Source: Herbiconiux oxytropis
Lineage (GTDB): Bacteria; Actinomycetota; Actinomycetes; Actinomycetales; Microbacteriaceae
NCBI RefSeq assembly: GCF_024979315.1
Contig: NZ_JANLCK010000003.1
Location: 496,001 to 560,000, forward strand
DNA length: 64,000 nucleotides
Direction of reading: 5' to 3'
The notes beneath the pieces were generated by a model. The model did not search any database, was not told the DNA's origin, and saw only the letters and a program-made list of their open reading frames with translations. A program made the position numbers and the translations under genes. Shown here one piece after another: positions 1 through 64,000 of the stretch (positions are counted from its first letter, which is position 1; each line of letters begins with the position of its first letter).

Positions 1-765
1 GGTGCCCTCCTCCACCGGCCACAGCGCCATGAAGAATCCTCCGGGCACCTCGAGGATCTGCCACGGGAACTCGACCATCTCGCTTCCCTCGACGCTGATC
101 ATCGTCGTTCCCTCGGTGAGGGGCCGGGCATCGTGCTCGGACCAGAACCGCCTGAACAGCGGATCGCTCACCGAGAGCTGGCCGACGATCTCCCGGAAGC
201 GCGGGTTGGCGGGGTCGCCGTGGAACCTGAGCGCCGCGACGGTGCTCCTCGCGCTCTCCGGGTAGATCTCCACGTCGGGATAGTCCCGCAGCACGGCGAA
301 GGCCCCCAGCAGGATGTTGTCCCCGTAGGTCGCGTAGCCCGGACTCAGGATGTCGGCCATCTCGTTGATGGCGAGGACGTCCTGGTTGCTGTCGAAGATG
401 TAGGCGGGAACGTGCGACCAGTTCTTCAGCAGGGTCAGCACCTGATCGCTGACCGGAACCGGTTCCGAGGGCCTTCCCGGCGTGGTCGTCGCCGCGCGAG
501 CGATCCGGTTGAGGTAGATGCGCTCCGATCCGTCGAGCCGCAGGGCGTCGGCGAGGCTGTTGAGCACCTGATCGGACATCTGGTGCCCCTGGCCCTGTTC
601 GAGCCGGGTGTAGTAGTCGCGGCTGATGCCCGCGAGCTCTGCGACCTCCTCGCGGCGCAGGCCCGGCACGCGCCTGTCATCGGGCGGGAATCCGAACGAG
701 GCGGGGTCCAGCCGGGCCCGCCGACTGCGGAGGAACTGCGCGAGGAGCGGTGTTCGGGAGGTCAC
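1..765 (-). CDS. XRE-family regulator with MmyB-like ligand domain (partial)
   Basis: Transcription factor with an N-terminal helix-turn-helix and a C-terminal MmyB-like (PAS-type) sensor domain. The HTH lies at about residues 5-70 (LRREEVAELAGISRDYYTRL is the recognition region); the MmyB signature follows in the stretch AYIFDSNQDVLAINEMA. Read from a GTG at 765; 255 codons are visible and the frame is still open at the left edge, so a short C-terminal part is missing (such proteins are usually 260-300 aa). It lies 36 bp downstream of the amidohydrolase on the same strand, so it may be the last gene of that operon. In this family the partner is often a short-chain dehydrogenase or catabolic operon; the ligand is unknown. 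Confidence 0.85.
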   Translation of the reverse strand, partial: MTSRTPLLAQFLRSRRARLDPASFGFPPDDRRVPGLRREEVAELAGISRDYYTRLEQGQGHQMSDQVLNSLADALRLDGSERIYLNRIARAATTTPGRPSEPVPVSDQVLTLLKNWSHVPAYIFDSNQDVLAINEMADILSPGYATYGDNILLGAFAVLRDYPDVEIYPESARSTVAALRFHGDPANPRFREIVGQLSVSDPLFRRFWSEHDARPLTEGTTMISVEGSEMVEFPWQILEVPGGFFMALWPVEEGT

Positions 766-801
766 GGGTTGCCCATCGTCGTCCGGGTGATCGGGAGAAC
801 G

Positions 802-1809
802 CTATCGCACCAGGGGGTCGGGATCGTCTCCTGGACCGGGCAGCCCGAGGAAGGCGCGGCCGTCGTGCTCCAGCTGGTGGGCGGTCAGTCCACGGGCCAC
901 CGCGTGCCGCACCGGGTCGCCATCGGCCATGTCGAACGGGTAGTCGCTGCCGAGGAGCACCTTCCCGTCGCCCGCTTTCGCGGTGAGCAGGGCGAAGGCG
1001 TCGTCGTCGTGCGTCACGGTGTCGAGGAACAGCGCGCGGAACCCCTCCTCGGGCGGCCGGGACGACGAGGCCCGGACGTCGGGGCGGGCATGCCACGCGT
1101 GGGTCCACCGCCCGAGCAGATCCGGAGCGCACCCGCCGCCGTGCACGAAGCAGATCCGCAAGGCCGGCACCCGCTCCTGCACGCCGCCGAGCAGGAGCGA
1201 AGCGATCGCGGTGGCCGTCTCCACGGGGTTGCCGATGAGGTTGGCCAGGTAGTGCCTCGACAGCGACGGCGACGGCAGCTGCATGGGGTGCACGAGCACC
1301 GCGAGGCCGAGGTCGGCGGCTTCGCGCAGCACGCCCTCGAGCGGTTCCGAGTCGAGCGACGAGCCGTGCACGAGGGGCGGGAGCGCGACTCCGAGCATGC
1401 CCGGGATCCGCGCGAGGGCTCGGAGCTGACGTGTGGAGGCCGCGGTGTCGGCGAGGCTGACGCAGCCGAAACCGGCGAACCATCCCTCCCCGTCGACCAC
1501 GACCCGCGCCAGGCCGTCGTTGAACGCCTCGACGTACTCGTCCGTTCCGCGATCGGTGCCCAGGGCGAAGGCGAAGGGAGGTGCCGAGAGCACGCGCGAA
1601 CCCACGCCGGCCCGCTCCATGTCGGCGCGCACCCGGCCCACGTCGCTCATCGACCGGGTCTCGATCGAGAGCGGCACCTCGCCGAGGAACAGTCGGCCGT
1701 CGCGGTCGGTGATGCCCCCGAACGGGGCTCCGGGCGCCAGGCCGAACAGCTCGCGCGGCAGCCAGTGCGCGTGCACGTCGACCGGGCCGGGCCGGAGCGC
1801 GAAGCTCAT
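802..1809 (-). CDS. Amidohydrolase of the ACMSD/decarboxylase family
   Basis: A TIM-barrel metal enzyme of 335 aa, the usual length for the amidohydrolase_2 family (aminocarboxymuconate-semialdehyde decarboxylase, gamma-resorcylate decarboxylase, 5-carboxyvanillate decarboxylase). Visible metal/active-site motifs are VDVHAHW near residue 12, LVHPMQ near the middle, FVHGGG, and GSDYPFDM near residue 292, whose Asp is the usual catalytic or metal ligand. Members decarboxylate or hydrolyse aromatic or muconate-type acids. The ATG overlaps the cupin stop (ATGA), so translation is coupled. Together with the monooxygenase and aldehyde dehydrogenase upstream it most likely acts on a ring acid or ring-cleavage product; the substrate cannot be read from sequence. 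Confidence 0.85.
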   Translation of the reverse strand: MSFALRPGPVDVHAHWLPRELFGLAPGAPFGGITDRDGRLFLGEVPLSIETRSMSDVGRVRADMERAGVGSRVLSAPPFAFALGTDRGTDEYVEAFNDGLARVVVDGEGWFAGFGCVSLADTAASTRQLRALARIPGMLGVALPPLVHGSSLDSEPLEGVLREAADLGLAVLVHPMQLPSPSLSRHYLANLIGNPVETATAIASLLLGGVQERVPALRICFVHGGGCAPDLLGRWTHAWHARPDVRASSSRPPEEGFRALFLDTVTHDDDAFALLTAKAGDGKVLLGSDYPFDMADGDPVRHAVARGLTAHQLEHDGRAFLGLPGPGDDPDPLVR

Positions 1810-2258
1810 CGCGGACCCTCGCCGTTGCGGGCGGGCAGCGGCAGCGCGGCGTTGTCGGAGTCGAGGTGCTCGACGGTCGTGAACACGAGCGTGCTGCGGC
1901 CGACGTTCTCGATGTCGTGCAGCAGGTACTCACCCTCGGCGAAGTGGAAGTGCCGGGTCTCCCCGGCGTCGTACGCGACGTCGCGGGTGGTGCCGTCGAA
2001 GGTGTGCTGGCGGCTCGTGCCGGCGTTCACCGCGGTCCAGAAGTAGTCCAGCACGTGCCGGTGCGCGTGCCAGCGCTCACCGGGCTCGAGGCGGATCTCC
2101 CAGACCCGCACGCGGTCGTTCTCACTCAGCAGGCGCGATCCGACCTCGCCGTCGAAGGCCCGCTCGGCGAACTCGGCACGGAGCTCGTCGCTCCAGCCCT
2201 CGAAGTCGGTGGCGATGAGGGTGCCCGCGAGGGGCAGGTCGGCCAGGAAGCTCGACAT
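1806..2258 (-). CDS. Cupin-domain protein
   Basis: A 150-aa single-domain cupin. The first cupin motif is visible as GERWHAHRHVLDYFW (His-x-His-x-His metal ligands) and the second half carries the FHFAEGEYLLHDIEN strand pair. Such small cupins act as metal-dependent isomerases, dioxygenases or binding proteins in catabolic operons; no specific activity is assigned. A good Shine-Dalgarno (GGAGAA) precedes the ATG. It is 29 bp after the monooxygenase and overlaps the amidohydrolase start by 4 bp, so it belongs to the same transcript. Confidence 0.8.
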   Translation of the reverse strand: MSSFLADLPLAGTLIATDFEGWSDELRAEFAERAFDGEVGSRLLSENDRVRVWEIRLEPGERWHAHRHVLDYFWTAVNAGTSRQHTFDGTTRDVAYDAGETRHFHFAEGEYLLHDIENVGRSTLVFTTVEHLDSDNAALPLPARNGEGPR

Positions 2259-2287
2259 GATGGTTCTCCGTTCTCAGATGGGGGTTC

Positions 2288-3541
2288 TCAGGAAGCCGCG
2301 GCCTGCGGCTGCCGGTCGATGGGGTGCAGCACGCCGGGGCCGTAGAGGCCGAAGCGCAACGACGGATCGCCGGGGATCCAGGTGTTGTGGAACTGCGAGC
2401 GGTCTCCCATCTCGGTGACCCGGTCCAGCAGCGCGCGGCTCAGCTCGAGCTGGGCCGGCTCCCAGGCGGCGAGAGCTCCCGCGACGTCGCCGTCGCTCGC
2501 CAGCAGCGCGTCGCGCAATGCCCAGGCATCGGCCGCGGCCTTCGCCGTGCCCGCCGCGGCGTGCGGGCGGGCGCTGCAGGCCGCGTCGCCGAGGAGAGCG
2601 GTGCGACCGAGCGCCATGCGGCGTGACCGCACATCGAGCACGACCTGCAGGTACGGCTCCGCCGTGGCGAGCACCACCTCGGCGGCGGCGGGCGCCAGCA
2701 CAGCCGCCGCCGTCTCGCGCAGCTCCCGCACGAACCGCTCCTGCACCTGCCCGGGGTGCAGCGACACCGCGCCCACGAAGCCGTTGATCCCTGTGAGCAG
2801 CTCGGTGAGCTCGGGGCCCGCCGGTACGTTGCGGTACCAGACGTAGTTCATCAGCTGCTCCTCGGCCGCCACACCGTCCTCACCCGGGATCGGGTAGAGG
2901 GTGATGTGGGAGTTCGGCACCACGGAGTAGGTGATGGCGTCGCCCATGAGCACGCGGGTGGCCTCGCTCAGCTCGCGGAGCGGGACGGTGCCCCGCCACC
3001 CGACGTAGCCCGAGTAGGTCGGCTCGGCATCCGCGTCGAAGTGGGCTCTGGCCGGCGAGTTGATCCCGTCGGCGAACACCACGAGATCGGCCGTCTCGAC
3101 CCGGCCGTCGGCGAAGCGCACCGTGACCGAGTCGCCGTCGTCGTCGAATCCGGAGGCGTAGGCACCGAGGTGGTAGTGATCGGTGCCGAAGTCGGCGAGG
3201 AGGGCCCGGTAGAAGGTGCCCCAGGAGGTGTACTCCCAGCGCCGCTCCTCGTCGGTGATGACGCGGTTCTCCCGGTCGAGGTACTGCACGCGGCCCGTGG
3301 AGGTCTTGAGGGCTGCGGAGTCGATGCTGCTGCGCTCCTCGAACCAGCGCAGTGTGTCGGGCTGCAGCACGATGCCGCTGCCTCGGCCGTGCAGGGGAGT
3401 GGCCGTGCGCTCGTAGACGTCGACGTCGAATCCGATGTCCTTCAGCAGCAGGGCCGTCGTGAGCCCGCCGATGGAGCCGCCTACGACGAGGGCGCGCCGC
3501 GCGAGGTAGGGCTGATCGGAGGAGAGTGTGTCGCTGGTCAT
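2288..3541 (-). CDS. FAD-dependent aromatic monooxygenase, 2,6-dihydroxypyridine-3-monooxygenase-like
   Basis: Flavoprotein hydroxylase of 417 aa. The N-terminal dinucleotide fold is [15 protein letters not shown] (residues about 17-31), the second FAD motif is ALLGDAACSARPHAAAG (GD motif, about residue 330), and GYVGWRGTVP is typical of the dihydroxypyridine-hydroxylase subgroup. Enzymes of this group use NAD(P)H and O2 to hydroxylate a phenolic or pyridine ring. The start ATG lies only 2 bp beyond the stop of the MFS gene upstream, so the two are probably translated from one mRNA. The pyridine-type substrate is inferred from subgroup resemblance only. A second paralogue occurs at 11757-12884. 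Confidence 0.85.
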   Translation of the reverse strand: MTSDTLSSDQPYLARRALVVGGSIGGLTTALLLKDIGFDVDVYERTATPLHGRGSGIVLQPDTLRWFEERSSIDSAALKTSTGRVQYLDRENRVITDEERRWEYTSWGTFYRALLADFGTDHYHLGAYASGFDDDGDSVTVRFADGRVETADLVVFADGINSPARAHFDADAEPTYSGYVGWRGTVPLRELSEATRVLMGDAITYSVVPNSHITLYPIPGEDGVAAEEQLMNYVWYRNVPAGPELTELLTGINGFVGAVSLHPGQVQERFVRELRETAAAVLAPAAAEVVLATAEPYLQVVLDVRSRRMALGRTALLGDAACSARPHAAAGTAKAAADAWALRDALLASDGDVAGALAAWEPAQLELSRALLDRVTEMGDRSQFHNTWIPGDPSLRFGLYGPGVLHPIDRQPQAAAS

Positions 3542-3543
3542 GA

Positions 3544-4965
3544 TCAGGCCTTTCGGGTGTCGGCGACGGCGCCGGGTGCGGTGGGAACCCCGGGTGCGGG
3601 GGAGCTCTCGGGGTGCGGTGAGCCGTCTTCGGAGGGGAGGGCGTGGCCCCTGGTCTCCCGCGCGAAGAGCACGCCGACGAGCCCGATGATGCCGATCGAG
3701 GCGATGACGGCGGTGGCGGTGCCGAGGTCGCCGCCGAACCAGGAGCCTGCGATGACGCCGGCCACGAGGGGGCCCGCAGCCGTGAAGAACCGGCCCACAC
3801 TGTTGCAGAACGCGATGGCCGACGCCCGCACGCTCGTGGGGAACACCTCGGGGCTGTAGATGAACGCGCCCGACAGCGATCCGAAGAGCGCGAAGCCGAG
3901 GACCGGCATGACGACGAGGTAGGTCGTGATGTCGCGCTGGAACGGGAACAGGAAGAAGATCGCGATCGCGCCGAGGCCGAAGGTGAGAAGGAAGGTGGGC
4001 CGACGGCCGATCCGGTCGGCGATGAAGCCCCAGGCGGCGTAGCCCACGATGCCTCCCGCGTTGAAGAGGATCGAGGCCAGGGCGACCTGCGAGGCGATCT
4101 CGTCCGGTGACCACGCCTTCGCCGCCCCCATCTCGCGGATGATCTGCGGATACCAGGTGCTCACGCTCCAGAAGGCGATGAGGGCCCCGGTGGCGATGGC
4201 GGTGCAGGTGAGGGTGGGGCGAAGCAGCGGCCGGCGGAACAGCCGCCGCAGCACGAAGTCGTCTTTCGCGAGCCGCTTGCCCGCGTGCTTGCGCTCGCGC
4301 CGCTCTCGGATGGCGTCGGCCGACTCCGGCGGCTCTTTCACGAAGCGGCGGATGAACCAGACGAGGATCGCGGGGATGACGGCCAGCGCCATCATGAACC
4401 GCCAACCCATGCCGCCGGCGAGGGCGAAGACGATGGCCGCGATGAAGAAGCCGGCGGCGTAGCCGGACATCATCACGCCCCCGGCGCGGGCCCGATAGCG
4501 GTTCTTCCAGCTCTCGGCGATGAGCGCGGCGCCCACCGGAGCCTCCACCCCGGAGCCGAGACCCGCGATGAAGCGGAGGATGCCGAGCTGCCACCAGGTG
4601 TCGGCGAAGGCCGCCGCCGCGGTGAAGACCGCGTAGGTGAGGATGCCGATGGTGAGGATGCGGGTGCGGCCGAAGTAGTCGGCCAGCACGCCGAAGACGA
4701 TGCCGCCGAGTGCCCAGCCGGCCAGGAAGAGGGCGATCGTGAGGCCGCCGTAGAGCCCGATCGTGGCCGGGGCCACCTCGATGCCGCTGTGCGGAAGCAG
4801 CTCGGCCATCGCGGGACCGAGCACGAGCGTGTAGAGGCTGCCCGCGAAGCCGTCCAGACCCCAGCCGAGCATGGTGCCGGTGAGCACGAGCCATTGGGCC
4901 TTCGTGATCTCCTGCCGCCAGCCCGAGCGCAGGGCGTTCTTCGTGTTGCGAGTTCCGGTCACCAT
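3544..4965 (-). CDS. MFS transporter, probable aromatic acid permease
   Basis: A 473-aa, 12-helix major facilitator. The loop-2 signature is GVLADYFGRTRI and the equivalent loop 8 is ADRIGRRPTFL, the duplicated D-x-x-G-R-R pattern of sugar/aromatic-acid carriers (AAHS or SP families). The C-terminal tail after about residue 440 is Ser/Pro-rich and cytoplasmic. SD-like AAAGAGAG precedes the ATG. Placement between an aldehyde dehydrogenase and a ring hydroxylase implies that it imports the substrate of this pathway. Substrate unknown. Confidence 0.85.
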   Translation of the reverse strand: MVTGTRNTKNALRSGWRQEITKAQWLVLTGTMLGWGLDGFAGSLYTLVLGPAMAELLPHSGIEVAPATIGLYGGLTIALFLAGWALGGIVFGVLADYFGRTRILTIGILTYAVFTAAAAFADTWWQLGILRFIAGLGSGVEAPVGAALIAESWKNRYRARAGGVMMSGYAAGFFIAAIVFALAGGMGWRFMMALAVIPAILVWFIRRFVKEPPESADAIRERRERKHAGKRLAKDDFVLRRLFRRPLLRPTLTCTAIATGALIAFWSVSTWYPQIIREMGAAKAWSPDEIASQVALASILFNAGGIVGYAAWGFIADRIGRRPTFLLTFGLGAIAIFFLFPFQRDITTYLVVMPVLGFALFGSLSGAFIYSPEVFPTSVRASAIAFCNSVGRFFTAAGPLVAGVIAGSWFGGDLGTATAVIASIGIIGLVGVLFARETRGHALPSEDGSPHPESSPAPGVPTAPGAVADTRKA

Positions 4966-5000
4966 CGACGTTCTCTCTTTCTGAATCGGGGGAGGGGTGC

Positions 5001-6485
5001 TCAGTTGAGTCGCTCGGTGCCGGCGCCGCCGTACCAGTCGACGGAGTCGGGGGCGATCCGGGCGACCACGGTCTTCAGCCAGGAGAACTCGTCGAACGAC
5101 TCGATCCCGGCGTCCTTGCCGATGCCCGACTCCTTGATGCCGCCCCAGGGCAGCGATGGCTCGAGCCGGTGGTGGTCGTTGATCCACACCATGCCGGCCC
5201 TGATGCTGTCGGCGACGCGGTGGCCGCGGTCGAGCCGATGGGTCCAGACGCCTGCGCCGAGGCCGTACGGGTTGTCGTTCGCCATCGCGACGGCCTCCTC
5301 CTCGGTGTCGAAGGGGATGACGACGGCCACCGGGCCGAAGATCTCCTCGCGGGCCACGCCCATCCGCATCGTCGCGTCGGCGATGACGGTGGGGGAGTAG
5401 AAGAACCCCTCGGCGAGGTCGCCGTCGAGGTCGGGCACCGATCCGCCCGCGGTGATCCTGGCGCCCTCCGCCCGGCCGGAGTCGACGAGATCCGCCACCT
5501 TGCCGCGCTGGCGCGCACTGATGAGCGGACCCATCTGCGTGCCGGGATCTGTGGGGTCGCCGACGCGGATCGCGAGGGCCCTGGCGGTGAGGTGCTCCAC
5601 GAAGGCGGCGTAGACGTCGCGCTGCACGAGGAACCGGGAGCCGGCGACGCAGGACTGGCCCGCAGCCACGAAGGCCGAGAACGCGGCGCCCTCGGCGGCC
5701 TCCCGCGGGTCGACGTCGTCGAACACGATCACGGGGGTCTTGCCGCCGAGCTCGGCGGTCATGCGGGCGAACCGGCGAGCGGTGGCGACGGCGGCCGACC
5801 GACCGGTCTCGGTGCCGCCGGTGAGCGTGATCTTGGCGATGTCGGGATGCTCGGTGAGTCGGCGTCCCGCCTCCGCCGCACCCGTGACGACCTGCACGAC
5901 GCCGTCCGGCACACCCGCCCGCTCGAGGATCGGCAGGAGCGCCAGGGTGGTGAGCGGTGTGAGCTCCGAGGGCTTCACGACCACGGTGTTGCCGTTCGCC
6001 AGAGCGGCCGAGAGGCTGCGGGCGAGGATGAGCATGGGGTGGTTGAACGGCGTGATGATGCCGCACACGCCGAGCGGTGCGCGGCGCTGGTAGGTGAGGT
6101 ACGGGCCGTCGCTCGGCAGCACGGCGGTGCGCTGGGCGGCGAGGAGACCGGCGTTGTAGCGGAACCACTCGGGCACCCGGGAGAGCTGGGCGCGGGTCTC
6201 GGTCACGGGGCGCCCGTTGTTGAGGGCCTCGAGCCGGTAGAGCTCCTCGGTCGACGCCTCGATCTCGTCGGCGATCCTCAGCAGGATGCGCGAGCGCTCG
6301 CTCGGGTGCAGGCTCGCCCACGGTGCGCTCTCGAACGCCTGCTTCGCGGCGGCCACGGCGCTGTCGACCTCCGCGGCACCGTGCTCGGGCACGGTGCGGA
6401 TGACCTGACCGGTGGAGGGGTTCACGATGTCGCGGGTGCCGGCGCCGGAAGGGGCCTCGGGAGCGCGGGTGTCGGTGATCGTCAT
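5001..6485 (-). CDS. NAD(P)-dependent aldehyde dehydrogenase
   Basis: A full-length ALDH-superfamily enzyme of 494 aa. Catalytic residues are visible: Asn148 in CGIITPFNHP, Glu245 in AELGGKTP, and the nucleophile Cys279 in AAGQSCVAGSR. The C-terminal signature GGIKESGIGKDAG is also present. The sequence is of the 5-carboxymethyl-2-hydroxymuconate/betaine-aldehyde type, oxidising an aldehyde to the acid. It is the first gene of the minus-strand catabolic run and is transcribed divergently from the PucR regulator (155-bp gap), so the shared intergenic region should hold its promoter and operator. Confidence 0.92.
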   Translation of the reverse strand: MTITDTRAPEAPSGAGTRDIVNPSTGQVIRTVPEHGAAEVDSAVAAAKQAFESAPWASLHPSERSRILLRIADEIEASTEELYRLEALNNGRPVTETRAQLSRVPEWFRYNAGLLAAQRTAVLPSDGPYLTYQRRAPLGVCGIITPFNHPMLILARSLSAALANGNTVVVKPSELTPLTTLALLPILERAGVPDGVVQVVTGAAEAGRRLTEHPDIAKITLTGGTETGRSAAVATARRFARMTAELGGKTPVIVFDDVDPREAAEGAAFSAFVAAGQSCVAGSRFLVQRDVYAAFVEHLTARALAIRVGDPTDPGTQMGPLISARQRGKVADLVDSGRAEGARITAGGSVPDLDGDLAEGFFYSPTVIADATMRMGVAREEIFGPVAVVIPFDTEEEAVAMANDNPYGLGAGVWTHRLDRGHRVADSIRAGMVWINDHHRLEPSLPWGGIKESGIGKDAGIESFDEFSWLKTVVARIAPDSVDWYGGAGTERLN

Positions 6486-6640
6486 GCGGTTCTCCTCGTG
6501 GATCGGATGATGAGGTGCCGTCGGATCACGCGGCTTCGTCGCCTCACTCGGTGCTGATCAGTGTGACGAGCACGGTCGACCCGGACAATGTTTCATGCGA
6601 CACACTTGTGCCGAGAGGATGTGTATGGTGACATCACTTC

Positions 6641-8335
6641 ATGCAGAGCGAACTCGTGGTGTGGCTGGGCAGGCTGCGGGAGTTGAGCTCGATCGCGGGT
6701 GCCGGACTGCCGCTCGAGGAGTCTCTGCGACTGGTCGCCGGCACTGCGCGGGAGCTGCTCGGCTTCGACTTCTGCGGCGTGCTCATCCCGGATGCCGATG
6801 CCACAGCGCTCGTGATCGCGGGCTGGAGCGGGCTGTCGCGCAGCTACGTCGACAGCGTGAACACCTCGAGTCCGGTCGTGCTCGGCGGCACGGCGCCCTC
6901 CAGCAGGGCCTTCTTCAGCGGGGAGCCGGTGGCGGTCGCCGACATCGAGACCGAGAGCGGCTTCGAGCCGTGGGGCGGAGTGGCCCTCGAGCAGGGTTAT
7001 CACTCGATGATCAGCGTTCCCCTGCGGGCCGCGGGCCGGGTGCTCGGCACCCTGAACGGCTACCACACGGCGACGCGGGAGTACTCGGCTGCCGAGACGG
7101 AACGGCTCAGCCTGCTGGCCGGCTACGCCGCCTCGGCCCTGCACTCCGCCTCCCTCCTCGACGAGCTGCGCGAGGCGAACGATTCGCTCGTCGTGCAGCG
7201 CGACCTGCTGACCCGCTCGGAGGAGATCCACCGCCGTCTGCTCCGGGTGTCCCTGGAGTCCGGGGGGATCGACGGCGTGGTCGACACGCTCAGCGAACTC
7301 ATCGACCGGCCCGTCACGATGCTCGACCCGCGCGGTGAGGTGCTGGCCGCCGCGCGCGAGATCGGGCGCCCCGAGCAGGAGGACGCGGGCCGGGAGGTCA
7401 GGCTGGGCGCCGAGGTGGCCGGTCGCCTCGCGATCGGCGGTCTCGCGCCGCTCGATCCGATCGACGCCAGAGCGGTCGATCACGCCGCCGTGGTGATCGC
7501 CCTGGAGCTGCTGCGACTGCGCGCCGCGCTCGAGACGGAGTACCGCATCCAGGGCGAGCTGCTCGGCGACGTGCTGCTGTTCGGCGTGAGCGAGCAGGCG
7601 GAGCGGCGCGCGCGGGCGCTCGGTCACGATCTGGCTGCTCTGCGGCTCGCGGTCGTCGCCGAGGTGCCGGGGGGCGATCCGGGTGCCGAGCACCGGCGCG
7701 CGCTCGCCGGCCTGTCGGCGCTGTCGGCCGTGCGTGCTCCGGCGGGCTCGGGGCGCGGGGTGAAGCCGCTCGTCGCCGAGCATCAGGGGCTGCTCGTGGC
7801 GCTGTGGCCCGTCGATGCGAGCGAGGGCGACGCTTCGCGAGCGGAGGAGCTGGCGGCGACTCGCGTGCACGCGGCCCTCCGCGCGGCGTTCCCCGGAGAA
7901 CCGGTGCTGGTGGCATCGTCCGGAACCGGCCGATCGGATCTCGGCGACGCCCACCGGGTGGCCGCGGGCGCCCTGGGGCTCGCCAGGGCGTCGGGGCGAT
8001 CCGACGGCGTGATCACCCCGGCGGCCTCGGGCATCCTCGGCGTGCTCCTCCAGGTCGACCGGCCGGGTGCGCTCCTGGAGTTCGCGCGGCGCACCCTCGG
8101 CCCCGTGCTCGACTACGACCGCCGCCGCGGCAGTGACCTGCTGCAGACGCTGCGCGTGTTCCTCGACAGCGGCGCCGACCGGACCGCGACCGCGACCGCG
8201 CTGCACGTGCACCCCAACACCGTGCAGCAGCGACTGCGCCGGATCGAGTCGCTCACCGGCGCCGAGCTGCGGCATCCGTCGGAGCTCATGGCGTTCGCCT
8301 CGGCGATCGCCGCGTGGCAGGTCGCCTCGCTCTGA
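6641..8335 (+). CDS. PucR-family transcriptional regulator with GAF sensor
   Basis: A 564-aa regulator: GAF domain at about residues 20-165 (LLGFDFCGVLIPDADA), a central GGDEF-like CdaR region, and a C-terminal PucR helix-turn-helix at about residues 505-562 (TATATALHVHPNTVQQRLRR). In actinobacteria such proteins activate catabolic operons when a ring compound or CoA ester binds the GAF domain. It is divergent to the aldehyde dehydrogenase operon and is the obvious candidate activator. The start ATG has only a weak Shine-Dalgarno; a TATGGT at 6624-6629 could be a -10 box giving a very short leader. Confidence 0.9.
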   Translation: MQSELVVWLGRLRELSSIAGAGLPLEESLRLVAGTARELLGFDFCGVLIPDADATALVIAGWSGLSRSYVDSVNTSSPVVLGGTAPSSRAFFSGEPVAVADIETESGFEPWGGVALEQGYHSMISVPLRAAGRVLGTLNGYHTATREYSAAETERLSLLAGYAASALHSASLLDELREANDSLVVQRDLLTRSEEIHRRLLRVSLESGGIDGVVDTLSELIDRPVTMLDPRGEVLAAAREIGRPEQEDAGREVRLGAEVAGRLAIGGLAPLDPIDARAVDHAAVVIALELLRLRAALETEYRIQGELLGDVLLFGVSEQAERRARALGHDLAALRLAVVAEVPGGDPGAEHRRALAGLSALSAVRAPAGSGRGVKPLVAEHQGLLVALWPVDASEGDASRAEELAATRVHAALRAAFPGEPVLVASSGTGRSDLGDAHRVAAGALGLARASGRSDGVITPAASGILGVLLQVDRPGALLEFARRTLGPVLDYDRRRGSDLLQTLRVFLDSGADRTATATALHVHPNTVQQRLRRIESLTGAELRHPSELMAFASAIAAWQVASL

Positions 8336-8337
8336 GC

Positions 8338-10059
8338 TCAGCCGTGCGCGCGGAGGGCCACGTGCACGCTGTGCACCGCGCTCGCGCCTTCGCCGACGGC
8401 GGCGGCCACCCGCTTCATGGAGCCGTGCCGCACGTCGCCCGCCGCGAAGACCCCGGGAACGCTCGTCTCGAACGGCAGGGGAGCGCGGCCGAGCAGCCGG
8501 TGGCCCTCGAGGGCTGCATCGGTGCCGAGCGAGACGTCGGTCAGGATGAAGCCGTCGCGATCGGTGAGCACGTCACCGGATGCGGGTGCGGATGCGGACG
8601 CCGCCGACCCGTCGGCCGCGGGCCGGAGCCACGAGGTGGCCGGCTCGGCCCCGATGAAGCAGAACAGGCCGCTGCACGGTGTCTCGACCGAGTCGCCGCC
8701 GACGCGATCGGTGAGCGTGACGGCCCGGAGGGACGCGTCGCCGTGGAGCGCTGTCACCTCGGTGCCGGTGCGGATGGTGACCCGGGGGTGCGCGCGCAGC
8801 CGGTCGAGGAGGTAGGACGACATGGTCGACGCGAGGTCGGAGCGGCGGGCCGCGATCGTGACCGTCGCGTTCCGCTCGGCCAGGAAGAGGGCCGCCTGGC
8901 CGGAGGAGTTCGCACCGCCGATCACCACGACCGGCTCGGTGCCGCACGAACGGGCCTCGATGTCGGTGGCCGCGTAGAAGATGCCGGCGCCCTCGAACCG
9001 GTCCCACTCGGGCAGCGGCAGGGTGCGGTAGTGCGCTCCCGACGCGACGATGACGGCTCGGCTGTGCACGACCGTGCCGTCGTCGAGCACCAGCCCGAGG
9101 GGTGCCGAGCCGGTGTCGAGCCGCACGACCCGGCTCGGGCTGTAGACGCGGGCGCCGAACTTCTCGGCCTGCACGGTGGCGCGGGTGGTGAGATCGGCGC
9201 CGCTGAGGCCCGAGGGGAATCCGAGGTAGTTCTCGATGCGCGAGCTCGACGCGGCCTGCCCTCCGGTGGCGACCGCCTCGAGCAGCACCGTGTCGAGCCC
9301 CTCGGAGGCGCCGTACATCGCCGCGGCGAGGCCCGCGGGCCCGGCGCCGATCACCGCGAGATCGACGACCGTGTCGGATCCGTGGGGCACGGAGAGCCCG
9401 ACGTGCTCGGCCAGCAGCGCTGGTGTCGCGTGTCGGAGCACCGCATCGGGCAGGATGACCGCGGGCAGCTCCCCGGTGCTCACCCCGGCTCCGCGCAGGA
9501 GCGAGCGACCGTCGACGTCGTCGGCGTCGAACCAGGTGTGGGCGAGCTGCTGCCGCGCCGCGAAGGTGCGAAGGGCGAGGGATGTGGAGGAGAACGGCGA
9601 GCCGACGATCTGGATCGACCGCGCCCCGCCGAGCAGCTGCAGCCGGTTGCGCCTGGCCATGAACGCGCGGAGCAGGGCGTCGGAGAGGTCGGGCTCGTCC
9701 GACATCACCCGCCGGAACGCCTCCGGCGACACGTGCACCACCCGCCCGGCATCGGCGACGCGGCCGGAGACGAAGGTGCGCTCACCCGTGAGGAGGTTCA
9801 GCTCGCCGATGAACTCGCCTCGGCCGTAGCGGGCGAGCACCTCGGAGTCGGCGTCGAGGGTCGCGGCCCGCACGAGGTCGACCGTGGCGGTGAGCAGCAC
9901 GATCAGGTCGGGGGCGGTGTCTCCGGCCTCGAACACCAGTTCTCCCGCAGCGACGTCCCTCGGCGAACCGTAGCCGGCCAGCCGTTCGAGCAGGTCGTCG
10001 GCGAGCACCGGATGGGCTGCCGCAGCGAGCCGGTCGTCGTCCAGTCGGTCGTCGCTCAT
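8338..10059 (-). CDS. Cyclic-nucleotide-binding domain fused to thioredoxin-reductase-like flavoprotein
   Basis: A 573-aa fusion. Residues about 20-130 are a CAP_ED cyclic-nucleotide fold (GEFIGELNLLTGERTF is the phosphate-binding-cassette-like part). Residues about 230-570 are a two-dinucleotide-domain oxidoreductase (FAD motif VIGAGPAGLAAAMYG, NADPH motif VVIGGANSSGQAA, FAD motif 2 GVFAAGDVRHG). A glutaredoxin-like linker may sit at 150-225. The redox CxxC of true thioredoxin reductases is absent: the position reads YAATDIEARS. It therefore cannot work by the thioredoxin dithiol mechanism; a ferredoxin-NADP reductase-like or unknown acceptor is more likely. A TAGTAT box 6 nt before the ATG suggests a leaderless transcript. 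Confidence 0.88.
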   Translation of the reverse strand: MSDDRLDDDRLAAAAHPVLADDLLERLAGYGSPRDVAAGELVFEAGDTAPDLIVLLTATVDLVRAATLDADSEVLARYGRGEFIGELNLLTGERTFVSGRVADAGRVVHVSPEAFRRVMSDEPDLSDALLRAFMARRNRLQLLGGARSIQIVGSPFSSTSLALRTFAARQQLAHTWFDADDVDGRSLLRGAGVSTGELPAVILPDAVLRHATPALLAEHVGLSVPHGSDTVVDLAVIGAGPAGLAAAMYGASEGLDTVLLEAVATGGQAASSSRIENYLGFPSGLSGADLTTRATVQAEKFGARVYSPSRVVRLDTGSAPLGLVLDDGTVVHSRAVIVASGAHYRTLPLPEWDRFEGAGIFYAATDIEARSCGTEPVVVIGGANSSGQAALFLAERNATVTIAARRSDLASTMSSYLLDRLRAHPRVTIRTGTEVTALHGDASLRAVTLTDRVGGDSVETPCSGLFCFIGAEPATSWLRPAADGSAASASAPASGDVLTDRDGFILTDVSLGTDAALEGHRLLGRAPLPFETSVPGVFAAGDVRHGSMKRVAAAVGEGASAVHSVHVALRAHG

Positions 10060-10065
10060 GCGCCG

Positions 10066-10071
10066 ATACTA
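10066..10071 (-). promoter_or_regulatory. -10 box of leaderless promoter for the CNMP/TrxR-like gene
   Basis: TAGTAT on the minus strand, separated by 6 nt (CGGCGC) from the ATG at 10059, so transcription would begin at or next to the A of the start codon. No Shine-Dalgarno is present. Confidence 0.55.
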
Positions 10072-10176
10072 GCCACGGTGCACTCATGGCTCATCCGTCC
10101 GCTGTCGCCCTGTCGTCCGACACCGGGACGGGCGTTCTTCCGACGGCCGTCCCTTGAGGGCGGCGGCCCGCAGCGC

Positions 10177-10182
10177 TAGCCT
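10177..10182 (+). promoter_or_regulatory. Candidate -10 box upstream of the 92-aa protein gene
   Basis: TAGCCT in the common actinobacterial GCTAGNNT context, 56 nt before the ATG at 10239. No convincing -35 was seen. Confidence 0.3.
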
Positions 10183-10238
10183 CGCCCCGAGCGGGCCTCG
10201 CACTCGGCCGGCCGCTCGCGACGGAAGGACCACTCGCC

Positions 10239-10517
10239 ATGACCGAATCGATCCACGGGCACCTGGGCCAGCACCACCGCACGACGCTCGAGCACATCGC
10301 CACGCACCCCACGACGCACAACCTCGAGTGGCACGACGTGATCGCCCTGCTCGAGGAGGTCGCGGAGGTGCGCGAGGAGCACGACGGCAAGTTCGTGGTG
10401 AAGCTCGGCGAGCAGCGCATCGTGCTGACGAAGCCGCGCCACAAGGACGTCGACGAGCAGATGGTGCTCGACCTCCGCCGCCTGTTCACCGAGGCGGGCT
10501 ATCTGCAGAAGGAGTGA
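10239..10517 (+). CDS. Small conserved protein with HicA-like pattern
   Basis: A 92-aa soluble protein preceded by a clear Shine-Dalgarno (GGAAGGA, 9 nt from ATG). The second half (EEHDGKFVVKLGEQRIVLTK, then PRHKD and an amphipathic helix LDLRRLFTEAGY) follows the strand-strand-helix order of the HicA/YcfA dsRNA-binding-like fold, including a His in the place where HicA has its catalytic His in GSH. No HicB partner is adjacent, so a working toxin-antitoxin pair is not supported. I do not recognise a specific function. It converges on the MFS gene at 10567. Confidence 0.6.
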   Translation: MTESIHGHLGQHHRTTLEHIATHPTTHNLEWHDVIALLEEVAEVREEHDGKFVVKLGEQRIVLTKPRHKDVDEQMVLDLRRLFTEAGYLQKE

Positions 10518-10542
10518 CCGGCAGAAGCGCTGATCGGCATGC

Positions 10543-10578
10543 GCCGCTCAGCGCGCCGCGCGCCGCTCAGCGCGCCGC
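10543..10578. repeat. Perfect 18-bp tandem duplication at the end of the MFS gene
   Basis: CGCCGCTCAGCGCGCCGC occurs twice with no gap (10543-10560 and 10561-10578). The unit contains the MFS stop codon (TCA on the plus strand) and is a multiple of 3, so a second in-frame stop lies just after the first. It looks like a recent slippage event. Confidence 0.9.
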
Positions 10579-11760
10579 GCGCCGCATGAGCAGGCCCGCC
10601 GACACCGTGGTGGCCAGCACGACCGCCACGAACGACAGCAGCACGGGTGTCGGTGGCTCGATCAGGAGCACCGCCCCGATCACGAGTGCGGGAAGCGCCA
10701 GCCCGGCGTAGGCGATGAGGAACATGAGGGCGAGACTCTCGCCCTTCCGCGCCGGATCGGCCACCGCCACCGCTGTCCCGATCGCACCCTTGAACAGCAG
10801 TCCCACACCGAGACCCGCGACCACGCCGCCCACGAGGAAGAGCGCGAGCGCGGGCGTGACCGCACCGATCGCGACCCCGACGAGGCCCACGGCGCATCCG
10901 ATCACCGCCACGGTCAGCTGGATGCGCAGCCGCACCCCGGCCAGCACGATCTGGCCGAGCGCGGCCGCCGCGAACACGGAGAAGGTCGTGGCGCCGGCCA
11001 GCAGGTGATCGCCCTGCTGGAAGGTGGTCACGAGGAAGGTCGGCGCGAGCGAGGTGAAGAGGCCGAACACGGCGAAGCCGGAGAACGCCCCGAAGGCGGC
11101 GATCACGAATCGGCGGCGCGATCGCGGCGGGATCGAGATGCGCTGCGGGCGCCAGCGGGGAGGGTCGGCCGGGATGTCGACGGTCTCGGGGACGAGCTGC
11201 AGCGTGACGGCGGCGAGCAGGAGGATCACGAGGAACACCACGTGCGGCAGCATGAGCGGATCAGGGAGGAGATCGGCGAAGACGCCCCCGATGAGCGGGC
11301 CCAGAGCGAGCCCGCCGAGGTTGGCGGCGCCCGAGACCGAGGCGGCCACGATGCTGTTCTCCGTGGGCCTGGCCACCGAGCGGAGCTCGCCGAGGTGCGC
11401 GGTGGCCGTGGCGGTGAGGATGCCGATGCTCGCACCGTTCACGAGGCGCGCCACGATGAGCCCCGGCACGTCCGACCAGAACACGAACATCAGCGCGCTG
11501 AGGGCCGAGAGCAGCACGGCCACGAGCAGCACCCGGCGCCGGCCCACCCAGTCGCTGACGTGCCCGAAGAGGTAGAGGCTGATCATCACGCCGATCGCGT
11601 AGGCCGCGAAGACGATCGTGATGGTGAAGGCGGGGAAGCCGTCGCGCTGCTGGTAGAGCGGGTAGAGGGGTGTGGGCACCGTGGAGTACGCCATCACCAG
11701 GAGGAAGGTGACCGCGATGATCCAGAAGCCGGCGGCGTGCCGCACGCGAGGCGCGCTCAT
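10567..11760 (-). CDS. MFS transporter (DHA1-like)
   Basis: A 397-aa, 12-helix major facilitator with the loop-2 motif [14 protein letters not shown] near residue 65. Size and pattern fit drug or metabolite:proton antiporters of the DHA1 type (similar to MFS_1 proteins). Its ATG overlaps the stop of the FAD monooxygenase by 4 bp (ATGA), so the two are coupled in translation. The pair may oxidise and then export, or import and then oxidise, a common compound. The last codons lie in an 18-bp tandem duplication. Confidence 0.85.
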
Positions 11761-12884
11761 CGGGCGAAGGGGAGCGAGGCCGCGAGGCGCCGGCCGTAGT
11801 CGGAGATGGCCCTGCCCACCGGGAGCCGTTCGGCGTCGTAGCGGCGCAGCGCCTCGTCGAGCGTCGACTCGTCGAGCAGGTCGGCGAGGAGGAGGGCGTC
11901 ACCCGCCGCCTTCGCGGCTCCCATGGCCGTGTGCGGTCGCACCATCACCGCGGCGTCGCCGAGCAGGGCGAGCCGCCCCCTGGTCATCCGCGGCGGCACG
12001 AAGTCGAAGATGGTCTGGAGGAAGGGCTCGTGCTCGGCCTCGACCGCGGCTGCGAACGGCGGGGGCAGCTCGCGAGCCGCGTCGGCGACGAGCGTGTCGC
12101 GGAGGTCGGCCGGCAGCTGGCCGGGGGCGAGCGAGACGCTCTCGGTCGTTCGGCCGGACCGCGTCATGAGCGCCCGGAGCTGTTCGATTGTCAGCGGCCG
12201 GTACCAGACCCAGTTGTAGCGCCGATCGCCGCGCTGCACCTCGCCGGCGGGGCCGGGCACCAGGTAGCCGAGCATGTGGGCGGCCGGTCCGTTGAAGAAG
12301 GCGAAGCGGTCGAGGAGCGTGTCGGCGGCATCCGCCGGCAGCGAGCGCTCGGGCACGAGCCCCCGCCAGGTGACATAGCCGGCGTAGGAGTTGGCGTGGT
12401 GCTCGGGAGCCACGGCGACGCGGGTGACCGACGACAGGCCGTCGGCCCCGATCACGAGATCGAAGCTCTCCCGGCGCCCATCCGCGAACTGCACGAGGGC
12501 GTGCTGTTCGGTGGTGTCGACCCGTGCGACGGCGCTCGAGAGCCGGTAGGCCCCGGCCGGCAGCTCCGATCGGAGCACGTCGTAGAGGTGGTCCCAGGAG
12601 AGCTGGGTCTGGGGTGAGGGATCCCGGGTGGCGATGCGGCCGTCGCGTGCGAGGGTGATCCGTTCGTGGGCCACGACACCGACACGGGCGGCGTCGTCCC
12701 GACCCAGTCGGTGCAGCAGCTCGAACAGCTCCTGCTGGGCCACGAGGCCCGCTCCGCGCCGGGCGAGCCCGTGCACGGAGCGCTCGAAGACGGTCACACG
12801 ATGCCCCGTCCTGGTCAGCAGCGCGGCGGCGAACAGGCCCCCGATCGATCCGCCCACCACGGCGACGTCGAGCTCGGCGGCCAT
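11757..12884 (-). CDS. FAD-dependent monooxygenase, second dihydroxypyridine-hydroxylase-like paralogue
   Basis: A flavin hydroxylase of 375 aa. FAD motif [17 protein letters not shown] lies at the N-terminus, GD motif [18 protein letters not shown] near residue 300, and [12 protein letters not shown] is the subgroup motif shared with the protein at 2288-3541. A longer reading to 13058 is open, but the ATG at 12884 has a strong GGGGG ribosome site and directly precedes the FAD motif, so that start is preferred. It is coupled to the MFS gene at 10567-11760. Substrate unknown; the two window paralogues probably act on related ring compounds. Confidence 0.85.
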
Positions 12885-13037
12885 CTCAGAACCCCCTGTC
12901 CCTGTCCATACCCAGACGCTAACCGGGCCACCGGCTCGCGTGATCGGACAGGCGTCGGAACACCGGACGACATCCGTCCGTCCACCGGTAGCAACGGGAG
13001 TCGGCATCTGTCGCAACCGGGTGGCCCTGCCCGGAGC

Positions 13038-13043
13038 TAGCGT
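13038..13043 (+). promoter_or_regulatory. Candidate -10 box upstream of the haloperoxidase gene
   Basis: TAGCGT within GAGCTAGCGTGG, 53 nt before the ATG at 13097. The 212-bp gap between the divergent monooxygenase and haloperoxidase genes holds no other gene. Confidence 0.35.
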
Positions 13044-13096
13044 GGAGTCACTCCCCACACCCCCGGGGAGAATTCGACAGTCGATGGAGGATCATC

Positions 13097-13933
13097 ATGG
13101 GATTCGTGACCACGGACGATGGCGCAGAGATCTACTACAAGGACTGGGGCAGCACCGATGCCCAGCCCATCGTGTTCCACCACGGCTGGCCCCTGTCGTC
13201 GGACGACTGGGACGCCCAGATGCTCTTCTTCCTGGGCCACGGCTACCGCGTGATCGCGCACGACCGCCGCGGGCACGGCCGCTCGTCGCAGATCGGCACC
13301 GGTCACGACATGGACCACTATGCGAGCGACACGGATGCCGTGGTGCGGCACCTCGACCTGAAGAACGCCGTGCACATCGGCCACTCCACGGGCGGTGGCC
13401 AGGTCGCGCGCTACGTCGCGCAGTACGGCGAGCCGCAGGGGCGCGTGGCGAAAGCCGTGCTCGTCTCCTCGGTTCCACCGCTCATGGTGCAGACCGACGC
13501 CAACCCCGAGGGCACGCCGGTCTCGGTGTTCGACGGCTTCCGCAGCGCCCTCGCCGCGAACCGCGCCGAGTTCTTCCAGGCCGTCGCCTCCGGCCCCTTC
13601 TACGGCTTCAACCGCGAGGGCGTGACCCCCTCTGAGCCCGTGATCGCCAACTGGTGGCGGCAGGGCATGACGGGCAGCGCCCTGGCCCACTACGAGGGCA
13701 TCAAGGCCTTCTCCGAGACCGACCAGACCGACGACCTGAAGGCGATCTCGGTGCCGGTGCTCGTGACGCAGGGCGACGACGACCAGGTCGTGCCCTACAG
13801 GGACGCCGCGCTGAAGCAGCACGAGCTCCTGCAGAACTCGACGCTGAAGATCTACGAGGGCTACCCGCACGGCATGCTCACGACGCACGCCGACGTGATC
13901 AACCCCGACCTGCTGGCCTTCATTCAGCAGTAG
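13097..13933 (+). CDS. Alpha/beta hydrolase, cofactor-free haloperoxidase type
   Basis: A 278-aa alpha/beta hydrolase matching the length and motifs of bacterial non-haem chloroperoxidases/arylesterases. The oxyanion region is HHGWPLSSDDW, the nucleophile Ser is in GHSTGGG (near residue 97), the acid Asp in VTQGDDDQVVP, and the base His in YEGYPHGM near residue 258. These enzymes hydrolyse esters or perform perhydrolysis with acetate and peroxide. A strong Shine-Dalgarno (GGAGG) sits 7 nt before the ATG. It is divergent to the monooxygenase-MFS pair and converges on nadE across a large hairpin. Confidence 0.92.
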   Translation: MGFVTTDDGAEIYYKDWGSTDAQPIVFHHGWPLSSDDWDAQMLFFLGHGYRVIAHDRRGHGRSSQIGTGHDMDHYASDTDAVVRHLDLKNAVHIGHSTGGGQVARYVAQYGEPQGRVAKAVLVSSVPPLMVQTDANPEGTPVSVFDGFRSALAANRAEFFQAVASGPFYGFNREGVTPSEPVIANWWRQGMTGSALAHYEGIKAFSETDQTDDLKAISVPVLVTQGDDDQVVPYRDAALKQHELLQNSTLKIYEGYPHGMLTTHADVINPDLLAFIQQ

Positions 13934-13965
13934 TCGCGCGCTCAGCCTCCACCGCGGCCGCGACC

Positions 13966-14042
13966 TGACAGTAGGTGCGCGTAAAGCCGCCGACTTGACA
14001 CATCTTGTGTCAAGTCGGCGCTTATACGCGCACCTACTGTCA
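13966..14042. repeat. 37-bp-arm inverted repeat (hairpin) between convergent genes
   Basis: Arms 13966-14002 and 14006-14042 pair at 34 of 37 positions with a 3-nt loop (TCT). Each arm contains TGACAGTAGGTGCGCGTA at the outside and GCCGACTTGACA inside; TGTCAAGTCGGC is repeated again at 14038-14049, just past the arm. It lies between the haloperoxidase stop (13933) and nadE stop (14084), where a bidirectional terminator is expected, but it is much longer than a terminator needs and has no T-run, so it may be a dispersed palindromic element. Confidence 0.9.
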
Positions 14043-14083
14043 AGTCGGCAGGGCAGGTGCGGCGCGCCCCGAGCCGACCGGCC

Positions 14084-14908
14084 TCAGTCGCGCCACCACT
14101 GGTCGAACGGGGTCACCGGCACGGCACGCTTGTGCCGGGTGAGGAGGAAGCGCTGCTCGATGGCGTCGGCGACCTCATCGTCGACGTCGTGGCCCTCGAG
14201 GAAGTCGTCGATGTCGGCGTAGGTGAGCCCGAGGTTCGTCTCGTCGGTCTGGCCGGGATCGTGGTCGAGCAGGTCGGCCGTCGGCGCCTTCTCGTAGAGG
14301 CGGGCCGGAGCGCCGAGGTGCGCGAGCAGCGCCTTGCCCTGGCGCTTGGTGAGTCCCGTCAGAGGGGTGATGTCGACCCCGCCGTCGCCGTACTTGGTGA
14401 AGAAGCCCGTGACGGCTTCGGCGGCGTGGTCGGTGCCGACCACGAGCAGGTTCCGCTCGCCCGCGAGGGCGTACTGCGCCACCATGCGGGTGCGGGCCTT
14501 GACGTTGCCCTTCGTGAAGTCCGACATCTCGCCGCCGGTGGCCTCGGCGAAGTCGCGCGCGGTGCCGTCGACCCCGTTCTGGATGTTCACGACGACGCCC
14601 GGCTCGGCGTCGATGAACTGCAGGGCGAGCTGGGCGTCGTCCTCGTCGGCCTGCACCTTGTAGGGCATCCGCACGGTGACGAACTCCGCGGAGGCACCCT
14701 CCTCGCGGAGGCGGTCGACCGCGAGCCGGCAGAGCCGTCCGGCGAGCGTGGAGTCCTGGCCGCCGCTGATGGCCAGCACGAGGCCGCGGGCCCCGGTGGC
14801 CCGCACGTAGTCGGCGAGGAAGGTCACACGGCGCTCGACCTCGGCGGCCGGATCGATCTCGGGGCGGACGTCGAGCTCATCGATGATGGTCTTCTGCAGA
14901 TCGCGCAT
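14084..14908 (-). CDS. nadE: Ammonia-dependent NAD synthetase
   Basis: Makes NAD from nicotinate adenine dinucleotide, ATP and ammonia. At 274 aa it matches the single-domain NadE length (no glutaminase domain). The PP-loop ATP site [15 protein letters not shown] lies at about residues 44-58; [19 protein letters not shown] and the C-terminal [15 protein letters not shown] are typical of the family. The ATG at 14908 is preceded by GATACT at 7 nt, which suggests a leaderless transcript and excludes the longer open reading to 15022. Divergent from deoC. Confidence 0.95.
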
Positions 14909-14915
14909 GCCTACA

Positions 14916-14921
14916 AGTATC
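14916..14921 (-). promoter_or_regulatory. -10 box of leaderless nadE promoter
   Basis: GATACT on the minus strand, 7 nt before the nadE ATG, with no ribosome-binding site between them. Confidence 0.55.
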
Positions 14922-15015
14922 GCCGCCCGACCGCATCCGCCAACCCCGTGCTGGCGCTTACGCTTGTCGAGGACCCTGCCGACCACTCCGTCAGCTCCCC
15001 GAGACAGGACACCGC

Positions 15016-15702
15016 ATGACACTCACCAGCCGCGAAATCGCACAGTACATCGACCACACGCTCCTGAAGCCCGAGGCCACGAGGGCCGACGTCGAGGCGC
15101 TCATCGCCGAGGCCGACGATCTCGGCACCTACTCGATCTGCGTCTCGCCCTCGATGCTCCCGCTCACCCTCCCCGAGGGCTCCGACCTCAAGATCGCCGT
15201 GGTCTGCGGCTTCCCGAGCGGCAAGCACCACTCCTCGGTCAAGGCCGCAGAGGCCGCTCTCTCCGCCCAGCAGGGGGCCGACGAGATCGACATGGTCATC
15301 GACGTGGGAGCGGCCAAGGAGGGCCGTTTCGACGACGTCGAGGCCGACATCCGTGCCGTCCGCGAGGCCGCTCCGGCCCCCGTCGTGCTCAAGGTCATCA
15401 TCGAGTCGGCGGCCCTGACCGACGACGAGATCGTGGGCGTCTCGCGCGCCGCCGTGGCCGCCGGTGCCGACTTCGTGAAGACCTCCACGGGCTTCCACCC
15501 CGCAGGCGGCGCGAGCGTCGAGGCCGTGGCGCTGATGGCGAAGACGGTCGACGGCAAGCTCGGCGTCAAGGCGTCGGGCGGCATCCGCACGCGGGCGGTC
15601 GCGGAGGCGATGATCGCGGCGGGGGCCACGAGGCTCGGTGTCTCCGGATCGCGCCAGGTCGTCTTCGGCGACGAGGCGCCGGGCGCGCCCTCCGGCTACT
15701 GA
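15016..15702 (+). CDS. deoC: Deoxyribose-phosphate aldolase
   Basis: Cleaves 2-deoxyribose-5-phosphate to glyceraldehyde-3-phosphate and acetaldehyde in deoxynucleoside salvage. The 228-aa protein is full length for the class. The Schiff-base lysine is Lys155 in [10 protein letters not shown] and the partner lysine is Lys185 in [17 protein letters not shown] at the N-terminus is also diagnostic. A TACGCT at 14959-14964 may be its -10 box. No other deo gene is adjacent. Confidence 0.96.
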
Positions 15703-15731
15703 GCGGCGGGGGAGGCCTGCCCGCTCTGCGC

Positions 15732-16220
15732 CTACTGAGCGGGAGCCGACCCGCCCTGCGGCGTGCGATCCTGCCGGAGCCGCACGAGGTTCGGCAGCGG
15801 GCACCAGGCGCCGAGCTGCGGATAGTCGACGGTCACGCCGGTCACGCCGGCCACGCCGCGTTCGCCGAGCGCGAGCGCCCAGTCGATCGCAGCGGGCAGC
15901 GGGATCTGGAACAGCGGGACGGGTTCCCCGGCCTGCACGAGTCCGTTCGCGACCGCCGCGGTCTGCGCCCGCTCTGCGCTGCTGTAGACGCACAGCATCT
16001 GGCCCGCCTGGGCCGCGAGGGCGTAAGGGCGGGGCTGCTCGGCCGTGCCGCGGTTGATGAACACCCAGTGCTCGAGACCGGCGACCGCCTGCCAGAGCCG
16101 GATCTGCGCATCCATGTCGGTCGGTGCGGCCTTGCACGCGGCGTCCAGCCGGTCGAGTTCGGCGAGTACCTCGGGGGAGGGTCCTTGCGGCTGGATGCGG
16201 TCGGCGGGCTGGTCGGTCAT
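15732..16220 (-). CDS. Small protein resembling the SseB N-terminal domain
   Basis: A 162-aa soluble protein without signal peptide. The stretch HWVFINRGTAEQPRPYALA followed by VYSSAERAQTA matches the pattern of SseB-family proteins (read-out strand, then a helix), whose role is poorly known outside type III secretion. The C-terminal third is Pro/Gln-rich. A TAGCGT box at 16251-16256 (minus strand) lies about 30 nt before the ATG. It converges on deoC with a 29-bp gap. Function not assignable. Confidence 0.65.
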   Translation of the reverse strand: MTDQPADRIQPQGPSPEVLAELDRLDAACKAAPTDMDAQIRLWQAVAGLEHWVFINRGTAEQPRPYALAAQAGQMLCVYSSAERAQTAAVANGLVQAGEPVPLFQIPLPAAIDWALALGERGVAGVTGVTVDYPQLGAWCPLPNLVRLRQDRTPQGGSAPAQ

Positions 16221-16313
16221 GCTGGCTCCCTCACGGTCTGACGACTCGCCACGCTACCGCACGGTCGCGGGCGTCGCCGTGGAGGGGAGGCGGATGATCA
16301 TCCGCTCCGGTCG

Positions 16314-16928
16314 TCAGGACCGCTGGTCGTCGAGCAGCACCCTCAGCGCCTCGCGGAGCGGGCCGGCGAGTTCCTCGGCGGTCGCCGAGGCCACGGGCTC
16401 CACGGCGGCCGAGGTGCGGAGCATGACCACGCCGAGCATGGTGGCGATCGCGAGCTGCGCCTTGAGGAGCACGGGCTGCGTGGCGGGGTCGTCGGGGCTC
16501 CAGCCCGAGGCTCCCGCGAGCTTGCGGGTGAAGTGCTCGAGGGTGCGGCGGCGGATTCGATCGGCGTTCTCGTCGCCGGATGACCGCAGCAGCAGGAGGA
16601 GCTGGAGGGGATCGTCGCCGTTGGGCGCATTGAGGGCGTGGACGATGAGCCGTTCGATCACCTCGGCGGGCGTCGACGCGCGTGCCTGCGACCGCGTGGC
16701 GAGCTCGTCCGAGGTGCGGAGCATGCAGGCTTCGAAGAGGCCGTCCTTCGACACGAAGTAGCGGTTGATGAGCGCGACGTTGACCCCGACGTCGGCGGCG
16801 ATCTGCCGCACGGTGGTCGCGCGGTAGCCCTCGGTCGCGAAGCGGCGGCGGGCGGCGCGCACGAGCGCCCGCTTGGTCCCCTCGGCGTCGCGGCCGGAGC
16901 GGACGATCTCGTCATCGGCGTCGGTCAT
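16314..16928 (-). CDS. TetR-family repressor of the adjacent exporter
   Basis: A 204-aa TetR regulator. The HTH is at residues about 18-62 (RRFATEGYRATTVRQIAADV then INRYFVSKDGLF), followed by an all-helical ligand domain. It is divergent from a DHA2 exporter, and the 117-bp gap contains a 14-bp inverted repeat that brackets the exporter promoter, so it very probably represses the exporter and releases it when the drug binds. A TAGGGT box lies upstream of its own start. Confidence 0.92.
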   Translation of the reverse strand: MTDADDEIVRSGRDAEGTKRALVRAARRRFATEGYRATTVRQIAADVGVNVALINRYFVSKDGLFEACMLRTSDELATRSQARASTPAEVIERLIVHALNAPNGDDPLQLLLLLRSSGDENADRIRRRTLEHFTRKLAGASGWSPDDPATQPVLLKAQLAIATMLGVVMLRTSAAVEPVASATAEELAGPLREALRVLLDDQRS

Positions 16929-16965
16929 GTCTGTCTCCCGCCTCCACCCTATCGCGCGGCAGCCG

Positions 16966-17033
16966 CATGTAAACCGATGTTGACAAGCTGGGGGAGTCGG
17001 AGAATACTCGTCAAGTCAGCATCCGCTTACATG
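16966..17033 (+). promoter_or_regulatory. Exporter promoter bracketed by TetR operator half-sites
   Basis: Operator arms CATGTAAACCGATG (16966-16979) and CATCCGCTTACATG (17020-17033) match as inverted repeats at 12 of 14 positions. Between them lie a consensus -35 TTGACA (16980-16985), a 17-bp spacer and AATACT (17003-17008) as -10. Binding of TetR to both arms would block RNA polymerase. Confidence 0.75.
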
Positions 17034-17045
17034 TCGAGGAGTCCG

Positions 17046-18542
17046 ATGTCCGTCGCCACCCAGAGCCCCTCCACGGGCTCCGTCCCCGCGCAGAGCGCCG
17101 CCGGATCGCCGCGCGGCCGCAGCACCGCGATCATCCTGTTCCTCTCGCTCGGCGGCCTCTCGTTCGCCGTGCTGCAGTCGCTCGTGGCGCCCGCCCTCGG
17201 CACGATCGGCGGCGACCTCGGCGTGGCCACCACCGATGCGAGCTGGGTGCTCACCGCCTACCTGCTCTCGGCGTCGGTGCTCACGCCCATCCTGGGCCGC
17301 CTCGGCGACATGGTCGGCAAGCGCCGTGTGATCATCGTGGTGCTGGCGCTGCTGCTCGTGGGCACGGTGCTCGCGGCCCTCGCCCCGAACCTCGGCGTGC
17401 TCATCGTGGCGCGCATCCTCCAGGGAGCGGCCGGTGCCGTGATGCCGCTGTCGATCGGCATCGTGCGCGACGAGCTGCCGAGGGAGCGCGTGAGTGTGAC
17501 GATCGGCCTGCTCTCGGCCATCTTCGGCATCGGAGCGGGCATCGGCATCGTGGCCGCCGGTCCGATCGTCGAGGCGCTGTCGTGGCACTGGCTGTTCTGG
17601 CTGCCCGCCGTGCTCGTGGCGATCGCCCTGCTCGGCGCGATCTTCGGCATCCCCGAGTCGCCGGTGCGCACACCGGGCCGACTCGACCTGATCGGCACCG
17701 CCATCCTCTCCGTCGGGCTCGTCGCCCTGCTGCTCGCCGTGAGCGAGGGGCAGAAGTGGGGCTGGGGCGACGTCAAGACCATCGGCCTGATCGCCCTCGG
17801 CGCCGTGGCGCTCGTGGTCTTCGTGCTGGTCGAGCTGCGCGTGAAGGAGCCGCTCATCGACGTGCGGCTCTTCACGCACCGCGGGGTCTGGACCGCCCAC
17901 GTCGTCGCCCTCGCCTTCGGCTTCGCGATGTTCGGCACCTTCATCCTCGTGCCCACCCTGCTGCAGCTGCCGTCGGTGCTCGGCTACGGGTTCGGGATGT
18001 CGGTGACCGGGGCCGGCCTGCTGCTCCTGCCCACCGTGGTGGCGATGGTCGTGTCGGGCGTGGTCGCGGGCGCGCTGATCCGCCGGATCGGGCCGAAGAT
18101 CCCCATGATCGTCGGCGGTGTCGCGGTGACCGCGGCGTTCCTCATCCCGGCCCTCGGCCACGGCGAGGTCTGGCAGATCGTCGTCTCCGGGGTGCTCACG
18201 GGAATCGGCATCGGCATGGCCCTCGCCGCCACCTCGAACGCGATCGTCGAGAGCGTGCCCGCCGCGCAGACGAGCGAGGCGATCAGCGCCAACACCGTCA
18301 TCCGCACGGTCGGCAGCAGCGTGGGCACCGCCGTCATCGCGGCCCTGCTCGCCTCCGACGTCTCGGCGCAGGGTGCGCCGCTCGACGAGGGGTTCACAGT
18401 GGGGTTCTGGGTGTCGGCCGGTGTGGGGGTGCTCGCCGTGCTGGCGGCCCTCCTCGCGCCGTCGCTGCGGGCGCGGCGCCGGGAGGCGCGGGCCGCCGGT
18501 GTCGACGACTTCGAGGAGCTCGGGAAGCCCGGGGGCATCTGA
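17046..18542 (+). CDS. DHA2-family (EmrB/QacA) multidrug exporter
   Basis: A 498-aa, 14-helix proton antiporter. Motif A is GRLGDMVGKRRVIIV (near residue 87) and motif C is GIGAGIGIVAAGPIVEAL, which marks exporters. The first TM starts at about residue 27 after a short Ser/Pro-rich leader. The start is the ATG at 17046, with GAGGAG 4 nt upstream; the longer open frame further upstream would run through the promoter and operator. Controlled by the divergent TetR gene. Confidence 0.93.
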   Translation: MSVATQSPSTGSVPAQSAAGSPRGRSTAIILFLSLGGLSFAVLQSLVAPALGTIGGDLGVATTDASWVLTAYLLSASVLTPILGRLGDMVGKRRVIIVVLALLLVGTVLAALAPNLGVLIVARILQGAAGAVMPLSIGIVRDELPRERVSVTIGLLSAIFGIGAGIGIVAAGPIVEALSWHWLFWLPAVLVAIALLGAIFGIPESPVRTPGRLDLIGTAILSVGLVALLLAVSEGQKWGWGDVKTIGLIALGAVALVVFVLVELRVKEPLIDVRLFTHRGVWTAHVVALAFGFAMFGTFILVPTLLQLPSVLGYGFGMSVTGAGLLLLPTVVAMVVSGVVAGALIRRIGPKIPMIVGGVAVTAAFLIPALGHGEVWQIVVSGVLTGIGIGMALAATSNAIVESVPAAQTSEAISANTVIRTVGSSVGTAVIAALLASDVSAQGAPLDEGFTVGFWVSAGVGVLAVLAALLAPSLRARRREARAAGVDDFEELGKPGGI

Positions 18543-18560
18543 TCCGGTGCCGGCCTCCGG

Positions 18561-19478
18561 TCAGGTCGTGGCGAGCTCCGAATCGGCGTCCAACATCTCG
18601 GCGAAGGTCGCCACGCGCGCCCGCCCGGCCGCGTCGAGTCCCCTGAGGGGGAGCGGCAGCGACGGGACCGTCGCGAGCCCGAGGTGCTCGGCCAGAGCGG
18701 CGGTGACCCGCAGGCTGCCGTGCTCGCGGAAGAGCTGCCAGAGCGGCTCGAGGCGAGCGGATGCGGCGGCCGCCGCCTCGTGGCCGGCCGGGTCGCCGGC
18801 GAGCGCACCGCGCGTGATGGCGAGGGCGGGCTCGGGCAGGAGACCCCCGATGACCGAGTACCACGCGTCGCAGCCGGCCTCGAGTCCGGTCACGGCGGCG
18901 GCGTCTCCCGACACCCCGATCGTCACGTGCTCGGGCAGGAGCGCCCGGATGCGCTGCACGTGGGCGGCCGCGTCGGCCGGGTCGGCGGGCACCGGAGGGA
19001 TCTTGATCGACGCGACGTTCGGGAGCGCCGCGATCCGGGCGTAGAGCTCGTCGGTGAAGGTGAAGCGGGTGGTTCCGGGGTTGTCGTAGACCACGAGCGG
19101 CACCGAGAGGCCGGCGGTGACGTCGGTGTACAGCCCGAGCACGTCGTCGCCCGTGAGCGGCTGGTACGAGACCGGAGCGAGCAGCACGGCTGCGGCACCC
19201 GCCTCCTGAGCGTCGTCGGCGAGGCGCTGCACCTGCGAGGTGCGGAGCGCCCCGATGCCGACCATCACGGGGGTCGCCCCGGCACTCTCCACGGCGGCGC
19301 GGGCGACCAGGCGGCGCTCGTCGCGATCGAGGTAGAGGTAGGAGCCCGTGGAGCCGAGCGCGGTGATGGAGTCGACCCCCGCGACGTCGAGTCCGCCCAC
19401 GAGCCGCTCGAAGGCGGGGAGGTCGACGGTGTCGTCGACCAGTGGCGTGAGCGGAAAAGCGCTGAGTCCTGTGAACAT
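18561..19478 (-). CDS. DapA-superfamily aldolase/lyase
   Basis: A class I TIM-barrel lyase of 305 aa in the dihydrodipicolinate synthase/N-acetylneuraminate lyase superfamily. The substrate loop is GSTGSYLYL (GTTGE in true DapA), the Tyr is in VVYDNPGTT, and the Schiff-base Lys is in VASIKIPPV. The altered loop argues against a dedicated lysine-pathway DapA; a keto-acid lyase or dehydratase role is likelier. The ATG at 19478 has a GAGAAT box 6 nt upstream, which favours it over the ATG at 19496. It converges with the MFS exporter (18-bp gap). Confidence 0.85.
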   Translation of the reverse strand: MFTGLSAFPLTPLVDDTVDLPAFERLVGGLDVAGVDSITALGSTGSYLYLDRDERRLVARAAVESAGATPVMVGIGALRTSQVQRLADDAQEAGAAAVLLAPVSYQPLTGDDVLGLYTDVTAGLSVPLVVYDNPGTTRFTFTDELYARIAALPNVASIKIPPVPADPADAAAHVQRIRALLPEHVTIGVSGDAAAVTGLEAGCDAWYSVIGGLLPEPALAITRGALAGDPAGHEAAAAASARLEPLWQLFREHGSLRVTAALAEHLGLATVPSLPLPLRGLDAAGRARVATFAEMLDADSELATT

Positions 19479-19484
19479 GCCACG

Positions 19485-19490
19485 ATTCTC
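19485..19490 (-). promoter_or_regulatory. -10 box of leaderless promoter for the DapA-like gene
   Basis: GAGAAT on the minus strand, 6 nt before the ATG at 19478; less close to TANNNT than the other cases. Confidence 0.4.
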
Positions 19491-19506
19491 GCGCATCGGC
19501 CGCGCG

Positions 19507-19839
19507 CTAGAGCTTGACGGAGGTCGCGGCTGGGTCGTGCACGCGCACGGGAGCGATCCAGGATCCCTCGTGCTCGGCCCAGTCGGCGGGGGAGTCGTAG
19601 GCGAGACCCCAGCGGTTGAGCAGGCGCGTGGCGAGCTTCAGCACGGCGGTCGGGAACTCGCCCGAGACGTGCAGGGGAGACTTCGCGAGCACGTCGCCGG
19701 TGTAGCGGCGCACGGTGAGCACCCAGCGGCTGGCGATCTGCTCCACGAGGGCTTCATCGGCGACCGCGGGGTCGAAGAGCACGATCGGCTGCGTGGCGGT
19801 CGGCATCGTCGAGGCCGTGTGCTGCCGTCGTTCGTTCAT
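19507..19839 (-). CDS. Uncharacterised 110-aa protein
   Basis: Small soluble protein, no signal peptide or TM segment. It has a Trp-rich middle (SRWVLTVRRYTGDVLAKSPL and NRWGLAYDSPADWAEHEGSW). The start ATG has a GGGGGCGG ribosome site. It is on the same strand as the DapA-like gene with only 28 bp between them, so co-transcription is possible. I do not recognise the family. Confidence 0.6.
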   Translation of the reverse strand: MNERRQHTASTMPTATQPIVLFDPAVADEALVEQIASRWVLTVRRYTGDVLAKSPLHVSGEFPTAVLKLATRLLNRWGLAYDSPADWAEHEGSWIAPVRVHDPAATSVKL

Positions 19840-19946
19840 CACGCCGCCCCCGCTCGTCCCTGCCGACTGGTTAGTCAGTCTAGACACGTCTCGGCGTCCA
19901 CCGCACGGAGAACTCCGTGCCGAGTGGCCCTCCCCGGCGTGTCGGC

Positions 19947-21251
19947 TCAGAAGTCGTCGATGTGCAGATGGTTGCAGGTGTCGGGGAAATCGATGAAGTT
20001 GACGAACCCGGGCTCGTTGCCGGCGGAGTAGCGGCACTGCGACTGGCCCACCCGGGATCCGTTCGGCATGATCGGGTCGAGCACCGCGATGAGGTTGAGC
20101 GAGGCGTCGTTGGCGCCCGTGGTCGGCACCCCGCCCACCGAGGTGAAGTCGACGGCGTGGCCGCCGCCCTGGCGGTAGTGGGCGCTCGCCGTGCCCGCAC
20201 CCTCGATCTGGCCCGTGCAACGGCGGCTGATGTCGCTCACGCCCGCGCTGCCGAACGCGCGCACGGCCGCCACCATGGCCTGCAGGATCACGACGTCTAT
20301 GCCGCAGTTCTCCACGCTCTGGCCCTGCGCGATCCAGGCGATCTCGAAGATGTGATCGGGGCTCGAGCCGTGGAACTGGCCGTTCGCGACGTAGCCCATG
20401 AGCTCCTCGGCGAGGGCCTGGGCGTCGGCCGACACCGGGCCCACCACCGCGCCGCCCTGATGCGCCGCAGCGGCGGCGGCAGCGGCGGCTGCAGCAGCTG
20501 CGGCCGCTGCAGCCGCAACGCCCTCCTGGTACTGCTGCTCGGTGGTGGCGACACTGCTCGTGAGGCTCGCGAGCTGGGCCTGGAGCTCCGCCTCGTGCGC
20601 CGACTGCTCCTGCAGAGCGGCCACCATGGCCTGCTGCGCGGCGGCCGCCTCCTCGAGCGCCGCCTGAGCGGCCTCGGCGAGGGTCGTGAGCTCTGCCGTC
20701 GCCGTCTCGGCCTGCTCACTGAGCGCGGCGGAGGTGTTGCTGTCCTGCTCGGCCCTGTCGTAGATGCCGTCGACCGCCTGGGTGAGCTGGCCGGCCGAGC
20801 TGAGCTGCCCGAGCAGGTCGTCGACCTGGGTGCCGCTGGAGGTGAGCAGCAGCGTCGTGAGGTCGCGACCACCCGAGCGCACGAACTGCGCCGCCACCAC
20901 CGCGGCCCGCTGCTTCGACTCCGCGGCCCGCGTGGCGGCTGTGGCAGCGCTCGACTGCAGCGCATCCGCCCTCGCCTGGCCCGCGGCCAGCGCTCGGTCG
21001 GCCTCGGCGCTCTCGTCGCTGCGCTGCACCATGAGCTGCCGGGCCGCCTCGGCGCGGGTCTGCAGGTCGGCGATGACCGCGGTGATCTCGTCGACCTCCG
21101 CCTGCTTCGCGCTCTCGCTCGAGCGGGCGGCGAGCACGTCGTCCCAACTCGGGTAGTCGGCGGCGCGCGCGGGAGCCGCGGGGGCGCCCAGCACGGCGGT
21201 GGCGGCGAGGGCGATCGTGACGAGGGCGGTGAGAGCGTATCGGGACGGCAC
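19947..21251 (-). CDS. Secreted coiled-coil protein with M15-peptidase-like C-terminus
   Basis: A 434-aa exported protein. A signal peptide (TALVTIALAATAVLGAPAA, cleavage after ARA) is followed by an Ala/Gln-rich coiled coil (about residues 35-250, PcsB/RipA-like in layout), an uninterrupted polyalanine linker near residue 255, and a C-terminal globular domain. In that domain SAHYRQGGGHAVDF and CNHLHIDDF resemble the zinc ligands of D-Ala-D-Ala peptidases of family M15 (S-x-H...G-x-A-x-D...H-x-H). A cell-wall peptidase role is inferred, not shown. The GTG at 21251 is chosen because it opens directly on the signal peptide; an ATG at 21302 would add 17 residues with no ribosome site. Confidence 0.75.
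   Translation of the reverse strand: MPSRYALTALVTIALAATAVLGAPAAPARAADYPSWDDVLAARSSESAKQAEVDEITAVIADLQTRAEAARQLMVQRSDESAEADRALAAGQARADALQSSAATAATRAAESKQRAAVVAAQFVRSGGRDLTTLLLTSSGTQVDDLLGQLSSAGQLTQAVDGIYDRAEQDSNTSAALSEQAETATAELTTLAEAAQAALEEAAAAQQAMVAALQEQSAHEAELQAQLASLTSSVATTEQQYQEGVAAAAAAAAAAAAAAAAAAHQGGAVVGPVSADAQALAEELMGYVANGQFHGSSPDHIFEIAWIAQGQSVENCGIDVVILQAMVAAVRAFGSAGVSDISRRCTGQIEGAGTASAHYRQGGGHAVDFTSVGGVPTTGANDASLNLIAVLDPIMPNGSRVGQSQCRYSAGNEPGFVNFIDFPDTCNHLHIDDF
20462..20520. repeat. Polyalanine-coding GC-rich repeat
   Basis: Degenerate GCN repeats code for roughly 20 consecutive alanines in the secreted coiled-coil protein. It separates the coiled coil from the C-terminal domain and is a likely site of length variation between strains. 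Confidence 0.85.
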
Positions 21252-21360
21252 AGCACATCTAAACCCCTCGGCCGTGCTCCGGCACGCATCCGCGGTCGGC
21301 AATTCGCGGATCGTTTACAGTGGGCAACGATCGGCGGCCTGGGAGCGGCGTGGGTGGCGG

Positions 21361-21366
21361 TAGGGT
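21361..21366 (+). promoter_or_regulatory. -10 box of leaderless promoter for the PemK/MazF gene
   Basis: TAGGGT, 7 nt before the ATG at 21374, with no Shine-Dalgarno; this also decides the start against the longer open reading from 21320. Confidence 0.5.
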
Positions 21367-21373
21367 CGGCGGC

Positions 21374-21856
21374 ATGCGCGATGGAGAAGACAGCCCGGGG
21401 CGGTTCGGACGGTCGGCGACGGTGGAGGTGGACCCTCGGCGGGTCGGGACGGTCGACGTCACCTACCGGCCCCGCTCGGATGCGCAGGCCGACCCCGGGG
21501 AGGTCGTGTGGACCTGGGTGCCCTACGAGGAGAACGACGGGCGCGGGAAGGATAGGCCTGTGCTGATCGTGGCTCGGGCCGGCGGGGCGCTGCTGGGGGT
21601 GGCGTTGACCTCCAAGCCGCATGATCGTGGGGAGTTCGTGGCGGTGGGGGCCGGGGGATGGGATGGGTCCGGTCGACCTAGCTGGGCGGGGGTCGGAAGG
21701 GTTTTTCGGGTGCAGGCGGCGGGGGTTCGGCGGGTTTCGGTGGCTGTGGATGCTTCGGTGTTCTCGCGGGTGTCTGGGGATCTGGTGGGGCGGTATGGGT
21801 GGGGGGTTCGGCGGTCTTTGGTGCGGAGGGTCGTGGGGGCGTTGTTCGGGCGGTGA
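21374..21856 (+). CDS. PemK/MazF-family toxin-like protein, orphan
   Basis: A 160-aa protein. The core PGEVVWTWVPYEENDGRGKD followed by RPVLIV is the first strand pair of PemK/MazF-type mRNA interferases, and LGVALTSKPHD matches the second (P-x-T-S) strand. No antitoxin gene adjoins it: the upstream gene is a secreted protein in the opposite direction and the downstream gene is an HD protein. Actinobacterial homologues of this long form are often solitary and unproven as toxins. The 3' half is unusually G/T-rich (Val, Arg and Gly codons ending in G or T), unlike the C-ending codons around it, which may mark transferred DNA. Confidence 0.75.
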   Translation: MRDGEDSPGRFGRSATVEVDPRRVGTVDVTYRPRSDAQADPGEVVWTWVPYEENDGRGKDRPVLIVARAGGALLGVALTSKPHDRGEFVAVGAGGWDGSGRPSWAGVGRVFRVQAAGVRRVSVAVDASVFSRVSGDLVGRYGWGVRRSLVRRVVGALFGR

Positions 21857-21881
21857 GGGGCGACGGATCGGGGTGCTTCGG

Positions 21882-21939
21882 CTTGCTCGGGGTGGGTCGG
21901 CCTGTTCGGGGTGCGTCGGTCTGCTCGGGGTGGGGCTGG
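21882..21939. repeat. Three tandem 19-20-bp G-rich repeats
   Basis: Units at 21882-21900, 21901-21919 and 21920-21939 follow the consensus CYTGYTCGGGGTGSGTCGG. They lie just after the MazF-like gene and run into the left arm of the inverted repeat. Confidence 0.75.
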
Positions 21940-22042
21940 TGCGGTGCGGGTCTTCCGGTGGAGTCATGTCCCGCGTCGGCTGCGCCGACGCCTGCCAGGC
22001 CCACCAATGCCTCCACCGGAAGACCCGCACCGCACCAGCCCC
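21932..22042. repeat. Perfect 32-bp inverted repeat, MITE-like
   Basis: Arms 21932-21963 and 22011-22042 are identical in reverse complement over all 32 bp (outer end GGGGCTGGTGCGGTGCGG). The 47-nt centre contains a further 7-bp hairpin (CGTCGGC/GCCGACG, 21974-21990). The bases GGT flank both sides, too short to prove a target duplication. It lies between the stops of the MazF-like and HD genes. It could be a strong bidirectional terminator or a small non-autonomous mobile element. Confidence 0.9.
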
Positions 22043-22114
22043 GGTTGTGCGCGCGTGTGGGCTTTGCCCACCGCACCTAGGGGGTGCTGGGTGGGCCCGG
22101 CATGAGGGTGGGTG

Positions 22115-22720
22115 TCAGAGGGTGTCCAGGGGGTTGGCGGTGAGGCGGGAGGGGAGGCCTGAGGCAAGGGCCGCGGCGGGGGAGGTTGTGGGCTTGCGGG
22201 TGGCTTGAGCGGTGAAGCAGGTGAGGAAGTCGGTGGGGAGGGTGAGGCGGGGGTAGGCCCTCAGGACCGCCTGGAGGTGGGGGGTGGGCCAGCGGTGCGG
22301 GGCGCGGCCCGAGATGTCGAGGCCCGTGGACTCGCAGAGGAGGTGGCCCTCGGGGTCGAGGGCGGGGTCGACCGTGTCGGCCATGTGGGCCACGATAATG
22401 GCGGCGGTGCGGGCGCGGCGGGACCGTGGCCAGCCGGCCGCCGTTGTGAAGACCTCGGCCACGTCGCCGCCCGAGACCTCGAACGTGGTGGTGGGGTGGT
22501 CGAAGGCGTCGGCCAGGCCGATGTCGTGCAGCATCGAGGCCACGAAGAGCAGCTCGTCGTCGAAGGGGAGACCGGTGGTGCGGCCGAGCTCCGCGGCGAA
22601 GAGGTACGAGCGGATGCAGTGGTTGACCAGGGAGGGCGAGTGATACTCGCGGGCGACCTCGAGGGCGGCGAGGGCGGCCGGCGTCGTGGGGAGGGCGAGG
22701 CCTGCTTCGGGGTTCTCCAT
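22115..22720 (-). CDS. HD-domain protein, probable phosphohydrolase
   Basis: A 201-aa protein with an HD metal-binding domain: the first His is in SLVNHCIRSYLFA (near residue 31), the HD pair in VASMLHDIGLADAF (near residue 60), and a further His in IIVAHMAD. This order fits small actinobacterial HD proteins related to cyanamide hydratase and nucleotide phosphohydrolases. The ATG at 22720 is preferred over one at 22780 because homology-like sequence begins after it; neither has a strong ribosome site. Like the MazF-like gene, its DNA is strongly strand-skewed. Confidence 0.8.
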   Translation of the reverse strand: MENPEAGLALPTTPAALAALEVAREYHSPSLVNHCIRSYLFAAELGRTTGLPFDDELLFVASMLHDIGLADAFDHPTTTFEVSGGDVAEVFTTAAGWPRSRRARTAAIIVAHMADTVDPALDPEGHLLCESTGLDISGRAPHRWPTPHLQAVLRAYPRLTLPTDFLTCFTAQATRKPTTSPAAALASGLPSRLTANPLDTL

Positions 22721-22878
22721 GGGGACATTGTGGAGGCGAGACGCGGCGAAGGTGGGCGGACCGGGCGTCGAGCGCGGCATCCGTCTCTTTGTGAGCGGAA
22801 TGTGGCAGTCGGTCGACGCCCGGCCGGCAGCCCGGGGCAGCGGGCGGGGGCAGGGGTCAGCGCGGCGGCAGACCCAGG

Positions 22879-23235
22879 TCAGCGCGGCGGCGGAGGGGTG
22901 TTGGCGCGGAGCACCTCGAGGCGGGCGCGGTACTCGGTCTCGTCGATGTCGCCCTGGGCGAAGCGCTCGGCGAGGGTCGACTCCGCCCGACGGCCGGGGA
23001 GCTCGGAGCTTCGGCGCTCCCAGGCGGCGCGGCGCCAGCGGCGGCCGAAGACGGCGAAGAGGATCGCGGCCACGAGGATCCAGAAGAGGGGCACGAGCAG
23101 GAAGAGGCCCGGCCCGCCGAAGCCCGGCCCGCCGAAGCCCGGGCCGCCGAATCCCGGGCCGCCGAATCCGGAGTCGAACGGGTGGGCCACCGCGGTGGCG
23201 GCGAGGGCGGCGGATGCGGTGAGTGTGGTGAGCAT
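22879..23235 (-). CDS. Small membrane protein with GFGGP repeats and SHOCT domain
   Basis: A 118-aa protein. A hydrophobic N-terminus is followed by four GFGGP repeats (about residues 23-43), one TM helix (FLLVPLFWILVAAILFAVF) and a C-terminal SHOCT motif (LAERFAQGDIDETEYRARL). SHOCT proteins are small, often membrane-bound and of unknown role. A near-palindrome ACTCCCGTCGGAGC lies 97 nt upstream; the same motif stands upstream of the nearby histidine kinase gene, so this gene is a probable target of that two-component system. Confidence 0.85.
   Translation of the reverse strand: MLTTLTASAALAATAVAHPFDSGFGGPGFGGPGFGGPGFGGPGLFLLVPLFWILVAAILFAVFGRRWRRAAWERRSSELPGRRAESTLAERFAQGDIDETEYRARLEVLRANTPPPPR
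23111..23170. repeat. Four 15-bp tandem repeats coding GFGGP
   Basis: Units at 23111, 23126, 23141 and 23156 (GGCCCGCCGAAGCCC and close variants on the plus strand) code the Gly-Phe-Gly-Gly-Pro repeats of the SHOCT protein. Confidence 0.9.
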
Positions 23236-23331
23236 GGGATCGCTTTCGGTCGGAGGACTGCTTTCCTCCAGCGTCGCGGCCAGGGCCTCGCCGCGAATCG
23301 GCCGGCGGGTGGCACTTCGAGCACCCGGCCT

Positions 23332-23345
23332 ACTCCCGTCGGAGC
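23332..23345. promoter_or_regulatory. Candidate response-regulator site upstream of the SHOCT gene
   Basis: ACTCCCGTCGGAGC, an imperfect palindrome matching ACTCCCGCGGGAGT at 25613-25626. It lies between the response regulator stop and the SHOCT gene start, 97 nt before the latter. Confidence 0.45.
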
Positions 23346-23374
23346 ATCCGGCCGGAGGCCGGGCGCATCCGGGG

Positions 23375-24040
23375 CTACGCCGGCCTGCCGGGGGAGGCGA
23401 GGCCCGTCTCGTAGGCCACGATCACGAGCTGCACCCGGTCGCGGGCGGCGAGCTTGGTCATGATGCGGGAGACGTGGGTCTTGGCGGTCAGCGGGCTGAG
23501 GTGCAGCCGGGTGCCGATCTCGTCGTTCGTGAGGCCGGCGCCCACGAGGGCGAGCACCTCGCGTTCGCGCGGGGTGAGCGGGGCGAGCGCCGACGCATCC
23601 GGCGCACCCGTCACCTCGAGCGAGAAGCGCTCGAGCAGCCGCCGGGTCACGCCGGGGCTGAGCAGGGCGTCGCCGGCCGCCACCACGCGCACGGCGCGGA
23701 GCAGGTCGACGGGCTCGGTGTCCTTCACGAGAAAGCCGCTCGCTCCGGCGCGGATGGCGCGGCCCACGTACTCATCGAGCTCGAAGGTGGTCACGATCAC
23801 GATCCGGGTGGCGGCGAGCGAGGGGTCGGCCACGATCGTCTCGGTGGCCTCGAGGCCGTCGCCGTCGGGCATCCGGATGTCCATGAGCACGACATCGGGG
23901 CGTGTCGCGCGCACCCGGGCCACGGCCTCGCGGCCCGTCGCCGCTTCGCCGACCACCTCGAAGTCGGGCTCGGAGGAGAGCAGGGCGCGGAAGCCGGCGC
24001 GGATGAGGTGCTGGTCGTCGGCGATCACGATGCGGATCAC
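23375..24040 (-). CDS. NarL/LuxR-family response regulator
   Basis: A 221-aa two-domain regulator. The receiver domain shows the acidic pair in IVIADDQHL, the phospho-acceptor Asp in DVVLMDIRMPDGDG (near residue 55) and the Lys in FLVKDTEP. The LuxR HTH is LTPREREVLALVGAGLTNDE and onwards. The ATG overlaps the kinase stop by 4 bp (ATGA), so kinase and regulator are made together. The shared palindrome upstream of the kinase and the SHOCT gene is its likely binding site. Confidence 0.95.
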   Translation of the reverse strand: MIRIVIADDQHLIRAGFRALLSSEPDFEVVGEAATGREAVARVRATRPDVVLMDIRMPDGDGLEATETIVADPSLAATRIVIVTTFELDEYVGRAIRAGASGFLVKDTEPVDLLRAVRVVAAGDALLSPGVTRRLLERFSLEVTGAPDASALAPLTPREREVLALVGAGLTNDEIGTRLHLSPLTAKTHVSRIMTKLAARDRVQLVIVAYETGLASPGRPA

Positions 24041-25545
24041 GGCGCCTCCCCGGGGTGTCGCGGAACGGTGGCGACGACCGTGAAGCCGCCATGGGCGTCT
24101 GGCCCCGCGGCGAAGGTGCCGCCCAGGAGCTCGGCGCGTTCCCGCATGCCGAGGAGCCCCCGCCCGGTGTGCTCGCCGAAGTGCTCTCGGGAGCGCGTGG
24201 CGGAGGGACGTGCGGGCGCGGCGGGCGGATGCGTGGGCCGGGCGGCGGCGCCGGGATCGGAGACGGTGAGGCGGAGCGACGAACCCTCCTCCACGAGAGT
24301 CACGGTGGCGCGGCGGGCGGCGGAGTGTCGCACGACGTTCGTGAGGCTCTCCTGAGCGATCCGGTAGAGCGCGAGCTGCACCGCGCTGCCGGGCAGGGAC
24401 GCACCGGGTGCGAGCCGGCCGAGATCGAGCCTCAGGTCGACCTCGAGGCCCCGGCGCCGGGCCGACTCCACGAGCTCGCCGAACCGGTCGAGCCCCGGCT
24501 CGGGCACGAGCGGCGAGGGCTCCGCGGGGCCCGCTGGCTCCGCGCGTTCTGCCGGGCCCGCCGGCTCCGCGCGCAGGATGCCGAGAACCGAGCGCACCTC
24601 GTCGAGCGCCGACTTGGAGGTCGACTTGATGTGGGCGAGGGCGGTCGCGGCCTCCTCCGGGCGCGAGTCGATGAGGTGCAGGCCCACCCCCGCCTGCACG
24701 TTGATCTCGCTGAGCGAGTGGGCGAGCACGTCGTGCAGCTCGCGCGCGATGCGCACCCGCTCGGCCTGTGCCGCGGTGAGCCGGCGCTCGGTGGCGCGTC
24801 GGCGGAGTTCGTCGAAGCGGCGGCGACGGGTGCGGATGCTCTCACCGACCGCGACGAGCAGCACGAGACCGAGCGTCACGGCCACCACGAGGGCGGGCTG
24901 CCAGGGCACGCGCAGCAGGATGCCGAGCGAGAGCGTGAGGGCCCAGCCGGCGGTGAGCGAGACGACCGCCCAGCGGCCGGCTCCGCGCACGACCGCGCCC
25001 ACCACCGCGAAGGCCAGCGCCACGTAGGGAGGGGCAGCATCGCCTCCGAGCACGAGCACGTAACCGCCGGCGGCCGCCGTGACGACCGCCACAACCGGCC
25101 CGGGGAACCGCCGTGCGAACACGAGGGCGAGCGGCCCCACCAGCGCGAGCGCGACCCGCACGGCGAACCGCACGGGATCGTCGTCGACGACCTCGGCGAT
25201 GCCCGACCCGACCCCCGTTCCGAAGCCGCTCCCGGGGCCGCCGACGCCCGTGCCATCGCCGTCCGCGGAGCCTGGGCCCTCGCCCGTCCCCCCGCCGCGC
25301 CACCGTCCGATGGGCACCCCGGCGAGCACCGCCGCCGGCACCTGCACGAGGAACGACACCACCACCGGCAGCCACAACGAGACCCACCGAGGCATCCTGA
25401 ACCGCGGAACCCACTCGTCGGCATCCGCCGCGGCACTCTCGCCGACGATGCCGTCCCGCCCACGAGCCGCCACCTGCGGATGCCCGAGGTCGTGCCCGTC
25501 CCGGTCGCTGCCGGCGCGCCGGGGGAGATCGCGCGCGGACGGCAT
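24037..25545 (-). CDS. Sensor histidine kinase (HisKA_3/HATPase type)
   Basis: A 502-aa kinase. The N-terminal 45 residues are polar; several TM helices follow from about residue 58, interrupted by an extracellular Gly/Ser/Asp-rich loop (about 85-125). The phospho-accepting His is in RIARELHDVLAHSL (HisKA_3). The ATP domain has the N-box region RIAQESLTNVVRHS and G-box GRGLLGMRERAELLGG. Between them is a low-complexity Ala/Glu/Pro linker (EPAGPAERAEPAGPAEP). The signal is unknown. The ATG at 25545 has a TACCAT box at 6 nt, indicating a leaderless transcript. Confidence 0.93.
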   Translation of the reverse strand: MPSARDLPRRAGSDRDGHDLGHPQVAARGRDGIVGESAAADADEWVPRFRMPRWVSLWLPVVVSFLVQVPAAVLAGVPIGRWRGGGTGEGPGSADGDGTGVGGPGSGFGTGVGSGIAEVVDDDPVRFAVRVALALVGPLALVFARRFPGPVVAVVTAAAGGYVLVLGGDAAPPYVALAFAVVGAVVRGAGRWAVVSLTAGWALTLSLGILLRVPWQPALVVAVTLGLVLLVAVGESIRTRRRRFDELRRRATERRLTAAQAERVRIARELHDVLAHSLSEINVQAGVGLHLIDSRPEEAATALAHIKSTSKSALDEVRSVLGILRAEPAGPAERAEPAGPAEPSPLVPEPGLDRFGELVESARRRGLEVDLRLDLGRLAPGASLPGSAVQLALYRIAQESLTNVVRHSAARRATVTLVEEGSSLRLTVSDPGAAARPTHPPAAPARPSATRSREHFGEHTGRGLLGMRERAELLGGTFAAGPDAHGGFTVVATVPRHPGEAP

Positions 25546-25551
25546 GGCTCG

Positions 25552-25557
25552 ATGGTA
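25552..25557 (-). promoter_or_regulatory. -10 box of leaderless kinase-regulator promoter
   Basis: TACCAT on the minus strand, 6 nt (CGAGCC) before the kinase ATG. Confidence 0.5.
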
Positions 25558-25612
25558 GCCGCGCCCCCGGCACGGGGCATCCGCTCGCCGGACCACGCCC
25601 AGGCTCGCAGAT

Positions 25613-25626
25613 ACTCCCGCGGGAGT
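25613..25626. promoter_or_regulatory. Perfect palindrome upstream of the kinase operon
   Basis: ACTCCCGCGGGAGT is fully palindromic and lies 55 bp upstream of the kinase -10 box, a position suited to activation. A variant occurs at 23332-23345; both are proposed sites of the response regulator at 23375-24040. Confidence 0.5.
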
Positions 25627-25867
25627 AACCCACTACCGCACGGCGCCCCGCCCGGGCCAGAGCGGGAACCCGCGCCCGAGGTGAACGCTCGGCGAAGAAC
25701 GACTGCATCGGAGCCATCGACACGCCGGTGCCGTGAACGCCGCGTGAAATGTGCTGCTGCTCAGCCGTGAGGCACCTGTGAGTTCACTAGCGTGATCGCC
25801 GTCGTCCGGGTAATGACGGGCGATCGATCCGCACGCCCTGCACACCCGACGAAGGACAGCACCCCGA

Positions 25868-28186
25868 ATGAAGAGCGATCAGCTCACGCGCGCCCTCTCG
25901 CGCATCAGACCCCGAACCGCCCTGGTGGCCGGTGGAGTCGCCACCGCCGTGGCCCTCGCCACACTCGGCGGAGGCATCGCCTACGCCGCCGGCGGGCTCA
26001 ACCCGCCGCCCGTGAGCCCCGCGCTCGTGCACGTGGCCTCCGCGGTTCCGGACCGCGTCATCCTCACCCCCACAGAGACCCCCTACGCGACGCAGAACGT
26101 CTCGTGGCGGACGAGCGTGGACGTGACGACCCCCCGGGTGCAGATCGCTCCGATGGCCAAGGGCCCGGTGCAGAACCCGACCACGATCGACGCGGTGTCG
26201 ACCACCGAGTTCGCCACCGACCTCGGCTACGCCATCAAGTACCACACGGCCGTGATGACGGGCCTCGCCGAGAGCACCGCCTACCTCTACCGCGTGGGCG
26301 ACGGCGAGACCTGGAGCGAGTGGCTGGAGTTCGAGACCGCCGCCTCGACCGCAGAGCCGTTCTCGTTCATCGTGCAGGGCGATGCCCAGAACGACGTCAA
26401 GTCCTACGCGTCGCGCGCCTTCCGCGCCGCCTACGAGGCACGCCCCTACTCCAAGGCCGTCGTGCACCTCGGTGACCTCATCGACACCGACGTGGCCGAC
26501 GCCGAGTGGGGCGAGTGGTTCAGCGCCGCCGGCTTCTCGAACGCTTACCAGAACGTGATCGCCGCGCCCGGCAACCACGAGTACTACCCGGGCCCCGAGC
26601 TCACCCGCTACTGGGGTGCGCAGTTCGAGTACCCGCGGAACGGCCCGGCCGGCACGGCCGCCATTCAGCAGGCCTTCTCCGAGAACGTGTACTACACCGA
26701 CATCCAGGGCGTGCGCTTCGTCTCGCTCAACGCCTCCGTGATCGGCGGCGACCAGCTGGCCGCGCAGACCGCGTGGCTCGACACCGTGCTCGAGCAGAAC
26801 CCCGGCCAGTGGGCCGTGGTGGCGTTCCATCAGCCGGTCTTCTCGGTCACCTCGGGTCGTGACAACAAGACGATCCGGGATGCCTGGCTGCCGATCTTCG
26901 AGAAGCACGACGTCGACCTCGTGCTACAGGGCCACGACCACGCCTACGGCCGCGGCAACCTCTTCGCCAACGAGCAGAACCTGCCCGCGGGCGCCGACCC
27001 CGCGACCAGCCACACCGGCCCGGTCTACATGGTCACGATCGCCGGACCCAAGATGTACGTTCCGGATCCGCTCGAGTCGAACAACTGGATCACGAACGGC
27101 GCGAACCTCCGCAGCATGAACCGCGACACGCAGATGTACCAGACGGTCGACGTGGTCGACGGGCGGATGCACGTGGAGAGCCACACCGTCACCGGTGAGC
27201 TCTTCGACGCCTTCACGATCACCAAGGGCGCCGACGGCACGAAGCTCGTGACCGACGAGAGCGTGGCCTGGGCCTCCGGACCGGGCTCGACCCGCTCCGA
27301 CATCGCAGCCCCCGAGCGCCCGACGCCCGTCGTGCCCGGCGCCGAGACGACGCCCGAGCCGACGCCGACGCCCACACCGACTCCCGAGCCGACCCCGGAG
27401 CCGACTGCGACTCCTGAGCCGACGCCCACGCCGGAGCCGACGCCGGAGCCGACTGCGACTCCTGAGCCGACGCCGGAGCCGACTGCGACTCCTGAGCCGA
27501 CGCCGACACCCGAGCCGACCCCCGAGCCGACTGCGACTCCTGAGCCGACGCCCACACCCGAGCCGACCCCGGAGCCCACCGCGACTCCGGAGCCGACGCC
27601 GACCCCGACGCCGACCACCGAGCCCACAGTGCCCCCGACCACGGAGCCCACCACGCCTCCGACGACGGAACCCACCACCCCTCCCACGACGGAGCCGACC
27701 CCGGGCCCCCAGCCCACCGAGAACCCGGTCGAGCCCAACCCCGTCGACCCCAAGCCGGTGGCGAACCCGACCCCGCTCGAGCTCTCCGCGACCGGTGTGG
27801 CCGCGGGCGGCACGATCGACATGAAGGGCGCCGGCTTCTGGCCGAACGAGGATCTCGAGGTCACCCTGCACTCCGACCCGATCGAACTGGGCTTCCCCAA
27901 GGCCGACGCGAACGGTGCGTACTTCTTCACCGCCCGCATCCCGGCCGGAGTGGCTCCCGGTGCGCACCACATCGAGGTCCGCGGCCTCGAGTCGGGCGCG
28001 GTCGTCAAGGCCCCGATCACGATCCTCGCGAACGGCTCGGCGAGCACGGGCGTGAAGGATCTCGCGAACACCGGCGCCGGCTTCACCGGCACGGCCGTCG
28101 CGATCGCGGGCGGCCTGCTGCTCGCGGGCATCATCGCCCTCGCGGTGCTCTACATCCGCCGCCGCCCCTCGGGAGGCACCGCGTGA
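25868..28186 (+). CDS. Secreted, wall-anchored purple-acid-phosphatase-like metallophosphoesterase
   Basis: A 772-aa surface enzyme. An N-terminal TM/signal segment (about 16-40) is followed by a fibronectin-like PAP N-terminal domain (about 45-160) and a calcineurin-like phosphoesterase core (about 165-400) with metal motifs IVQGDAQND, VHLGDLIDTD, APGNHEYY, FHQPVFS and LQGHDHAYGRG. A long Pro/Thr/Glu repeat stalk (about 490-630), a small beta domain, and the sorting signal LANTG (residues 732-736) with TM helix and RRR tail end the protein. LAxTG is the signal known for class E sortases, so the class C sortase in this window is probably not its enzyme. It likely releases phosphate from organic esters outside the cell. 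The next gene is a paralogue. Confidence 0.92.
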   Translation: MKSDQLTRALSRIRPRTALVAGGVATAVALATLGGGIAYAAGGLNPPPVSPALVHVASAVPDRVILTPTETPYATQNVSWRTSVDVTTPRVQIAPMAKGPVQNPTTIDAVSTTEFATDLGYAIKYHTAVMTGLAESTAYLYRVGDGETWSEWLEFETAASTAEPFSFIVQGDAQNDVKSYASRAFRAAYEARPYSKAVVHLGDLIDTDVADAEWGEWFSAAGFSNAYQNVIAAPGNHEYYPGPELTRYWGAQFEYPRNGPAGTAAIQQAFSENVYYTDIQGVRFVSLNASVIGGDQLAAQTAWLDTVLEQNPGQWAVVAFHQPVFSVTSGRDNKTIRDAWLPIFEKHDVDLVLQGHDHAYGRGNLFANEQNLPAGADPATSHTGPVYMVTIAGPKMYVPDPLESNNWITNGANLRSMNRDTQMYQTVDVVDGRMHVESHTVTGELFDAFTITKGADGTKLVTDESVAWASGPGSTRSDIAAPERPTPVVPGAETTPEPTPTPTPTPEPTPEPTATPEPTPTPEPTPEPTATPEPTPEPTATPEPTPTPEPTPEPTATPEPTPTPEPTPEPTATPEPTPTPTPTTEPTVPPTTEPTTPPTTEPTTPPTTEPTPGPQPTENPVEPNPVDPKPVANPTPLELSATGVAAGGTIDMKGAGFWPNEDLEVTLHSDPIELGFPKADANGAYFFTARIPAGVAPGAHHIEVRGLESGAVVKAPITILANGSASTGVKDLANTGAGFTGTAVAIAGGLLLAGIIALAVLYIRRRPSGGTA
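27345..27714. repeat. Pro/Thr/Glu stalk-coding repeats
   Basis: Imperfect tandem repeats code for many TPEP/TPTP and later TTEPTTPP units. Stretches such as GAGCCGACTGCGACTCCT recur almost unchanged. They form the wall-spanning stalk of the phosphoesterase and are a likely place for length variation. Confidence 0.9.
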
Positions 28187-28242
28187 ACGCGACCGCCGCA
28201 TCCGGACACACCCCTCCACGCACGAAGAAAGGCCGTCGGTCC

Positions 28243-31200
28243 ATGACGAAAACGCCCACCAGAGCCCGCTCCACGCGGCTGCTCGCGGGCCTCGCCACCG
28301 CCGCCGTCGCGGCGGCGATGTTCACCCCGGTGCTGGGGGCGAGCACCGCGGCGAACGCCGCGGTCGCCACACCGCTCCAGCAGCACGGCCCCTCGGTCAT
28401 CCCCGATCGCATCGTGCTGACGCCCTCGGGTGACCTCTCCACGAGCCAGGCCGTGACCTGGCGCACCGCCACCACGGTCAACTCGCCGAAGGCGGAGCTC
28501 CGTGAAGCCACGGCCACGCCGTACCCCACGGGCATCCAGAAGATCAACGCCACCTCCACCACCTCGGTGGCGGCTGGCGGCTGGGACGAGGAGTTCCACA
28601 CGGTCGAGTTCACGGGCCTCACGCCCGCCACGCAGTACCAGTACCGCGTGGGCGACGGCACGAACTTCAGCGAGTGGCAGCACTTCACCACCGCGGCGGC
28701 GACCGCGGAGGACTTCTCGTTCATCTACCTCGGCGACGTGCAGAACGGCATCCTCTCCGACGCCAGCCGCGTCATCCGCAATGCCTTCCGCGACCGCCCC
28801 GAGGCGAGCCTCGTGCTGCAGGCGGGCGACCTCATCGACGACGCGAACGACGACGCCCAGTGGGGCGAGGTGTTCGACGCCGCCGGCTACCAGTTCGGCA
28901 CGCAGAACTTCCTCGCGGCCGCCGGCAACCACGAGTACGAGGGCGAGGAGCTCTCGAAGCAGTGGTCGGCGCAGTTCGCCTATCCCGAGAACGGCCCGAG
29001 CGGATCGGACGAGATCGAGGCGCTGCTGGACGGCACCGTCTACTACTCCGACTACCAGGGTGTGCGCTTCGTCTCGCTCAACAGCAACATCACGGATGCC
29101 GCGGCGCTCGCCGTGCAGACCGAGTGGCTGAAGGAGACCCTCGAGTCGAACCCGAACAAGTGGACGGTGGTGTACTTCCACCACCCGGTGTTCTCGCTCG
29201 ACGAGGGGCGCAACAACCGCGCCATCCGGGAGGCCTGGCTGCCGCTGTTCGAGGCGAACAACGTCGACCTCGTGCTGCAGGGCCACGACCACAACTACGG
29301 CCGCGGCAACACCAACGACGCCGAGGAGGGCAACCCCGCCACCTGGAACGCCGACCTCAACTACGACGGACCGGTCTACGCCGTGTCGGTCGTCGGCTCG
29401 AAGATGTACGACGGAGCGGGCCCCCGCCTCTGGACCGAGAACGACGCGCACCTGAAGAAGCTGCAGGGCGGTGTGGAGCTCTACCAGCTCATCGACGTCG
29501 CGGGCGACACCATGCGGTACGAGTCGCGCACGGCCGACGGCCAGTACTTCGACGGTCTCACGATCGTGAAGAACGACGCGGGCAAGGCCGTGACCGACGA
29601 CACCGCGCCCCAGACGATCGACCCCTCCGATCCCGGCGGGCCGTGCCTCGGCTGCACACCCAACCCGGACCCGACCGATCCCACCGACCCTGAGCCCCCT
29701 GTGGACACGGTCGACTACGAGGTCGTCTCGGCGCTCGACTCGGTGAACAAGTCGAACGCGGCGCTCCCGGCCGGATCCGCCTACTCCGAGTCGAAGGACG
29801 TGCTCTACCTGGGCGACCAGAACGGCCGCAACATCTTCGAGATCGACCCGGACACGGATGCGATCCTGCGCACGATCACGCTGCCGGAGAACATCCGCGA
29901 TGTCGGGATCGACGATGAGAAGGAGCTGCTCTACGTCGGTCAGCAGAACCGCAACTGGGTGGTCGTGTCGATCGCGGATGCGACGTTCGGCCAGATCGTG
30001 CGCGGTCCGTTCTCGTTCCTCGAGTCCAACCGCTCCATCGACGTCGACCCCGTGCGCGGGTATGTCTACGGCGCCATCCCCTCGCGGGGCGTCGAGGTGC
30101 TGGATGCCGAGACGGGTGAATCCGTCGGCGTGGTCGACGGCACGGCCGGCGCCTACTACGTGGCCGCCGATCCGGTCAACGGCTACGTCGCGACCTCCTT
30201 CTTCGAAGACGTCCCCGACGTGGTGCAGGTGGCGGCCTTCGATGTCGAGGCCGGCTTCGAGCAGCTGTGGGAATCGAAGGGCCGAGTCGGTGCGCGCCAG
30301 CTCGACATCGATTCCACCAACGGACTCGTCTACGTGGGCTACACCGGAACGGCGGCCGGCAGCGGTGGCTTCTCGGTGCTCGACCTCACCTCGGGCCAGC
30401 AGCTCGGTGACTTCGACGATCCGTCGTTCGGCAAGGACGGCTACGGCATCTCGGTCGACGAGGAGCACCAGCGGGTGTTCGTGTCGAACCGTGACTTCCG
30501 TCTCAACCCACCCGGCTCCGAGCTCGAGGCGGTCGCCGTGACCGTCTCGGAGCGGATCCTGCCCGAGACGCTCGCCTACGACCCCGTCGGCTCGCTCGAC
30601 TCCGTCAACAAGTCGAACGCCGCGCTTCCCGCCGGCTCGGCGTACTCGGCCTCGAAGGACGTGCTGTACCTGGGCGACCAGAACCGGCAGAACATCTTCG
30701 AGATCGACCCCGAGACGGATGCGATCCTGCGCACGATCACGCTGCCGGAGAACATCCGCGATGTCGGGATCGACGATGAGAAGGAGCTGCTCTACGTCGG
30801 TCAGCAGAACCGCAACTGGGTGGTCGTGTCGATCGCGGATGCGACGTTCGGCCAGATCGTGCGCGGTCCGTTCCCGTTCCTCGAGTCCAACCGCTCGATC
30901 GACGTCGACCCGGTGCGCGGGCTCGTGTTCGGCGCCGTCCCCTCGCGGGGTGTCGAGGTGCTGGATGCCGTGACGGGTGAATCGATCGGCGTGATCGACG
31001 GCACGGCAGATGCGTACTACGTCTCGGCCGACCCGGAGAACGGTCTCGTCTCGACGGTGTACTTCAGCGACGTGCCGGATGCCAAGAACATCGAGACGTT
31101 CGACATCGACAACGGGTACGCCTCGCTGTGGGAGTCGACGAGCCGGGCCAACCCCCGTCAGCTCGATGCCGACTCCACCAACGGGCTGCTCTACGTGGGT

Positions 31201-32373
31201 TACACGGGCACAGCGGTCGGATCGGGCGGCTACACCGTGCACGACTCGAAGACCGGTGCACTCCTCGCCGACTACGCCGACCCGGCGTACGGCAAGGACG
31301 GCTACGGCATCTCGGTCGACGAGGAGCGGCAGCGTGTGTTCGTGTCGAACCGCGACTTCCGGCTGAACCCGCCCGGGTCGGAGCTCACCGCGGTCGCCGT
31401 CACGATCTCGCAGCGGCGGGGCGTCGAGGAGCCGGTCGACCCGACCGACCCGACCGATCCGACCGACCCGACCGATCCCACCGACCCGACGGATCCGACG
31501 GATCCGGAGCCGCCGGCCGGCACCGGGTACACGCCCACGCCGCTCGGGGCGATCCCGTCGGCCGAGAGCGCACCCGACCTCGACCAGAAGCCGGTCGGCT
31601 CTGTCGTCGACCCGGCCACCGGTCACCTGTTCGTCGGCAACGAGCAGCGACCGGCTCGGGTGCTCGAGATCGACCCGGCGACGGACACGGTGGTCGCGAC
31701 CCACGCGATCCCGGGTGCCGAGACCGAGGGCGTGCGCGACGTCGCGATCGACTCCGCCAAGGGTGAGCTCTACGTCGGCTACGGTGCGTCGTGGATCGTG
31801 CTCGACCTCGCGACCGACACCGTGAAGCGCGGACCGTTCGCGTTCGGCGCGAACGTGCGCGGCATGGACGTGGATCTGGCCACCGGACGCGTCTTCGGCG
31901 CGACCAGGGGCACGGGCTTCACGGTCATGGACGCCGCGACCGGAGCCGCGATCCAGACGGTCGAGACGGCGAGTGCGGGCACCTGGCAGAGCCACGGCAT
32001 CGCCGTCGACCCGGCCGGGAATCGCCTCTACGTCACGAACGACAACGCCGCGGGCACGGAGGGCATCCGCGTCTACGACGCGACGTCGTTCGAGCTGCTG
32101 CAGTCGCTCGCGGTCGCGGCGCCCGACTACCGGTCGGTCGACGTCGACGGTGCGGCGGGCCGCGTGTACGTGGGTCACTCGCGCGACACGTTCGAGAACA
32201 GCGGGATCCGGGTGCTGAAGGCCGCCGATCTCACCGAGATCGCGAACTTCCCGGGCACCGCCTACGGCAACAAGGTCTACGGGGTCTCGGTCGACGAGAA
32301 GCTCGGCACGGTCTACGTGTCGGCCCGCGACCGCTTCCCCACGGGCCTCATCGCCCTGCAGCGGGGCGAGTAG
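28243..32373 (+). CDS. Secreted metallophosphoesterase with tandem beta-propeller repeats
   Basis: A 1376-aa exported paralogue of the preceding protein. Signal peptide (RLLAGLATAAVAAAMFTPVL, cut near ANA), PAP N-terminal domain, then a phosphoesterase core with IYLGDVQNG, LQAGDLIDD, AAGNHEYEG, FHHPVFS and LQGHDHNYGRG. From about residue 490 come three beta-propeller-like blocks with YVTN/NHL-type strands (LLYVGQQNRNWVVVSI); the first two are near-identical over 287-residue periods, the third diverged. DPT-repeat linkers separate the parts. There is no LPxTG or TM at the C-terminus, so it should be released. The frame is open from a GTG at 28183 that overlaps the previous stop, but the ATG at 28243 opens on the signal peptide and has GAAAGG upstream. 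Confidence 0.9.
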   Translation: MTKTPTRARSTRLLAGLATAAVAAAMFTPVLGASTAANAAVATPLQQHGPSVIPDRIVLTPSGDLSTSQAVTWRTATTVNSPKAELREATATPYPTGIQKINATSTTSVAAGGWDEEFHTVEFTGLTPATQYQYRVGDGTNFSEWQHFTTAAATAEDFSFIYLGDVQNGILSDASRVIRNAFRDRPEASLVLQAGDLIDDANDDAQWGEVFDAAGYQFGTQNFLAAAGNHEYEGEELSKQWSAQFAYPENGPSGSDEIEALLDGTVYYSDYQGVRFVSLNSNITDAAALAVQTEWLKETLESNPNKWTVVYFHHPVFSLDEGRNNRAIREAWLPLFEANNVDLVLQGHDHNYGRGNTNDAEEGNPATWNADLNYDGPVYAVSVVGSKMYDGAGPRLWTENDAHLKKLQGGVELYQLIDVAGDTMRYESRTADGQYFDGLTIVKNDAGKAVTDDTAPQTIDPSDPGGPCLGCTPNPDPTDPTDPEPPVDTVDYEVVSALDSVNKSNAALPAGSAYSESKDVLYLGDQNGRNIFEIDPDTDAILRTITLPENIRDVGIDDEKELLYVGQQNRNWVVVSIADATFGQIVRGPFSFLESNRSIDVDPVRGYVYGAIPSRGVEVLDAETGESVGVVDGTAGAYYVAADPVNGYVATSFFEDVPDVVQVAAFDVEAGFEQLWESKGRVGARQLDIDSTNGLVYVGYTGTAAGSGGFSVLDLTSGQQLGDFDDPSFGKDGYGISVDEEHQRVFVSNRDFRLNPPGSELEAVAVTVSERILPETLAYDPVGSLDSVNKSNAALPAGSAYSASKDVLYLGDQNRQNIFEIDPETDAILRTITLPENIRDVGIDDEKELLYVGQQNRNWVVVSIADATFGQIVRGPFPFLESNRSIDVDPVRGLVFGAVPSRGVEVLDAVTGESIGVIDGTADAYYVSADPENGLVSTVYFSDVPDAKNIETFDIDNGYASLWESTSRANPRQLDADSTNGLLYVGYTGTAVGSGGYTVHDSKTGALLADYADPAYGKDGYGISVDEERQRVFVSNRDFRLNPPGSELTAVAVTISQRRGVEEPVDPTDPTDPTDPTDPTDPTDPTDPEPPAGTGYTPTPLGAIPSAESAPDLDQKPVGSVVDPATGHLFVGNEQRPARVLEIDPATDTVVATHAIPGAETEGVRDVAIDSAKGELYVGYGASWIVLDLATDTVKRGPFAFGANVRGMDVDLATGRVFGATRGTGFTVMDAATGAAIQTVETASAGTWQSHGIAVDPAGNRLYVTNDNAAGTEGIRVYDATSFELLQSLAVAAPDYRSVDVDGAAGRVYVGHSRDTFENSGIRVLKAADLTEIANFPGTAYGNKVYGVSVDEKLGTVYVSARDRFPTGLIALQRGE
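29854..30012. repeat. 159-bp direct repeat, copy 1
   Basis: Identical base for base to 30715-30873, 861 bp (287 codons) downstream, within the propeller region. Flanking sequence is similar but carries silent and conservative differences, which points to a recent duplication or local gene conversion. Confidence 0.95.
30715..30873. repeat. 159-bp direct repeat, copy 2
   Basis: Exact copy of 29854-30012; the first mismatch downstream is at 30013/30874 (T to C, Ser to Pro). Confidence 0.95.
31435..31512. repeat. Asp-Pro-Thr linker repeats
   Basis: Nine-base units coding DPT (GACCCGACC and variants) repeat about eight times between the second and third propeller blocks; a shorter copy is at 29670-29690. 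Confidence 0.9.
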
Positions 32374-32379
32374 CGCCGC

Positions 32380-32407
32380 CGCGCGGTGCCCCTCCGGGCA
32401 CCGCGCG
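32380..32407 (+). terminator. Hairpin after the second phosphoesterase gene
   Basis: Perfect 12-bp stem CGCGCGGTGCCC/GGGCACCGCGCG with a CTCC loop, 6 bp after the stop. There is no U-run, as is common in GC-rich actinobacteria. Confidence 0.65.
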
Positions 32408-32528
32408 CGGACAACGCCGAACGAGCCCCCTGCGGGGCCGGTCGGCGCGACGTTCGTCTTTCTGGGCGTTCAGAACGGCAAGCCTGCGGGCCCCCGCGCG
32501 TCTGAGCGGCTCGGAGGTCGCGACGACT

Positions 32529-32543
32529 GCGGTTCCGAACCGC
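32529..32543 (-). terminator. Small hairpin after the azoreductase gene
   Basis: GCGGTTCCGAACCGC, a 7-bp palindromic stem, flanked by a further GCGAC/GTCGC pair, 20 bp beyond the azoreductase stop. Confidence 0.4.
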
Positions 32544-32563
32544 GGGTCGCCGTCAGTGGGCCG

Positions 32564-33223
32564 TCAGGCGGGGCGGGGCGCGCCGAGGCGGGCCGCCTGG
32601 GCGGCGGCCTCGGCGTGGGCGGCGGCGAGCTCGGCCTCGGAGCGGGGGAGCTGCGGCGCCAGGGCAGGCACGTCGGCCGCCAGGGTGAGGTTCGTCTCGA
32701 TCACGGTGACCTCCATGCCGAGGGCGGTGCCCAGCACGAGGCGGAGCGCGGGCACCTCGTGGTCCCAGCCCTCCGTGGGGGAGCCGGCGTCATAGGAGGC
32801 ACCTCGGCTCGTCACGATCACGGCGGGACGCCCGGCGAGCGGCTGCGTGTCGCCGTCGAAGGGCGCGGTGACGCCCGGCACGTGGATGTTGTCGATCCAC
32901 GCCTTGAGCGACGACGGCAGCGAGTAGTTGTAGAGCGGAGCACCCACGAGCAGCACGTCGGCGGCGAGCAGCTCGGCGATGAGCGACGCCTGCAGCGCCT
33001 CGGCGTCGGCGGGAGGCGCGGCCTCGGCGTGCCGGAGCCGCGGCGGCCAGTGCAGCGAGTCGTCGGCGAGGTGGGGCAGCGGGTCTCGGTGCAGGTCGCG
33101 ATGGGTCACGGTGTTGCCCACCGCGGCCTTCAGCCACGCCTCGCTGAAGGTGCGGCCGATCGCCCGTGAGCGCGAGCGCTCGGCGGAGCCTGCGGAGGAG
33201 TCGAGGTGCAGCAGATTGAGCAT
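32564..33223 (-). CDS. FMN-dependent NADH-azoreductase (AzoR type)
   Basis: A 219-aa flavodoxin-fold oxidoreductase reducing quinones or azo compounds with NADH. Diagnostic are the N-terminal LHLDSSAGSAERSRS (phosphate loop) and PLYNYSLPSSLKAWIDNI (about residues 95-112), which binds FMN and forms the dimer. RGASYDAG marks the second FMN loop. A TAGCGT box 6 nt before the ATG indicates a leaderless transcript. It lies downstream of the acyl-CoA dehydrogenase on the same strand, but a long hairpin and its own promoter separate them. Confidence 0.92.
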   Translation of the reverse strand: MLNLLHLDSSAGSAERSRSRAIGRTFSEAWLKAAVGNTVTHRDLHRDPLPHLADDSLHWPPRLRHAEAAPPADAEALQASLIAELLAADVLLVGAPLYNYSLPSSLKAWIDNIHVPGVTAPFDGDTQPLAGRPAVIVTSRGASYDAGSPTEGWDHEVPALRLVLGTALGMEVTVIETNLTLAADVPALAPQLPRSEAELAAAHAEAAAQAARLGAPRPA

Positions 33224-33229
33224 GCCCTC

Positions 33230-33235
33230 ACGCTA
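33230..33235 (-). promoter_or_regulatory. -10 box of leaderless azoreductase promoter
   Basis: TAGCGT on the minus strand, 6 nt (GAGGGC) before the ATG at 33223. Confidence 0.6.
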
Positions 33236-33250
33236 CCCGGCCGCCCACCT

Positions 33251-33320
33251 CCTCTGCCGAACCGTCACTTCTCACACCTCCCAGCCCTCTTTGGTGTGGA
33301 AAGTGACGTCTCGGCAGAGG
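33251..33320. repeat. 28-bp-arm palindromic element (copy A)
   Basis: Arms 33251-33278 and 33293-33320 pair at 24 of 28 positions around a 14-nt loop. The outer part TGCCGAACCGTCA and its partner TGACGTCTCGGCA are shared with the element at 61023-61086. It begins 2 bp after the acyl-CoA dehydrogenase stop, so it may serve as that operon's terminator while belonging to a dispersed repeat family. Confidence 0.9.
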
Positions 33321-33322
33321 GT

Positions 33323-34492
33323 CTAGGGGGTGGCAGTGCGGGCGCGGGCTGTGGCCAGCACGGCGCGCGCCACCACCGTCTTCTGGATCTCGTTGGTGCC
33401 CTCCTCGAACCGCTGCGCCCTGGCGTCGCGGTAGACCCGCTCGATCGCGTTGCGCCGCCAGTAGCCCTGCCCGCCGTGGATCTGCAGCGCCCGGTCGGTG
33501 ACCCGTCCGAGCATGTCGACGGCCACGATCTTCGACGCGCTCGACAGCGCCGCCGCATCCGGAGCCGAGCGCTCGTAGGCGCGCGCCGCCTCGAGCACGA
33601 GCGCCCGGGCAGCGACGATGTCGGCGTAGTTCTCGGCCAGGTAGGCCTGGATGACGGGCCGCTCGGCGAGCGTCTTGCCGAAGGTCGTGCGGGTGAGCGC
33701 GTAGGAGGCCGCGAGCTCCTGAGCTCGCTCGGCGAGCCCGACGCAGCTCATCGCCACCGAGACCCGGCTCGGCAGCAGGAATCCGCCGAGCGCCACCGCG
33801 AGCCCCTCGCCCTCGGCGCCGATTCGCGCCGAGACGGGCACGGGGGTGTCGCTGAAGCGCAGGATCGCGTGGTCGGTGCCACGCACGCCCATCGTGTCGG
33901 AGTCGTCGATCACCTCCGCGCCCGGCAGGCCGGAGTTCGGCACGAGCAGCGCCACGGTGCCCTCTGCCCCGCTGCTGCCCTCGAGTCGCGCGAAGAGCAG
34001 CCAGCGGTCGGCCTTCACACCGAAGGTGATGAGGTGCTTCTCGCCGTTCAGCAGGTAGACGTCGCCGTCCCGGCGCACGGTGCTGCGGATGTCGGCCCCG
34101 GTTCCCGCGGTGGCCTCGGTGAGCGTGAACGCCACGAGCTCCTCGCCGCTGACGGCGCGCTTCAGCACCTCGCGCTGCGCATCGTCGACGAACGGCGCCA
34201 TGGCCCGCCAGAGGCCGTTGTTGACGTGCACGAGCATCCGGATCGAGCCGTGCGAGCGCGAGACGATCTCGAGCAGCTCCAGGTAGCGGGCGAACGGGAT
34301 GCCGCGGCCACCGAGCTCCTCGGGGGCGGCGAGGCTCAGCCAGCCCCGGTCGCGGAGCTCGGCGTAGAGCTCCGCGGGCACGTCGCCGAGCTCCTCGATG
34401 CGCTCGGACCACTCCTCCCCTGGCCCGCGCACCCAGGCGTCGAGCTCGGCCTTCAGCTGTTCGAACTCCGCGTCGCTCGCACTCACGCTCAC
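33323..34492 (-). CDS. Acyl-CoA dehydrogenase family protein
   Basis: A 389-aa flavoprotein that introduces a double bond next to a CoA thioester. The FAD/substrate strand is AFTLTEATAGTGADI; the C-terminal helical domain has QIHGGQGYWRRNAIERVYRD, and the catalytic base Glu is in RFEEGTNEIQ (near residue 370). The GTG at 34492 overlaps the AMP-ligase stop (GTGA) and has AAGGAG 5 nt upstream; a second GTG at 34486 is possible. It is third in the coupled set EPSPS-like, AMP ligase, dehydrogenase, which suggests that it oxidises the ring or chain of the acyl-CoA made by the ligase. Confidence 0.9.
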   Translation of the reverse strand: MSVSASDAEFEQLKAELDAWVRGPGEEWSERIEELGDVPAELYAELRDRGWLSLAAPEELGGRGIPFARYLELLEIVSRSHGSIRMLVHVNNGLWRAMAPFVDDAQREVLKRAVSGEELVAFTLTEATAGTGADIRSTVRRDGDVYLLNGEKHLITFGVKADRWLLFARLEGSSGAEGTVALLVPNSGLPGAEVIDDSDTMGVRGTDHAILRFSDTPVPVSARIGAEGEGLAVALGGFLLPSRVSVAMSCVGLAERAQELAASYALTRTTFGKTLAERPVIQAYLAENYADIVAARALVLEAARAYERSAPDAAALSSASKIVAVDMLGRVTDRALQIHGGQGYWRRNAIERVYRDARAQRFEEGTNEIQKTVVARAVLATARARTATP

Positions 34493-36231
34493 GCACTCTC
34501 CTTCTGTCGCTCGCGCTCCACGAGCGCGGCGGCGCGCTCCCGCAGCAGGTTCTTCTGGATCTTGCCCACCGCGTTCCGCGGCAGCTCCCCGATGGCCTCG
34601 AGTCGCTCGGGCCAGTAGTACTTCGACACGCCCCGCTCGCCGAGATACCCCTGCATCTCGGCGAATCCGAGCGGATGCGCCGGGTCGGAGGCCACCACGA
34701 AGGCGCACGCGCGCTCGCCGAGGCGGGGGTCGGGCATGGCCACGACGGCCACGTCCTTCACCGCCGAATGCGCGAACAGCAGGTTCTCGATCTCGACCAC
34801 GGGCACCTTCTCGCCGCCGCGGTTGATGACGTCCTTCACCCGCCCGGTGATGTGCAGGAACCCGTCGGCGTCGAGCACGGCCCGGTCGCCCGTGCGGTAC
34901 CAGCCGTCGGCGGTGAACACCTCGGCGGTGAGGTCGGGGCGGTCGAGGTAGCCGAGGAACATCGTGGGGCTCGAGAGCTCGTAGTCGCCCTCGCGGCCGG
35001 CGGGGAGCTCGACCCCCTCGTCGTCGACGATGCGCACGCGGATGCCGGTGAGCGGGCGGCCGTCGGTGCCCCAGGCGGAGCCCGGCGGATCGGTGGGCGC
35101 CGAGAGCGTGCCGAGGCAGGTCTCGGTGGTGCCGAACGCGCCGAGCACCGCCGCGCCGAGCACTCCCGTGGCGCGCTCGGCGAGCTGCCGGGGCACGGCC
35201 GCCCCGGTGGCCACGAAGATGCGCAGGCTGGAGGGCGGGGGAGCCCCCTCCTCGACGGCCGCGACGACATCCATCAGGAACGGCGTCGCCGCCTGCACGA
35301 ACGTGGCGCCCTTGCGGCCGAAGGCCTGCTCGAGGGCGACCCGGGCATCCCACACCGGCTGCACGACGGCCGCGACGCCGAGCCGCCAGCTCAGCAGCAG
35401 CCCGTAGAGGAAGCCGGTCTGGTGGGCGAGGGGCGACGGGATGAAGACGCGGTCGTCGCCGCCGAGACCGAGGTGCTCGACCTCGAGCGCGGTGGCGAGG
35501 GCGAGCGTGCCGTGCCGGTGCTGCACGCCCTTCGGCTCACCGGTGGTTCCCGAGGTGAACAGCAGCTGCGCGATGTCGTCGGCACCCGGCCGCCGTCGCT
35601 CGATCGCCTCCCGCGACGCCGCATCGGGCGTCGCATCCGGGGCCGCATCCGTGTCGAAGTCGTGCCAGGCGAGCGGGAGCCCGGGGGTGGCCGGCGGCAC
35701 GAAGGTGACGCCCTCGCCGGAGGACCCCGCGCGCGCCGCGCCGGCGGGATCGACGTCCCCCATCACGACCACGTGCTCGAGCGCGAGCGGTCGCTCCTGC
35801 CGGGCGGCCTCGGCCGCGACGCCCGCCACCTCGGCCGCGTGCCGGCGCCCGCGGAACGAGCGCGGCGCGATGAGTACGCGTGCCCGCGAGCGTGCGAGCA
35901 CCATGGCCACCTCGCGCTCGCCGAACACCGGCATCACGGGGGCAACGACCGCGCCGATCTGCAGCACGCCGAGGGTCACCTCCACGCACTCGGCCCAGTT
36001 CGGCAGCTGGAACGCGACCGCCTCGCCCGGCCGCACCCCGAGCCGCAGCAGCAGCGCCGAGACGGCGTCGGCCCGCCTCCGCAGCTCACCGCGGCTGAGG
36101 GTCGCAGGCCGGTCGCCGACCTCGATCACGGCCGCCGCCGTCGCATCCGCCTCGACGAGCTCGTCCACCCGCGCCGTCAGCCCGGCATCGCTCGGGCCGA
36201 CATCGCTCTGACCGGGCCGGGCATGCGTCAC
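34489..36231 (-). CDS. AMP-forming acyl/aryl-CoA ligase
   Basis: A 580-aa ANL-superfamily enzyme that activates a carboxylic acid through its adenylate to a CoA thioester. Motifs: A3 P-loop LLFTSGTTGEPKGVQH (near residue 220), A5 FGTTETCLG, A7/A8 WYRTGDRAVLDADGFLHITG then RVKDVINRGGEK, and the C-terminal Lys in NAVGKIQKN. The length and the mid-section recall cyclohexanecarboxylate- and benzoate-type ligases, but the acid is not known. The GTG start has AGGAGG 7 nt upstream and overlaps the stop of the EPSPS-like gene; its own stop overlaps the dehydrogenase start. Confidence 0.92.
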   Translation of the reverse strand: MTHARPGQSDVGPSDAGLTARVDELVEADATAAAVIEVGDRPATLSRGELRRRADAVSALLLRLGVRPGEAVAFQLPNWAECVEVTLGVLQIGAVVAPVMPVFGEREVAMVLARSRARVLIAPRSFRGRRHAAEVAGVAAEAARQERPLALEHVVVMGDVDPAGAARAGSSGEGVTFVPPATPGLPLAWHDFDTDAAPDATPDAASREAIERRRPGADDIAQLLFTSGTTGEPKGVQHRHGTLALATALEVEHLGLGGDDRVFIPSPLAHQTGFLYGLLLSWRLGVAAVVQPVWDARVALEQAFGRKGATFVQAATPFLMDVVAAVEEGAPPPSSLRIFVATGAAVPRQLAERATGVLGAAVLGAFGTTETCLGTLSAPTDPPGSAWGTDGRPLTGIRVRIVDDEGVELPAGREGDYELSSPTMFLGYLDRPDLTAEVFTADGWYRTGDRAVLDADGFLHITGRVKDVINRGGEKVPVVEIENLLFAHSAVKDVAVVAMPDPRLGERACAFVVASDPAHPLGFAEMQGYLGERGVSKYYWPERLEAIGELPRNAVGKIQKNLLRERAAALVERERQKESA

Positions 36232-37604
36232 GAGCCGACCTCCTGGCGAGTGCGCTCGGAGGTGATCGACAGGTCGAGTCCCACCCCGTTCATCGCGTCG
36301 AGGAACGTCGGGTACGAGATCCGGTAGGCCCGCGGATACGTCAGCCGCGACTCGCCCTCGGCCCGCGTGGCCGCCACGGCGAGCGACATGAGCACCCGGT
36401 GGTCGTTGAACGACGACAGGGGTGCGCCCCGGAGCCCGTCGACCCCGCGCACAGTGAGGGCGTCGCCCTCGTCGACGAGGTCTCCGCCGAGCTTGTTGAG
36501 CTGCAGCATGGCGTTCACCCGGTCGCTCTCCTTCAGCCGGATGTGCCCGATCGTGCGCAGCGTCGACGTGCCGTGCGCGAAGGTCGCGAGCGCCGAGACG
36601 ACGGGCAGGAGGTCCGGGATGCGCCGGCAGTCGAGATCGACCGGCTGCAGCTCGACGCGGTCGTGCCGCACGCGCACGAATCCTGTGGCCTGGTCCGTCT
36701 CGAGCGTGAGCCCCATGCCCGACACGATGTCGAGGAAGTCGGCTTCGGGGTGATCCGTGTCGGCACCCGTCGTGGCCGAGAGCCCGCGGAACAGCACGTC
36801 CGAGGGGTGCAGCGCCGTGGCGGCGAGCCCGAACGCCGCCGAGCCGATGTCGGGCGGGATGACGTAGTCGGTCGGCGCGGCCGTCTGTCCGGCCGGCACC
36901 GTGAAATGCCGCCAGTCGTCGGAGTGCTCCACCGAGAGCCCGAACTGCCGCATCATGCGCACCGTCAGCTCCACGTAGGGCTGCTCGTTGAGCTCGCCCA
37001 CGACCTCGATGCTCGTCTCCCGCTCGGCGAAGGGCGCCACGAGCAGCAGCCCCGAGATCCACTGCGAGAGCGTGCCGGCGATCCGAACGTGCCCTCCGGT
37101 GGGCCGCCCCGGCTGCACGGTGATGGGCGGCCGATCGTGCTCGGCGCGGTAGCGCACGCCGAGGGAGTCCAGGGAGTCGAGCAACGCCTTGATCGGGCGG
37201 CGCTGGAAGTACTTCATTCCGGTGAGCGTGACGGGCTTGTCGGCCAGCGCGGCGAGCCCGGTCATGAAGTAGAGCGTGGTGCCGGAGGATCCGACGTTCA
37301 GCACCCCGTCGGCCGAGCTCGACCCGTGGTCGACGACGCTCCCGCTCGTGTCGTACGGGCCCCCGTGCACGATGTAGCCGTCGGCGGTGACCTCGATGCG
37401 GGTGCCGAGCGCCCGCAGCACACCGATCGTCCAGACCACCTGACGGGTGTCCGAGAGCCCGGTGATGACGCTCCGGCCCGGCGCGAGCGAGGCGAGCACG
37501 AGGGCCCGGTGGGCGTGGTACTTCGAGACCGGGATGCTCAGCTCGCCGGAGACCGCGGACTCGGTCCCGTTCACGAACAGATGCACGTCTCCATGATGCC
37601 GCAC
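36228..37604 (-). CDS. Divergent EPSP-synthase (enolpyruvyl transferase) paralogue
   Basis: A 458-aa member of the EPSPS/MurA fold. Conserved landmarks: Lys and Arg in IPVSKYHAHRALVLASL (E. coli K22, R27), GSSGTTLYF, FQRRPIKAL (R124), SQWISGLLL (Q171 region), DCRRIPDLLPV (D313), RLKESDRV (E341, R344) and FNDHRVLMSL (R386). Differences in the shikimate/PEP site: S23 is Tyr, N94 is Ser, R100 is Tyr, and K411 reads Ile in AYRISYPTF. So it is unlikely to be the housekeeping AroA and probably uses another or modified substrate. It is translationally coupled to an AMP ligase and acyl-CoA dehydrogenase, and follows an anti-sigma gene by 29 bp. Start GTG at 37604; a GTG at 37586 is an alternative. 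Confidence 0.85.
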   Translation of the reverse strand: MRHHGDVHLFVNGTESAVSGELSIPVSKYHAHRALVLASLAPGRSVITGLSDTRQVVWTIGVLRALGTRIEVTADGYIVHGGPYDTSGSVVDHGSSSADGVLNVGSSGTTLYFMTGLAALADKPVTLTGMKYFQRRPIKALLDSLDSLGVRYRAEHDRPPITVQPGRPTGGHVRIAGTLSQWISGLLLVAPFAERETSIEVVGELNEQPYVELTVRMMRQFGLSVEHSDDWRHFTVPAGQTAAPTDYVIPPDIGSAAFGLAATALHPSDVLFRGLSATTGADTDHPEADFLDIVSGMGLTLETDQATGFVRVRHDRVELQPVDLDCRRIPDLLPVVSALATFAHGTSTLRTIGHIRLKESDRVNAMLQLNKLGGDLVDEGDALTVRGVDGLRGAPLSSFNDHRVLMSLAVAATRAEGESRLTYPRAYRISYPTFLDAMNGVGLDLSITSERTRQEVGS

Positions 37605-37633
37605 CCTGTATGTCGAGCGCGTTACGTGACGCC

Positions 37634-38380
37634 TCAGAGCGTCGTGCGCACGAGCGGCCGGTCGGTGTCCGAGAGCCTGATGTCGACCGAGCGGATGTCG
37701 GTGGTCGGGATCCGGGTCGAGGCCGAGAGGTTGCCGGCCGCAGTGCCCGTCGCGCTCCAGCTCGCGACGGTGGTCTCGACCCCTCCGGCATCGGTCACGA
37801 CGAGGTCGTAGTCGACCGGTTCGTACGCATCGGCCGGCTCGACCCGGTAGCTGCAGTTCCAGTCGAAGCGTGTTCCCCAGCCCTTCTCGGTGACCGTGAG
37901 CTGGGCGTCGAGCCAGCCGGGCTCTACCTGGGCCATGGCGCGCACGACACCGGGGGAGGGTGTGCTCGTGGCCTGAGCTTCAGGAGCGGGAGCCGCCGGT
38001 GCGCCGGCCCCGCCGAATCCCAGCCCGATGCCGGCGAGCACGCCCACCGCCGCGACGAGCACGCCGCCGCCGGCCACGAGTGCGCCGAGCCGTCGCCGCG
38101 ACCGCCGGCGGCTGCCGCGTGCGCGGCGGGCGAGATCCTGCACCCGGCCCGGCGCCCCCGAGAAAGAGGACGAGGAGCGGGGCGCGGAGTCGTCGGCGAG
38201 CAGCGCCTCCGCCTCCGCCGGAGTGAGCCGGCCGAGCAGGCCGGGCAGGCCCGCGATCTCGCTCACGGCCCGCGCGCAGGCGGGGCATTCGGCAAGGTGG
38301 CGCTCGAAGCTGCGCCGCTCGTCGGGGCTCAGCAGCCCCGCCACGTAGGCGGCATCCCAGTCGCTGTAGTCGTCGTTCAC
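37634..38380 (-). CDS. Zinc-finger anti-sigma factor
   Basis: A 248-aa single-pass membrane protein. The cytoplasmic anti-sigma domain has the ZAS motif HLAECPACARAV (His-x3-Cys-x2-Cys, near residue 28), then a basic segment, a TM helix (LVAGGGVLVAAVGVLAGIGL, about 100-120), and an extracellular beta domain of about 110 residues (TVTEKGWGTRFDWNCSYR). Such factors hold the ECF sigma until a redox or envelope signal. GTG start overlaps the sigma stop (GTGA), giving matched synthesis. Confidence 0.92.
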   Translation of the reverse strand: MNDDYSDWDAAYVAGLLSPDERRSFERHLAECPACARAVSEIAGLPGLLGRLTPAEAEALLADDSAPRSSSSFSGAPGRVQDLARRARGSRRRSRRRLGALVAGGGVLVAAVGVLAGIGLGFGGAGAPAAPAPEAQATSTPSPGVVRAMAQVEPGWLDAQLTVTEKGWGTRFDWNCSYRVEPADAYEPVDYDLVVTDAGGVETTVASWSATGTAAGNLSASTRIPTTDIRSVDIRLSDTDRPLVRTTL

Positions 38381-38919
38381 TCCGTCACCCCCCTCTCCTG
38401 CAGTGCGAGCCTCAGTGCTCGCAGCGCGTAGTGCAGTCGCGACCGCACGGTGCCGGCCGGGATGCCCTCGTGCCGCCCGATCTCGACCGCCGACTGCCCG
38501 AGGTAGAACGAGCGCACCACCACGGCGCGGTGCTCGAGGCTCAGGGCCTGCAGCGAGTCGGTCAGCAGCCAGCGGTCCAGCACGGCGTCGATCGCCTCGG
38601 TGCCGTCTGCCGTGCCCGTGCCGTCGAGGCCGCGCACCCGCGGGCCGTCCGGCACCTCGTCGACGCCGAACTCGCGTTGGTGCCGAGCGCTCCGCCGGTC
38701 GTCGATCACGAGGTTCCTGGCCACCGTGAAGAGCCACGCCCGCGCCTCGTCGTCGCTCTGCTCGAGGATCGCGGGTTTCTTCCAGGCGCGCAGCAGCGCC
38801 TCCTGCACCACGTCCTGGGTGAAGCCCTCGTCGCGGGTGAGGCGGAGCACGTAGCGGTGCAGCGCGGGCGCGTGCGCGTCGTGCACCGCCCGCAGCAGTT
38901 CGGCCTGATCGTCGGTCAT
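38377..38919 (-). CDS. ECF RNA polymerase sigma factor (SigK/SigL-like)
   Basis: A 180-aa group 4 sigma factor. Region 2 covers about residues 15-85 (DVVQEALLRAWKKPA, ARAWLFTVARNLVIDDRRSA) and region 4 about 120-175 (LEHRAVVVRSFYLGQSAVEI then GIPAGTVRSRLHYALRAL). The anti-sigma gene is coupled downstream. A TGAACG...CGTTGT promoter-like pair upstream overlaps the stop of the synthetase gene and fits autoregulation. The EPSPS-like operon that follows may belong to its regulon. Confidence 0.94.
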   Translation of the reverse strand: MTDDQAELLRAVHDAHAPALHRYVLRLTRDEGFTQDVVQEALLRAWKKPAILEQSDDEARAWLFTVARNLVIDDRRSARHQREFGVDEVPDGPRVRGLDGTGTADGTEAIDAVLDRWLLTDSLQALSLEHRAVVVRSFYLGQSAVEIGRHEGIPAGTVRSRLHYALRALRLALQERGVTE

Positions 38920-38941
38920 CGTGCGCGCACCTCCACCCCTC

Positions 38942-38969
38942 ACAACGGGGCCGGGCCGCCGAACGTTCA
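38942..38969 (-). promoter_or_regulatory. Candidate ECF promoter of the sigma/anti-sigma operon
   Basis: On the minus strand TGAACG (38969-38964), a 16-bp spacer, and CGTTGT (38947-38942). This resembles the TGAAC-N16-CGT form of SigK/SigL-type ECF promoters and ends 22 nt before the sigma start. Confidence 0.45.
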
Positions 38970-40664
38970 CGGTGTGCGGAACAGGCCCGCGGCGGCATCC
39001 TCCGGCGCCCGCTGCTTCATCACGAAGTGCTGCTTCTTGCCGGTGGCCGTGTAGGGCAGCTCGGGCACGAACGCGTAGCGACGCGGGCGCTTGAAGCGGG
39101 CGAGCGCCACGCTGTCCCTGCAGTGCGCCTCGAGGGCGGAGGCGGCGGCCTGCGGGTCGCTCTCGACGAGCGCCGCAAGCTCTCCGCGCGGCACGACGTA
39201 GGCCACCACGACCTCGCCCCACTCCGCATCCACCAGGCCCGTGACGATGCTGTCGGCCACGTCGGGGTGCGCGGCGAGCACCTCCTCGACCTGCACGGGG
39301 TGCACGTTCTCGCCGCCCGTGATGACCATGTCGTCCTTCCGGCCGATGATCGTCACCATCTCGGTCTCGTCCCAGGTGGCGAGGTCGCCCGGGTACATCC
39401 ACCCGTCACGGAACTTGCGCTCCTGCTCCTCGGGGTTGTGGAGGTAGGCGTAGCCGCTCTTGATGCTCCGCATGATGACCTCTCCCACCTCCCGGCCGTC
39501 CTTCGCCACGGTGTCGGTCGGATCGGCGAACCGGTCGTCGTAGACCTTCACCACGGCCACGTCGTCGTCGAGGCACGCCCGGCCCGCCGCGCCGGCCGCC
39601 TCCGGAAGGTCCTCGGGCCGGAGGTAGGTGTTCCAGAACGCCTCCGTGGTGCCGTAGCCGTTCGCGATGCGCTTCGTGAGGGTGGACTGGTAGCGCAGGG
39701 CGGCCGCACGGTCGAGCGGCGCCCCCATCGTGACGATGCCCGAGAGCGATGTGAGGTCGCGCGGCGACGTCTCCTGCTCGTCGGCGAGCCGCTCGAGGTT
39801 GGTGGGAGCGCCGATCACGTAGGTGAGGCGGTGCCGCTCGATCAGGTCGAGCACGAGCCCCGGCTCGAACTGAGGGAGGGTGACCACCTCGGAGCCCACG
39901 TAGAAGGCCGTGTTGGGGCCCGCGCAGTAGTTGCCGCCGCGGTGGAACCACGGAGACATGTTGAGGGTGCGGTCGGTGGGCGAGAGCGGGAAGTGCATGA
40001 TGGCGTCGTGCGCGCTCAGCACCTCGTTGAGACTCGTGAGCGGCACCGCCTTCGGCATGCCGGTGGTGCCGGAGGTGTAGAGCCTCGACGTCTCGTCCCA
40101 CACCGTGGCGCCCTCGGGCGCCCGGAACGAGGGCGCGCCCTCCACGAGCAGCTCGGCGAAGTCGACGGCACCGGGGACTCCCGGGTCGCCCTCGGGGGTC
40201 CGCCCCACCGACACGAGGGTCTCCGGGGAGAATCCGGAGAGCTCGAGCGCCGTGCGCACGTCGGCGCTCGCCGAGGCCTCGAAGACGAACACGCGCGGCC
40301 GGGACCCGGCGAGGATGTGCGCGGTCTCGGCCGGCGCGAGCCGGAAGTTCATGGGGGAGGAGACGGCGCGGAGCCCCTGCGCGGCCACGTAGAGGAACGC
40401 GAACTCCGGCCGGTTGATGAGCTGGTAGCCCACGAGGTCGCCCACCCCCACGCCGCGCTCGGCCAGGCCCGCCACGAGGGCTCCGGCGACCTCGCCGAGC
40501 TCCCGGTAGGTGTAGGAGAGCCCGGTCGTGGAGTCGGTGATGGCCGTGCGGCCGGCGTAGCGGTGGGTGTTGCGCTCGACCGCGGCGGCATAGGTGAAGT
40601 GCTGCTCGAACACGTCCCGGAAGGCGCTCGTGTCGTAGTCGGTGTTGGGCGTGGAGTGGCTCAT
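38967..40664 (-). CDS. Long-chain-type acyl-CoA synthetase (AMP-forming)
   Basis: A 565-aa ANL enzyme of the FadD type. P-loop LYTSGTTGMPKAVPL (near residue 210), NGYGTTEAFW (A5), GWMYPGDLATWDETEMVTII (A7), GRKDDMVITGGENVHPVQ (A8), and the catalytic Lys in TATGKKQHF. It makes acyl-CoA from a free acid, CoA and ATP. The ATG has an AGAGAG site. Its stop overlaps the proposed ECF promoter, so it may feed acyl-CoA to, or be co-transcribed with, the sigma/EPSPS-like set. Confidence 0.9.
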   Translation of the reverse strand: MSHSTPNTDYDTSAFRDVFEQHFTYAAAVERNTHRYAGRTAITDSTTGLSYTYRELGEVAGALVAGLAERGVGVGDLVGYQLINRPEFAFLYVAAQGLRAVSSPMNFRLAPAETAHILAGSRPRVFVFEASASADVRTALELSGFSPETLVSVGRTPEGDPGVPGAVDFAELLVEGAPSFRAPEGATVWDETSRLYTSGTTGMPKAVPLTSLNEVLSAHDAIMHFPLSPTDRTLNMSPWFHRGGNYCAGPNTAFYVGSEVVTLPQFEPGLVLDLIERHRLTYVIGAPTNLERLADEQETSPRDLTSLSGIVTMGAPLDRAAALRYQSTLTKRIANGYGTTEAFWNTYLRPEDLPEAAGAAGRACLDDDVAVVKVYDDRFADPTDTVAKDGREVGEVIMRSIKSGYAYLHNPEEQERKFRDGWMYPGDLATWDETEMVTIIGRKDDMVITGGENVHPVQVEEVLAAHPDVADSIVTGLVDAEWGEVVVAYVVPRGELAALVESDPQAAASALEAHCRDSVALARFKRPRRYAFVPELPYTATGKKQHFVMKQRAPEDAAAGLFRTP

Positions 40665-40776
40665 CGGTGCGGCTCTCTTCTCGACTGCAGAGTGCGACGG
40701 CAGGGGGGTCGTCGCCCCGGCGAGCGGGTACCGCGTACCCCCCATCCGGGCTCTATCAGGTATATCGCCTTTTCGC

Positions 40777-40782
40777 TAGGCT
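40777..40782 (+). promoter_or_regulatory. Candidate -10 box of the glycine-rich surface protein gene
   Basis: TAGGCT within TCGCTAGGCTGAC, 57 nt before the ATG at 40840, inside the 175-bp divergent gap. Confidence 0.4.
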
Positions 40783-40839
40783 GACCCCGCTCGCGCTCCC
40801 GAAAGCGTGCGGGCCGACAGGATCCAGGGGGACCCATCC

Positions 40840-42669
40840 ATGGCGACGAAGCCGTCCACAACGCACTCGCGTTCCATCCGCCGACTGCTCGCCTGCGCGG
40901 GCACCGTCGCACTCGTCGCCGGGGGCCTCCTGGCCACCGGGGGTGCTGCGAACGCCGCTCAGCCGGCCGAACCCGTCGTGTTCGACGAGGTCGGCTTCCA
41001 CGTCTGGACCGTTCCGGAAGGCGTCACGGAGGTCTCCGTGGCCCTCGTGGGCGGCTCCGGCGGAAAGGGCGGCGGCACCAACGGCGGCGCCGGCGGTCTC
41101 GGCGCGGTGGTCTCCGGCACCCAGGCGGTGACCCCCGGCCAGGAGTTCGCGGTGATCGTGGGCCAGGCCGGCGGATCGGGCTCGGCGCCCGGCGAAGACG
41201 GCGAGGACGGCGACTCGGGTCCCCTCGCGGCTGCCGGGATCGGTCAGGGCGGTACGGGTTACACCGACGGTGGCGACGGTGGCGACGGATCGTTCCTCGC
41301 CCGTGACGGCGGCGGTGGCGGCGGTTCGAGCGCCTTCGGCGACTACGACGCGGGCCCCACGCTCGCCGCTGTGGCTGCGGGCGGTGCCGGCGGCGCCGGC
41401 CGCGGTGTCGTGGGCTTCTGCGTCGGCGGCGACGGCGGCAACGCCGGTGAAGACGGCAAGGCCCCGCGCGACGACGAGACCGTGGCCCCCGAGGGCGACC
41501 CCGACTTCGGGCTGCACTGCCTGGCCGAGGGTGACGGCGGCCTCGTGAACACCGCCGACAGCGGCGACGGCGACTCGGGCGAGTCGGTGCTGTTCCTCGG
41601 TGGTGGAGGCGGCGGTGGCGGCGCGAGCTTCTACGGCGACGGCGTCTCGGGCGGTGGCGGCGGCGAGGCAGGTGCCCTGCTGCTCGCCGAAGACGGCGAC
41701 CCCGAGACCCCCGAGGGCTCCACGGGCCAGGTCGACGCCATCTTCGGCCTCGGCGGCGGCGGTGGCGGCGGGGCCGGCGGCGGGAGCATCTACGGATCGC
41801 TCACGAACGCGTCCGACGGCTTCGGCGAGGGGGGTGACGGATCGGTGACGATCTCGTACTCGGTCGAGTACCAGACCGAGACGACCCTGTCGGTCTCCCC
41901 GGCATCCGCGGTCTTCGGCGACGAGATCATCGTGACAGCCTCGGTCGAGAACCTCACGACCTCCGCGGTGCCCTCCGGCGACGTGGTGCTCGTGGTCGAG
42001 CAGCCCCTCGGCGCCACGGGTGACACGGCACCGCTCGCGGCGGTCGAGCCCATGACGGCGACGCTCGTCGACGGCAAGGCGTTCTTCACCCTCGACAGCG
42101 GCACGATCGACGCCGGGGCCTACCACCTCAGCGCGGTCTACCAGCCGACGCCGATCTCGCCCTTCGCCGGGTCCGAGGCCGACACCACCCTCCAGGTGGC
42201 GAGGATCGCCACGACGACCCAGCTCGCCGTCGACCCCACCACGGTCGAGGCCGAGAAGCAGACCGTCATGACCGCTACGGTGGTCGGCGCCGTCGGCGTC
42301 GTGCCGACCGGTGACATCGCGTTCTACTACGACGGGGAGCTCCTCGGCAGCGAGCCGCTCGCCCCCGGGTCGAACTCGGTCGACGTGCCGATCAGCTTCA
42401 TCCCGGTGGGACCGGCGACGATCACGGCGCGCTACCTCGGCGACGTCAACTTCGAGCCGTCGGACAGCAACCCGGTGGACATCACCGTGACGCCCATCCC
42501 GACGCCGACGCCCACCCCGACGCCGAAGCCCACCACGAAGCCCGCGGGTCTCGCGAACACGGGATCCGGCGCCGCCGACATCCTCCCGTGGTCGCTGCTG
42601 CTGCTCGTCGCGGGTGGTGCACTGGCGGCCGGTGCCGCCGGAGCGGTCCGGGTGCGTGCCCGCCGCTGA
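40840..42669 (+). CDS. Glycine-rich LANTG surface protein with Ig-like repeats
   Basis: A 609-aa exported protein. Signal peptide (LLACAGTVALVAGGLLATGG, cut near ANA). A jelly-roll-like start (FDEVGFHVWTVPEGVTEVSV) leads into a glycine-rich region (about 70-345) with Cys residues spaced widely, in the pattern of bacterial glycine-rich fibre-like proteins. Two Ig-like domains follow (about 350-450, 455-545). A TPTPTPKP stalk and the sorting signal LANTG (571-575), TM and Arg tail end it. LAxTG suggests a class E-type sortase encoded elsewhere. Probable adhesive or matrix protein. The ATG at 40840 has GGGGGA upstream and opens on the signal peptide. Confidence 0.85.
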   Translation: MATKPSTTHSRSIRRLLACAGTVALVAGGLLATGGAANAAQPAEPVVFDEVGFHVWTVPEGVTEVSVALVGGSGGKGGGTNGGAGGLGAVVSGTQAVTPGQEFAVIVGQAGGSGSAPGEDGEDGDSGPLAAAGIGQGGTGYTDGGDGGDGSFLARDGGGGGGSSAFGDYDAGPTLAAVAAGGAGGAGRGVVGFCVGGDGGNAGEDGKAPRDDETVAPEGDPDFGLHCLAEGDGGLVNTADSGDGDSGESVLFLGGGGGGGGASFYGDGVSGGGGGEAGALLLAEDGDPETPEGSTGQVDAIFGLGGGGGGGAGGGSIYGSLTNASDGFGEGGDGSVTISYSVEYQTETTLSVSPASAVFGDEIIVTASVENLTTSAVPSGDVVLVVEQPLGATGDTAPLAAVEPMTATLVDGKAFFTLDSGTIDAGAYHLSAVYQPTPISPFAGSEADTTLQVARIATTTQLAVDPTTVEAEKQTVMTATVVGAVGVVPTGDIAFYYDGELLGSEPLAPGSNSVDVPISFIPVGPATITARYLGDVNFEPSDSNPVDITVTPIPTPTPTPTPKPTTKPAGLANTGSGAADILPWSLLLLVAGGALAAGAAGAVRVRARR

Positions 42670-42706
42670 CCCGGCAGCGCGCACTCCCCGAGCGTCGTGC
42701 ACGCCG

Positions 42707-43303
42707 TCAGACGACGGCGTGCACGACGCCGCCCACCACGAGGGCGACGATCGTCGTCCAGCCGGCGATCGCGACGGCCTGCCAGAGCAGCACGCGGGCC
42801 TTCGAGACGCCGCCGGCCGCGAGCATGGTCGCGGTGAACTGGGTGGGCAGCAGCAGCGGGCCCAGCAGGCTCACTCCCGGCACGCCGTAGCGGTCGAGGG
42901 CGCGCTGGAACTTGGCCCGGCGGGCCGCCTTGCGGCCGGACTCCGGCTCGGGTCCCATCTCGTATTCGGCGGAGGCATGATCCGTCGCAGCGAGCGGCGC
43001 AGCGGGTGCGCCCGTGACCACGCTCTCCCGGGCCTCTTCCTGGGCCGCGAGTCGCACGCGGTGCCGGTTCACGATCGCCGAGCGGGCTCCGGATGACGCG
43101 AGCACGAGCACGGTCACGCAGAGGAAGTTGCCTGCGGCACCCGCGATCACGGCCACCACGGGGTGCAGCCCGCCGAGGATGCCGATCGTCGCGGCTCCCT
43201 CGCCTTCGATGAAGGGCACGGCGCCCGCGAGCGCCACGATGAGGGGCTGGAGGAGCTCGGGCACCTGGCCGACCAGCTCCTGGAATCGGGCGATCAGATC
43301 CAT
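42707..43303 (-). CDS. Small membrane protein, 'small multidrug efflux' type
   Basis: A 198-aa membrane protein. TM helices are seen at about 18-35 (LIVALAGAVPFIEGEG), 40-72, and two at the C-terminus (VSLLGPLLLPTQFTATMLAAG, VAIAGWTTIVALVVGGVVHA), around a charged cytoplasmic loop of about 60 residues. The VPFIEGEGA and LLLPTQF loops resemble the re-entrant loops of DedA/VTT proteins. Homologues are often labelled small multidrug efflux protein with no proof. The ATG has an AGGAG site. Divergent from a DesK-like kinase. Confidence 0.75.
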   Translation of the reverse strand: MDLIARFQELVGQVPELLQPLIVALAGAVPFIEGEGAATIGILGGLHPVVAVIAGAAGNFLCVTVLVLASSGARSAIVNRHRVRLAAQEEARESVVTGAPAAPLAATDHASAEYEMGPEPESGRKAARRAKFQRALDRYGVPGVSLLGPLLLPTQFTATMLAAGGVSKARVLLWQAVAIAGWTTIVALVVGGVVHAVV

Positions 43304-43431
43304 CACGCATCTCCTGTCGTCGGGGAGGGATCCGGTCGACCCCGCCTCTGGACTCCAGCCCATCGCATCCGGAGCCGGCCCGGCAGTGCCGCGGTGTCAC
43401 CGGTTCCCGGGTCATCCGTCCGCCCCGGCCA

Positions 43432-43443
43432 TGACATCTGTCA
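43432..43443. promoter_or_regulatory. TGACA-N2-TGTCA palindrome before the DesK-like operon
   Basis: TGACATCTGTCA, with 5-bp arms, overlaps the expected core promoter just upstream of the -10 box at 43450. It is a candidate binding site for the DesR-like regulator. Confidence 0.4.
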
Positions 43444-43449
43444 CGGATC

Positions 43450-43455
43450 TAGGGT
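43450..43455 (+). promoter_or_regulatory. -10 box of leaderless DesK-like operon promoter
   Basis: TAGGGT, 6 nt before the GTG at 43462. Confidence 0.55.
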
Positions 43456-43461
43456 GGGAGG

Positions 43462-44673
43462 GTGATCAGCCCCTCCGAGCCCTCCGCACCGCGCGCGACG
43501 TCGCGCGGAGTCACCGCCACCTGGTGGTACACGGTCTCGGCGATCGTGTTCCTCGAGCTCATGCTCGTGCTGCTCTGGCCGGCCACTCTCCTGCAGGCGG
43601 GGTTCGAGGGGCCCGTGCTGCTCGCGGTCCTCGTGGGCGGTCTGATCTGGTGCGGGTCGACCGCGCCGCTGCTCCGCGCCTACCGCCACCGCACGGGCGA
43701 GAGCACCACGCTGCCCTGGCGGCACACGCTCGCTCCGTTGGTGATCGCGGCGGCTTTCGGCGTGCTCGCGTTCTCCCTCACCGGGCTCTGGCTGCTGCTG
43801 CTCGCGCCGCTGGCGCAGACGCTGCAGCTGCTCGACTGGCCGCGCTCGGTGCGGGCGAGGCTCGTGATCGCGCTCACCGTGGTGCTCGTGTGCCTCTGGG
43901 TGGTCGACGCGCAGCGCTTCACAGGGGAGCCGCCCGAGTTCGAGGCGGATCCCTTCCTGTACGGATTCTTCTCCGCCGCGCTGCCGTTCATGACGGTGCT
44001 GACTCTGTGGTGGTGGGACGTGCTGATCGCCCTCGACCGGGCGCGCGTCTCGGAGGCGAGGCTCGCCGCCACCCAGGAGCGGCTGCGCGTGGCCACCGAC
44101 GTGCACGACCTGCAGGGCCACCACCTGCAGGTGATCGCCCTGCAGCTCGAGCTCGCCGAACGACTCCTCGAACCGGATCCCGCCGCGGCCCTCGAGCAGC
44201 TGCGAGCGGCGCGGGGGAGCGTCGACGAGGCCAGGCAGGGCACGCGCGACCTCGCCCTGCGGTTCCGCTCGGTCCCGCTCCGCGACGAGCTCGCCAATGC
44301 GCGCGATCTGCTGCGGGCGGCGGGCATCGCGGTCGAGACGTCGGTGGCCCCGGATGCCGATGACGCGCCCGCCTCGGTCTTCGGCCCGGTCATCCGCGAG
44401 ACCACCACGAACGTGCTGCGTCACGGCGGGGGGCGCTCGGCCCGGCTCTCGCTCGAGCGGGTCGGCACGGTGTGGCGGTACGAGATCCGCAACGACGTCG
44501 CGGGGTCGGGCCCGGAGGGTGGTGTTCCGGATGGCGAGACCCGGGAGGGGTCGGGTCTCGACGGCATCGCGCGCCGCGCGGGTGAGGCCGGCGGCGCGCT
44601 CGAGGTGCACCGCGGCGACGACGGGTTCACCGTGGTCGTGACCGCTCCGGCCGGGGCGGTGACGGCACGATGA
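43462..44673 (+). CDS. DesK-like sensor histidine kinase
   Basis: A 403-aa kinase. Five hydrophobic helices occupy about residues 20-195 (VLLAVLVGGLIWC, LVIALTVVLVCLWVV, LPFMTVLTLWWW). The HisKA_3 His is in ATDVHDLQGHHLQVIALQL, the DesK-type motif D-V-H-D rather than the usual E-L-H-D. HATPase region: RETTTNVLRHGGG and GSGLDGIARRAGEAGG. DesK in Bacillus senses membrane order; the same role here is inferred from architecture only. GTG start, leaderless; its stop overlaps the regulator ATG (ATGA). Confidence 0.9.
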   Translation: MISPSEPSAPRATSRGVTATWWYTVSAIVFLELMLVLLWPATLLQAGFEGPVLLAVLVGGLIWCGSTAPLLRAYRHRTGESTTLPWRHTLAPLVIAAAFGVLAFSLTGLWLLLLAPLAQTLQLLDWPRSVRARLVIALTVVLVCLWVVDAQRFTGEPPEFEADPFLYGFFSAALPFMTVLTLWWWDVLIALDRARVSEARLAATQERLRVATDVHDLQGHHLQVIALQLELAERLLEPDPAAALEQLRAARGSVDEARQGTRDLALRFRSVPLRDELANARDLLRAAGIAVETSVAPDADDAPASVFGPVIRETTTNVLRHGGGRSARLSLERVGTVWRYEIRNDVAGSGPEGGVPDGETREGSGLDGIARRAGEAGGALEVHRGDDGFTVVVTAPAGAVTAR

Positions 44674-45296
44674 CGGAGGAGACGGCGCGTCCCGTCATCC
44701 GGGTGCTGCTCGCCGACGACGAGGGGATGATCCGCTCCGCGCTCGCGGCGCTGCTGCGGCTCGAGGGCGACATCGACGTGATCGCGGAGTGCGCCGACGG
44801 CCTGCAGGCGGTGGCCGAGGCCGAACGACTGCAGCCCGACGTGTGCCTGCTCGACCTCGAGATGCCCGGGCTCGACGGCGTGGAGGTCGCCGAGCGGCTG
44901 CGGCGCACGATCGCCGCACGCTGCGTGGTGGTCACCCGGCACGCGCGCCCGGGCGTGCTGCGGCGCGCGCTCTCCGCCGGCGTCGCGGGCTTCCTGCCGA
45001 AGTCGCGAGACGCGGGGGAGGTGGCGGCCGTCATCCGCCGGGTGGCCGCGGGGGCACGGTACGTCGATCCGGAGATCGCCGCCGACGCCTTGAGCGACGA
45101 GCGCTGCCCGCTCACCGACCGCGAGCTCGACGTGCTCCGCGCCGGTCGCCGCGGTGAGACCACGGCGCAGATCGCCCGTGCACTCTCCCTGGCCCCCGGC
45201 ACGGTCCGCAACCACGTCTCGGCGATCCTCGCCAAGCTCGCGGTCGACACCCGCCAGCAGGCGGTCCTCCTCTCCCAGGACCGCGGCTGGATCTAG
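44670..45296 (+). CDS. DesR-like NarL-family response regulator
   Basis: A 208-aa regulator. The receiver has LLADDEGM (acidic pair), phospho-Asp in [14 protein letters not shown] and Lys in FLPKSRDAG; the LuxR-type HTH covers about 143-200 ([33 protein letters not shown]). Coupled to the kinase. No desaturase gene is in the window, so the regulon is unknown; the neighbouring small membrane protein is one possible target. Confidence 0.93.
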
Positions 45297-45313
45297 TGCC
45301 CACTCGCGGGAGG

Positions 45314-45319
45314 TAGGGT
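45314..45319 (+). promoter_or_regulatory. -10 box of leaderless promoter for the CrtI/PYROXD2-like gene
   Basis: TAGGGT, 6 nt (GGCGGC) before the ATG at 45326. Confidence 0.55.
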
Positions 45320-45325
45320 GGCGGC

Positions 45326-46780
45326 ATGACGAGCGGGCCGGTCGACGCGGTCGTGGTGGGCAGTGGCCCGAACGGCCTCGCGGCCGCCGTCACGCTCGCG
45401 CGGGCCGGGCTCTCGGTGCGGGTGTTCGAGGCTGCGGGATCGCCAGGCGGAGGAGCACGAACCGCCGAGCTCACGCTGCCGGGGCACCTGCACGATGTCT
45501 GCTCCGCCGTGCATCCGATGGCGCTCGCGTCGCCGTTCTTCCGCGACTTCGACCTCGCCTCGAGGGTCGAGTTCGTCTCACCCGAGATCTCCTACGCCCA
45601 CGTGCTCGAAGGCGGCCGCGCGGCCCTCGCCCGTCGCGACCTCGGGCAGACCGCCGCCGACCTCGGCGCCGACGGCCCGGCCTGGCGCCGGCTCTTCGCC
45701 CCGCTGCTCGAGCGCAAGCACGCCGTGGTCGATCTCGCGATGTCCCCGCTGCTCCGCGTGCCCCGCGATCCGCTCGCCGCCGCGGCGTTCGGCACCCGGG
45801 TGCTCTCGACCGCGCGCTCCGCCTCCGCCGGCTTCCGCACCGACGAGGCGAGCGGCCTGCTCGCAGGCCTCTCGGCCCACTCCATCGGGCCCGTCGCCGC
45901 GTTCGGAGCCCGCGGCGCAGGACTCCTCCTCGGCATGCTCGCGCACACCCCGGGCGGCTGGCCCATCCCGATCGGCGGATCGCAGGCGATCGTCGACGCA
46001 CTCGCGGCCGATCTCCGCGCCCACGGCGGCGAGATCGTCACCGAGACCCGCATCGACTCCCTGCTCGACCTGCCCTCCTCGCACGCCGTGCTCCTGGACG
46101 TCACGCCCCGCGCCCTCGAGGCCATCGGCGGCGAGCTGCTGCCGCTCGGCTACCGCAGCGCGCTCCGCCAGTTCCGCTACGGCAACGCGGCCTCGAAAGT
46201 CGACTTCGTGCTCGACGGCCCCGTGCCGTGGCAGAACCCCGAGGTCGCGGGAGCGGGCACCGTGCACCTCGCGGGCTCGGGCGCCGAGGTCGATGAGGGG
46301 GAGCGGCAGATCGCCCGTGGCCGGCACCCGGAGCATCCGTTCGTGCTGGTCTCCCAGCCGAGCACGGTCGATCCGGGGCGGGCGCCCGAGGGCCACCAGG
46401 TGCTCTGGGCGTACACCCACGTGCCGCGCGGCTCCGGCCGTGACATGACCGAGGCCGTCACCGCCCGCATCGAGGAGTTCGCTCCCGGCTTCCGCGACCG
46501 CATCGTGGCCTCGGCCGCGATCCCGGCCTCGGCGCTCGCCCTCTATAACGCCAACTACATCGGCGGCGACATCGCGAGCGGCGCCGCGTCGTTCTCACAG
46601 CTGCTCGCCCGCCCCGTGGTCTCGGGCACGCCGTGGCGCACCCCGCTCGACGGCGTCTACCTCTGCTCGGCAAGTGCCACGCCGGGCCCAGGCGTCCACG
46701 GCATGGGCGGCTGGCACGCGGCCCGCACGGCCCTCCGCGACGTCTTCGGCATCACGGATGCCCCGTCGCTCGCTCCCTGA
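45326..46780 (+). CDS. FAD-dependent oxidoreductase of the phytoene desaturase/PYROXD2 group
   Basis: A 484-aa flavoprotein. The N-terminal FAD motif is [20 protein letters not shown] (residues 8-27), followed by [15 protein letters not shown]. The C-terminal FAD-contact segment is [20 protein letters not shown]. This layout is shared by CrtI-type desaturases and by the poorly known PYROXD2-like proteins; no carotenoid gene is nearby, so PYROXD2-like is the better label. Transcribed alone. Confidence 0.85.
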
Positions 46781-46790
46781 CTGCCCACCC

Positions 46791-47435
46791 TCAGAGGTCG
46801 AGCGAGTCGCCAGGCTGCAGCGCGAAGAACTCACCGCCGCCCTGCTCGGTGGCCCACTGGATGCGGTCGTTCGCCATCGACTTGCCCGCCACCGACAGCA
46901 CCATCTCGTGCGTCGGGAACGAGCGCTTGGGCTTGACCTCGAGCACGTAGTCCATGGCCTCCGCGATCTTCATCCACGGCGCGCCCGCCGGCACCGCGAG
47001 CAGGTCGACCTCCACGCCCTCGGGCACCGCCCAGGAGTCGCCGGGGTAGTAGAGCACCTCGTCGACGAGCACCCCCACGTTGTCGACCACGGGGATCGAG
47101 GAGTGGATGACCGCGTGCCGGCCGCCGAAGAACCGCAGCGGGAACGGGCCCGCCTCGATCGAGTCGCCCGGATCGACCCGCGTGACCGCGATGCCCGCCT
47201 CGCCCGCGGCCGTCACGACGCCCTCGGGGCCGTAGACCACGGCGTCGGGCGAGGCGTCGAGGATGCGGCGCAGCTGCTCAGGCGTCCAGTGGTCGGGGTG
47301 CTCGTGCGTGATCACCACGGCGACCGTGCCCACGGCGTCGGTGATGGGGGTGGTGAACATGCCGGGGTCGACGAACAGCCGGCGCCCGGACGTCTCCAGC
47401 AGCAGGCCGGCGTGCTCGAATTTCGTGAGTCTCAT
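46791..47435 (-). CDS. Metallo-beta-lactamase-fold hydrolase
   Basis: A 214-aa MBL-fold protein. Zinc ligands lie in THEHPDHW (H-x-H-x-D-H, near residue 45); further ligands are probably the Asp in YYPGDSW and the C-terminal His in FPTHEM. The sequence is of the UlaG/YtnP-like short type. ATG at 47435 chosen, though the ribosome site is weak and a GTG at 47450 is possible. Convergent with the oxidoreductase (10-bp gap). Substrate unknown. Confidence 0.85.
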   Translation of the reverse strand: MRLTKFEHAGLLLETSGRRLFVDPGMFTTPITDAVGTVAVVITHEHPDHWTPEQLRRILDASPDAVVYGPEGVVTAAGEAGIAVTRVDPGDSIEAGPFPLRFFGGRHAVIHSSIPVVDNVGVLVDEVLYYPGDSWAVPEGVEVDLLAVPAGAPWMKIAEAMDYVLEVKPKRSFPTHEMVLSVAGKSMANDRIQWATEQGGGEFFALQPGDSLDL

Positions 47436-47490
47436 ATCCCGACTCAACACCGGGCAACCGGGGCCTGCAACCCGGCGGCGGTGCGTGCGC

Positions 47491-47496
47491 GATAAT
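47491..47496 (+). promoter_or_regulatory. -10 box of leaderless diacylglycerol kinase promoter
   Basis: GATAAT, 7 nt before the ATG at 47504. Confidence 0.6.
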
Positions 47497-47503
47497 CGGG
47501 GGA

Positions 47504-48421
47504 ATGGCCACTCCAGCTAAGCGGATCGTCGTCGCGATCAACCCGAACGCCTCCTTCGGCAGAACCCGGGCGGTCGGCCCCGCCGTCGTCGCCGCCCTGC
47601 GCGCCCGAGGGCACGACGTGGTGCCGCAGAGCGCCCCCGACTACGAGGGGCTCGTGCGCGTGGTGCAGAACGCCCTCGAGGCGCCCACCGACGCCCTCGT
47701 GGTGGTGGGAGGAGACGGCATGGTCAACCTCGGCGTGAACCTCGTGGCGGGCACCGGGGTGCCCCTCGGCATCGTGCCCGCCGGCACGGGCAACGACTTC
47801 GCCGCCGGCATCGGCATCCCTTCGGGCGATCCGGATGCGGCCATCGCCGTGCTGACCGCGGCCCTGGAGGCCGGCCCCCGGGTGATCGACGCGGCGCGCG
47901 TGACGGGCGGGGACGATCCGGAGCGCTGGTTCGCCGGAGTGCTCTCGGCAGGCTTCGACGCCGCCGTCAACGACCGCGCCAACCGCATGCGCCGGCCCCG
48001 CGGCGCCTCGCGCTACGTGCTCGCCCTGATCGCCGAGCTCGCCACGCTGAAGACCAGGCACTACGTGCTCGACATCGACGGAGAGCGGCTCGAGGTCGAC
48101 TCGGGCCTGCTCTCGGTGGCCAACAACACCACCATCGGCGGCGGCATGCGCATCGCGCCCGACGCGCTGCTCGACGACGGTCTCCTCGACGTGTTCATCG
48201 TGGCCCCCGTCTCGCGCACCCGGTTCATCCGGCTCTTCCCGAAGGTCTTCTCGGGCACCCATGCGGGCCTGTCGGTCGTGGAGTTCCGCCGCGGGCGCCG
48301 CGTGACGGTCTCCTCACCGGGGGTCGTGGGCTACGCCGACGGGGAGCGTTTCGGCGAGCTGCCGCTCACCGTGGAACTCGTTCCGGGAGCACTCTCAGTG
48401 CTCGCGGATCGCTCGATTTGA
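47504..48421 (+). CDS. Diacylglycerol/lipid kinase (DAGK catalytic family)
   Basis: A 305-aa soluble lipid kinase. VVAINPNASFGRTR is the N-terminal phosphate loop; VVVGGDGMVNLGVN (near residue 67) is the GGDG nucleotide motif; IVPAGTGNDFAAGIG follows. It phosphorylates diacylglycerol or a related lipid, recycling it to phosphatidate. Full length for the family (290-320 aa). Leaderless promoter. The tRNA-Glu gene follows 43 bp downstream on the same strand. Confidence 0.93.
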   Translation: MATPAKRIVVAINPNASFGRTRAVGPAVVAALRARGHDVVPQSAPDYEGLVRVVQNALEAPTDALVVVGGDGMVNLGVNLVAGTGVPLGIVPAGTGNDFAAGIGIPSGDPDAAIAVLTAALEAGPRVIDAARVTGGDDPERWFAGVLSAGFDAAVNDRANRMRRPRGASRYVLALIAELATLKTRHYVLDIDGERLEVDSGLLSVANNTTIGGGMRIAPDALLDDGLLDVFIVAPVSRTRFIRLFPKVFSGTHAGLSVVEFRRGRRVTVSSPGVVGYADGERFGELPLTVELVPGALSVLADRSI

Positions 48422-48464
48422 GAACCGCTTCATCTGTGTGGCATACTCGTTGAGTTGCAAAAAC

Positions 48465-48537
48465 GGCCCCATCGTTTAGCGGCCTAGGACGTCGCCCTCT
48501 CACGGCGGTAACGCGGGTTCAAATCCCGCTGGGGTCA
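48465..48537 (+). tRNA. tRNA-Glu (anticodon CTC)
   Basis: 73-nt cloverleaf. The acceptor stem GGCCCCA pairs with TGGGGTC (one G-T pair); the anticodon loop CTCTCAC gives CTC; the T-arm CGGGTTCAAATCCCG is canonical. Discriminator base A; CCA is not encoded. A CATACT at 48442-48447 may be its -10 box. Confidence 0.97.
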
Positions 48538-48546
48538 CAGAACACC

Positions 48547-48577
48547 AGAAAGCCTCCGGTTCCTCCGGAGGCTTTCT
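48547..48577 (+). terminator. Terminator after tRNA-Glu
   Basis: 13-bp perfect stem AGAAAGCCTCCGG/CCGGAGGCTTTCT with loop TTCCT, 9 nt past the tRNA. The TTTCT tail belongs to the stem. Confidence 0.8.
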
Positions 48578-48673
48578 GCGTTGTCGGGCAGCTTCTGCCG
48601 GTGCGTGTTCGGGCTGGTTGTCGCGATCGGCGCACCGGAGTTCACTGGGGAGCACGACAACGGAAGGATCGCG

Positions 48674-48880
48674 ATGAGCGAGAAGAGCGAGAACGTCGAC
48701 CTCAGCGACGTGGAGTACCCGGACTACGCGGGCTACCCCGACGGCGAGGGCATGGTCGGCAACGGCCCCACCACCGAGGCCGAGCCCTCGGGCGTCGACC
48801 CCACGATCGCCGACGAGCCGGAGGACGCCGACGCCGACGTCTCCACCGACGAGCAGTCCCTCGAGGAGAACGACGGCTGA
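48674..48880 (+). CDS. Acidic 68-aa protein, probably disordered
   Basis: MSEKSENVDLSDVEYPDYAG is the start; nearly all the rest is Asp, Glu, Pro, Gly and Thr with no hydrophobic core, no TM and no Cys, so it is probably intrinsically disordered. A good Shine-Dalgarno (GGAAGG) 6 nt before the ATG supports it as real; the longer open frame from 48581 crosses the tRNA terminator. Function unknown. Confidence 0.7.
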   Translation: MSEKSENVDLSDVEYPDYAGYPDGEGMVGNGPTTEAEPSGVDPTIADEPEDADADVSTDEQSLEENDG

Positions 48881-48906
48881 CCCAGCCGGCAAGCGGCGGC
48901 GCAGCA

Positions 48907-49395
48907 CTACCGCAGCACGCTGCGCGTGAAGCTCTCGAGGCGTGCGGTCAGGCCCGCGGCGCGCGTCGCCACCAGCGCGTCCGGGTCGGGCTGCATCTCG
49001 GAGGCGGGCGGCACGATCCTGATCAGGTTCGAGCAGCCGAAGTCGGCGCAGATGTAGGTGCCCACGGTCGATCCGTCGAAGCCCGCCTGGCCCGCTCGAG
49101 GTGCCGTGAACAGCGTCACCTGCACCCCGGGGAGCGGTGTGCGGCAGAGCGTGCACATCGAGGAGATCCCGGGCCGGGTGCGCGAACCCGCCGCTTTCAG
49201 CACCATGCCCACCGGTCGGCCGTCCTGCCAGAACACGATGTACCCCCGGTGGATGGCGTGCACGTCGCGCCAACCGAGGAACTCGCGATCCTCCCACACG
49301 ATCTCGTGCAGGCCAGGCAGCGTCATGCGCTCCAGTTCGAGCTCGCTGATGTTCGTGAAGGAACCGCGGATCTCCGCCTCGGTGAGTGGCTGCAT
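48907..49395 (-). CDS. FBP-domain (treble-clef zinc finger) protein
   Basis: A 162-aa protein of the FBP family, related to the C-terminal domain of EF-G-binding proteins of the FusB type. The zinc finger is CTLCRTP (near residue 80) with CADFGCSN (near residue 120), that is Cys-x2-Cys...Cys-x4-Cys. Upstream helices (ELELERMTLPGLHEIVWEDR) form the rest. Role inferred: ribosome or translation-factor binding. A TAGGCT lies 8 nt before the start. Confidence 0.82.
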   Translation of the reverse strand: MQPLTEAEIRGSFTNISELELERMTLPGLHEIVWEDREFLGWRDVHAIHRGYIVFWQDGRPVGMVLKAAGSRTRPGISSMCTLCRTPLPGVQVTLFTAPRAGQAGFDGSTVGTYICADFGCSNLIRIVPPASEMQPDPDALVATRAAGLTARLESFTRSVLR

Positions 49396-49406
49396 CGCCT
49401 ACGAGC

Positions 49407-51281
<1,875 letters not shown>

Positions 51282-51308
51282 AGGGCGATTCTGTCAGTCG
51301 TCCACAAG

Positions 51309-51349
51309 AACCGGTATCAACCGGAATTCAGTAGTCGCTCAGTAGTCGT
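51309..51349. promoter_or_regulatory. Phased repeats upstream of the pilus operon
   Basis: AACCGG occurs at 51309-51314 and 51319-51324 (10-bp spacing), then TCAGTAGTCG at 51328 and 51339 (11-bp spacing). Repeats one helical turn apart in a divergent promoter region (GH15/pilus) look like a tandem activator site. The rest of 51282-51469 shows nothing recognisable. Confidence 0.4.
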
Positions 51350-51469
51350 CTGCTTGTTCGAGTGAAGTGCGTTCTCTTATCGTCGATCTGTCGGCGCACC
51401 ACCGCTAGCGACCCCACTCCGTGCTGTATCGGGCTGACATCTCCCTACCGTTTCAGCACTGCGAGATCG

Positions 51470-54400
51470 ATGCCCCACCCCACCTGGTTCCGCGCCCGCG
51501 CGGAGGCGTTCGCCCGACGCGGACAGCGCGCCCTGGCCGGCGCGGTCACCGGTGTGCTCGTGGGTGGGCTGCTCTCGCTGGGGGCGGTTTCCCCGGCGAC
51601 GTCGGCCCCGCTCGACGACCCGGTGACTGCGACCTCGACACCACCGGCGGTGGAGCCCGCCCCCGGCGCGGAGCCCGCACCAGAGCCGGGCCCAGAGCCG
51701 GACCCGGAGCCCGCGCCCGAGGAGGCGCCCGAGAAGCCGTCGGTCGACCAGCCGGCACCCGAGACGGCACCGGAGGAGCCCTCCGCCGGCCAGCCCGGCG
51801 AGACTCCTGCCCCCGAGATCGCGCCGGTCGAGCCGCCGCCCGACGACGCCGTCCCCCCGGAAGGCGGTGCGACCCCGACGCCGACCCCGGCCGCCACTCC
51901 TGAGGCGCCGGCCGAGACCGCGGCTCCCGTGGCGCCCGTCGAGCCCTCGGCGAACGATCCTCCGCTGGACATGTTCCGCTCGAGCACCGATGTCTCGGCG
52001 CTCGCCGCGGGGGTTCCGGCACCGGCCCCTCAGGCCTGGGTCGAGACCTTCGAACAGGGCGTGACGAACACGCCCACCCGCGTCGACCAGTACGCGACGA
52101 ACCGCTACACGGGATCCGCATTCTGGTTGAACGTCAGCAACTGCAACGGTGTCGTGGTCAACTACAACGCGACATTCCCGGAGACCCCGTTCTGCACCCT
52201 CGGCGCGGCGGCGGCCTCCCGCTTCAAGGTGGCCCGCATGGCCGACGTGCTCGGCCAGGTGCAGACGAACGTCGCCGCCGGAGCCGTCAACCCGGGTGGG
52301 TCGGCCGACACCACGCCGGTGAACGCCTCGACGGCCACGACCCGTCAGAACCACGCCGTCACGGCGATGACCAGCGCGGCGCAGGGCACCCAGGCCGCCA
52401 ACCAGGTCGTCCTCGAGTCGGTGGCCGCGGTGGGCGTGGCTCCCGCCCCGGCGACCGACCGGTACTACTCGATGTCGATCGACGTCTCCGAGGACTCCTG
52501 CGCCGCCCGGCCCGGCGGGCAGAACAACAACTCCCGGCTCGACCTGGCACTCGTCACGGGCACCACGGTGCGGCCGCTCACCGCCACCCCCATCGTCGCG
52601 TGCACTGTCGTCAACGGCCGCTACACCTCCAACGTCTTCCCCACCGACAACCAGACCGACCCGTGGGGCACCGGGAGCCCGTCGACCCGCGCCGGCCGCT
52701 TCTTCACCGACACCGCCGTGCTCCTCACGCCCGCGCAGGCCGCCTCGGCGAGGGTCCGGCTCTCGAACCAGGAGTCGGACATCGCGGGCAACGACTTCTC
52801 GTTCGACAACCTGCGGATCATCGACTCCACGCCGACCCTCGACAAGTCGTTCACCACCGCGGCGGTCCCCGCCGGTGTCTCCTCCACGCTGACCTTCACC
52901 GTCACCAACACCGCCGAGCTCGCCGCGAAGCCCGACTGGAGCTTCACCGACGCCCTGCCGAGCGGCCTCGTCGTGGCAGCCGGAACGCCCGCCGTCCCCG
53001 TGGTCGGGGGCACCTGCGTGAACGCCACGGGCGCCGCCTACGCCGTGACCGCAGCCGAGGGCTCGTCCACCATCTCGGTCACGGGTGGCGACCTGGCCGC
53101 GGGCACTGCGAGCTGCACGGTCACCGTCGCCGTGGTCGCGGCCGCCGGAGGCGCCTACACCAACGGGCCGTCGAACGTCACGACCGTCCTGAACCCGCCG
53201 CAGGCGACGACCCTCACGGTCGAGCCGGCCACCACCGTCACGATCCGCAAGAACGTGGTCAGCCGCAACCTCGCCGCCGACCAGTTCCGGCTCGCGCTCG
53301 TCTCCGGCTCGACCGAGGTCGCCAGCGCGACCACATCGGGCTCGGCGCTGGGCCTCCAGACCCAGCAGGTCGGCCCGGTCTCCGTCACCCGCGGAGCCAC
53401 CTACACGCTGGCCGAGACCGTCGTGACCACCGCGCAGCTGCGCACCTACAACACGACCTACGAGTGCGTGCGGGGCACCACCACGATCGCCACGGGGACC
53501 TCGGTCTCGGGTGCGCTGACCATCCCCGACGAGGCTGGTGTCGACATCGTCTGCACCTTCACCAACACGGCACAGGGCGGAGCGAGCCTCTACTGCGACG
53601 GCAGCTACTTCTACAGCGTGCGAGCCGACGGCACACTGACCCAGACGAACGCGCTCAGCTCGTCCGGCACCATCACCTCGACGGTCGTCGCGGCCGGTCC
53701 CGCCGGCGCCGCCAACGCGAACTCCCTTGCGATCGACGTCGAGGGCCGGACCGCTTACGCCCTGACCAGAAGCACCACCGCGAACATCGCGACGGGCGTC
53801 ATCACCTACTCCGTGTCACCCTCAGGCGCTCTCACGGCCACGCGCACCGCTTTCGGTGCCGCGCAGACCCTCAGCGCGTCGGCCTCGATCACGATGGGGG
53901 CGTTCGATCCGGTGGGCCGCGACTTCGTGGTCGGCACCACGAGCGAGGTGAACAACGTGGGTCGCGTCAACCTGTGGCGTTTCAACGGGGCGGCCGCGAA
54001 TCCGATCTTCACGCTGCTGGGCTACGTGAGCACCGGTGGGAACTCTGCGGGCAACGGCGACATGGCGTTCGACGCGAAGGGCAATCTGCACATCCTCAAG
54101 AGCGAGGGCACGCAGGTCCAGTTCTTCAGCGTGGCCGGCTCGGTGCTCGCCGCCGCTCCGGCTGGGAGCGACATCCCGGCCACCGCCACGACCCAGCGCA
54201 CCGCCGCGGGCATCGGCGGCGGCCCGCTCAATGGGTTGGCCTTCTCTCCTCGCGGCACCGCCTACGTGGGCACCGGCACCAACGCCTACCAGTTCGACCC
54301 CCTGACCTGGACGGCGATCCCGAACACCCCCACGATCGTCCTCGGCACGGATGCGAACGCGAGCACCGACCTGGCGACCTGTGCGTCTCCCTCGACGTTC

Positions 54401-55981
54401 TCGCTCAGCAAGTCGGTGCTGAGCCGGGTCACGGGCCAGGCGCACAACTTCCGCGTGGCCGTCGCCGCGGGCGGCTCCGAGGTGGCCGCCGCCACCACCG
54501 GCACCACCGGCACGTCGGCGAGCATCGGCCCGGTCCCGGCACCGGTCAACACGACGGTCACGATCTCGGAGCTCCTGCAGACGATCCTCTCGACGGCGCC
54601 CGTTCCCGCCACCTACACCGTCATCTACGAGTGCTGGGCCAACGGGGTCCGGCTCGTCTCGGCCCGGATGGACGCGACGAGGACGGCGACCGTGACCATC
54701 CCGAACCAGGTGAGCGTGGGGGTCGCCTGCACCATCTACAACACGGCGCAACCGGTCGCCGAGGTCACGGTGCGCAAGTCCACGGTCGACGGCCTCGGGG
54801 CGAACCCGCAGGCGGCCGCCGGCTGGACCGTCGGGGCCTCGGTCGCCTCGGCGGGAGCCGGCACGGTCGTGCTGCCCACCGACCCCTCCTCCGCCACCCC
54901 GGCGGCCGGGCGCTCGGAGGCTCCGACGGGTGCGAACGGCGCCGCGTCGTTCTTCGTGCTCTACAGCTCGAGCACCGGATCGGCGAACGTGTCGGTGCTC
55001 GAGCGCCAGCAGACGGGCTACCGTCTCGACGGCCTCGCCTGCACCGTCACGAGGGGCACGGCGACCACGTCGTTCACGGATGCGAGCTCCACGACGGATG
55101 CGACGGGCTACGCCGTCCGCCCGGTCACCGGCACGATCGCACCGGGCAACACCGTCGACTGCACCTTCACCAACCGGGCGGTGGCCACGCTCACGCTCGT
55201 CAAGACGGTCTCGTCCGGCACGGCTCTGCCTTCGGCGTGGCAGCTCGCCGCCACCCGCAGCGTGCCGGCGGCCCTCCCCGGCCCCTCCGGTGCCGGCGGC
55301 AGCGGCACGCTCAACGCCGTCCCGGTCTCGGCCGACACGGCCTACCGGCTGTCCGAGACCGGCGGACCCGCGACCTACGTGCAGGTGGGCGGCTGGTCGT
55401 GCGTGACCGCCGGGGGCGCGAGCGTTCCGGTGACCTCGGCGGGCGACGTGTCGCTGGCCCGGGGGAGTTCCGTCACCTGCACCGTGACGAACGCCACCGC
55501 ATCTCTCACCCTGCTGAAGAACGTGCAGAATCCCTCGACCGGATTCGTGCCCTCGACCTGGAATCTCACCGCCACCCCGGCGACCCTCGCGGGGCTCGCG
55601 GCACGGACGGTGGGCGGCGCCGACTTCCAGTCCGGCGGCAATCCGGCGAGCACCTTCGACGTGAGGCCGGGGCACTCCTACACGCTCTCCGAGGCGGTGG
55701 CCCAGTCCGGCACCCGGCTGGCCTACCGGCAGGTGCGGCTGGAGCTCCGGCAGGCCAACGGCAGCTGGACCCCGGTGACCTCGGCGACGATCGCGGCCCC
55801 CGCCGCCGGGCAGACGGCGGTCTACCGCTTCGTGAACGCCCCCGTCGCCCCCACGAATCTGCCCCTCACGGGCGGCCCGAGCACCGATGCCTACCTGATC
55901 TCCGGGTTCGCCGTGCTCGCCCTCGCACTCGCCCTCGCCGTGTGGCACGGGCGTCGCCGGACACGAAGGAGCACCGCCTGA
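51470..55981 (+). CDS. LPLTG pilus-associated adhesin (large surface protein)
   Basis: A 1503-aa wall protein. Signal peptide (LAGAVTGVLVGGLLSLGA, cut near TSA), a Pro/Glu-rich spacer (about 48-160), a CnaA/adhesin-like beta domain (about 185-455), a DUF11-like domain, a central propeller-like block (about 715-980, beginning SLYCDGSYFYSVRADGTLTQ), and four or five prealbumin-like (SpaA-type) domains, each ending in a Cys-containing strand such as CTFTNT, CTFTNR or CTVTNA. Sorting signal LPLTG (1464-1468), TM and RRRTRR tail. It precedes the major pilin and class C sortase, so it is the likely tip or shaft-decorating adhesin. ATG at 51470 opens on the signal peptide; the reading from 51362 would add 36 residues. 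Confidence 0.88.
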   Translation: MPHPTWFRARAEAFARRGQRALAGAVTGVLVGGLLSLGAVSPATSAPLDDPVTATSTPPAVEPAPGAEPAPEPGPEPDPEPAPEEAPEKPSVDQPAPETAPEEPSAGQPGETPAPEIAPVEPPPDDAVPPEGGATPTPTPAATPEAPAETAAPVAPVEPSANDPPLDMFRSSTDVSALAAGVPAPAPQAWVETFEQGVTNTPTRVDQYATNRYTGSAFWLNVSNCNGVVVNYNATFPETPFCTLGAAAASRFKVARMADVLGQVQTNVAAGAVNPGGSADTTPVNASTATTRQNHAVTAMTSAAQGTQAANQVVLESVAAVGVAPAPATDRYYSMSIDVSEDSCAARPGGQNNNSRLDLALVTGTTVRPLTATPIVACTVVNGRYTSNVFPTDNQTDPWGTGSPSTRAGRFFTDTAVLLTPAQAASARVRLSNQESDIAGNDFSFDNLRIIDSTPTLDKSFTTAAVPAGVSSTLTFTVTNTAELAAKPDWSFTDALPSGLVVAAGTPAVPVVGGTCVNATGAAYAVTAAEGSSTISVTGGDLAAGTASCTVTVAVVAAAGGAYTNGPSNVTTVLNPPQATTLTVEPATTVTIRKNVVSRNLAADQFRLALVSGSTEVASATTSGSALGLQTQQVGPVSVTRGATYTLAETVVTTAQLRTYNTTYECVRGTTTIATGTSVSGALTIPDEAGVDIVCTFTNTAQGGASLYCDGSYFYSVRADGTLTQTNALSSSGTITSTVVAAGPAGAANANSLAIDVEGRTAYALTRSTTANIATGVITYSVSPSGALTATRTAFGAAQTLSASASITMGAFDPVGRDFVVGTTSEVNNVGRVNLWRFNGAAANPIFTLLGYVSTGGNSAGNGDMAFDAKGNLHILKSEGTQVQFFSVAGSVLAAAPAGSDIPATATTQRTAAGIGGGPLNGLAFSPRGTAYVGTGTNAYQFDPLTWTAIPNTPTIVLGTDANASTDLATCASPSTFSLSKSVLSRVTGQAHNFRVAVAAGGSEVAAATTGTTGTSASIGPVPAPVNTTVTISELLQTILSTAPVPATYTVIYECWANGVRLVSARMDATRTATVTIPNQVSVGVACTIYNTAQPVAEVTVRKSTVDGLGANPQAAAGWTVGASVASAGAGTVVLPTDPSSATPAAGRSEAPTGANGAASFFVLYSSSTGSANVSVLERQQTGYRLDGLACTVTRGTATTSFTDASSTTDATGYAVRPVTGTIAPGNTVDCTFTNRAVATLTLVKTVSSGTALPSAWQLAATRSVPAALPGPSGAGGSGTLNAVPVSADTAYRLSETGGPATYVQVGGWSCVTAGGASVPVTSAGDVSLARGSSVTCTVTNATASLTLLKNVQNPSTGFVPSTWNLTATPATLAGLAARTVGGADFQSGGNPASTFDVRPGHSYTLSEAVAQSGTRLAYRQVRLELRQANGSWTPVTSATIAAPAAGQTAVYRFVNAPVAPTNLPLTGGPSTDAYLISGFAVLALALALAVWHGRRRTRRSTA

Positions 55982-56060
55982 GACGCGACTTCCCAGTGAC
56001 CGACACCTGTCCCACCATCATCTGCTCCATCTGACCTCTTCATCGAAACGGAGAAATCTC

Positions 56061-57584
56061 ATGTCCTCATCCGCACTCAGGCGGGCCACCGCCGCGATCG
56101 GGGCCGCGGTCCTGGCCGCCGGCGTGGCGCTCGTCGCCGTCGCGCCGGCGCAGGCCGTCATCCTGCCCGGCAACATCGACTCCGCCCAGCAGCGCACGCT
56201 GACCGTGCACAAGTACGCCCTCGGCCCCGGCAACGGCGCTGTGGCGGGGACCGGGCAGGAGCTCCCGCCCTCGACCAACCTCGGCCAGCCGCTCCCGGGC
56301 GCCGTGTTCACGGCCACCCAGGTCGCCGGTGTCGATCTGACCACCCCCGAGGGCTGGACGATCGCCACCAACCTGACCCCGCAGGCGGCCTCCACGCGCC
56401 TCGCGAGCACGTCGTTCACGTCGACGCCCTCGTCGGCGAACGGCACGGCGAACTTCACGGTCGACCCCGCCCTCTACCCGACCGGCATGCCGATCGGCCT
56501 GTACTACGTGAAGGAGACCGTGCTGCCCGCCGACGCGACCAACCCGGCCGCGCCGTTCCTCGTGTCGCTGCCGCTGCCCACCGGCCCCGTCGGCGCACCG
56601 GCGAACCAGTGGATCTACGACGTGCACGTGTACCCGAAGAACGCGGTCACGGAGCTGACGAAGACGAGGGTGCCCGCACCGGCGAACTCCGTCGAGGCGC
56701 GCAACCCCGACCTCATCCGCTGGGCCATCGCCTCGAGCATCCCCACCCTCGCCCCAGGTGACACCATCACGAACTACGTGCTCGGGGACACGATCCCGAG
56801 CTCCCTCGAGTTCGTCGAGACTCCGCCGGCCGGTGTCGCGCCGACGGGGGTCACGGTCACGAGTGCTGCGGGGATCGCGCAGAACTTCGTCAGAGACGTC
56901 GACTACACCGTCGACATCGCGGCGACGACCTCGACGCTCACCTTCACCCCGGCCGGACTCACCCGCCTGACGGCTCTGCAGGGCGGGGTCGTGACCGGCA
57001 GCATCCTCACCCGTGCCGTGTCCATCCCGTCCGACGGCATCATCGTCAACACCGCCACCGCCAGCATCAACGGCGCGACGGAGACGGTGACCGGTGCCAC
57101 CTCGGTCGGCCAGCTGACGGTCTACGCCTACGAGAGCAACAACGGCAGCCCCAAGGTGCCTCTCGCCGGTGCGGTCTACCAGGTCTACCTGACCCAGAAC
57201 GACGCCAACCTGCAGCAGAACCCGATCTCGATCGAGGGTGTGACCAACTGGACGACCGCGGCGAACGGGATCGTCGTGATCCCGATCATGACACCGGGCA
57301 ACTACTACGTGCGCGAGATCACCCCGCCGACCGGATTCAACATCCCGCAGACGAACCCGATCCAGGCCGTGGTGGTCGCCGGCCCGACCTCGACCGTCGC
57401 GCCCGTGCGGAACTACGTCGAGTTCAACCACACCCAGGTGTCGGCGGCGAACTTCCTGCTGCCGCTCACCGGTGGTGACGGGGGACTGTGGTTCGGCCTC
57501 GGCGGAGCCGGGCTCATCGTGCTCGCACTCGGTGCCGCGTTCGTCGTGCGCCGGCGGGCAGCTGCTGCGCACACGCTTGCGTAG
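56061..57584 (+). CDS. Major pilin, SpaH/EbpB-type isopeptide-forming LPLTG protein
   Basis: A 507-aa backbone pilin. Signal peptide ends near AQA (residue 32). The pilin motif is WIYDVHVYPKN with Lys193, the residue that class C sortase joins to the sorting-signal Thr of the next subunit. E-box motifs YYVKETVLP (Glu152) and YYVREITPPTGF support internal isopeptide bonds in the N- and C-terminal CnaB domains. Sorting signal LPLTG (467-471), TM and basic tail. Clear GGAG site 7 nt upstream. Follows the adhesin by 79 bp and precedes its sortase by 9 bp. Confidence 0.96.
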   Translation: MSSSALRRATAAIGAAVLAAGVALVAVAPAQAVILPGNIDSAQQRTLTVHKYALGPGNGAVAGTGQELPPSTNLGQPLPGAVFTATQVAGVDLTTPEGWTIATNLTPQAASTRLASTSFTSTPSSANGTANFTVDPALYPTGMPIGLYYVKETVLPADATNPAAPFLVSLPLPTGPVGAPANQWIYDVHVYPKNAVTELTKTRVPAPANSVEARNPDLIRWAIASSIPTLAPGDTITNYVLGDTIPSSLEFVETPPAGVAPTGVTVTSAAGIAQNFVRDVDYTVDIAATTSTLTFTPAGLTRLTALQGGVVTGSILTRAVSIPSDGIIVNTATASINGATETVTGATSVGQLTVYAYESNNGSPKVPLAGAVYQVYLTQNDANLQQNPISIEGVTNWTTAANGIVVIPIMTPGNYYVREITPPTGFNIPQTNPIQAVVVAGPTSTVAPVRNYVEFNHTQVSAANFLLPLTGGDGGLWFGLGGAGLIVLALGAAFVVRRRAAAAHTLA

Positions 57585-57587
57585 GCT
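57582..57587 (+). promoter_or_regulatory. Internal -10 box before the sortase gene
   Basis: TAGGCT, 6 nt before the GTG at 57594; it overlaps the end of the pilin gene and would give a separate leaderless sortase mRNA. Confidence 0.5.
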
Positions 57588-57593
57588 GAAGCG

Positions 57594-58559
57594 GTGAAAG
57601 CGGAGGTGGGGCGTCCAGAGGGTGCCCCACCTTCGTCGTCCCCGGGCGAAGGCTCCGCATCGCCCACGCGCAGGAGCCTCCGCCGGGCTCGGCGCTGGCG
57701 TCTGCCCCTCATGCCCCTCGTGATCGCGATCGTCTGCGTCGCCGGGGTGGCTCTGCTGCTGTTCCCGACGATCGTCTCCTGGTTCAGCCAGTACGAGCAG
57801 TCCCAGCGCATCAGCGAGCTGAGTGACGACGTCGCCGACCTGAGCGCCGAGACGCTGCGCGCACGGGTGGCGGAGGCGCGGGCCTACAACGCGGCGCTCA
57901 CGGGAGGAGGTGCGGACATCGCCGCGAACGAGCGGCTGCCGCTCGCCGATCAACCCGATCAGAGCGGCGACTACGGCAGCATCCTGCGCGCCGACGAGAA
58001 CGGACTCATGGCGAGGCTCAAGATCCCCGCCATCGCCGTCGACCTGCCGATCTACCACGGCACGAGCGGCGACGTGCTCGATCACGGTGTGGGGCACCTC
58101 GAGGGCACGGCCGTGCCTGTCGGCGGAGCCTCGACGCACTCGGTGCTCACCGCCCACCGGGGGCTCGCCACCTCCGAGCTCTTCACCCACCTCGACCGCG
58201 TGCAGGTCGACGACACCTTCACGGTCGAGGTCTTCGGCGAGGTGCTCAGCTACCGGGTGGTCGAGACCGAGGTGGTCGAGCCCACCGAGACCCAGAGCCT
58301 CCTGCCTGTGGACGGGAGAGACCTCATCACCCTCGTCACCTGCACGCCCCTCGGTGTGAACAGCCACCGCATCCTCGTGACGGGGGAGCGCGTCATCCCG
58401 ACCCCCCAGGGCGACCTCGACGGGGCCGGACAGCGCCCCGAGATCCCCACGTTCCCGTGGTGGGTGCTGATCGCCGCCGGCGTGCTCACGGCCGCGGCAG
58501 CCTACGTCTGGTGGTCGGGCCGGCCGCCCGCGGGCCAGGGCGCCCGGGTTGTGCTGTGA
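57594..58559 (+). CDS. Class C (pilus) sortase
   Basis: A 321-aa membrane transpeptidase. An N-terminal TM (PLVIAIVCVAGVALLLF, about 41-57), the sortase barrel, and a second C-terminal TM (WWVLIAAGVLTAAAAYVWW), the layout of class C enzymes. Catalytic triad: His188 in LTAHRG, Cys250 in TLVTCTPLG, Arg259 in HRILVTGER. It polymerises the pilin through Lys193. No clear DP(F/W/Y) lid is seen in the expected place, though QPDQSGDYGSIL lies there. GTG start with a leaderless-type box. Confidence 0.95.
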   Translation: MKAEVGRPEGAPPSSSPGEGSASPTRRSLRRARRWRLPLMPLVIAIVCVAGVALLLFPTIVSWFSQYEQSQRISELSDDVADLSAETLRARVAEARAYNAALTGGGADIAANERLPLADQPDQSGDYGSILRADENGLMARLKIPAIAVDLPIYHGTSGDVLDHGVGHLEGTAVPVGGASTHSVLTAHRGLATSELFTHLDRVQVDDTFTVEVFGEVLSYRVVETEVVEPTETQSLLPVDGRDLITLVTCTPLGVNSHRILVTGERVIPTPQGDLDGAGQRPEIPTFPWWVLIAAGVLTAAAAYVWWSGRPPAGQGARVVL

Positions 58560-58571
58560 GAGCGGTCGATA

Positions 58572-58577
58572 CAGAAT
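58572..58577 (+). promoter_or_regulatory. -10 box of leaderless promoter for the M23 peptidase
   Basis: CAGAAT, 7 nt before the ATG at 58585. Confidence 0.4.
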
Positions 58578-58584
58578 GGGCGCG

Positions 58585-59298
58585 ATGAAGCACCAGCGAA
58601 CGATACTCGGCGGCGTCGCCATGACGTTCGTCTTCGGCGTCGCCGTCGCCACCTCGGTGCCGGCCGCGTCGCTCGCCACGGCGGGCTCATTCGAGGCCGT
58701 GCAGGCCGACGCCGTGGCCGGTTCGGCGCAGTCCTTCGATTCGGCTGCCGAGGCCGCCGGCGCTGCGGTGTCGCGCGACGGCTACGTCATCCACACCCCG
58801 ACGCCCACCCCCACCCCGAAGCCCGTGGCCACGAGCCAGGGCGGCTACGGCGGGGGGCAGTGCCAAGCGGGGGCGGATGCCGTGGGCGAGTCGACCGCGT
58901 TCTCCTGGGTCTACCCGGGCGGGTACCGCCAGTCCGACGGCTTCGGCCCGCGCGCCGAAGGTTTCCACAAGGGCGTCGACATGGTCAACGACGAGGGTGT
59001 GCCCGTGCACGCGATCGCCGACGGCATCGTCATCGCCGCGTCAGGCGACGGGGGCACGGGCGGCGTCTACCTCTCGCTCGCGCACAAGGTGGGCGGCGTG
59101 GCCGTCTGCAGCATGTACATGCACTTCCTCGACGGATCGCTCATGGCGGGTGTGGGGGACACCGTGACCGCGGGGCAGGTGATCGGCCTCACGGGCCGCA
59201 CCGGCAACGCCACCACCGAGCACACGCACTTCGAGCTCTACGGCGCCGATGGGGTGCGCTACGACCCGATGCCGTTCATGCTCGAGCACGCCGGCTGA
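58585..59298 (+). CDS. Secreted M23-family (LytM) peptidase
   Basis: A 237-aa exported protein. N-terminal signal (GGVAMTFVFGVAVATSVPAA), a short linker with TPTPTPKP, then the M23 domain (about 105-237): FHKGVDM supplies the H-x3-D zinc ligands, CSMYMHF and HTHFEL the remaining His residues. All four canonical ligands are present, so an active endopeptidase cutting peptidoglycan cross-bridges is expected. Placed right after the pilus sortase, it may open the wall for pilus assembly or growth. Confidence 0.92.
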   Translation: MKHQRTILGGVAMTFVFGVAVATSVPAASLATAGSFEAVQADAVAGSAQSFDSAAEAAGAAVSRDGYVIHTPTPTPTPKPVATSQGGYGGGQCQAGADAVGESTAFSWVYPGGYRQSDGFGPRAEGFHKGVDMVNDEGVPVHAIADGIVIAASGDGGTGGVYLSLAHKVGGVAVCSMYMHFLDGSLMAGVGDTVTAGQVIGLTGRTGNATTEHTHFELYGADGVRYDPMPFMLEHAG

Positions 59299-59339
59299 TC
59301 GCCATCCGGGCACGCCGGCCGACCCTCATCCTGAGCGTT

Positions 59340-59404
59340 CGCGATATATCTTGATTTGCGACGCAACGCGATATAACGTGTTTCCTACGAGACGCGATAT
59401 AACG
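59340..59404 (+). promoter_or_regulatory. Three phased CGCGATATA repeats, probable PadR operators
   Basis: CGCGATATATC (59340-59350), CGCGATATAACG (59367-59378) and CGCGATATAACG (59393-59404), spaced 27 and 26 bp. They are AT-rich islands in GC-rich DNA just before the DUF4097-PadR operon; autoregulation by the PadR protein is the simplest reading. Confidence 0.6.
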
Positions 59405-59424
59405 CGAACAGGCAGGAGAGCACC

Positions 59425-60327
59425 GTGGTACTGGAGAAGTGGATCGTCGACGGCCCGAAGGTCATCGACCTCGAACTGGTCCGATCGTTGAAGGTCGGCC
59501 TCATCGGCGGACAGGTCGACGTGATCGGCCACGACGAGCCGGGAGCCCGCATCGAGGTGCACTCCGTCTCGGGCAAAGACCTCAAGATCTCGATCGACGG
59601 CGACCGCCTCGAGATCGACCACCCGCAACTGCGCTGGGACAACTTCGTCGAGGTGTTCAAGTCGTGGCGCGGCAACGCCCGCGCCGACATCAGCATCATG
59701 GTGCCCCGCGACGTGGCCCTGAAGTTCGGGGTCATCTCGGCGTCCGCCCTCATCTCGGGTCTCACCACGGATGCGCGGATCAGCACGGTCACGGGCGACG
59801 TGGTGGTCGACGGCGTCGTGGGCGACCTCGACGTCAACAGTGTGAGCGGCGAGGTCTCGATCCGCGACCACCGTGGCCTCGTGAACGCCCACACCGTCTC
59901 GGGCGACATCGCCGTCCAGGGTGAGATCCGCCGCTTCTCGGCCGACGGCGTCTCCGCCTCGGTGATCGTCGACTCCGTCGGCGCTCCGGACGAGATCGAG
60001 AACAACACCGTGTCGGGCGACCTCACGGTGCGACTGGATGCCGAGGCCTCCGCCCGCTACAACGTCAACTCGGTCTCGGGCGTGCTGCAGCTCGGCCCCA
60101 GCACGATCAAGGGCCTCCGCGGCAGCGGCTACAACGGCCACACCGGGGTGCTCGACGTGTCGTGGACGGAGTTCCGCGCGAACTCCGTCTCGGGCGACAT
60201 CACCGTGATCTTCCGCGAGGAGGAGACGGTCTCGGCGGCCTCGCCCACCTCCGGCGCCGGCGCTGCCGGATCGGATCCCCTCAGCTTCGACAAGCAGGAC
60301 GAGGTCTTCGGAGAGGGTCACGCATGA
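59425..60327 (+). CDS. DUF4097 beta-helix-like protein
   Basis: A 300-aa protein. Repeats of the form SVSGD-x-x-V (HSVSGKDLKI, NSVSGEVSIRD, HTVSGDIAVQG, NTVSGDLTVRL, NSVSGDITVIF) form the right-handed beta-helix typical of DUF4097. No signal peptide or TM. GTG start with AGGAGAG upstream. It is translationally coupled to the PadR gene (ATGA), and such pairs are frequent in actinobacteria; the molecular role is unknown. Confidence 0.88.
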   Translation: MVLEKWIVDGPKVIDLELVRSLKVGLIGGQVDVIGHDEPGARIEVHSVSGKDLKISIDGDRLEIDHPQLRWDNFVEVFKSWRGNARADISIMVPRDVALKFGVISASALISGLTTDARISTVTGDVVVDGVVGDLDVNSVSGEVSIRDHRGLVNAHTVSGDIAVQGEIRRFSADGVSASVIVDSVGAPDEIENNTVSGDLTVRLDAEASARYNVNSVSGVLQLGPSTIKGLRGSGYNGHTGVLDVSWTEFRANSVSGDITVIFREEETVSAASPTSGAGAAGSDPLSFDKQDEVFGEGHA

Positions 60328-61007
60328 GCCCCGTCTTCGGCCACGGCCACCTTCGCCTCTACCTCCTGAGCCTGCTCGAGGAGTCACCCAAGCACGGCTA
60401 CGAGCTCATCCAGGCGCTCTCCGAGCGCTTCGGCGGCACCTACAGCCCGAGTGCCGGCACCATCTACCCCCGCCTCGCCAAGCTCGAGGAGGAGGGCCTC
60501 GTGACCAAGAGCGCCGACGGCCGCAAGACCGTCTACGCCATCACCGACACCGGTCGCGCCGAGCTCGACTCGCGCCGGGGTGAGCTCGACGACATCGAGG
60601 CGGAGCTCTCCGACTCGGTGCGCCGACTCGCCGAGGAGGTGCGCTCCGGGGTCAAGCAGGCCATGAAGAGCCTCCGCGCCGACCTCGCCGAGGCCGCCCA
60701 CAGCGCTCGCGAGGGTGCGAAGGCGAGCGCTCGGGCCGCAGCCTCCGGCGAGGGCTGGTCGGCGTCGGCCACCGGCACCCCCGGCGATTCGTCTGTCTCC
60801 GATTCCGAGAAGGGCACCGGCTCCTCGCGCGCCGACGTCTCGGCCGCCCTCCGCGAGGCCGACCTCGCGCTCACGGAGTTCCGCCAGGCCGTGCGCACCG
60901 ACCTGCGCAAGGCCTCCTCGAAGGGCTTCGACCCCGAGACGGTCGCCCGCCTCAAGCTGAAGCTCACCGAGCTCCAGCTCGACCTCCGAGCCGAACTCAG
61001 GAGCTAG
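60324..61007 (+). CDS. PadR-family transcriptional regulator
   Basis: A 227-aa regulator. The winged helix covers about residues 8-75 (HGYELIQALSERFGGTYSPS and GTIYPRLAKLEEEGLV), followed by a long helical, Ser/Ala-rich C-terminal region that probably dimerises through coiled coils. Coupled to the DUF4097 gene. The phased repeats upstream of the operon are its likely operators. Confidence 0.92.
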   Translation: MSPVFGHGHLRLYLLSLLEESPKHGYELIQALSERFGGTYSPSAGTIYPRLAKLEEEGLVTKSADGRKTVYAITDTGRAELDSRRGELDDIEAELSDSVRRLAEEVRSGVKQAMKSLRADLAEAAHSAREGAKASARAAASGEGWSASATGTPGDSSVSDSEKGTGSSRADVSAALREADLALTEFRQAVRTDLRKASSKGFDPETVARLKLKLTELQLDLRAELRS

Positions 61008-61022
61008 CCCTCCTAGCAGCAT

Positions 61023-61086
61023 CTGCCGAACCGTCAGAATCCACACATCCCGCGAGGGTTTCGTGTGGATTCTGACGTTTCGGCGG
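61023..61086. repeat. 24-bp-arm palindromic element (copy B)
   Basis: Arms 61023-61046 and 61063-61086 pair at 22 of 24 positions around a 16-nt loop. Outer sequence TGCCGAACCGTCA and inner TCCACAC match the element at 33251-33320. It starts 15 bp after the PadR stop and may terminate that operon. Confidence 0.9.
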
Positions 61087-61114
61087 GGTGAGGGGCAGAT
61101 GAGGGGGCTGCTGG

Positions 61115-61120
61115 TAGGAT
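61115..61120 (+). promoter_or_regulatory. -10 box of the leu operon promoter
   Basis: TAGGAT, 6 nt before the GTG of the leader peptide, so the leader should begin at the first base of the transcript. No clear -35. Confidence 0.55.
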
Positions 61121-61126
61121 CGGGGG

Positions 61127-61171
61127 GTGCTGTTCGGTCGGCTTCTCCTTCGCTGCCGCGACGAGTCCTAG
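61127..61171 (+). CDS. Leucine leader peptide of leuCD
   Basis: A 14-codon ORF from GTG to TAG coding [14 protein letters not shown], with four leucines, three of them in a row, two as CTT, a codon seldom used in neighbouring genes. The stop lies in the loop of the following hairpin. A ribosome stalled at the Leu codons for lack of charged tRNA-Leu would sit just before the stem, as in classic attenuation. Proposed to regulate leuC-leuD. Confidence 0.65.
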
Positions 61172-61193
61172 TTCAAGGCCTCCCTCGTCGCGG
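61156..61193 (+). promoter_or_regulatory. Attenuator-type hairpin before leuC
   Basis: Perfect 10-bp stem CCGCGACGAG (61156-61165)/CTCGTCGCGG (61184-61193), 18-nt loop. The left arm is inside the leader peptide, directly after its Leu codons. No U-run follows; control may act through Rho or through an alternative pairing not resolved here. Confidence 0.5.
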
Positions 61194-61238
61194 AGTTCGT
61201 CAACGGCTGACCTCTCCACCTCTCTCGAAGGACACGCA

Positions 61239-62693
61239 ATGGACACCGCATCCGCACGCCCCCGCACCCTCGCCGAAAAGGTGTGGGACGACCACCTCGT
61301 CGTGAAGGGCGAGAACGGCAACCCGGACCTCATCTACATCGACCTGCACCTCGTGCACGAAGTCACGAGCCCCCAGGCCTTCGACGGCCTGCGCGCCGAG
61401 GGCAGGCCCCTGCGCCGCCTCGACCTCACGATCGCCACCGAGGACCACAACACCCCCACCCTCGCCATCGACCAGCCCATCGCCGACCTGACCAGCCGCA
61501 CCCAGATCCAGACCCTGCGCAACAACGCCAAGGAGTTCGGGGTGCGCCTGCACTCGCTCGGCGACCTCGAGCAGGGCATCGTGCACGTGGTCGGCCCGCA
61601 GCTCGGCCTCACGATGCCGGGCATCACGGTGGTCTGCGGCGACAGCCACACGAGCACCCACGGTGCGTTCGGCGCGATGGCCTTCGGCATCGGCACGAGC
61701 GAGGTGGAGCACGTCATGGCCACTCAGACGCTGCCGCTGAAGCCCTTCAAGACGATGGCCATCACAGTCGAGGGCACGCTGAAGCCCGGCGTCACCGCGA
61801 AGGACATCATCCTCGCCGTGATCGCCAAGATCGGCACCGGCGGCGGCCAGGGCTACGTGCTCGAGTATCGCGGCTCGGCCATCCGGAGCCTCTCCATGGA
61901 GGGCCGCATGACGATCTGCAACATGTCGATCGAGGCCGGTGCCCGCGCGGGCATGGTGGCGCCCGACCAGATCACCTTCGACTACCTCGAGGGCCGCCCG
62001 CACGCCCCCGCAGGTCAGGACTGGGACGACGCGATCGCCTACTGGAAGACCCTGCCCACCGACGAGGGCGCGGTCTTCGACGCCGAGGTCTTCCTCGACG
62101 CCGACGAGCTCGAGCCTTTCGTGACCTGGGGCACCAACCCCGGCCAGGGCGTCTCGCTGAGCGACGTCGTGCCCGACCCCGCCGCCATCCTCGACCCCAA
62201 CGAGCGCTCGGCCGCCGAGCGCGCGCTCGAGTACATGGACCTGAAAGCCGGCACACCGCTCAAGGAGATCCCGGTCGACGCCGTGTTCATGGGCTCGTGC
62301 ACCAACAGCCGGATCGAGGATCTCCGCACCTTCGCCGAGATCATCAAGGGCCAGAAGAAGGCCGAGGGCGTCCGCGTGATGGTGGTGCCGGGTTCGGCCC
62401 GCGTGCGCATCGAGGCCGAGGCCGAGGGCATCGACAAGATCGTGGAGGAGTTCGGCGCCGAGTGGCGCTTCGCAGGCTGCTCCATGTGCCTCGGCATGAA
62501 CCCCGACCAGCTGGCACCGGGGGAGCGCTGCGCGTCGACCTCCAACCGCAACTTCGAGGGCCGCCAGGGCAAGGGCGGCCGCACGCACCTGGTGTCGCCG
62601 GTGGTCGCCGCGGCCACCGCCATCCGGGGCAGGCTCTCGAGCGTCTCCGACCTGAAGCAGCCGGCGCACGCGCGCTACACGGTGGGAGTGTAA
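61239..62693 (+). CDS. leuC: 3-isopropylmalate dehydratase large subunit
   Basis: The Fe-S subunit of isopropylmalate isomerase in leucine biosynthesis; it acts as a heterodimer with LeuD. 484 aa, full length. The 4Fe-4S cysteines are visible in [13 protein letters not shown] and [30 protein letters not shown] is the aconitase-family substrate loop. SD-like GAAGGA before the ATG. Preceded by a leucine leader and hairpin, followed by leuD after 4 bp. Confidence 0.97.
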
Positions 62694-62697
62694 AGCC

Positions 62698-63294
62698 ATG
62701 GAAGCGATCAACATCCTGCAGGGCGTCGCCGTGCCGCTGAAGCGCTCGAACGTCGACACCGACCAGATCATCCCGGCCGTCTACCTCAAGCGGGTCACGA
62801 AGACGGGCTTCGACGACGCCCTCTTCGCCGGCTGGCGGAACGACCCCGAGTTCGTGCTCAACCAGCCCGCATTCCAGAATCCGCGGATCCTCGTGGCCGG
62901 CCCCGACTTCGGCACCGGCTCCAGCCGCGAGCACGCCGTCTGGGCGCTCCGCGACTTCGGCTTCCAGGTGGTGCTGTCGGCCCGTTTCGGCGACATCTTC
63001 CGCGGCAACTCGGGCAAGCAGGGCCTGCTCACGGGGCTCGTCGAGGAGGCCGAGATCGAGCGGATCTGGGCCGCCATCGATGCGCAGCCCGGCATCGAGA
63101 TGACGGTCGATCTGACGGCCAAGACGGCGGTCATCGGGGATCTCACAGTCTCGTTCGAGATCGATGATTACACTCGCTGGAGGCTTCTGGAGGGTCTGGA
63201 CGACATCGGACTGACTCTGCGAGACGAAGCCGCCATCACGGAATTCGAGAGCCGCCGGGAGAGTTGGAGACCTCGAACGCTTCCCGTGAAGTAG
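62698..63294 (+). CDS. leuD: 3-isopropylmalate dehydratase small subunit
   Basis: The swivel-domain partner of LeuC, 198 aa, normal length. [15 protein letters not shown] at the N-terminus and [19 protein letters not shown] are the signature segments. The start is 4 bp after the leuC stop, so it is in the same operon. The last part of the gene has somewhat more A/T and ends 63 bp before murA. Confidence 0.97.
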
Positions 63295-63357
63295 CGTGCG
63301 GATACCGCCACGAGCGGGCATCGAGCCACAACAGCGACACAACAGTCAGGTGATCAA

Positions 63358-64000
63358 GTGAACAGTCTCGTACAGGACGGCCGCAAGGCGGCCGAGCGGG
63401 TCGGACTCAAGTCCGACACGATCGTCATCAACGGCGGTCGCCCGCTCCGCGGGACCATCGACGTCCGGGGTGCCAAGAACCTCGTCACGAAGGCGATGGT
63501 GGCCTCCCTCCTCGGCGACACCACCTCGACGCTCCGCGATGTCCCCGACATCAGCGACGTGCACGTGGTCGCGAGCCTGCTCGAGATCCACGGCGTCAAG
63601 ATCACCGGCTCCGCCGCCACGGGCGTGCTGCAGCTCGACCCCGCCAACGTGGCGAGCGCGAAGAGCGCCGAGATCGACGCGCTCTCGGGCTCGTCGCGCA
63701 TCCCGATCCTGTTCTGCGGCCCGCTGCTGCACCGCCTCGGCCACGCCTTCATCCCGGATCTCGGCGGCTGCCGCATCGGCGACCGCCCGATCGACTTCCA
63801 CCTGGATGCGCTCCGTGCGTTCGGCGCGGTCGTCGACAAGCTGCCGAGCGGCATCAACATCACGGCACCCAACGGCCTCCGCGGTGCGAACATCGAGCTG
63901 CCCTACCCGAGCGTGGGCGCCACCGAGCAGGTGCTGCTCACCGGCGTGCGCGCCATGGGCACCACCGAGCTCAAGAACGCGGCCATCGAGCCCGAGATCA
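63358..64000 (+). CDS. murA: UDP-N-acetylglucosamine 1-carboxyvinyltransferase (5' part)
   Basis: First committed step of peptidoglycan synthesis: transfers enolpyruvate from PEP to UDP-GlcNAc. 214 codons are visible before the right edge. DVRGAKNLVTKAMVASLL holds the conserved Lys-Asn pair; LGGCRIGDRPIDFHLDAL holds the catalytic Cys (Cys115 in E. coli), so the enzyme should be of the fosfomycin-sensitive type, unlike the Asp form of mycobacteria. About 20 extra N-terminal residues precede the fold; the GTG at 63358 is the start. Probably read with leuCD. Confidence 0.95.
   Translation, partial: MNSLVQDGRKAAERVGLKSDTIVINGGRPLRGTIDVRGAKNLVTKAMVASLLGDTTSTLRDVPDISDVHVVASLLEIHGVKITGSAATGVLQLDPANVASAKSAEIDALSGSSRIPILFCGPLLHRLGHAFIPDLGGCRIGDRPIDFHLDALRAFGAVVDKLPSGINITAPNGLRGANIELPYPSVGATEQVLLTGVRAMGTTELKNAAIEPEI

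Follow-up and report, generated by a model that had tools for sequence, protein, structure and literature searches.

Organization of the operon

The minus strand of the window (the whole 64,000-nucleotide stretch of Herbiconiux oxytropis DNA analysed here) carries an operon that we regard, on balance, as a truncated and sigma-linked derivative of the cyclohexanecarboxyl-CoA (CHC-CoA) cassette, one that likely ends at a less reduced C7 acyl-CoA. The genes lie in the order ECF sigma factor (38377..38919), anti-sigma factor (37634..38380), EPSP synthase-like enzyme J (36228..37586; PlmJ type), AMP-dependent acyl-CoA ligase K (34489..36231; PlmK type) and acyl-CoA dehydrogenase (ACAD) L (33323..34492; PlmL type). 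GTGA overlaps join the sigma gene to the anti-sigma gene (38380-38377), J to K (36231-36228) and K to L (34492-34489). This arrangement, with the trio adjacent to the sigma/anti-sigma pair, had been described in the initial annotation and was confirmed by both the sequence and the translations. The distance of 29 bp given there was revised, because it follows from a J start at 37604 (P0001), whereas codon scoring and homology favored the GTG at 37586, which leaves a gap of 47 bp after the anti-sigma gene.

J matched the EPSP synthase family PF00275 (268 bits). K contains an AMP-binding domain (232 bits), and its best NCBIfam match, the cyclohexanecarboxylate-CoA ligase TIGR03208, scored 426 bits and did not reach the cut-off of 792. 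L has the N, middle and C domains of acyl-CoA dehydrogenases, and its best NCBIfam matches, acryloyl-CoA reductase (204 bits) and others, were all below cut-off. The sigma factor consists of sigma-70 regions 2 and 4 only and is overlapped by a zinc-type anti-sigma factor with a zf-HC2 domain, which is the composition of an ECF sigma/anti-sigma module. PADLOC returned no match for J, K or L, and an anti-phage function is therefore not indicated; a search for RNA elements at the gathering threshold returned one tRNA and nothing else.

J is distinct from the housekeeping EPSP synthase

The initial annotation had named the absence of any other aroA from the genome as the result that would make J the housekeeping gene. 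A separate, canonical aroA was found in the same genome (G000:C27:308516-309751), and J is therefore not the housekeeping gene. J shares a fold family with AroA and retains the positions K22, R27, R124, Q171, E341, R344 and R386; the position of K411 aligns unsurely (Arg, a gap or one Lys in the row alignment; Ile in the phmmer alignment). However, J has Tyr, Tyr, Leu and Glu where AroA has Ser23, Arg100, Ser169 and Ser197, positions that we take to belong to the shikimate-3-phosphate site. These changes (S23Y, R100Y, S169L and S197E in E. coli numbering) were present in all 110 aligned J rows, of which 104 were different and six were exact repeats; the Leu at position 169, where the phmmer alignment has a gap, was placed by counting back from Gln171. 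The selected housekeeping rows were canonical at all four positions (14/14), with agreement at K22, S23 and R27 given by the selection itself, as these rows are those among 24 loci (L046-L069) that carry the motif SK[ST]..NR.

A second housekeeping aroA was rejected on the basis of the separate canonical gene and the changed shikimate-3-phosphate positions. It is likewise very improbable, and was already disfavored, that the locus combines a second EPSP synthase with chance neighbors from ordinary fatty-acid activation and beta-oxidation. P0001 does score above the aroA equivalog cut-off (TIGR01356; 314 bits, cut-off 287.25), yet this reading is opposed by the substitutions in every J row, by the fusion of J and K in relatives, by the occurrence of the J-K-L block in both Actinomycetota and Eremiobacterota MAGs, and by the match of the trio to the CHC-CoA cassette.

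J, K and L correspond to part of the CHC-CoA cassette

The trio matches part of the cassette plmJK-plmL-chcA-plmM of phoslactomycin clusters. Table 2 of PMC5852498 lists plmJK, plmL, ChcA and plmM in that order, in a cluster with a CHC-CoA starter; the likeness is drawn from this published gene table. The order of J, K and L is alike in the phoslactomycin and lactomycin (lmP1-P4) cassettes, but the window has JK as two overlapping genes, lacks chcA and plmM, and has LIG2, a second ligase, and the ECF sigma/anti-sigma pair ahead of J.

The same order recurs in relatives. Within the family, the ligase follows the EPSPS-like gene in 18/18 relatives and the ACAD comes next in 17 of them, the exception (L028) being a contig end; J and K are fused in 16 of the 18. 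Of 217 named relatives, the best 80 were compared, and J and K form one protein in every one of them (L163 included). Where the contig extends far enough downstream (70 loci), the ACAD is next in 68 and the whole series ACAD, SDR and OYE follows in 51. All five genes were found in 55 of these 80 loci, in the same order and on the same strand each time (55/55). A J/K split with translational overlap was confined, among the relatives examined, to a single group that includes the genus of the window. Curtobacterium, Sinomonas, Micromonospora, Lentzea and MAGs of Eremiobacterota had complete cassettes in this survey; Arthrobacter and Cellulomonas had J-K-L-OYE, with the SDR unlinked.

The recurrent J-ligase-ACAD order argues that the association is not due to chance, and the ligase and ACAD, which accompany the EPSPS-like gene in numerous families of actinobacteria and in Eremiobacterota MAGs, are thus a poor fit to plain beta-oxidation genes. 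Plain fatty-acid catabolism was rejected on synteny and the J-K fusion; the trees built covered J and K only. The assignment of the trio to CHC-CoA clusters, which the initial annotation had proposed, is supported by gene order, fused homologues and the published gene table.

The fused-JK cassette adjoins type I PKS genes in S. kronopolitis (L095), presumably a phoslactomycin producer, and in S. piniterrae (L070/L071). Curtobacterium and Frondihabitans, of the same family as the window, have a stand-alone cassette JK-L-SDR-OYE (L166 ends ahead of OYE) that, unlike the window, has a fused JK, no sigma match and both reductases. In one such stretch (L165) no called gene is longer than the JK fusion, which leaves no gene of PKS size there. 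The placement of the window in Microbacteriaceae rests on J-K as well, since genomes marked as of the same family have J-K sequences identical to those in Homoserinimonas and Microbacterium records. Among the literature titles listed, in a search that left subscription papers mostly outside, none concerned a truncated or sigma-linked CHC-CoA cassette.

Fifteen of the 80 loci have a FabF-type gene adjoining the cassette, a likeness to the CHC-CoA supply of asukamycin and ansatrienin. In 13 of those 15 loci the gene lies just downstream on the same strand, and one member was identified. The asukamycin producer uses CHC-CoA as a precursor of fatty acids as well (PMC4147253), and a cyclohexyl fatty acid is known in C. 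pusillum (PMC3426160). We infer that the link to omega-cyclohexyl fatty acids applies to those relatives that have the full cassette.

The dedicated reductases ChcA and PlmM are missing

The initial annotation had noted that the window holds no ChcA-like reductase, and the genome-wide search extended this result. No ChcA (SDR) orthologue was found at the locus or in the genome, where the best-scoring protein was 36-37% identical, and PlmM (OYE, NADH:FMN oxidoreductase) is absent from the locus, with genome-wide matches of 33-37% identity over the N-terminal half only; the assemblies of this genome and its sister (G548) are drafts, 98% and 92% complete. SDR and OYE lie beside J in 10 of 11 J-bearing congeners, and among 12 genus loci plus G026 the window and G548 alone lack both. 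In G548, too, the absence of the two reductases extends to the whole genome. Where other split loci have an SDR it is 84-91% identical to P0008, and its identity as ChcA was assigned from gene order and from FabL as the best family. The place of chcA and plmM in congeners is occupied in the window by a palindromic dispersed repeat (33251..33320, minus strand) that had 50 BLAST matches in the same genome, many of which pair the two strands of a single site; the repeat is absent at the corresponding point in G548. The present neighbor of the ACAD is a flavodoxin-fold NAD(P)H oxidoreductase (32564..33223, minus strand). Deletion of the two reductase genes probably predates the split between the window species and its sister.

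The initial annotation had proposed that the operon makes a shikimate-derived carboxyl-CoA, perhaps a fatty-acid primer. A complete route from shikimate to a CHC-CoA primer is not supported for the window, as orthologues of both reductases are missing from locus and genome and are kept in congeners. The pathway could still be complete if unrelated SDR and OYE paralogues replaced ChcA and PlmM, with CHC-CoA and omega-cyclohexyl fatty acids still being made, and the genome does contain 46 SDR (E <= 1e-8) and 4 OYE matches, while Arthrobacter and Cellulomonas manage with an unlinked SDR. We consider such replacement unlikely. The unlinked SDR of those ten genomes is a clear orthologue (60-67% identical), in contrast to the best protein found here. 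More broadly, 12 of 14 genomes whose J-K loci have room but no adjacent SDR carry an SDR of 60-78% identity elsewhere, and only two of the 14 genomes searched, the MAGs G556 and G558, lack an orthologue of this kind. P0007, the flavin reductase adjacent to the operon, belongs to another family.

Loss of both dedicated reductases means that the product probably differs from CHC-CoA. In the proposed pathway, J would take a ring hydroxyl off shikimate, a role distinct from EPSP synthesis for aromatic amino acids; K would then form the CoA thioester, and L would carry out one redox step on it. With ChcA and PlmM lost, the end point would most likely not be CHC-CoA but a C7 acyl-CoA from shikimate that is less reduced or aromatised. 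A less reduced shikimate-derived acyl-CoA is the more likely product, unless other reductases finish the route or the operon is decaying. More tentatively, J-K-L might form a functional and new short route that bypasses chorismate and leads from shikimate to an unsaturated or aromatic C7 acyl-CoA, for instance dihydroxycyclohexadiene-, cyclohexene- or hydroxybenzoyl-CoA, under the control of a dedicated, envelope-sensing ECF sigma factor, a possibility that we would give rather less than even weight.

To our knowledge, the first steps from shikimate to CHC-CoA, and above all the role of the J enzyme, have not been settled. This operon, in which J, K and L are naturally separate proteins and the two reductases are lacking, may have an early intermediate as its end product. 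It also allows individual study of J and K, which are fused in the examined relatives outside this group.

The remaining genes are intact in two species

No J match was found in 4 of 16 genus genomes, one of the four being only 88% complete. Within the genus the trait is therefore lost or patchy, and the truncated operon might itself be in decay. The genus is a natural experiment with full, truncated and absent cassettes, readable in the fatty-acid profile. A decaying remnant, which after the deletion would make nothing useful and would be heading for the absence seen in four congeners, could also account for the repeat element at the scar and for the faster evolution of K compared to the five neighboring genes measured. 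We judge this reading improbable. The remaining operon genes are intact in both the window and G548 at a dS of approximately 0.15-0.21 in J, K, L and LIG2, with dN/dS of 0.05-0.26 (J 0.21, K 0.26, L 0.05 and sigma 0.05), and the sigma promoter and RTGA overlaps have been retained. The five neighbors ranged from 0.04 to 0.20, which places J at the top of the range and K above it, the K alignment having 13 gap columns.

Sigma control of the operon is plausible

A putative ECF promoter, TGAACG-N16-CGTTGT, lies ahead of the sigma gene (38942..38969, minus strand). The sequence TGAACG-N16-CGT was present at this place in 13/13 split loci and CGTTGT in 11/13; in L024 the N16 match is followed by CGTCGT. 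The looser pattern is expected to match 0.02-0.07 times per sequence. Two exact promoter sites were found in the same genome and none for the reversed control pattern, and the strict genome search returned, besides the sigma promoter, a single further site (C1:319119-319146) with no gene called nearby. The closest NCBIfam model for the sigma factor is PRK09645 (199.6 bits, just below the cut-off of 202), a likeness to SigL-like ECF sigma factors with zinc-type anti-sigma factors. The promoter type found here, TGAAC/CGT, resembles that of mycobacterial SigL; the system differs in that the linked operon would be one for a shikimate-derived acyl-CoA.

Because this ECF-type promoter is conserved in all 13 loci, control of the operon by the sigma factor is plausible, and this promoter, presumably autoregulated, would transcribe sigma, anti-sigma and then J-K-L. 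The initial annotation had placed the operon under sigma control; the promoter favors that claim, and a further promoter-like element before J in relatives weighs against it. GGCAnnAT occurs between anti-sigma and J, at -78 to -90 from J, in 9 of 11 untruncated loci, and a Shine-Dalgarno-like sequence precedes J in all 11. In the window and G548, GGCAnnAT is at -14 of J without a Shine-Dalgarno-like sequence, and the window has a -10-like CATCAT (37593..37598, minus strand) 6 nt ahead of the GTG, a predicted leaderless start. The leader of the J gene has thus been lost and its message may be leaderless, and a second promoter would start the J message at the GTG codon.

Independently of the other readings, the sigma pair might be a mere neighbor, with J-K-L transcribed from their own housekeeping promoter. 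We give this a minor but appreciable chance: besides GGCAnnAT, the anti-sigma-to-J gap reaches 2.6 kb in untruncated loci, no ECF-type site was detected before J, and the other loci examined had no sigma match. It is countered by the gap in the window, 47 bp with both genes on the same strand, and by the linkage of LIG2, sigma, anti-sigma, J, K and L in 13/13 split loci.

LIG2 (P0006; 38967..40664, minus strand; PF00501/PF13193), a second AMP-dependent acyl-CoA ligase whose longest ORF starts at 40745, is an extra member of the linked block that the initial annotation did not include. It precedes the sigma gene in each of the 12 other split loci, and its stop codon is the TGA of the putative ECF promoter. 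In Streptomyces L101 a homologue with 62% identity is found downstream of a complete cassette, and identities of 58-62% were found in six Streptomyces loci.

Gene organization and the role of J

Sequence and translations place six genes in order on the minus strand: an AMP ligase gene (LIG2, 38967-40664), an ECF sigma factor gene (38377-38919), a zf-HC2 anti-sigma factor gene (37634-38380), an EPSP-synthase-like gene (J, 36228-37586), a second AMP ligase gene (K, 34489-36231) and an acyl-CoA dehydrogenase gene (L, 33323-34492). The next gene after L encodes a flavodoxin-fold oxidoreductase (32564-33223); all assignments came from family searches. The GTGA overlaps described in the initial annotation for J, K and L were borne out, and the sigma and anti-sigma genes, which it called coupled, also overlap by GTGA. 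At the gathering threshold, Rfam gave a single match in the window, a tRNA gene (48465-48537).

The genome holds three EPSP-synthase-family genes: J, a MurA-like gene that runs across the window's right boundary, and, on contig 27, a canonical aroA with the SKSLTNR, GLAGTVMR and DHRMA motifs. The initial annotation had reasoned that J would be the housekeeping gene if no other aroA existed; the copy on contig 27 rules out that role. In an alignment of 110 J rows (104 of them different), every row had Tyr, Tyr, Leu and Glu at the sites equivalent to E. coli Ser23, Arg100, Ser169 and Ser197, and these four residues were canonical in 14/14 selected housekeeping enzymes. Lys22, Arg27, Arg124, Gln171, Glu341, Arg344 and Arg386 were kept in J. 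Loss of the phosphate-pocket serines suggests that J may use a substrate without the 3-phosphate; against a changed substrate, J scores above the cut-off of the aroA equivalog model.

The cassette in relatives

A search of 150 family genomes with J (E ≤ 1e-40) identified an orthologue in 19, including the present genome. The ligase gene followed J in 18/18 other genomes and the dehydrogenase gene came after it in 17/18, the contig of locus L028 stopping before that point. J and the ligase formed a single open frame with a linker of variable length in 16/18; in L028 the frame stays open until the contig stops within the ligase. Among 394 genomes sampled from the class, the present one included, strong orthologues came from only two others (568 and 510 bits), both fused; all remaining matches scored at most 170.2 bits. 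One of the two corresponds to S. piniterrae L115 (100% identity on the same contig), where two long genes adjoin the cassette, the scanned one being a PKS gene that starts with an acyltransferase domain. A type I PKS gene also lies directly upstream of the S. kronopolitis cassette (L095).

The best 80 of 217 named relatives were then analyzed. J and K were fused in 80/80, a sample biased to fused copies because the ranking used a fused query. Among the 70 of these 80 loci with contig room, the dehydrogenase, an SDR (by gene order the ChcA counterpart) and an OYE-type reductase (likewise the PlmM counterpart) were all present in 51; the SDR alone was missing in 10 and the OYE alone in five, two had only the dehydrogenase and another two had none of the three. 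All five parts were found in 55 of the 80 loci, with the same order and strand in 55/55. The best NCBIfam match of the SDR was the enoyl reductase FabL, and the OYE was near BaiCD and mycofactocin OYE, in both cases below cut-off. The order JK-ACAD-SDR-OYE is the same as that of the phoslactomycin/lactomycin clusters, given as plmJK-plmL-ChcA-plmM with a cyclohexanecarboxyl-CoA (CHC-CoA) starter in Table 2 of PMC5852498; a statement in PMC7496768 also names this starter. The initial annotation had recognized the CHC-CoA-type pathway correctly, but the cassette is incomplete here, as the SDR and OYE are missing.

Within the same best 80, a FabF-type gene adjoined OYE in 15 loci (13 directly downstream on the same strand) and a class II DAHP-synthase-like gene lay within the stretch in five (four directly upstream), each class being identified from one member; these neighbors are consistent with a use in fatty acids and with provision of shikimate. 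Omega-cyclohexyl fatty acids are the probable product in relatives whose complete cassette has no PKS close by, because the asukamycin producer is stated to make them from CHC-CoA (PMC4147253), C. pusillum to contain them (PMC3426160), and the genus description of Herbiconiux to allow for cyclohexyl-C17:0 (PMC10011130).

Fused JK also occurred in ten Candidatus Eremiobacterota MAGs (L117, L118, L120, L122, L124, L125, L127, L128, L148, L153), which formed one group in the tree; the dehydrogenase, SDR and OYE lay beside it in 8/10, L124 and L127 being short contigs. Passage between phyla is probable, and MAG contamination may be the source instead. In Streptomyces albus NRRL B-1811 and S. xiaopingdaonensis, one fused JK stands without the three adjacent genes (L106, L107), and a full cassette is present elsewhere (L112, L114).

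Absence of the reductases

J was found at E ≤ 1e-60 in 12/16 genus genomes; a match was absent from the other four, one of which is just 88% complete. The window was compared with the 11 other J-bearing genus loci and that of genome G026. SDR and OYE lay downstream of the dehydrogenase in 10/11 and in G026, followed by a flavoprotein gene in nine of the 11 loci that have them (L187 ends first, and L023 shows none). Both were missing only in the window and in G548, the sister species and nearest relative (J 94% identical), where the flavoprotein gene directly follows the dehydrogenase. At the presumed scar in the window (33251-33320) sits a palindrome of about 70 bp that is absent at this place in G548 and belongs to a dispersed repeat family with 50 BLAST matches in the genome, many being both strands of one place.

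The initial annotation had seen no ChcA-like reductase in the window, and the search of the whole genome agreed: neither an SDR orthologue (best-scoring match 36-37%) nor an OYE orthologue (33-37%, N-terminal half) was found, nor was either found in the G548 genome (37% for SDR, 35-37% for OYE). Positive controls were recovered for SDR (G093, 100%; G537, 89%) and OYE (G093, 100%; G537, 78%; G543, 77%), both query sequences having been taken from G093. It is unusual for J-K-L to occur in a genome that lacks ChcA altogether, because 12 of 14 genomes with a roomy J-K locus but no adjacent SDR hold a 60-78% identical SDR elsewhere; none was found elsewhere in the other two, both MAGs. The operon is real and well conserved but incomplete in the window, a variant of the known CHC-CoA cassette.

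By stoichiometric arithmetic, conversion of shikimate to cyclohexanecarboxylate takes three dehydrations and four two-electron reductions. J, K and L alone would be expected to supply at most one reduction, so that their product is likely a less reduced or aromatized C7 acyl-CoA, unless other reductases finish the route to CHC-CoA. Slow decay of the operon was also considered. Neutral decay drives dN/dS toward 1 and breaks frames. Between the window and G548, dN/dS (Nei-Gojobori) was 0.21 for J, 0.26 for K, 0.05 for L, 0.05 for sigma, 0.18 for anti-sigma and 0.12 for LIG2, and 0.04-0.20 for five neighbor genes. J at the top of the neighbors' range, K above it and the missing J match in 4/16 congeners favor decay, whereas values of 0.05-0.26 are far from those of neutral decay; by this measure the operon genes are still selected for.

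The split group and its putative regulation

Each of the 13 split loci (12 from the genus, including the window, and G026) has an RTGA overlap between the J and K frames. In a tree built from 109 concatenated J-K rows (midpoint root, quick method), 12 split rows formed one group (SH-aLRT 97) nested in Microbacteriaceae rows that include fused Curtobacterium and Frondihabitans. Among the loci examined, sigma matches (E ≤ 1e-15) were confined to the split group. LIG2 orthologues occurred there and, 58-62% identical, after the FabF-type gene in six Streptomyces loci (L097, L098, L101, L102, L103, L105); their order JK-ACAD-SDR-OYE-FabF type-LIG2 suggests that LIG2 is part of the same lipid pathway.

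TGAACG-N16-CGT was present upstream of sigma in 13/13 loci, the last hexamer being CGTTGT in 11, CGTTGA in G548 and CGTCGT in G026. A looser pattern (0.02-0.07 chance occurrences per sequence by shuffling) had no match in front of either LIG2 or J across the 13 loci. The strict pattern had two sites in the genome; near the second exact copy (G000:C1:319119-319146) no gene was called.

GGCAnnAT was located at -78 to -90 upstream of J in 9/11 untruncated loci, and a Shine-Dalgarno-like sequence preceded J in 11/11. In the window and G548 the element was at -14, no Shine-Dalgarno-like sequence preceded J, and the anti-sigma to J gap was 47 bp vs 100-2631 bp in the 11 others. In the window, CATCAT stops 6 bases upstream of the J start GTG 37586, so that the transcript would begin at the start codon and the J message is predicted to be leaderless.

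A leader, AACCTTTTCGATGCCTGTGCGACT (≤ 6 mismatches), was conserved after GGCAnnAT upstream of J in 7/13 split loci (L186-L189, L191, L192, L023), not including the window and G548, and is a candidate operator or RNA element. By eye, a GTATACCTG-like sequence, a candidate -10 element or regulator site, recurs upstream of LIG2 in L186-L194; the window and G548 show ATATACCTG in its place.
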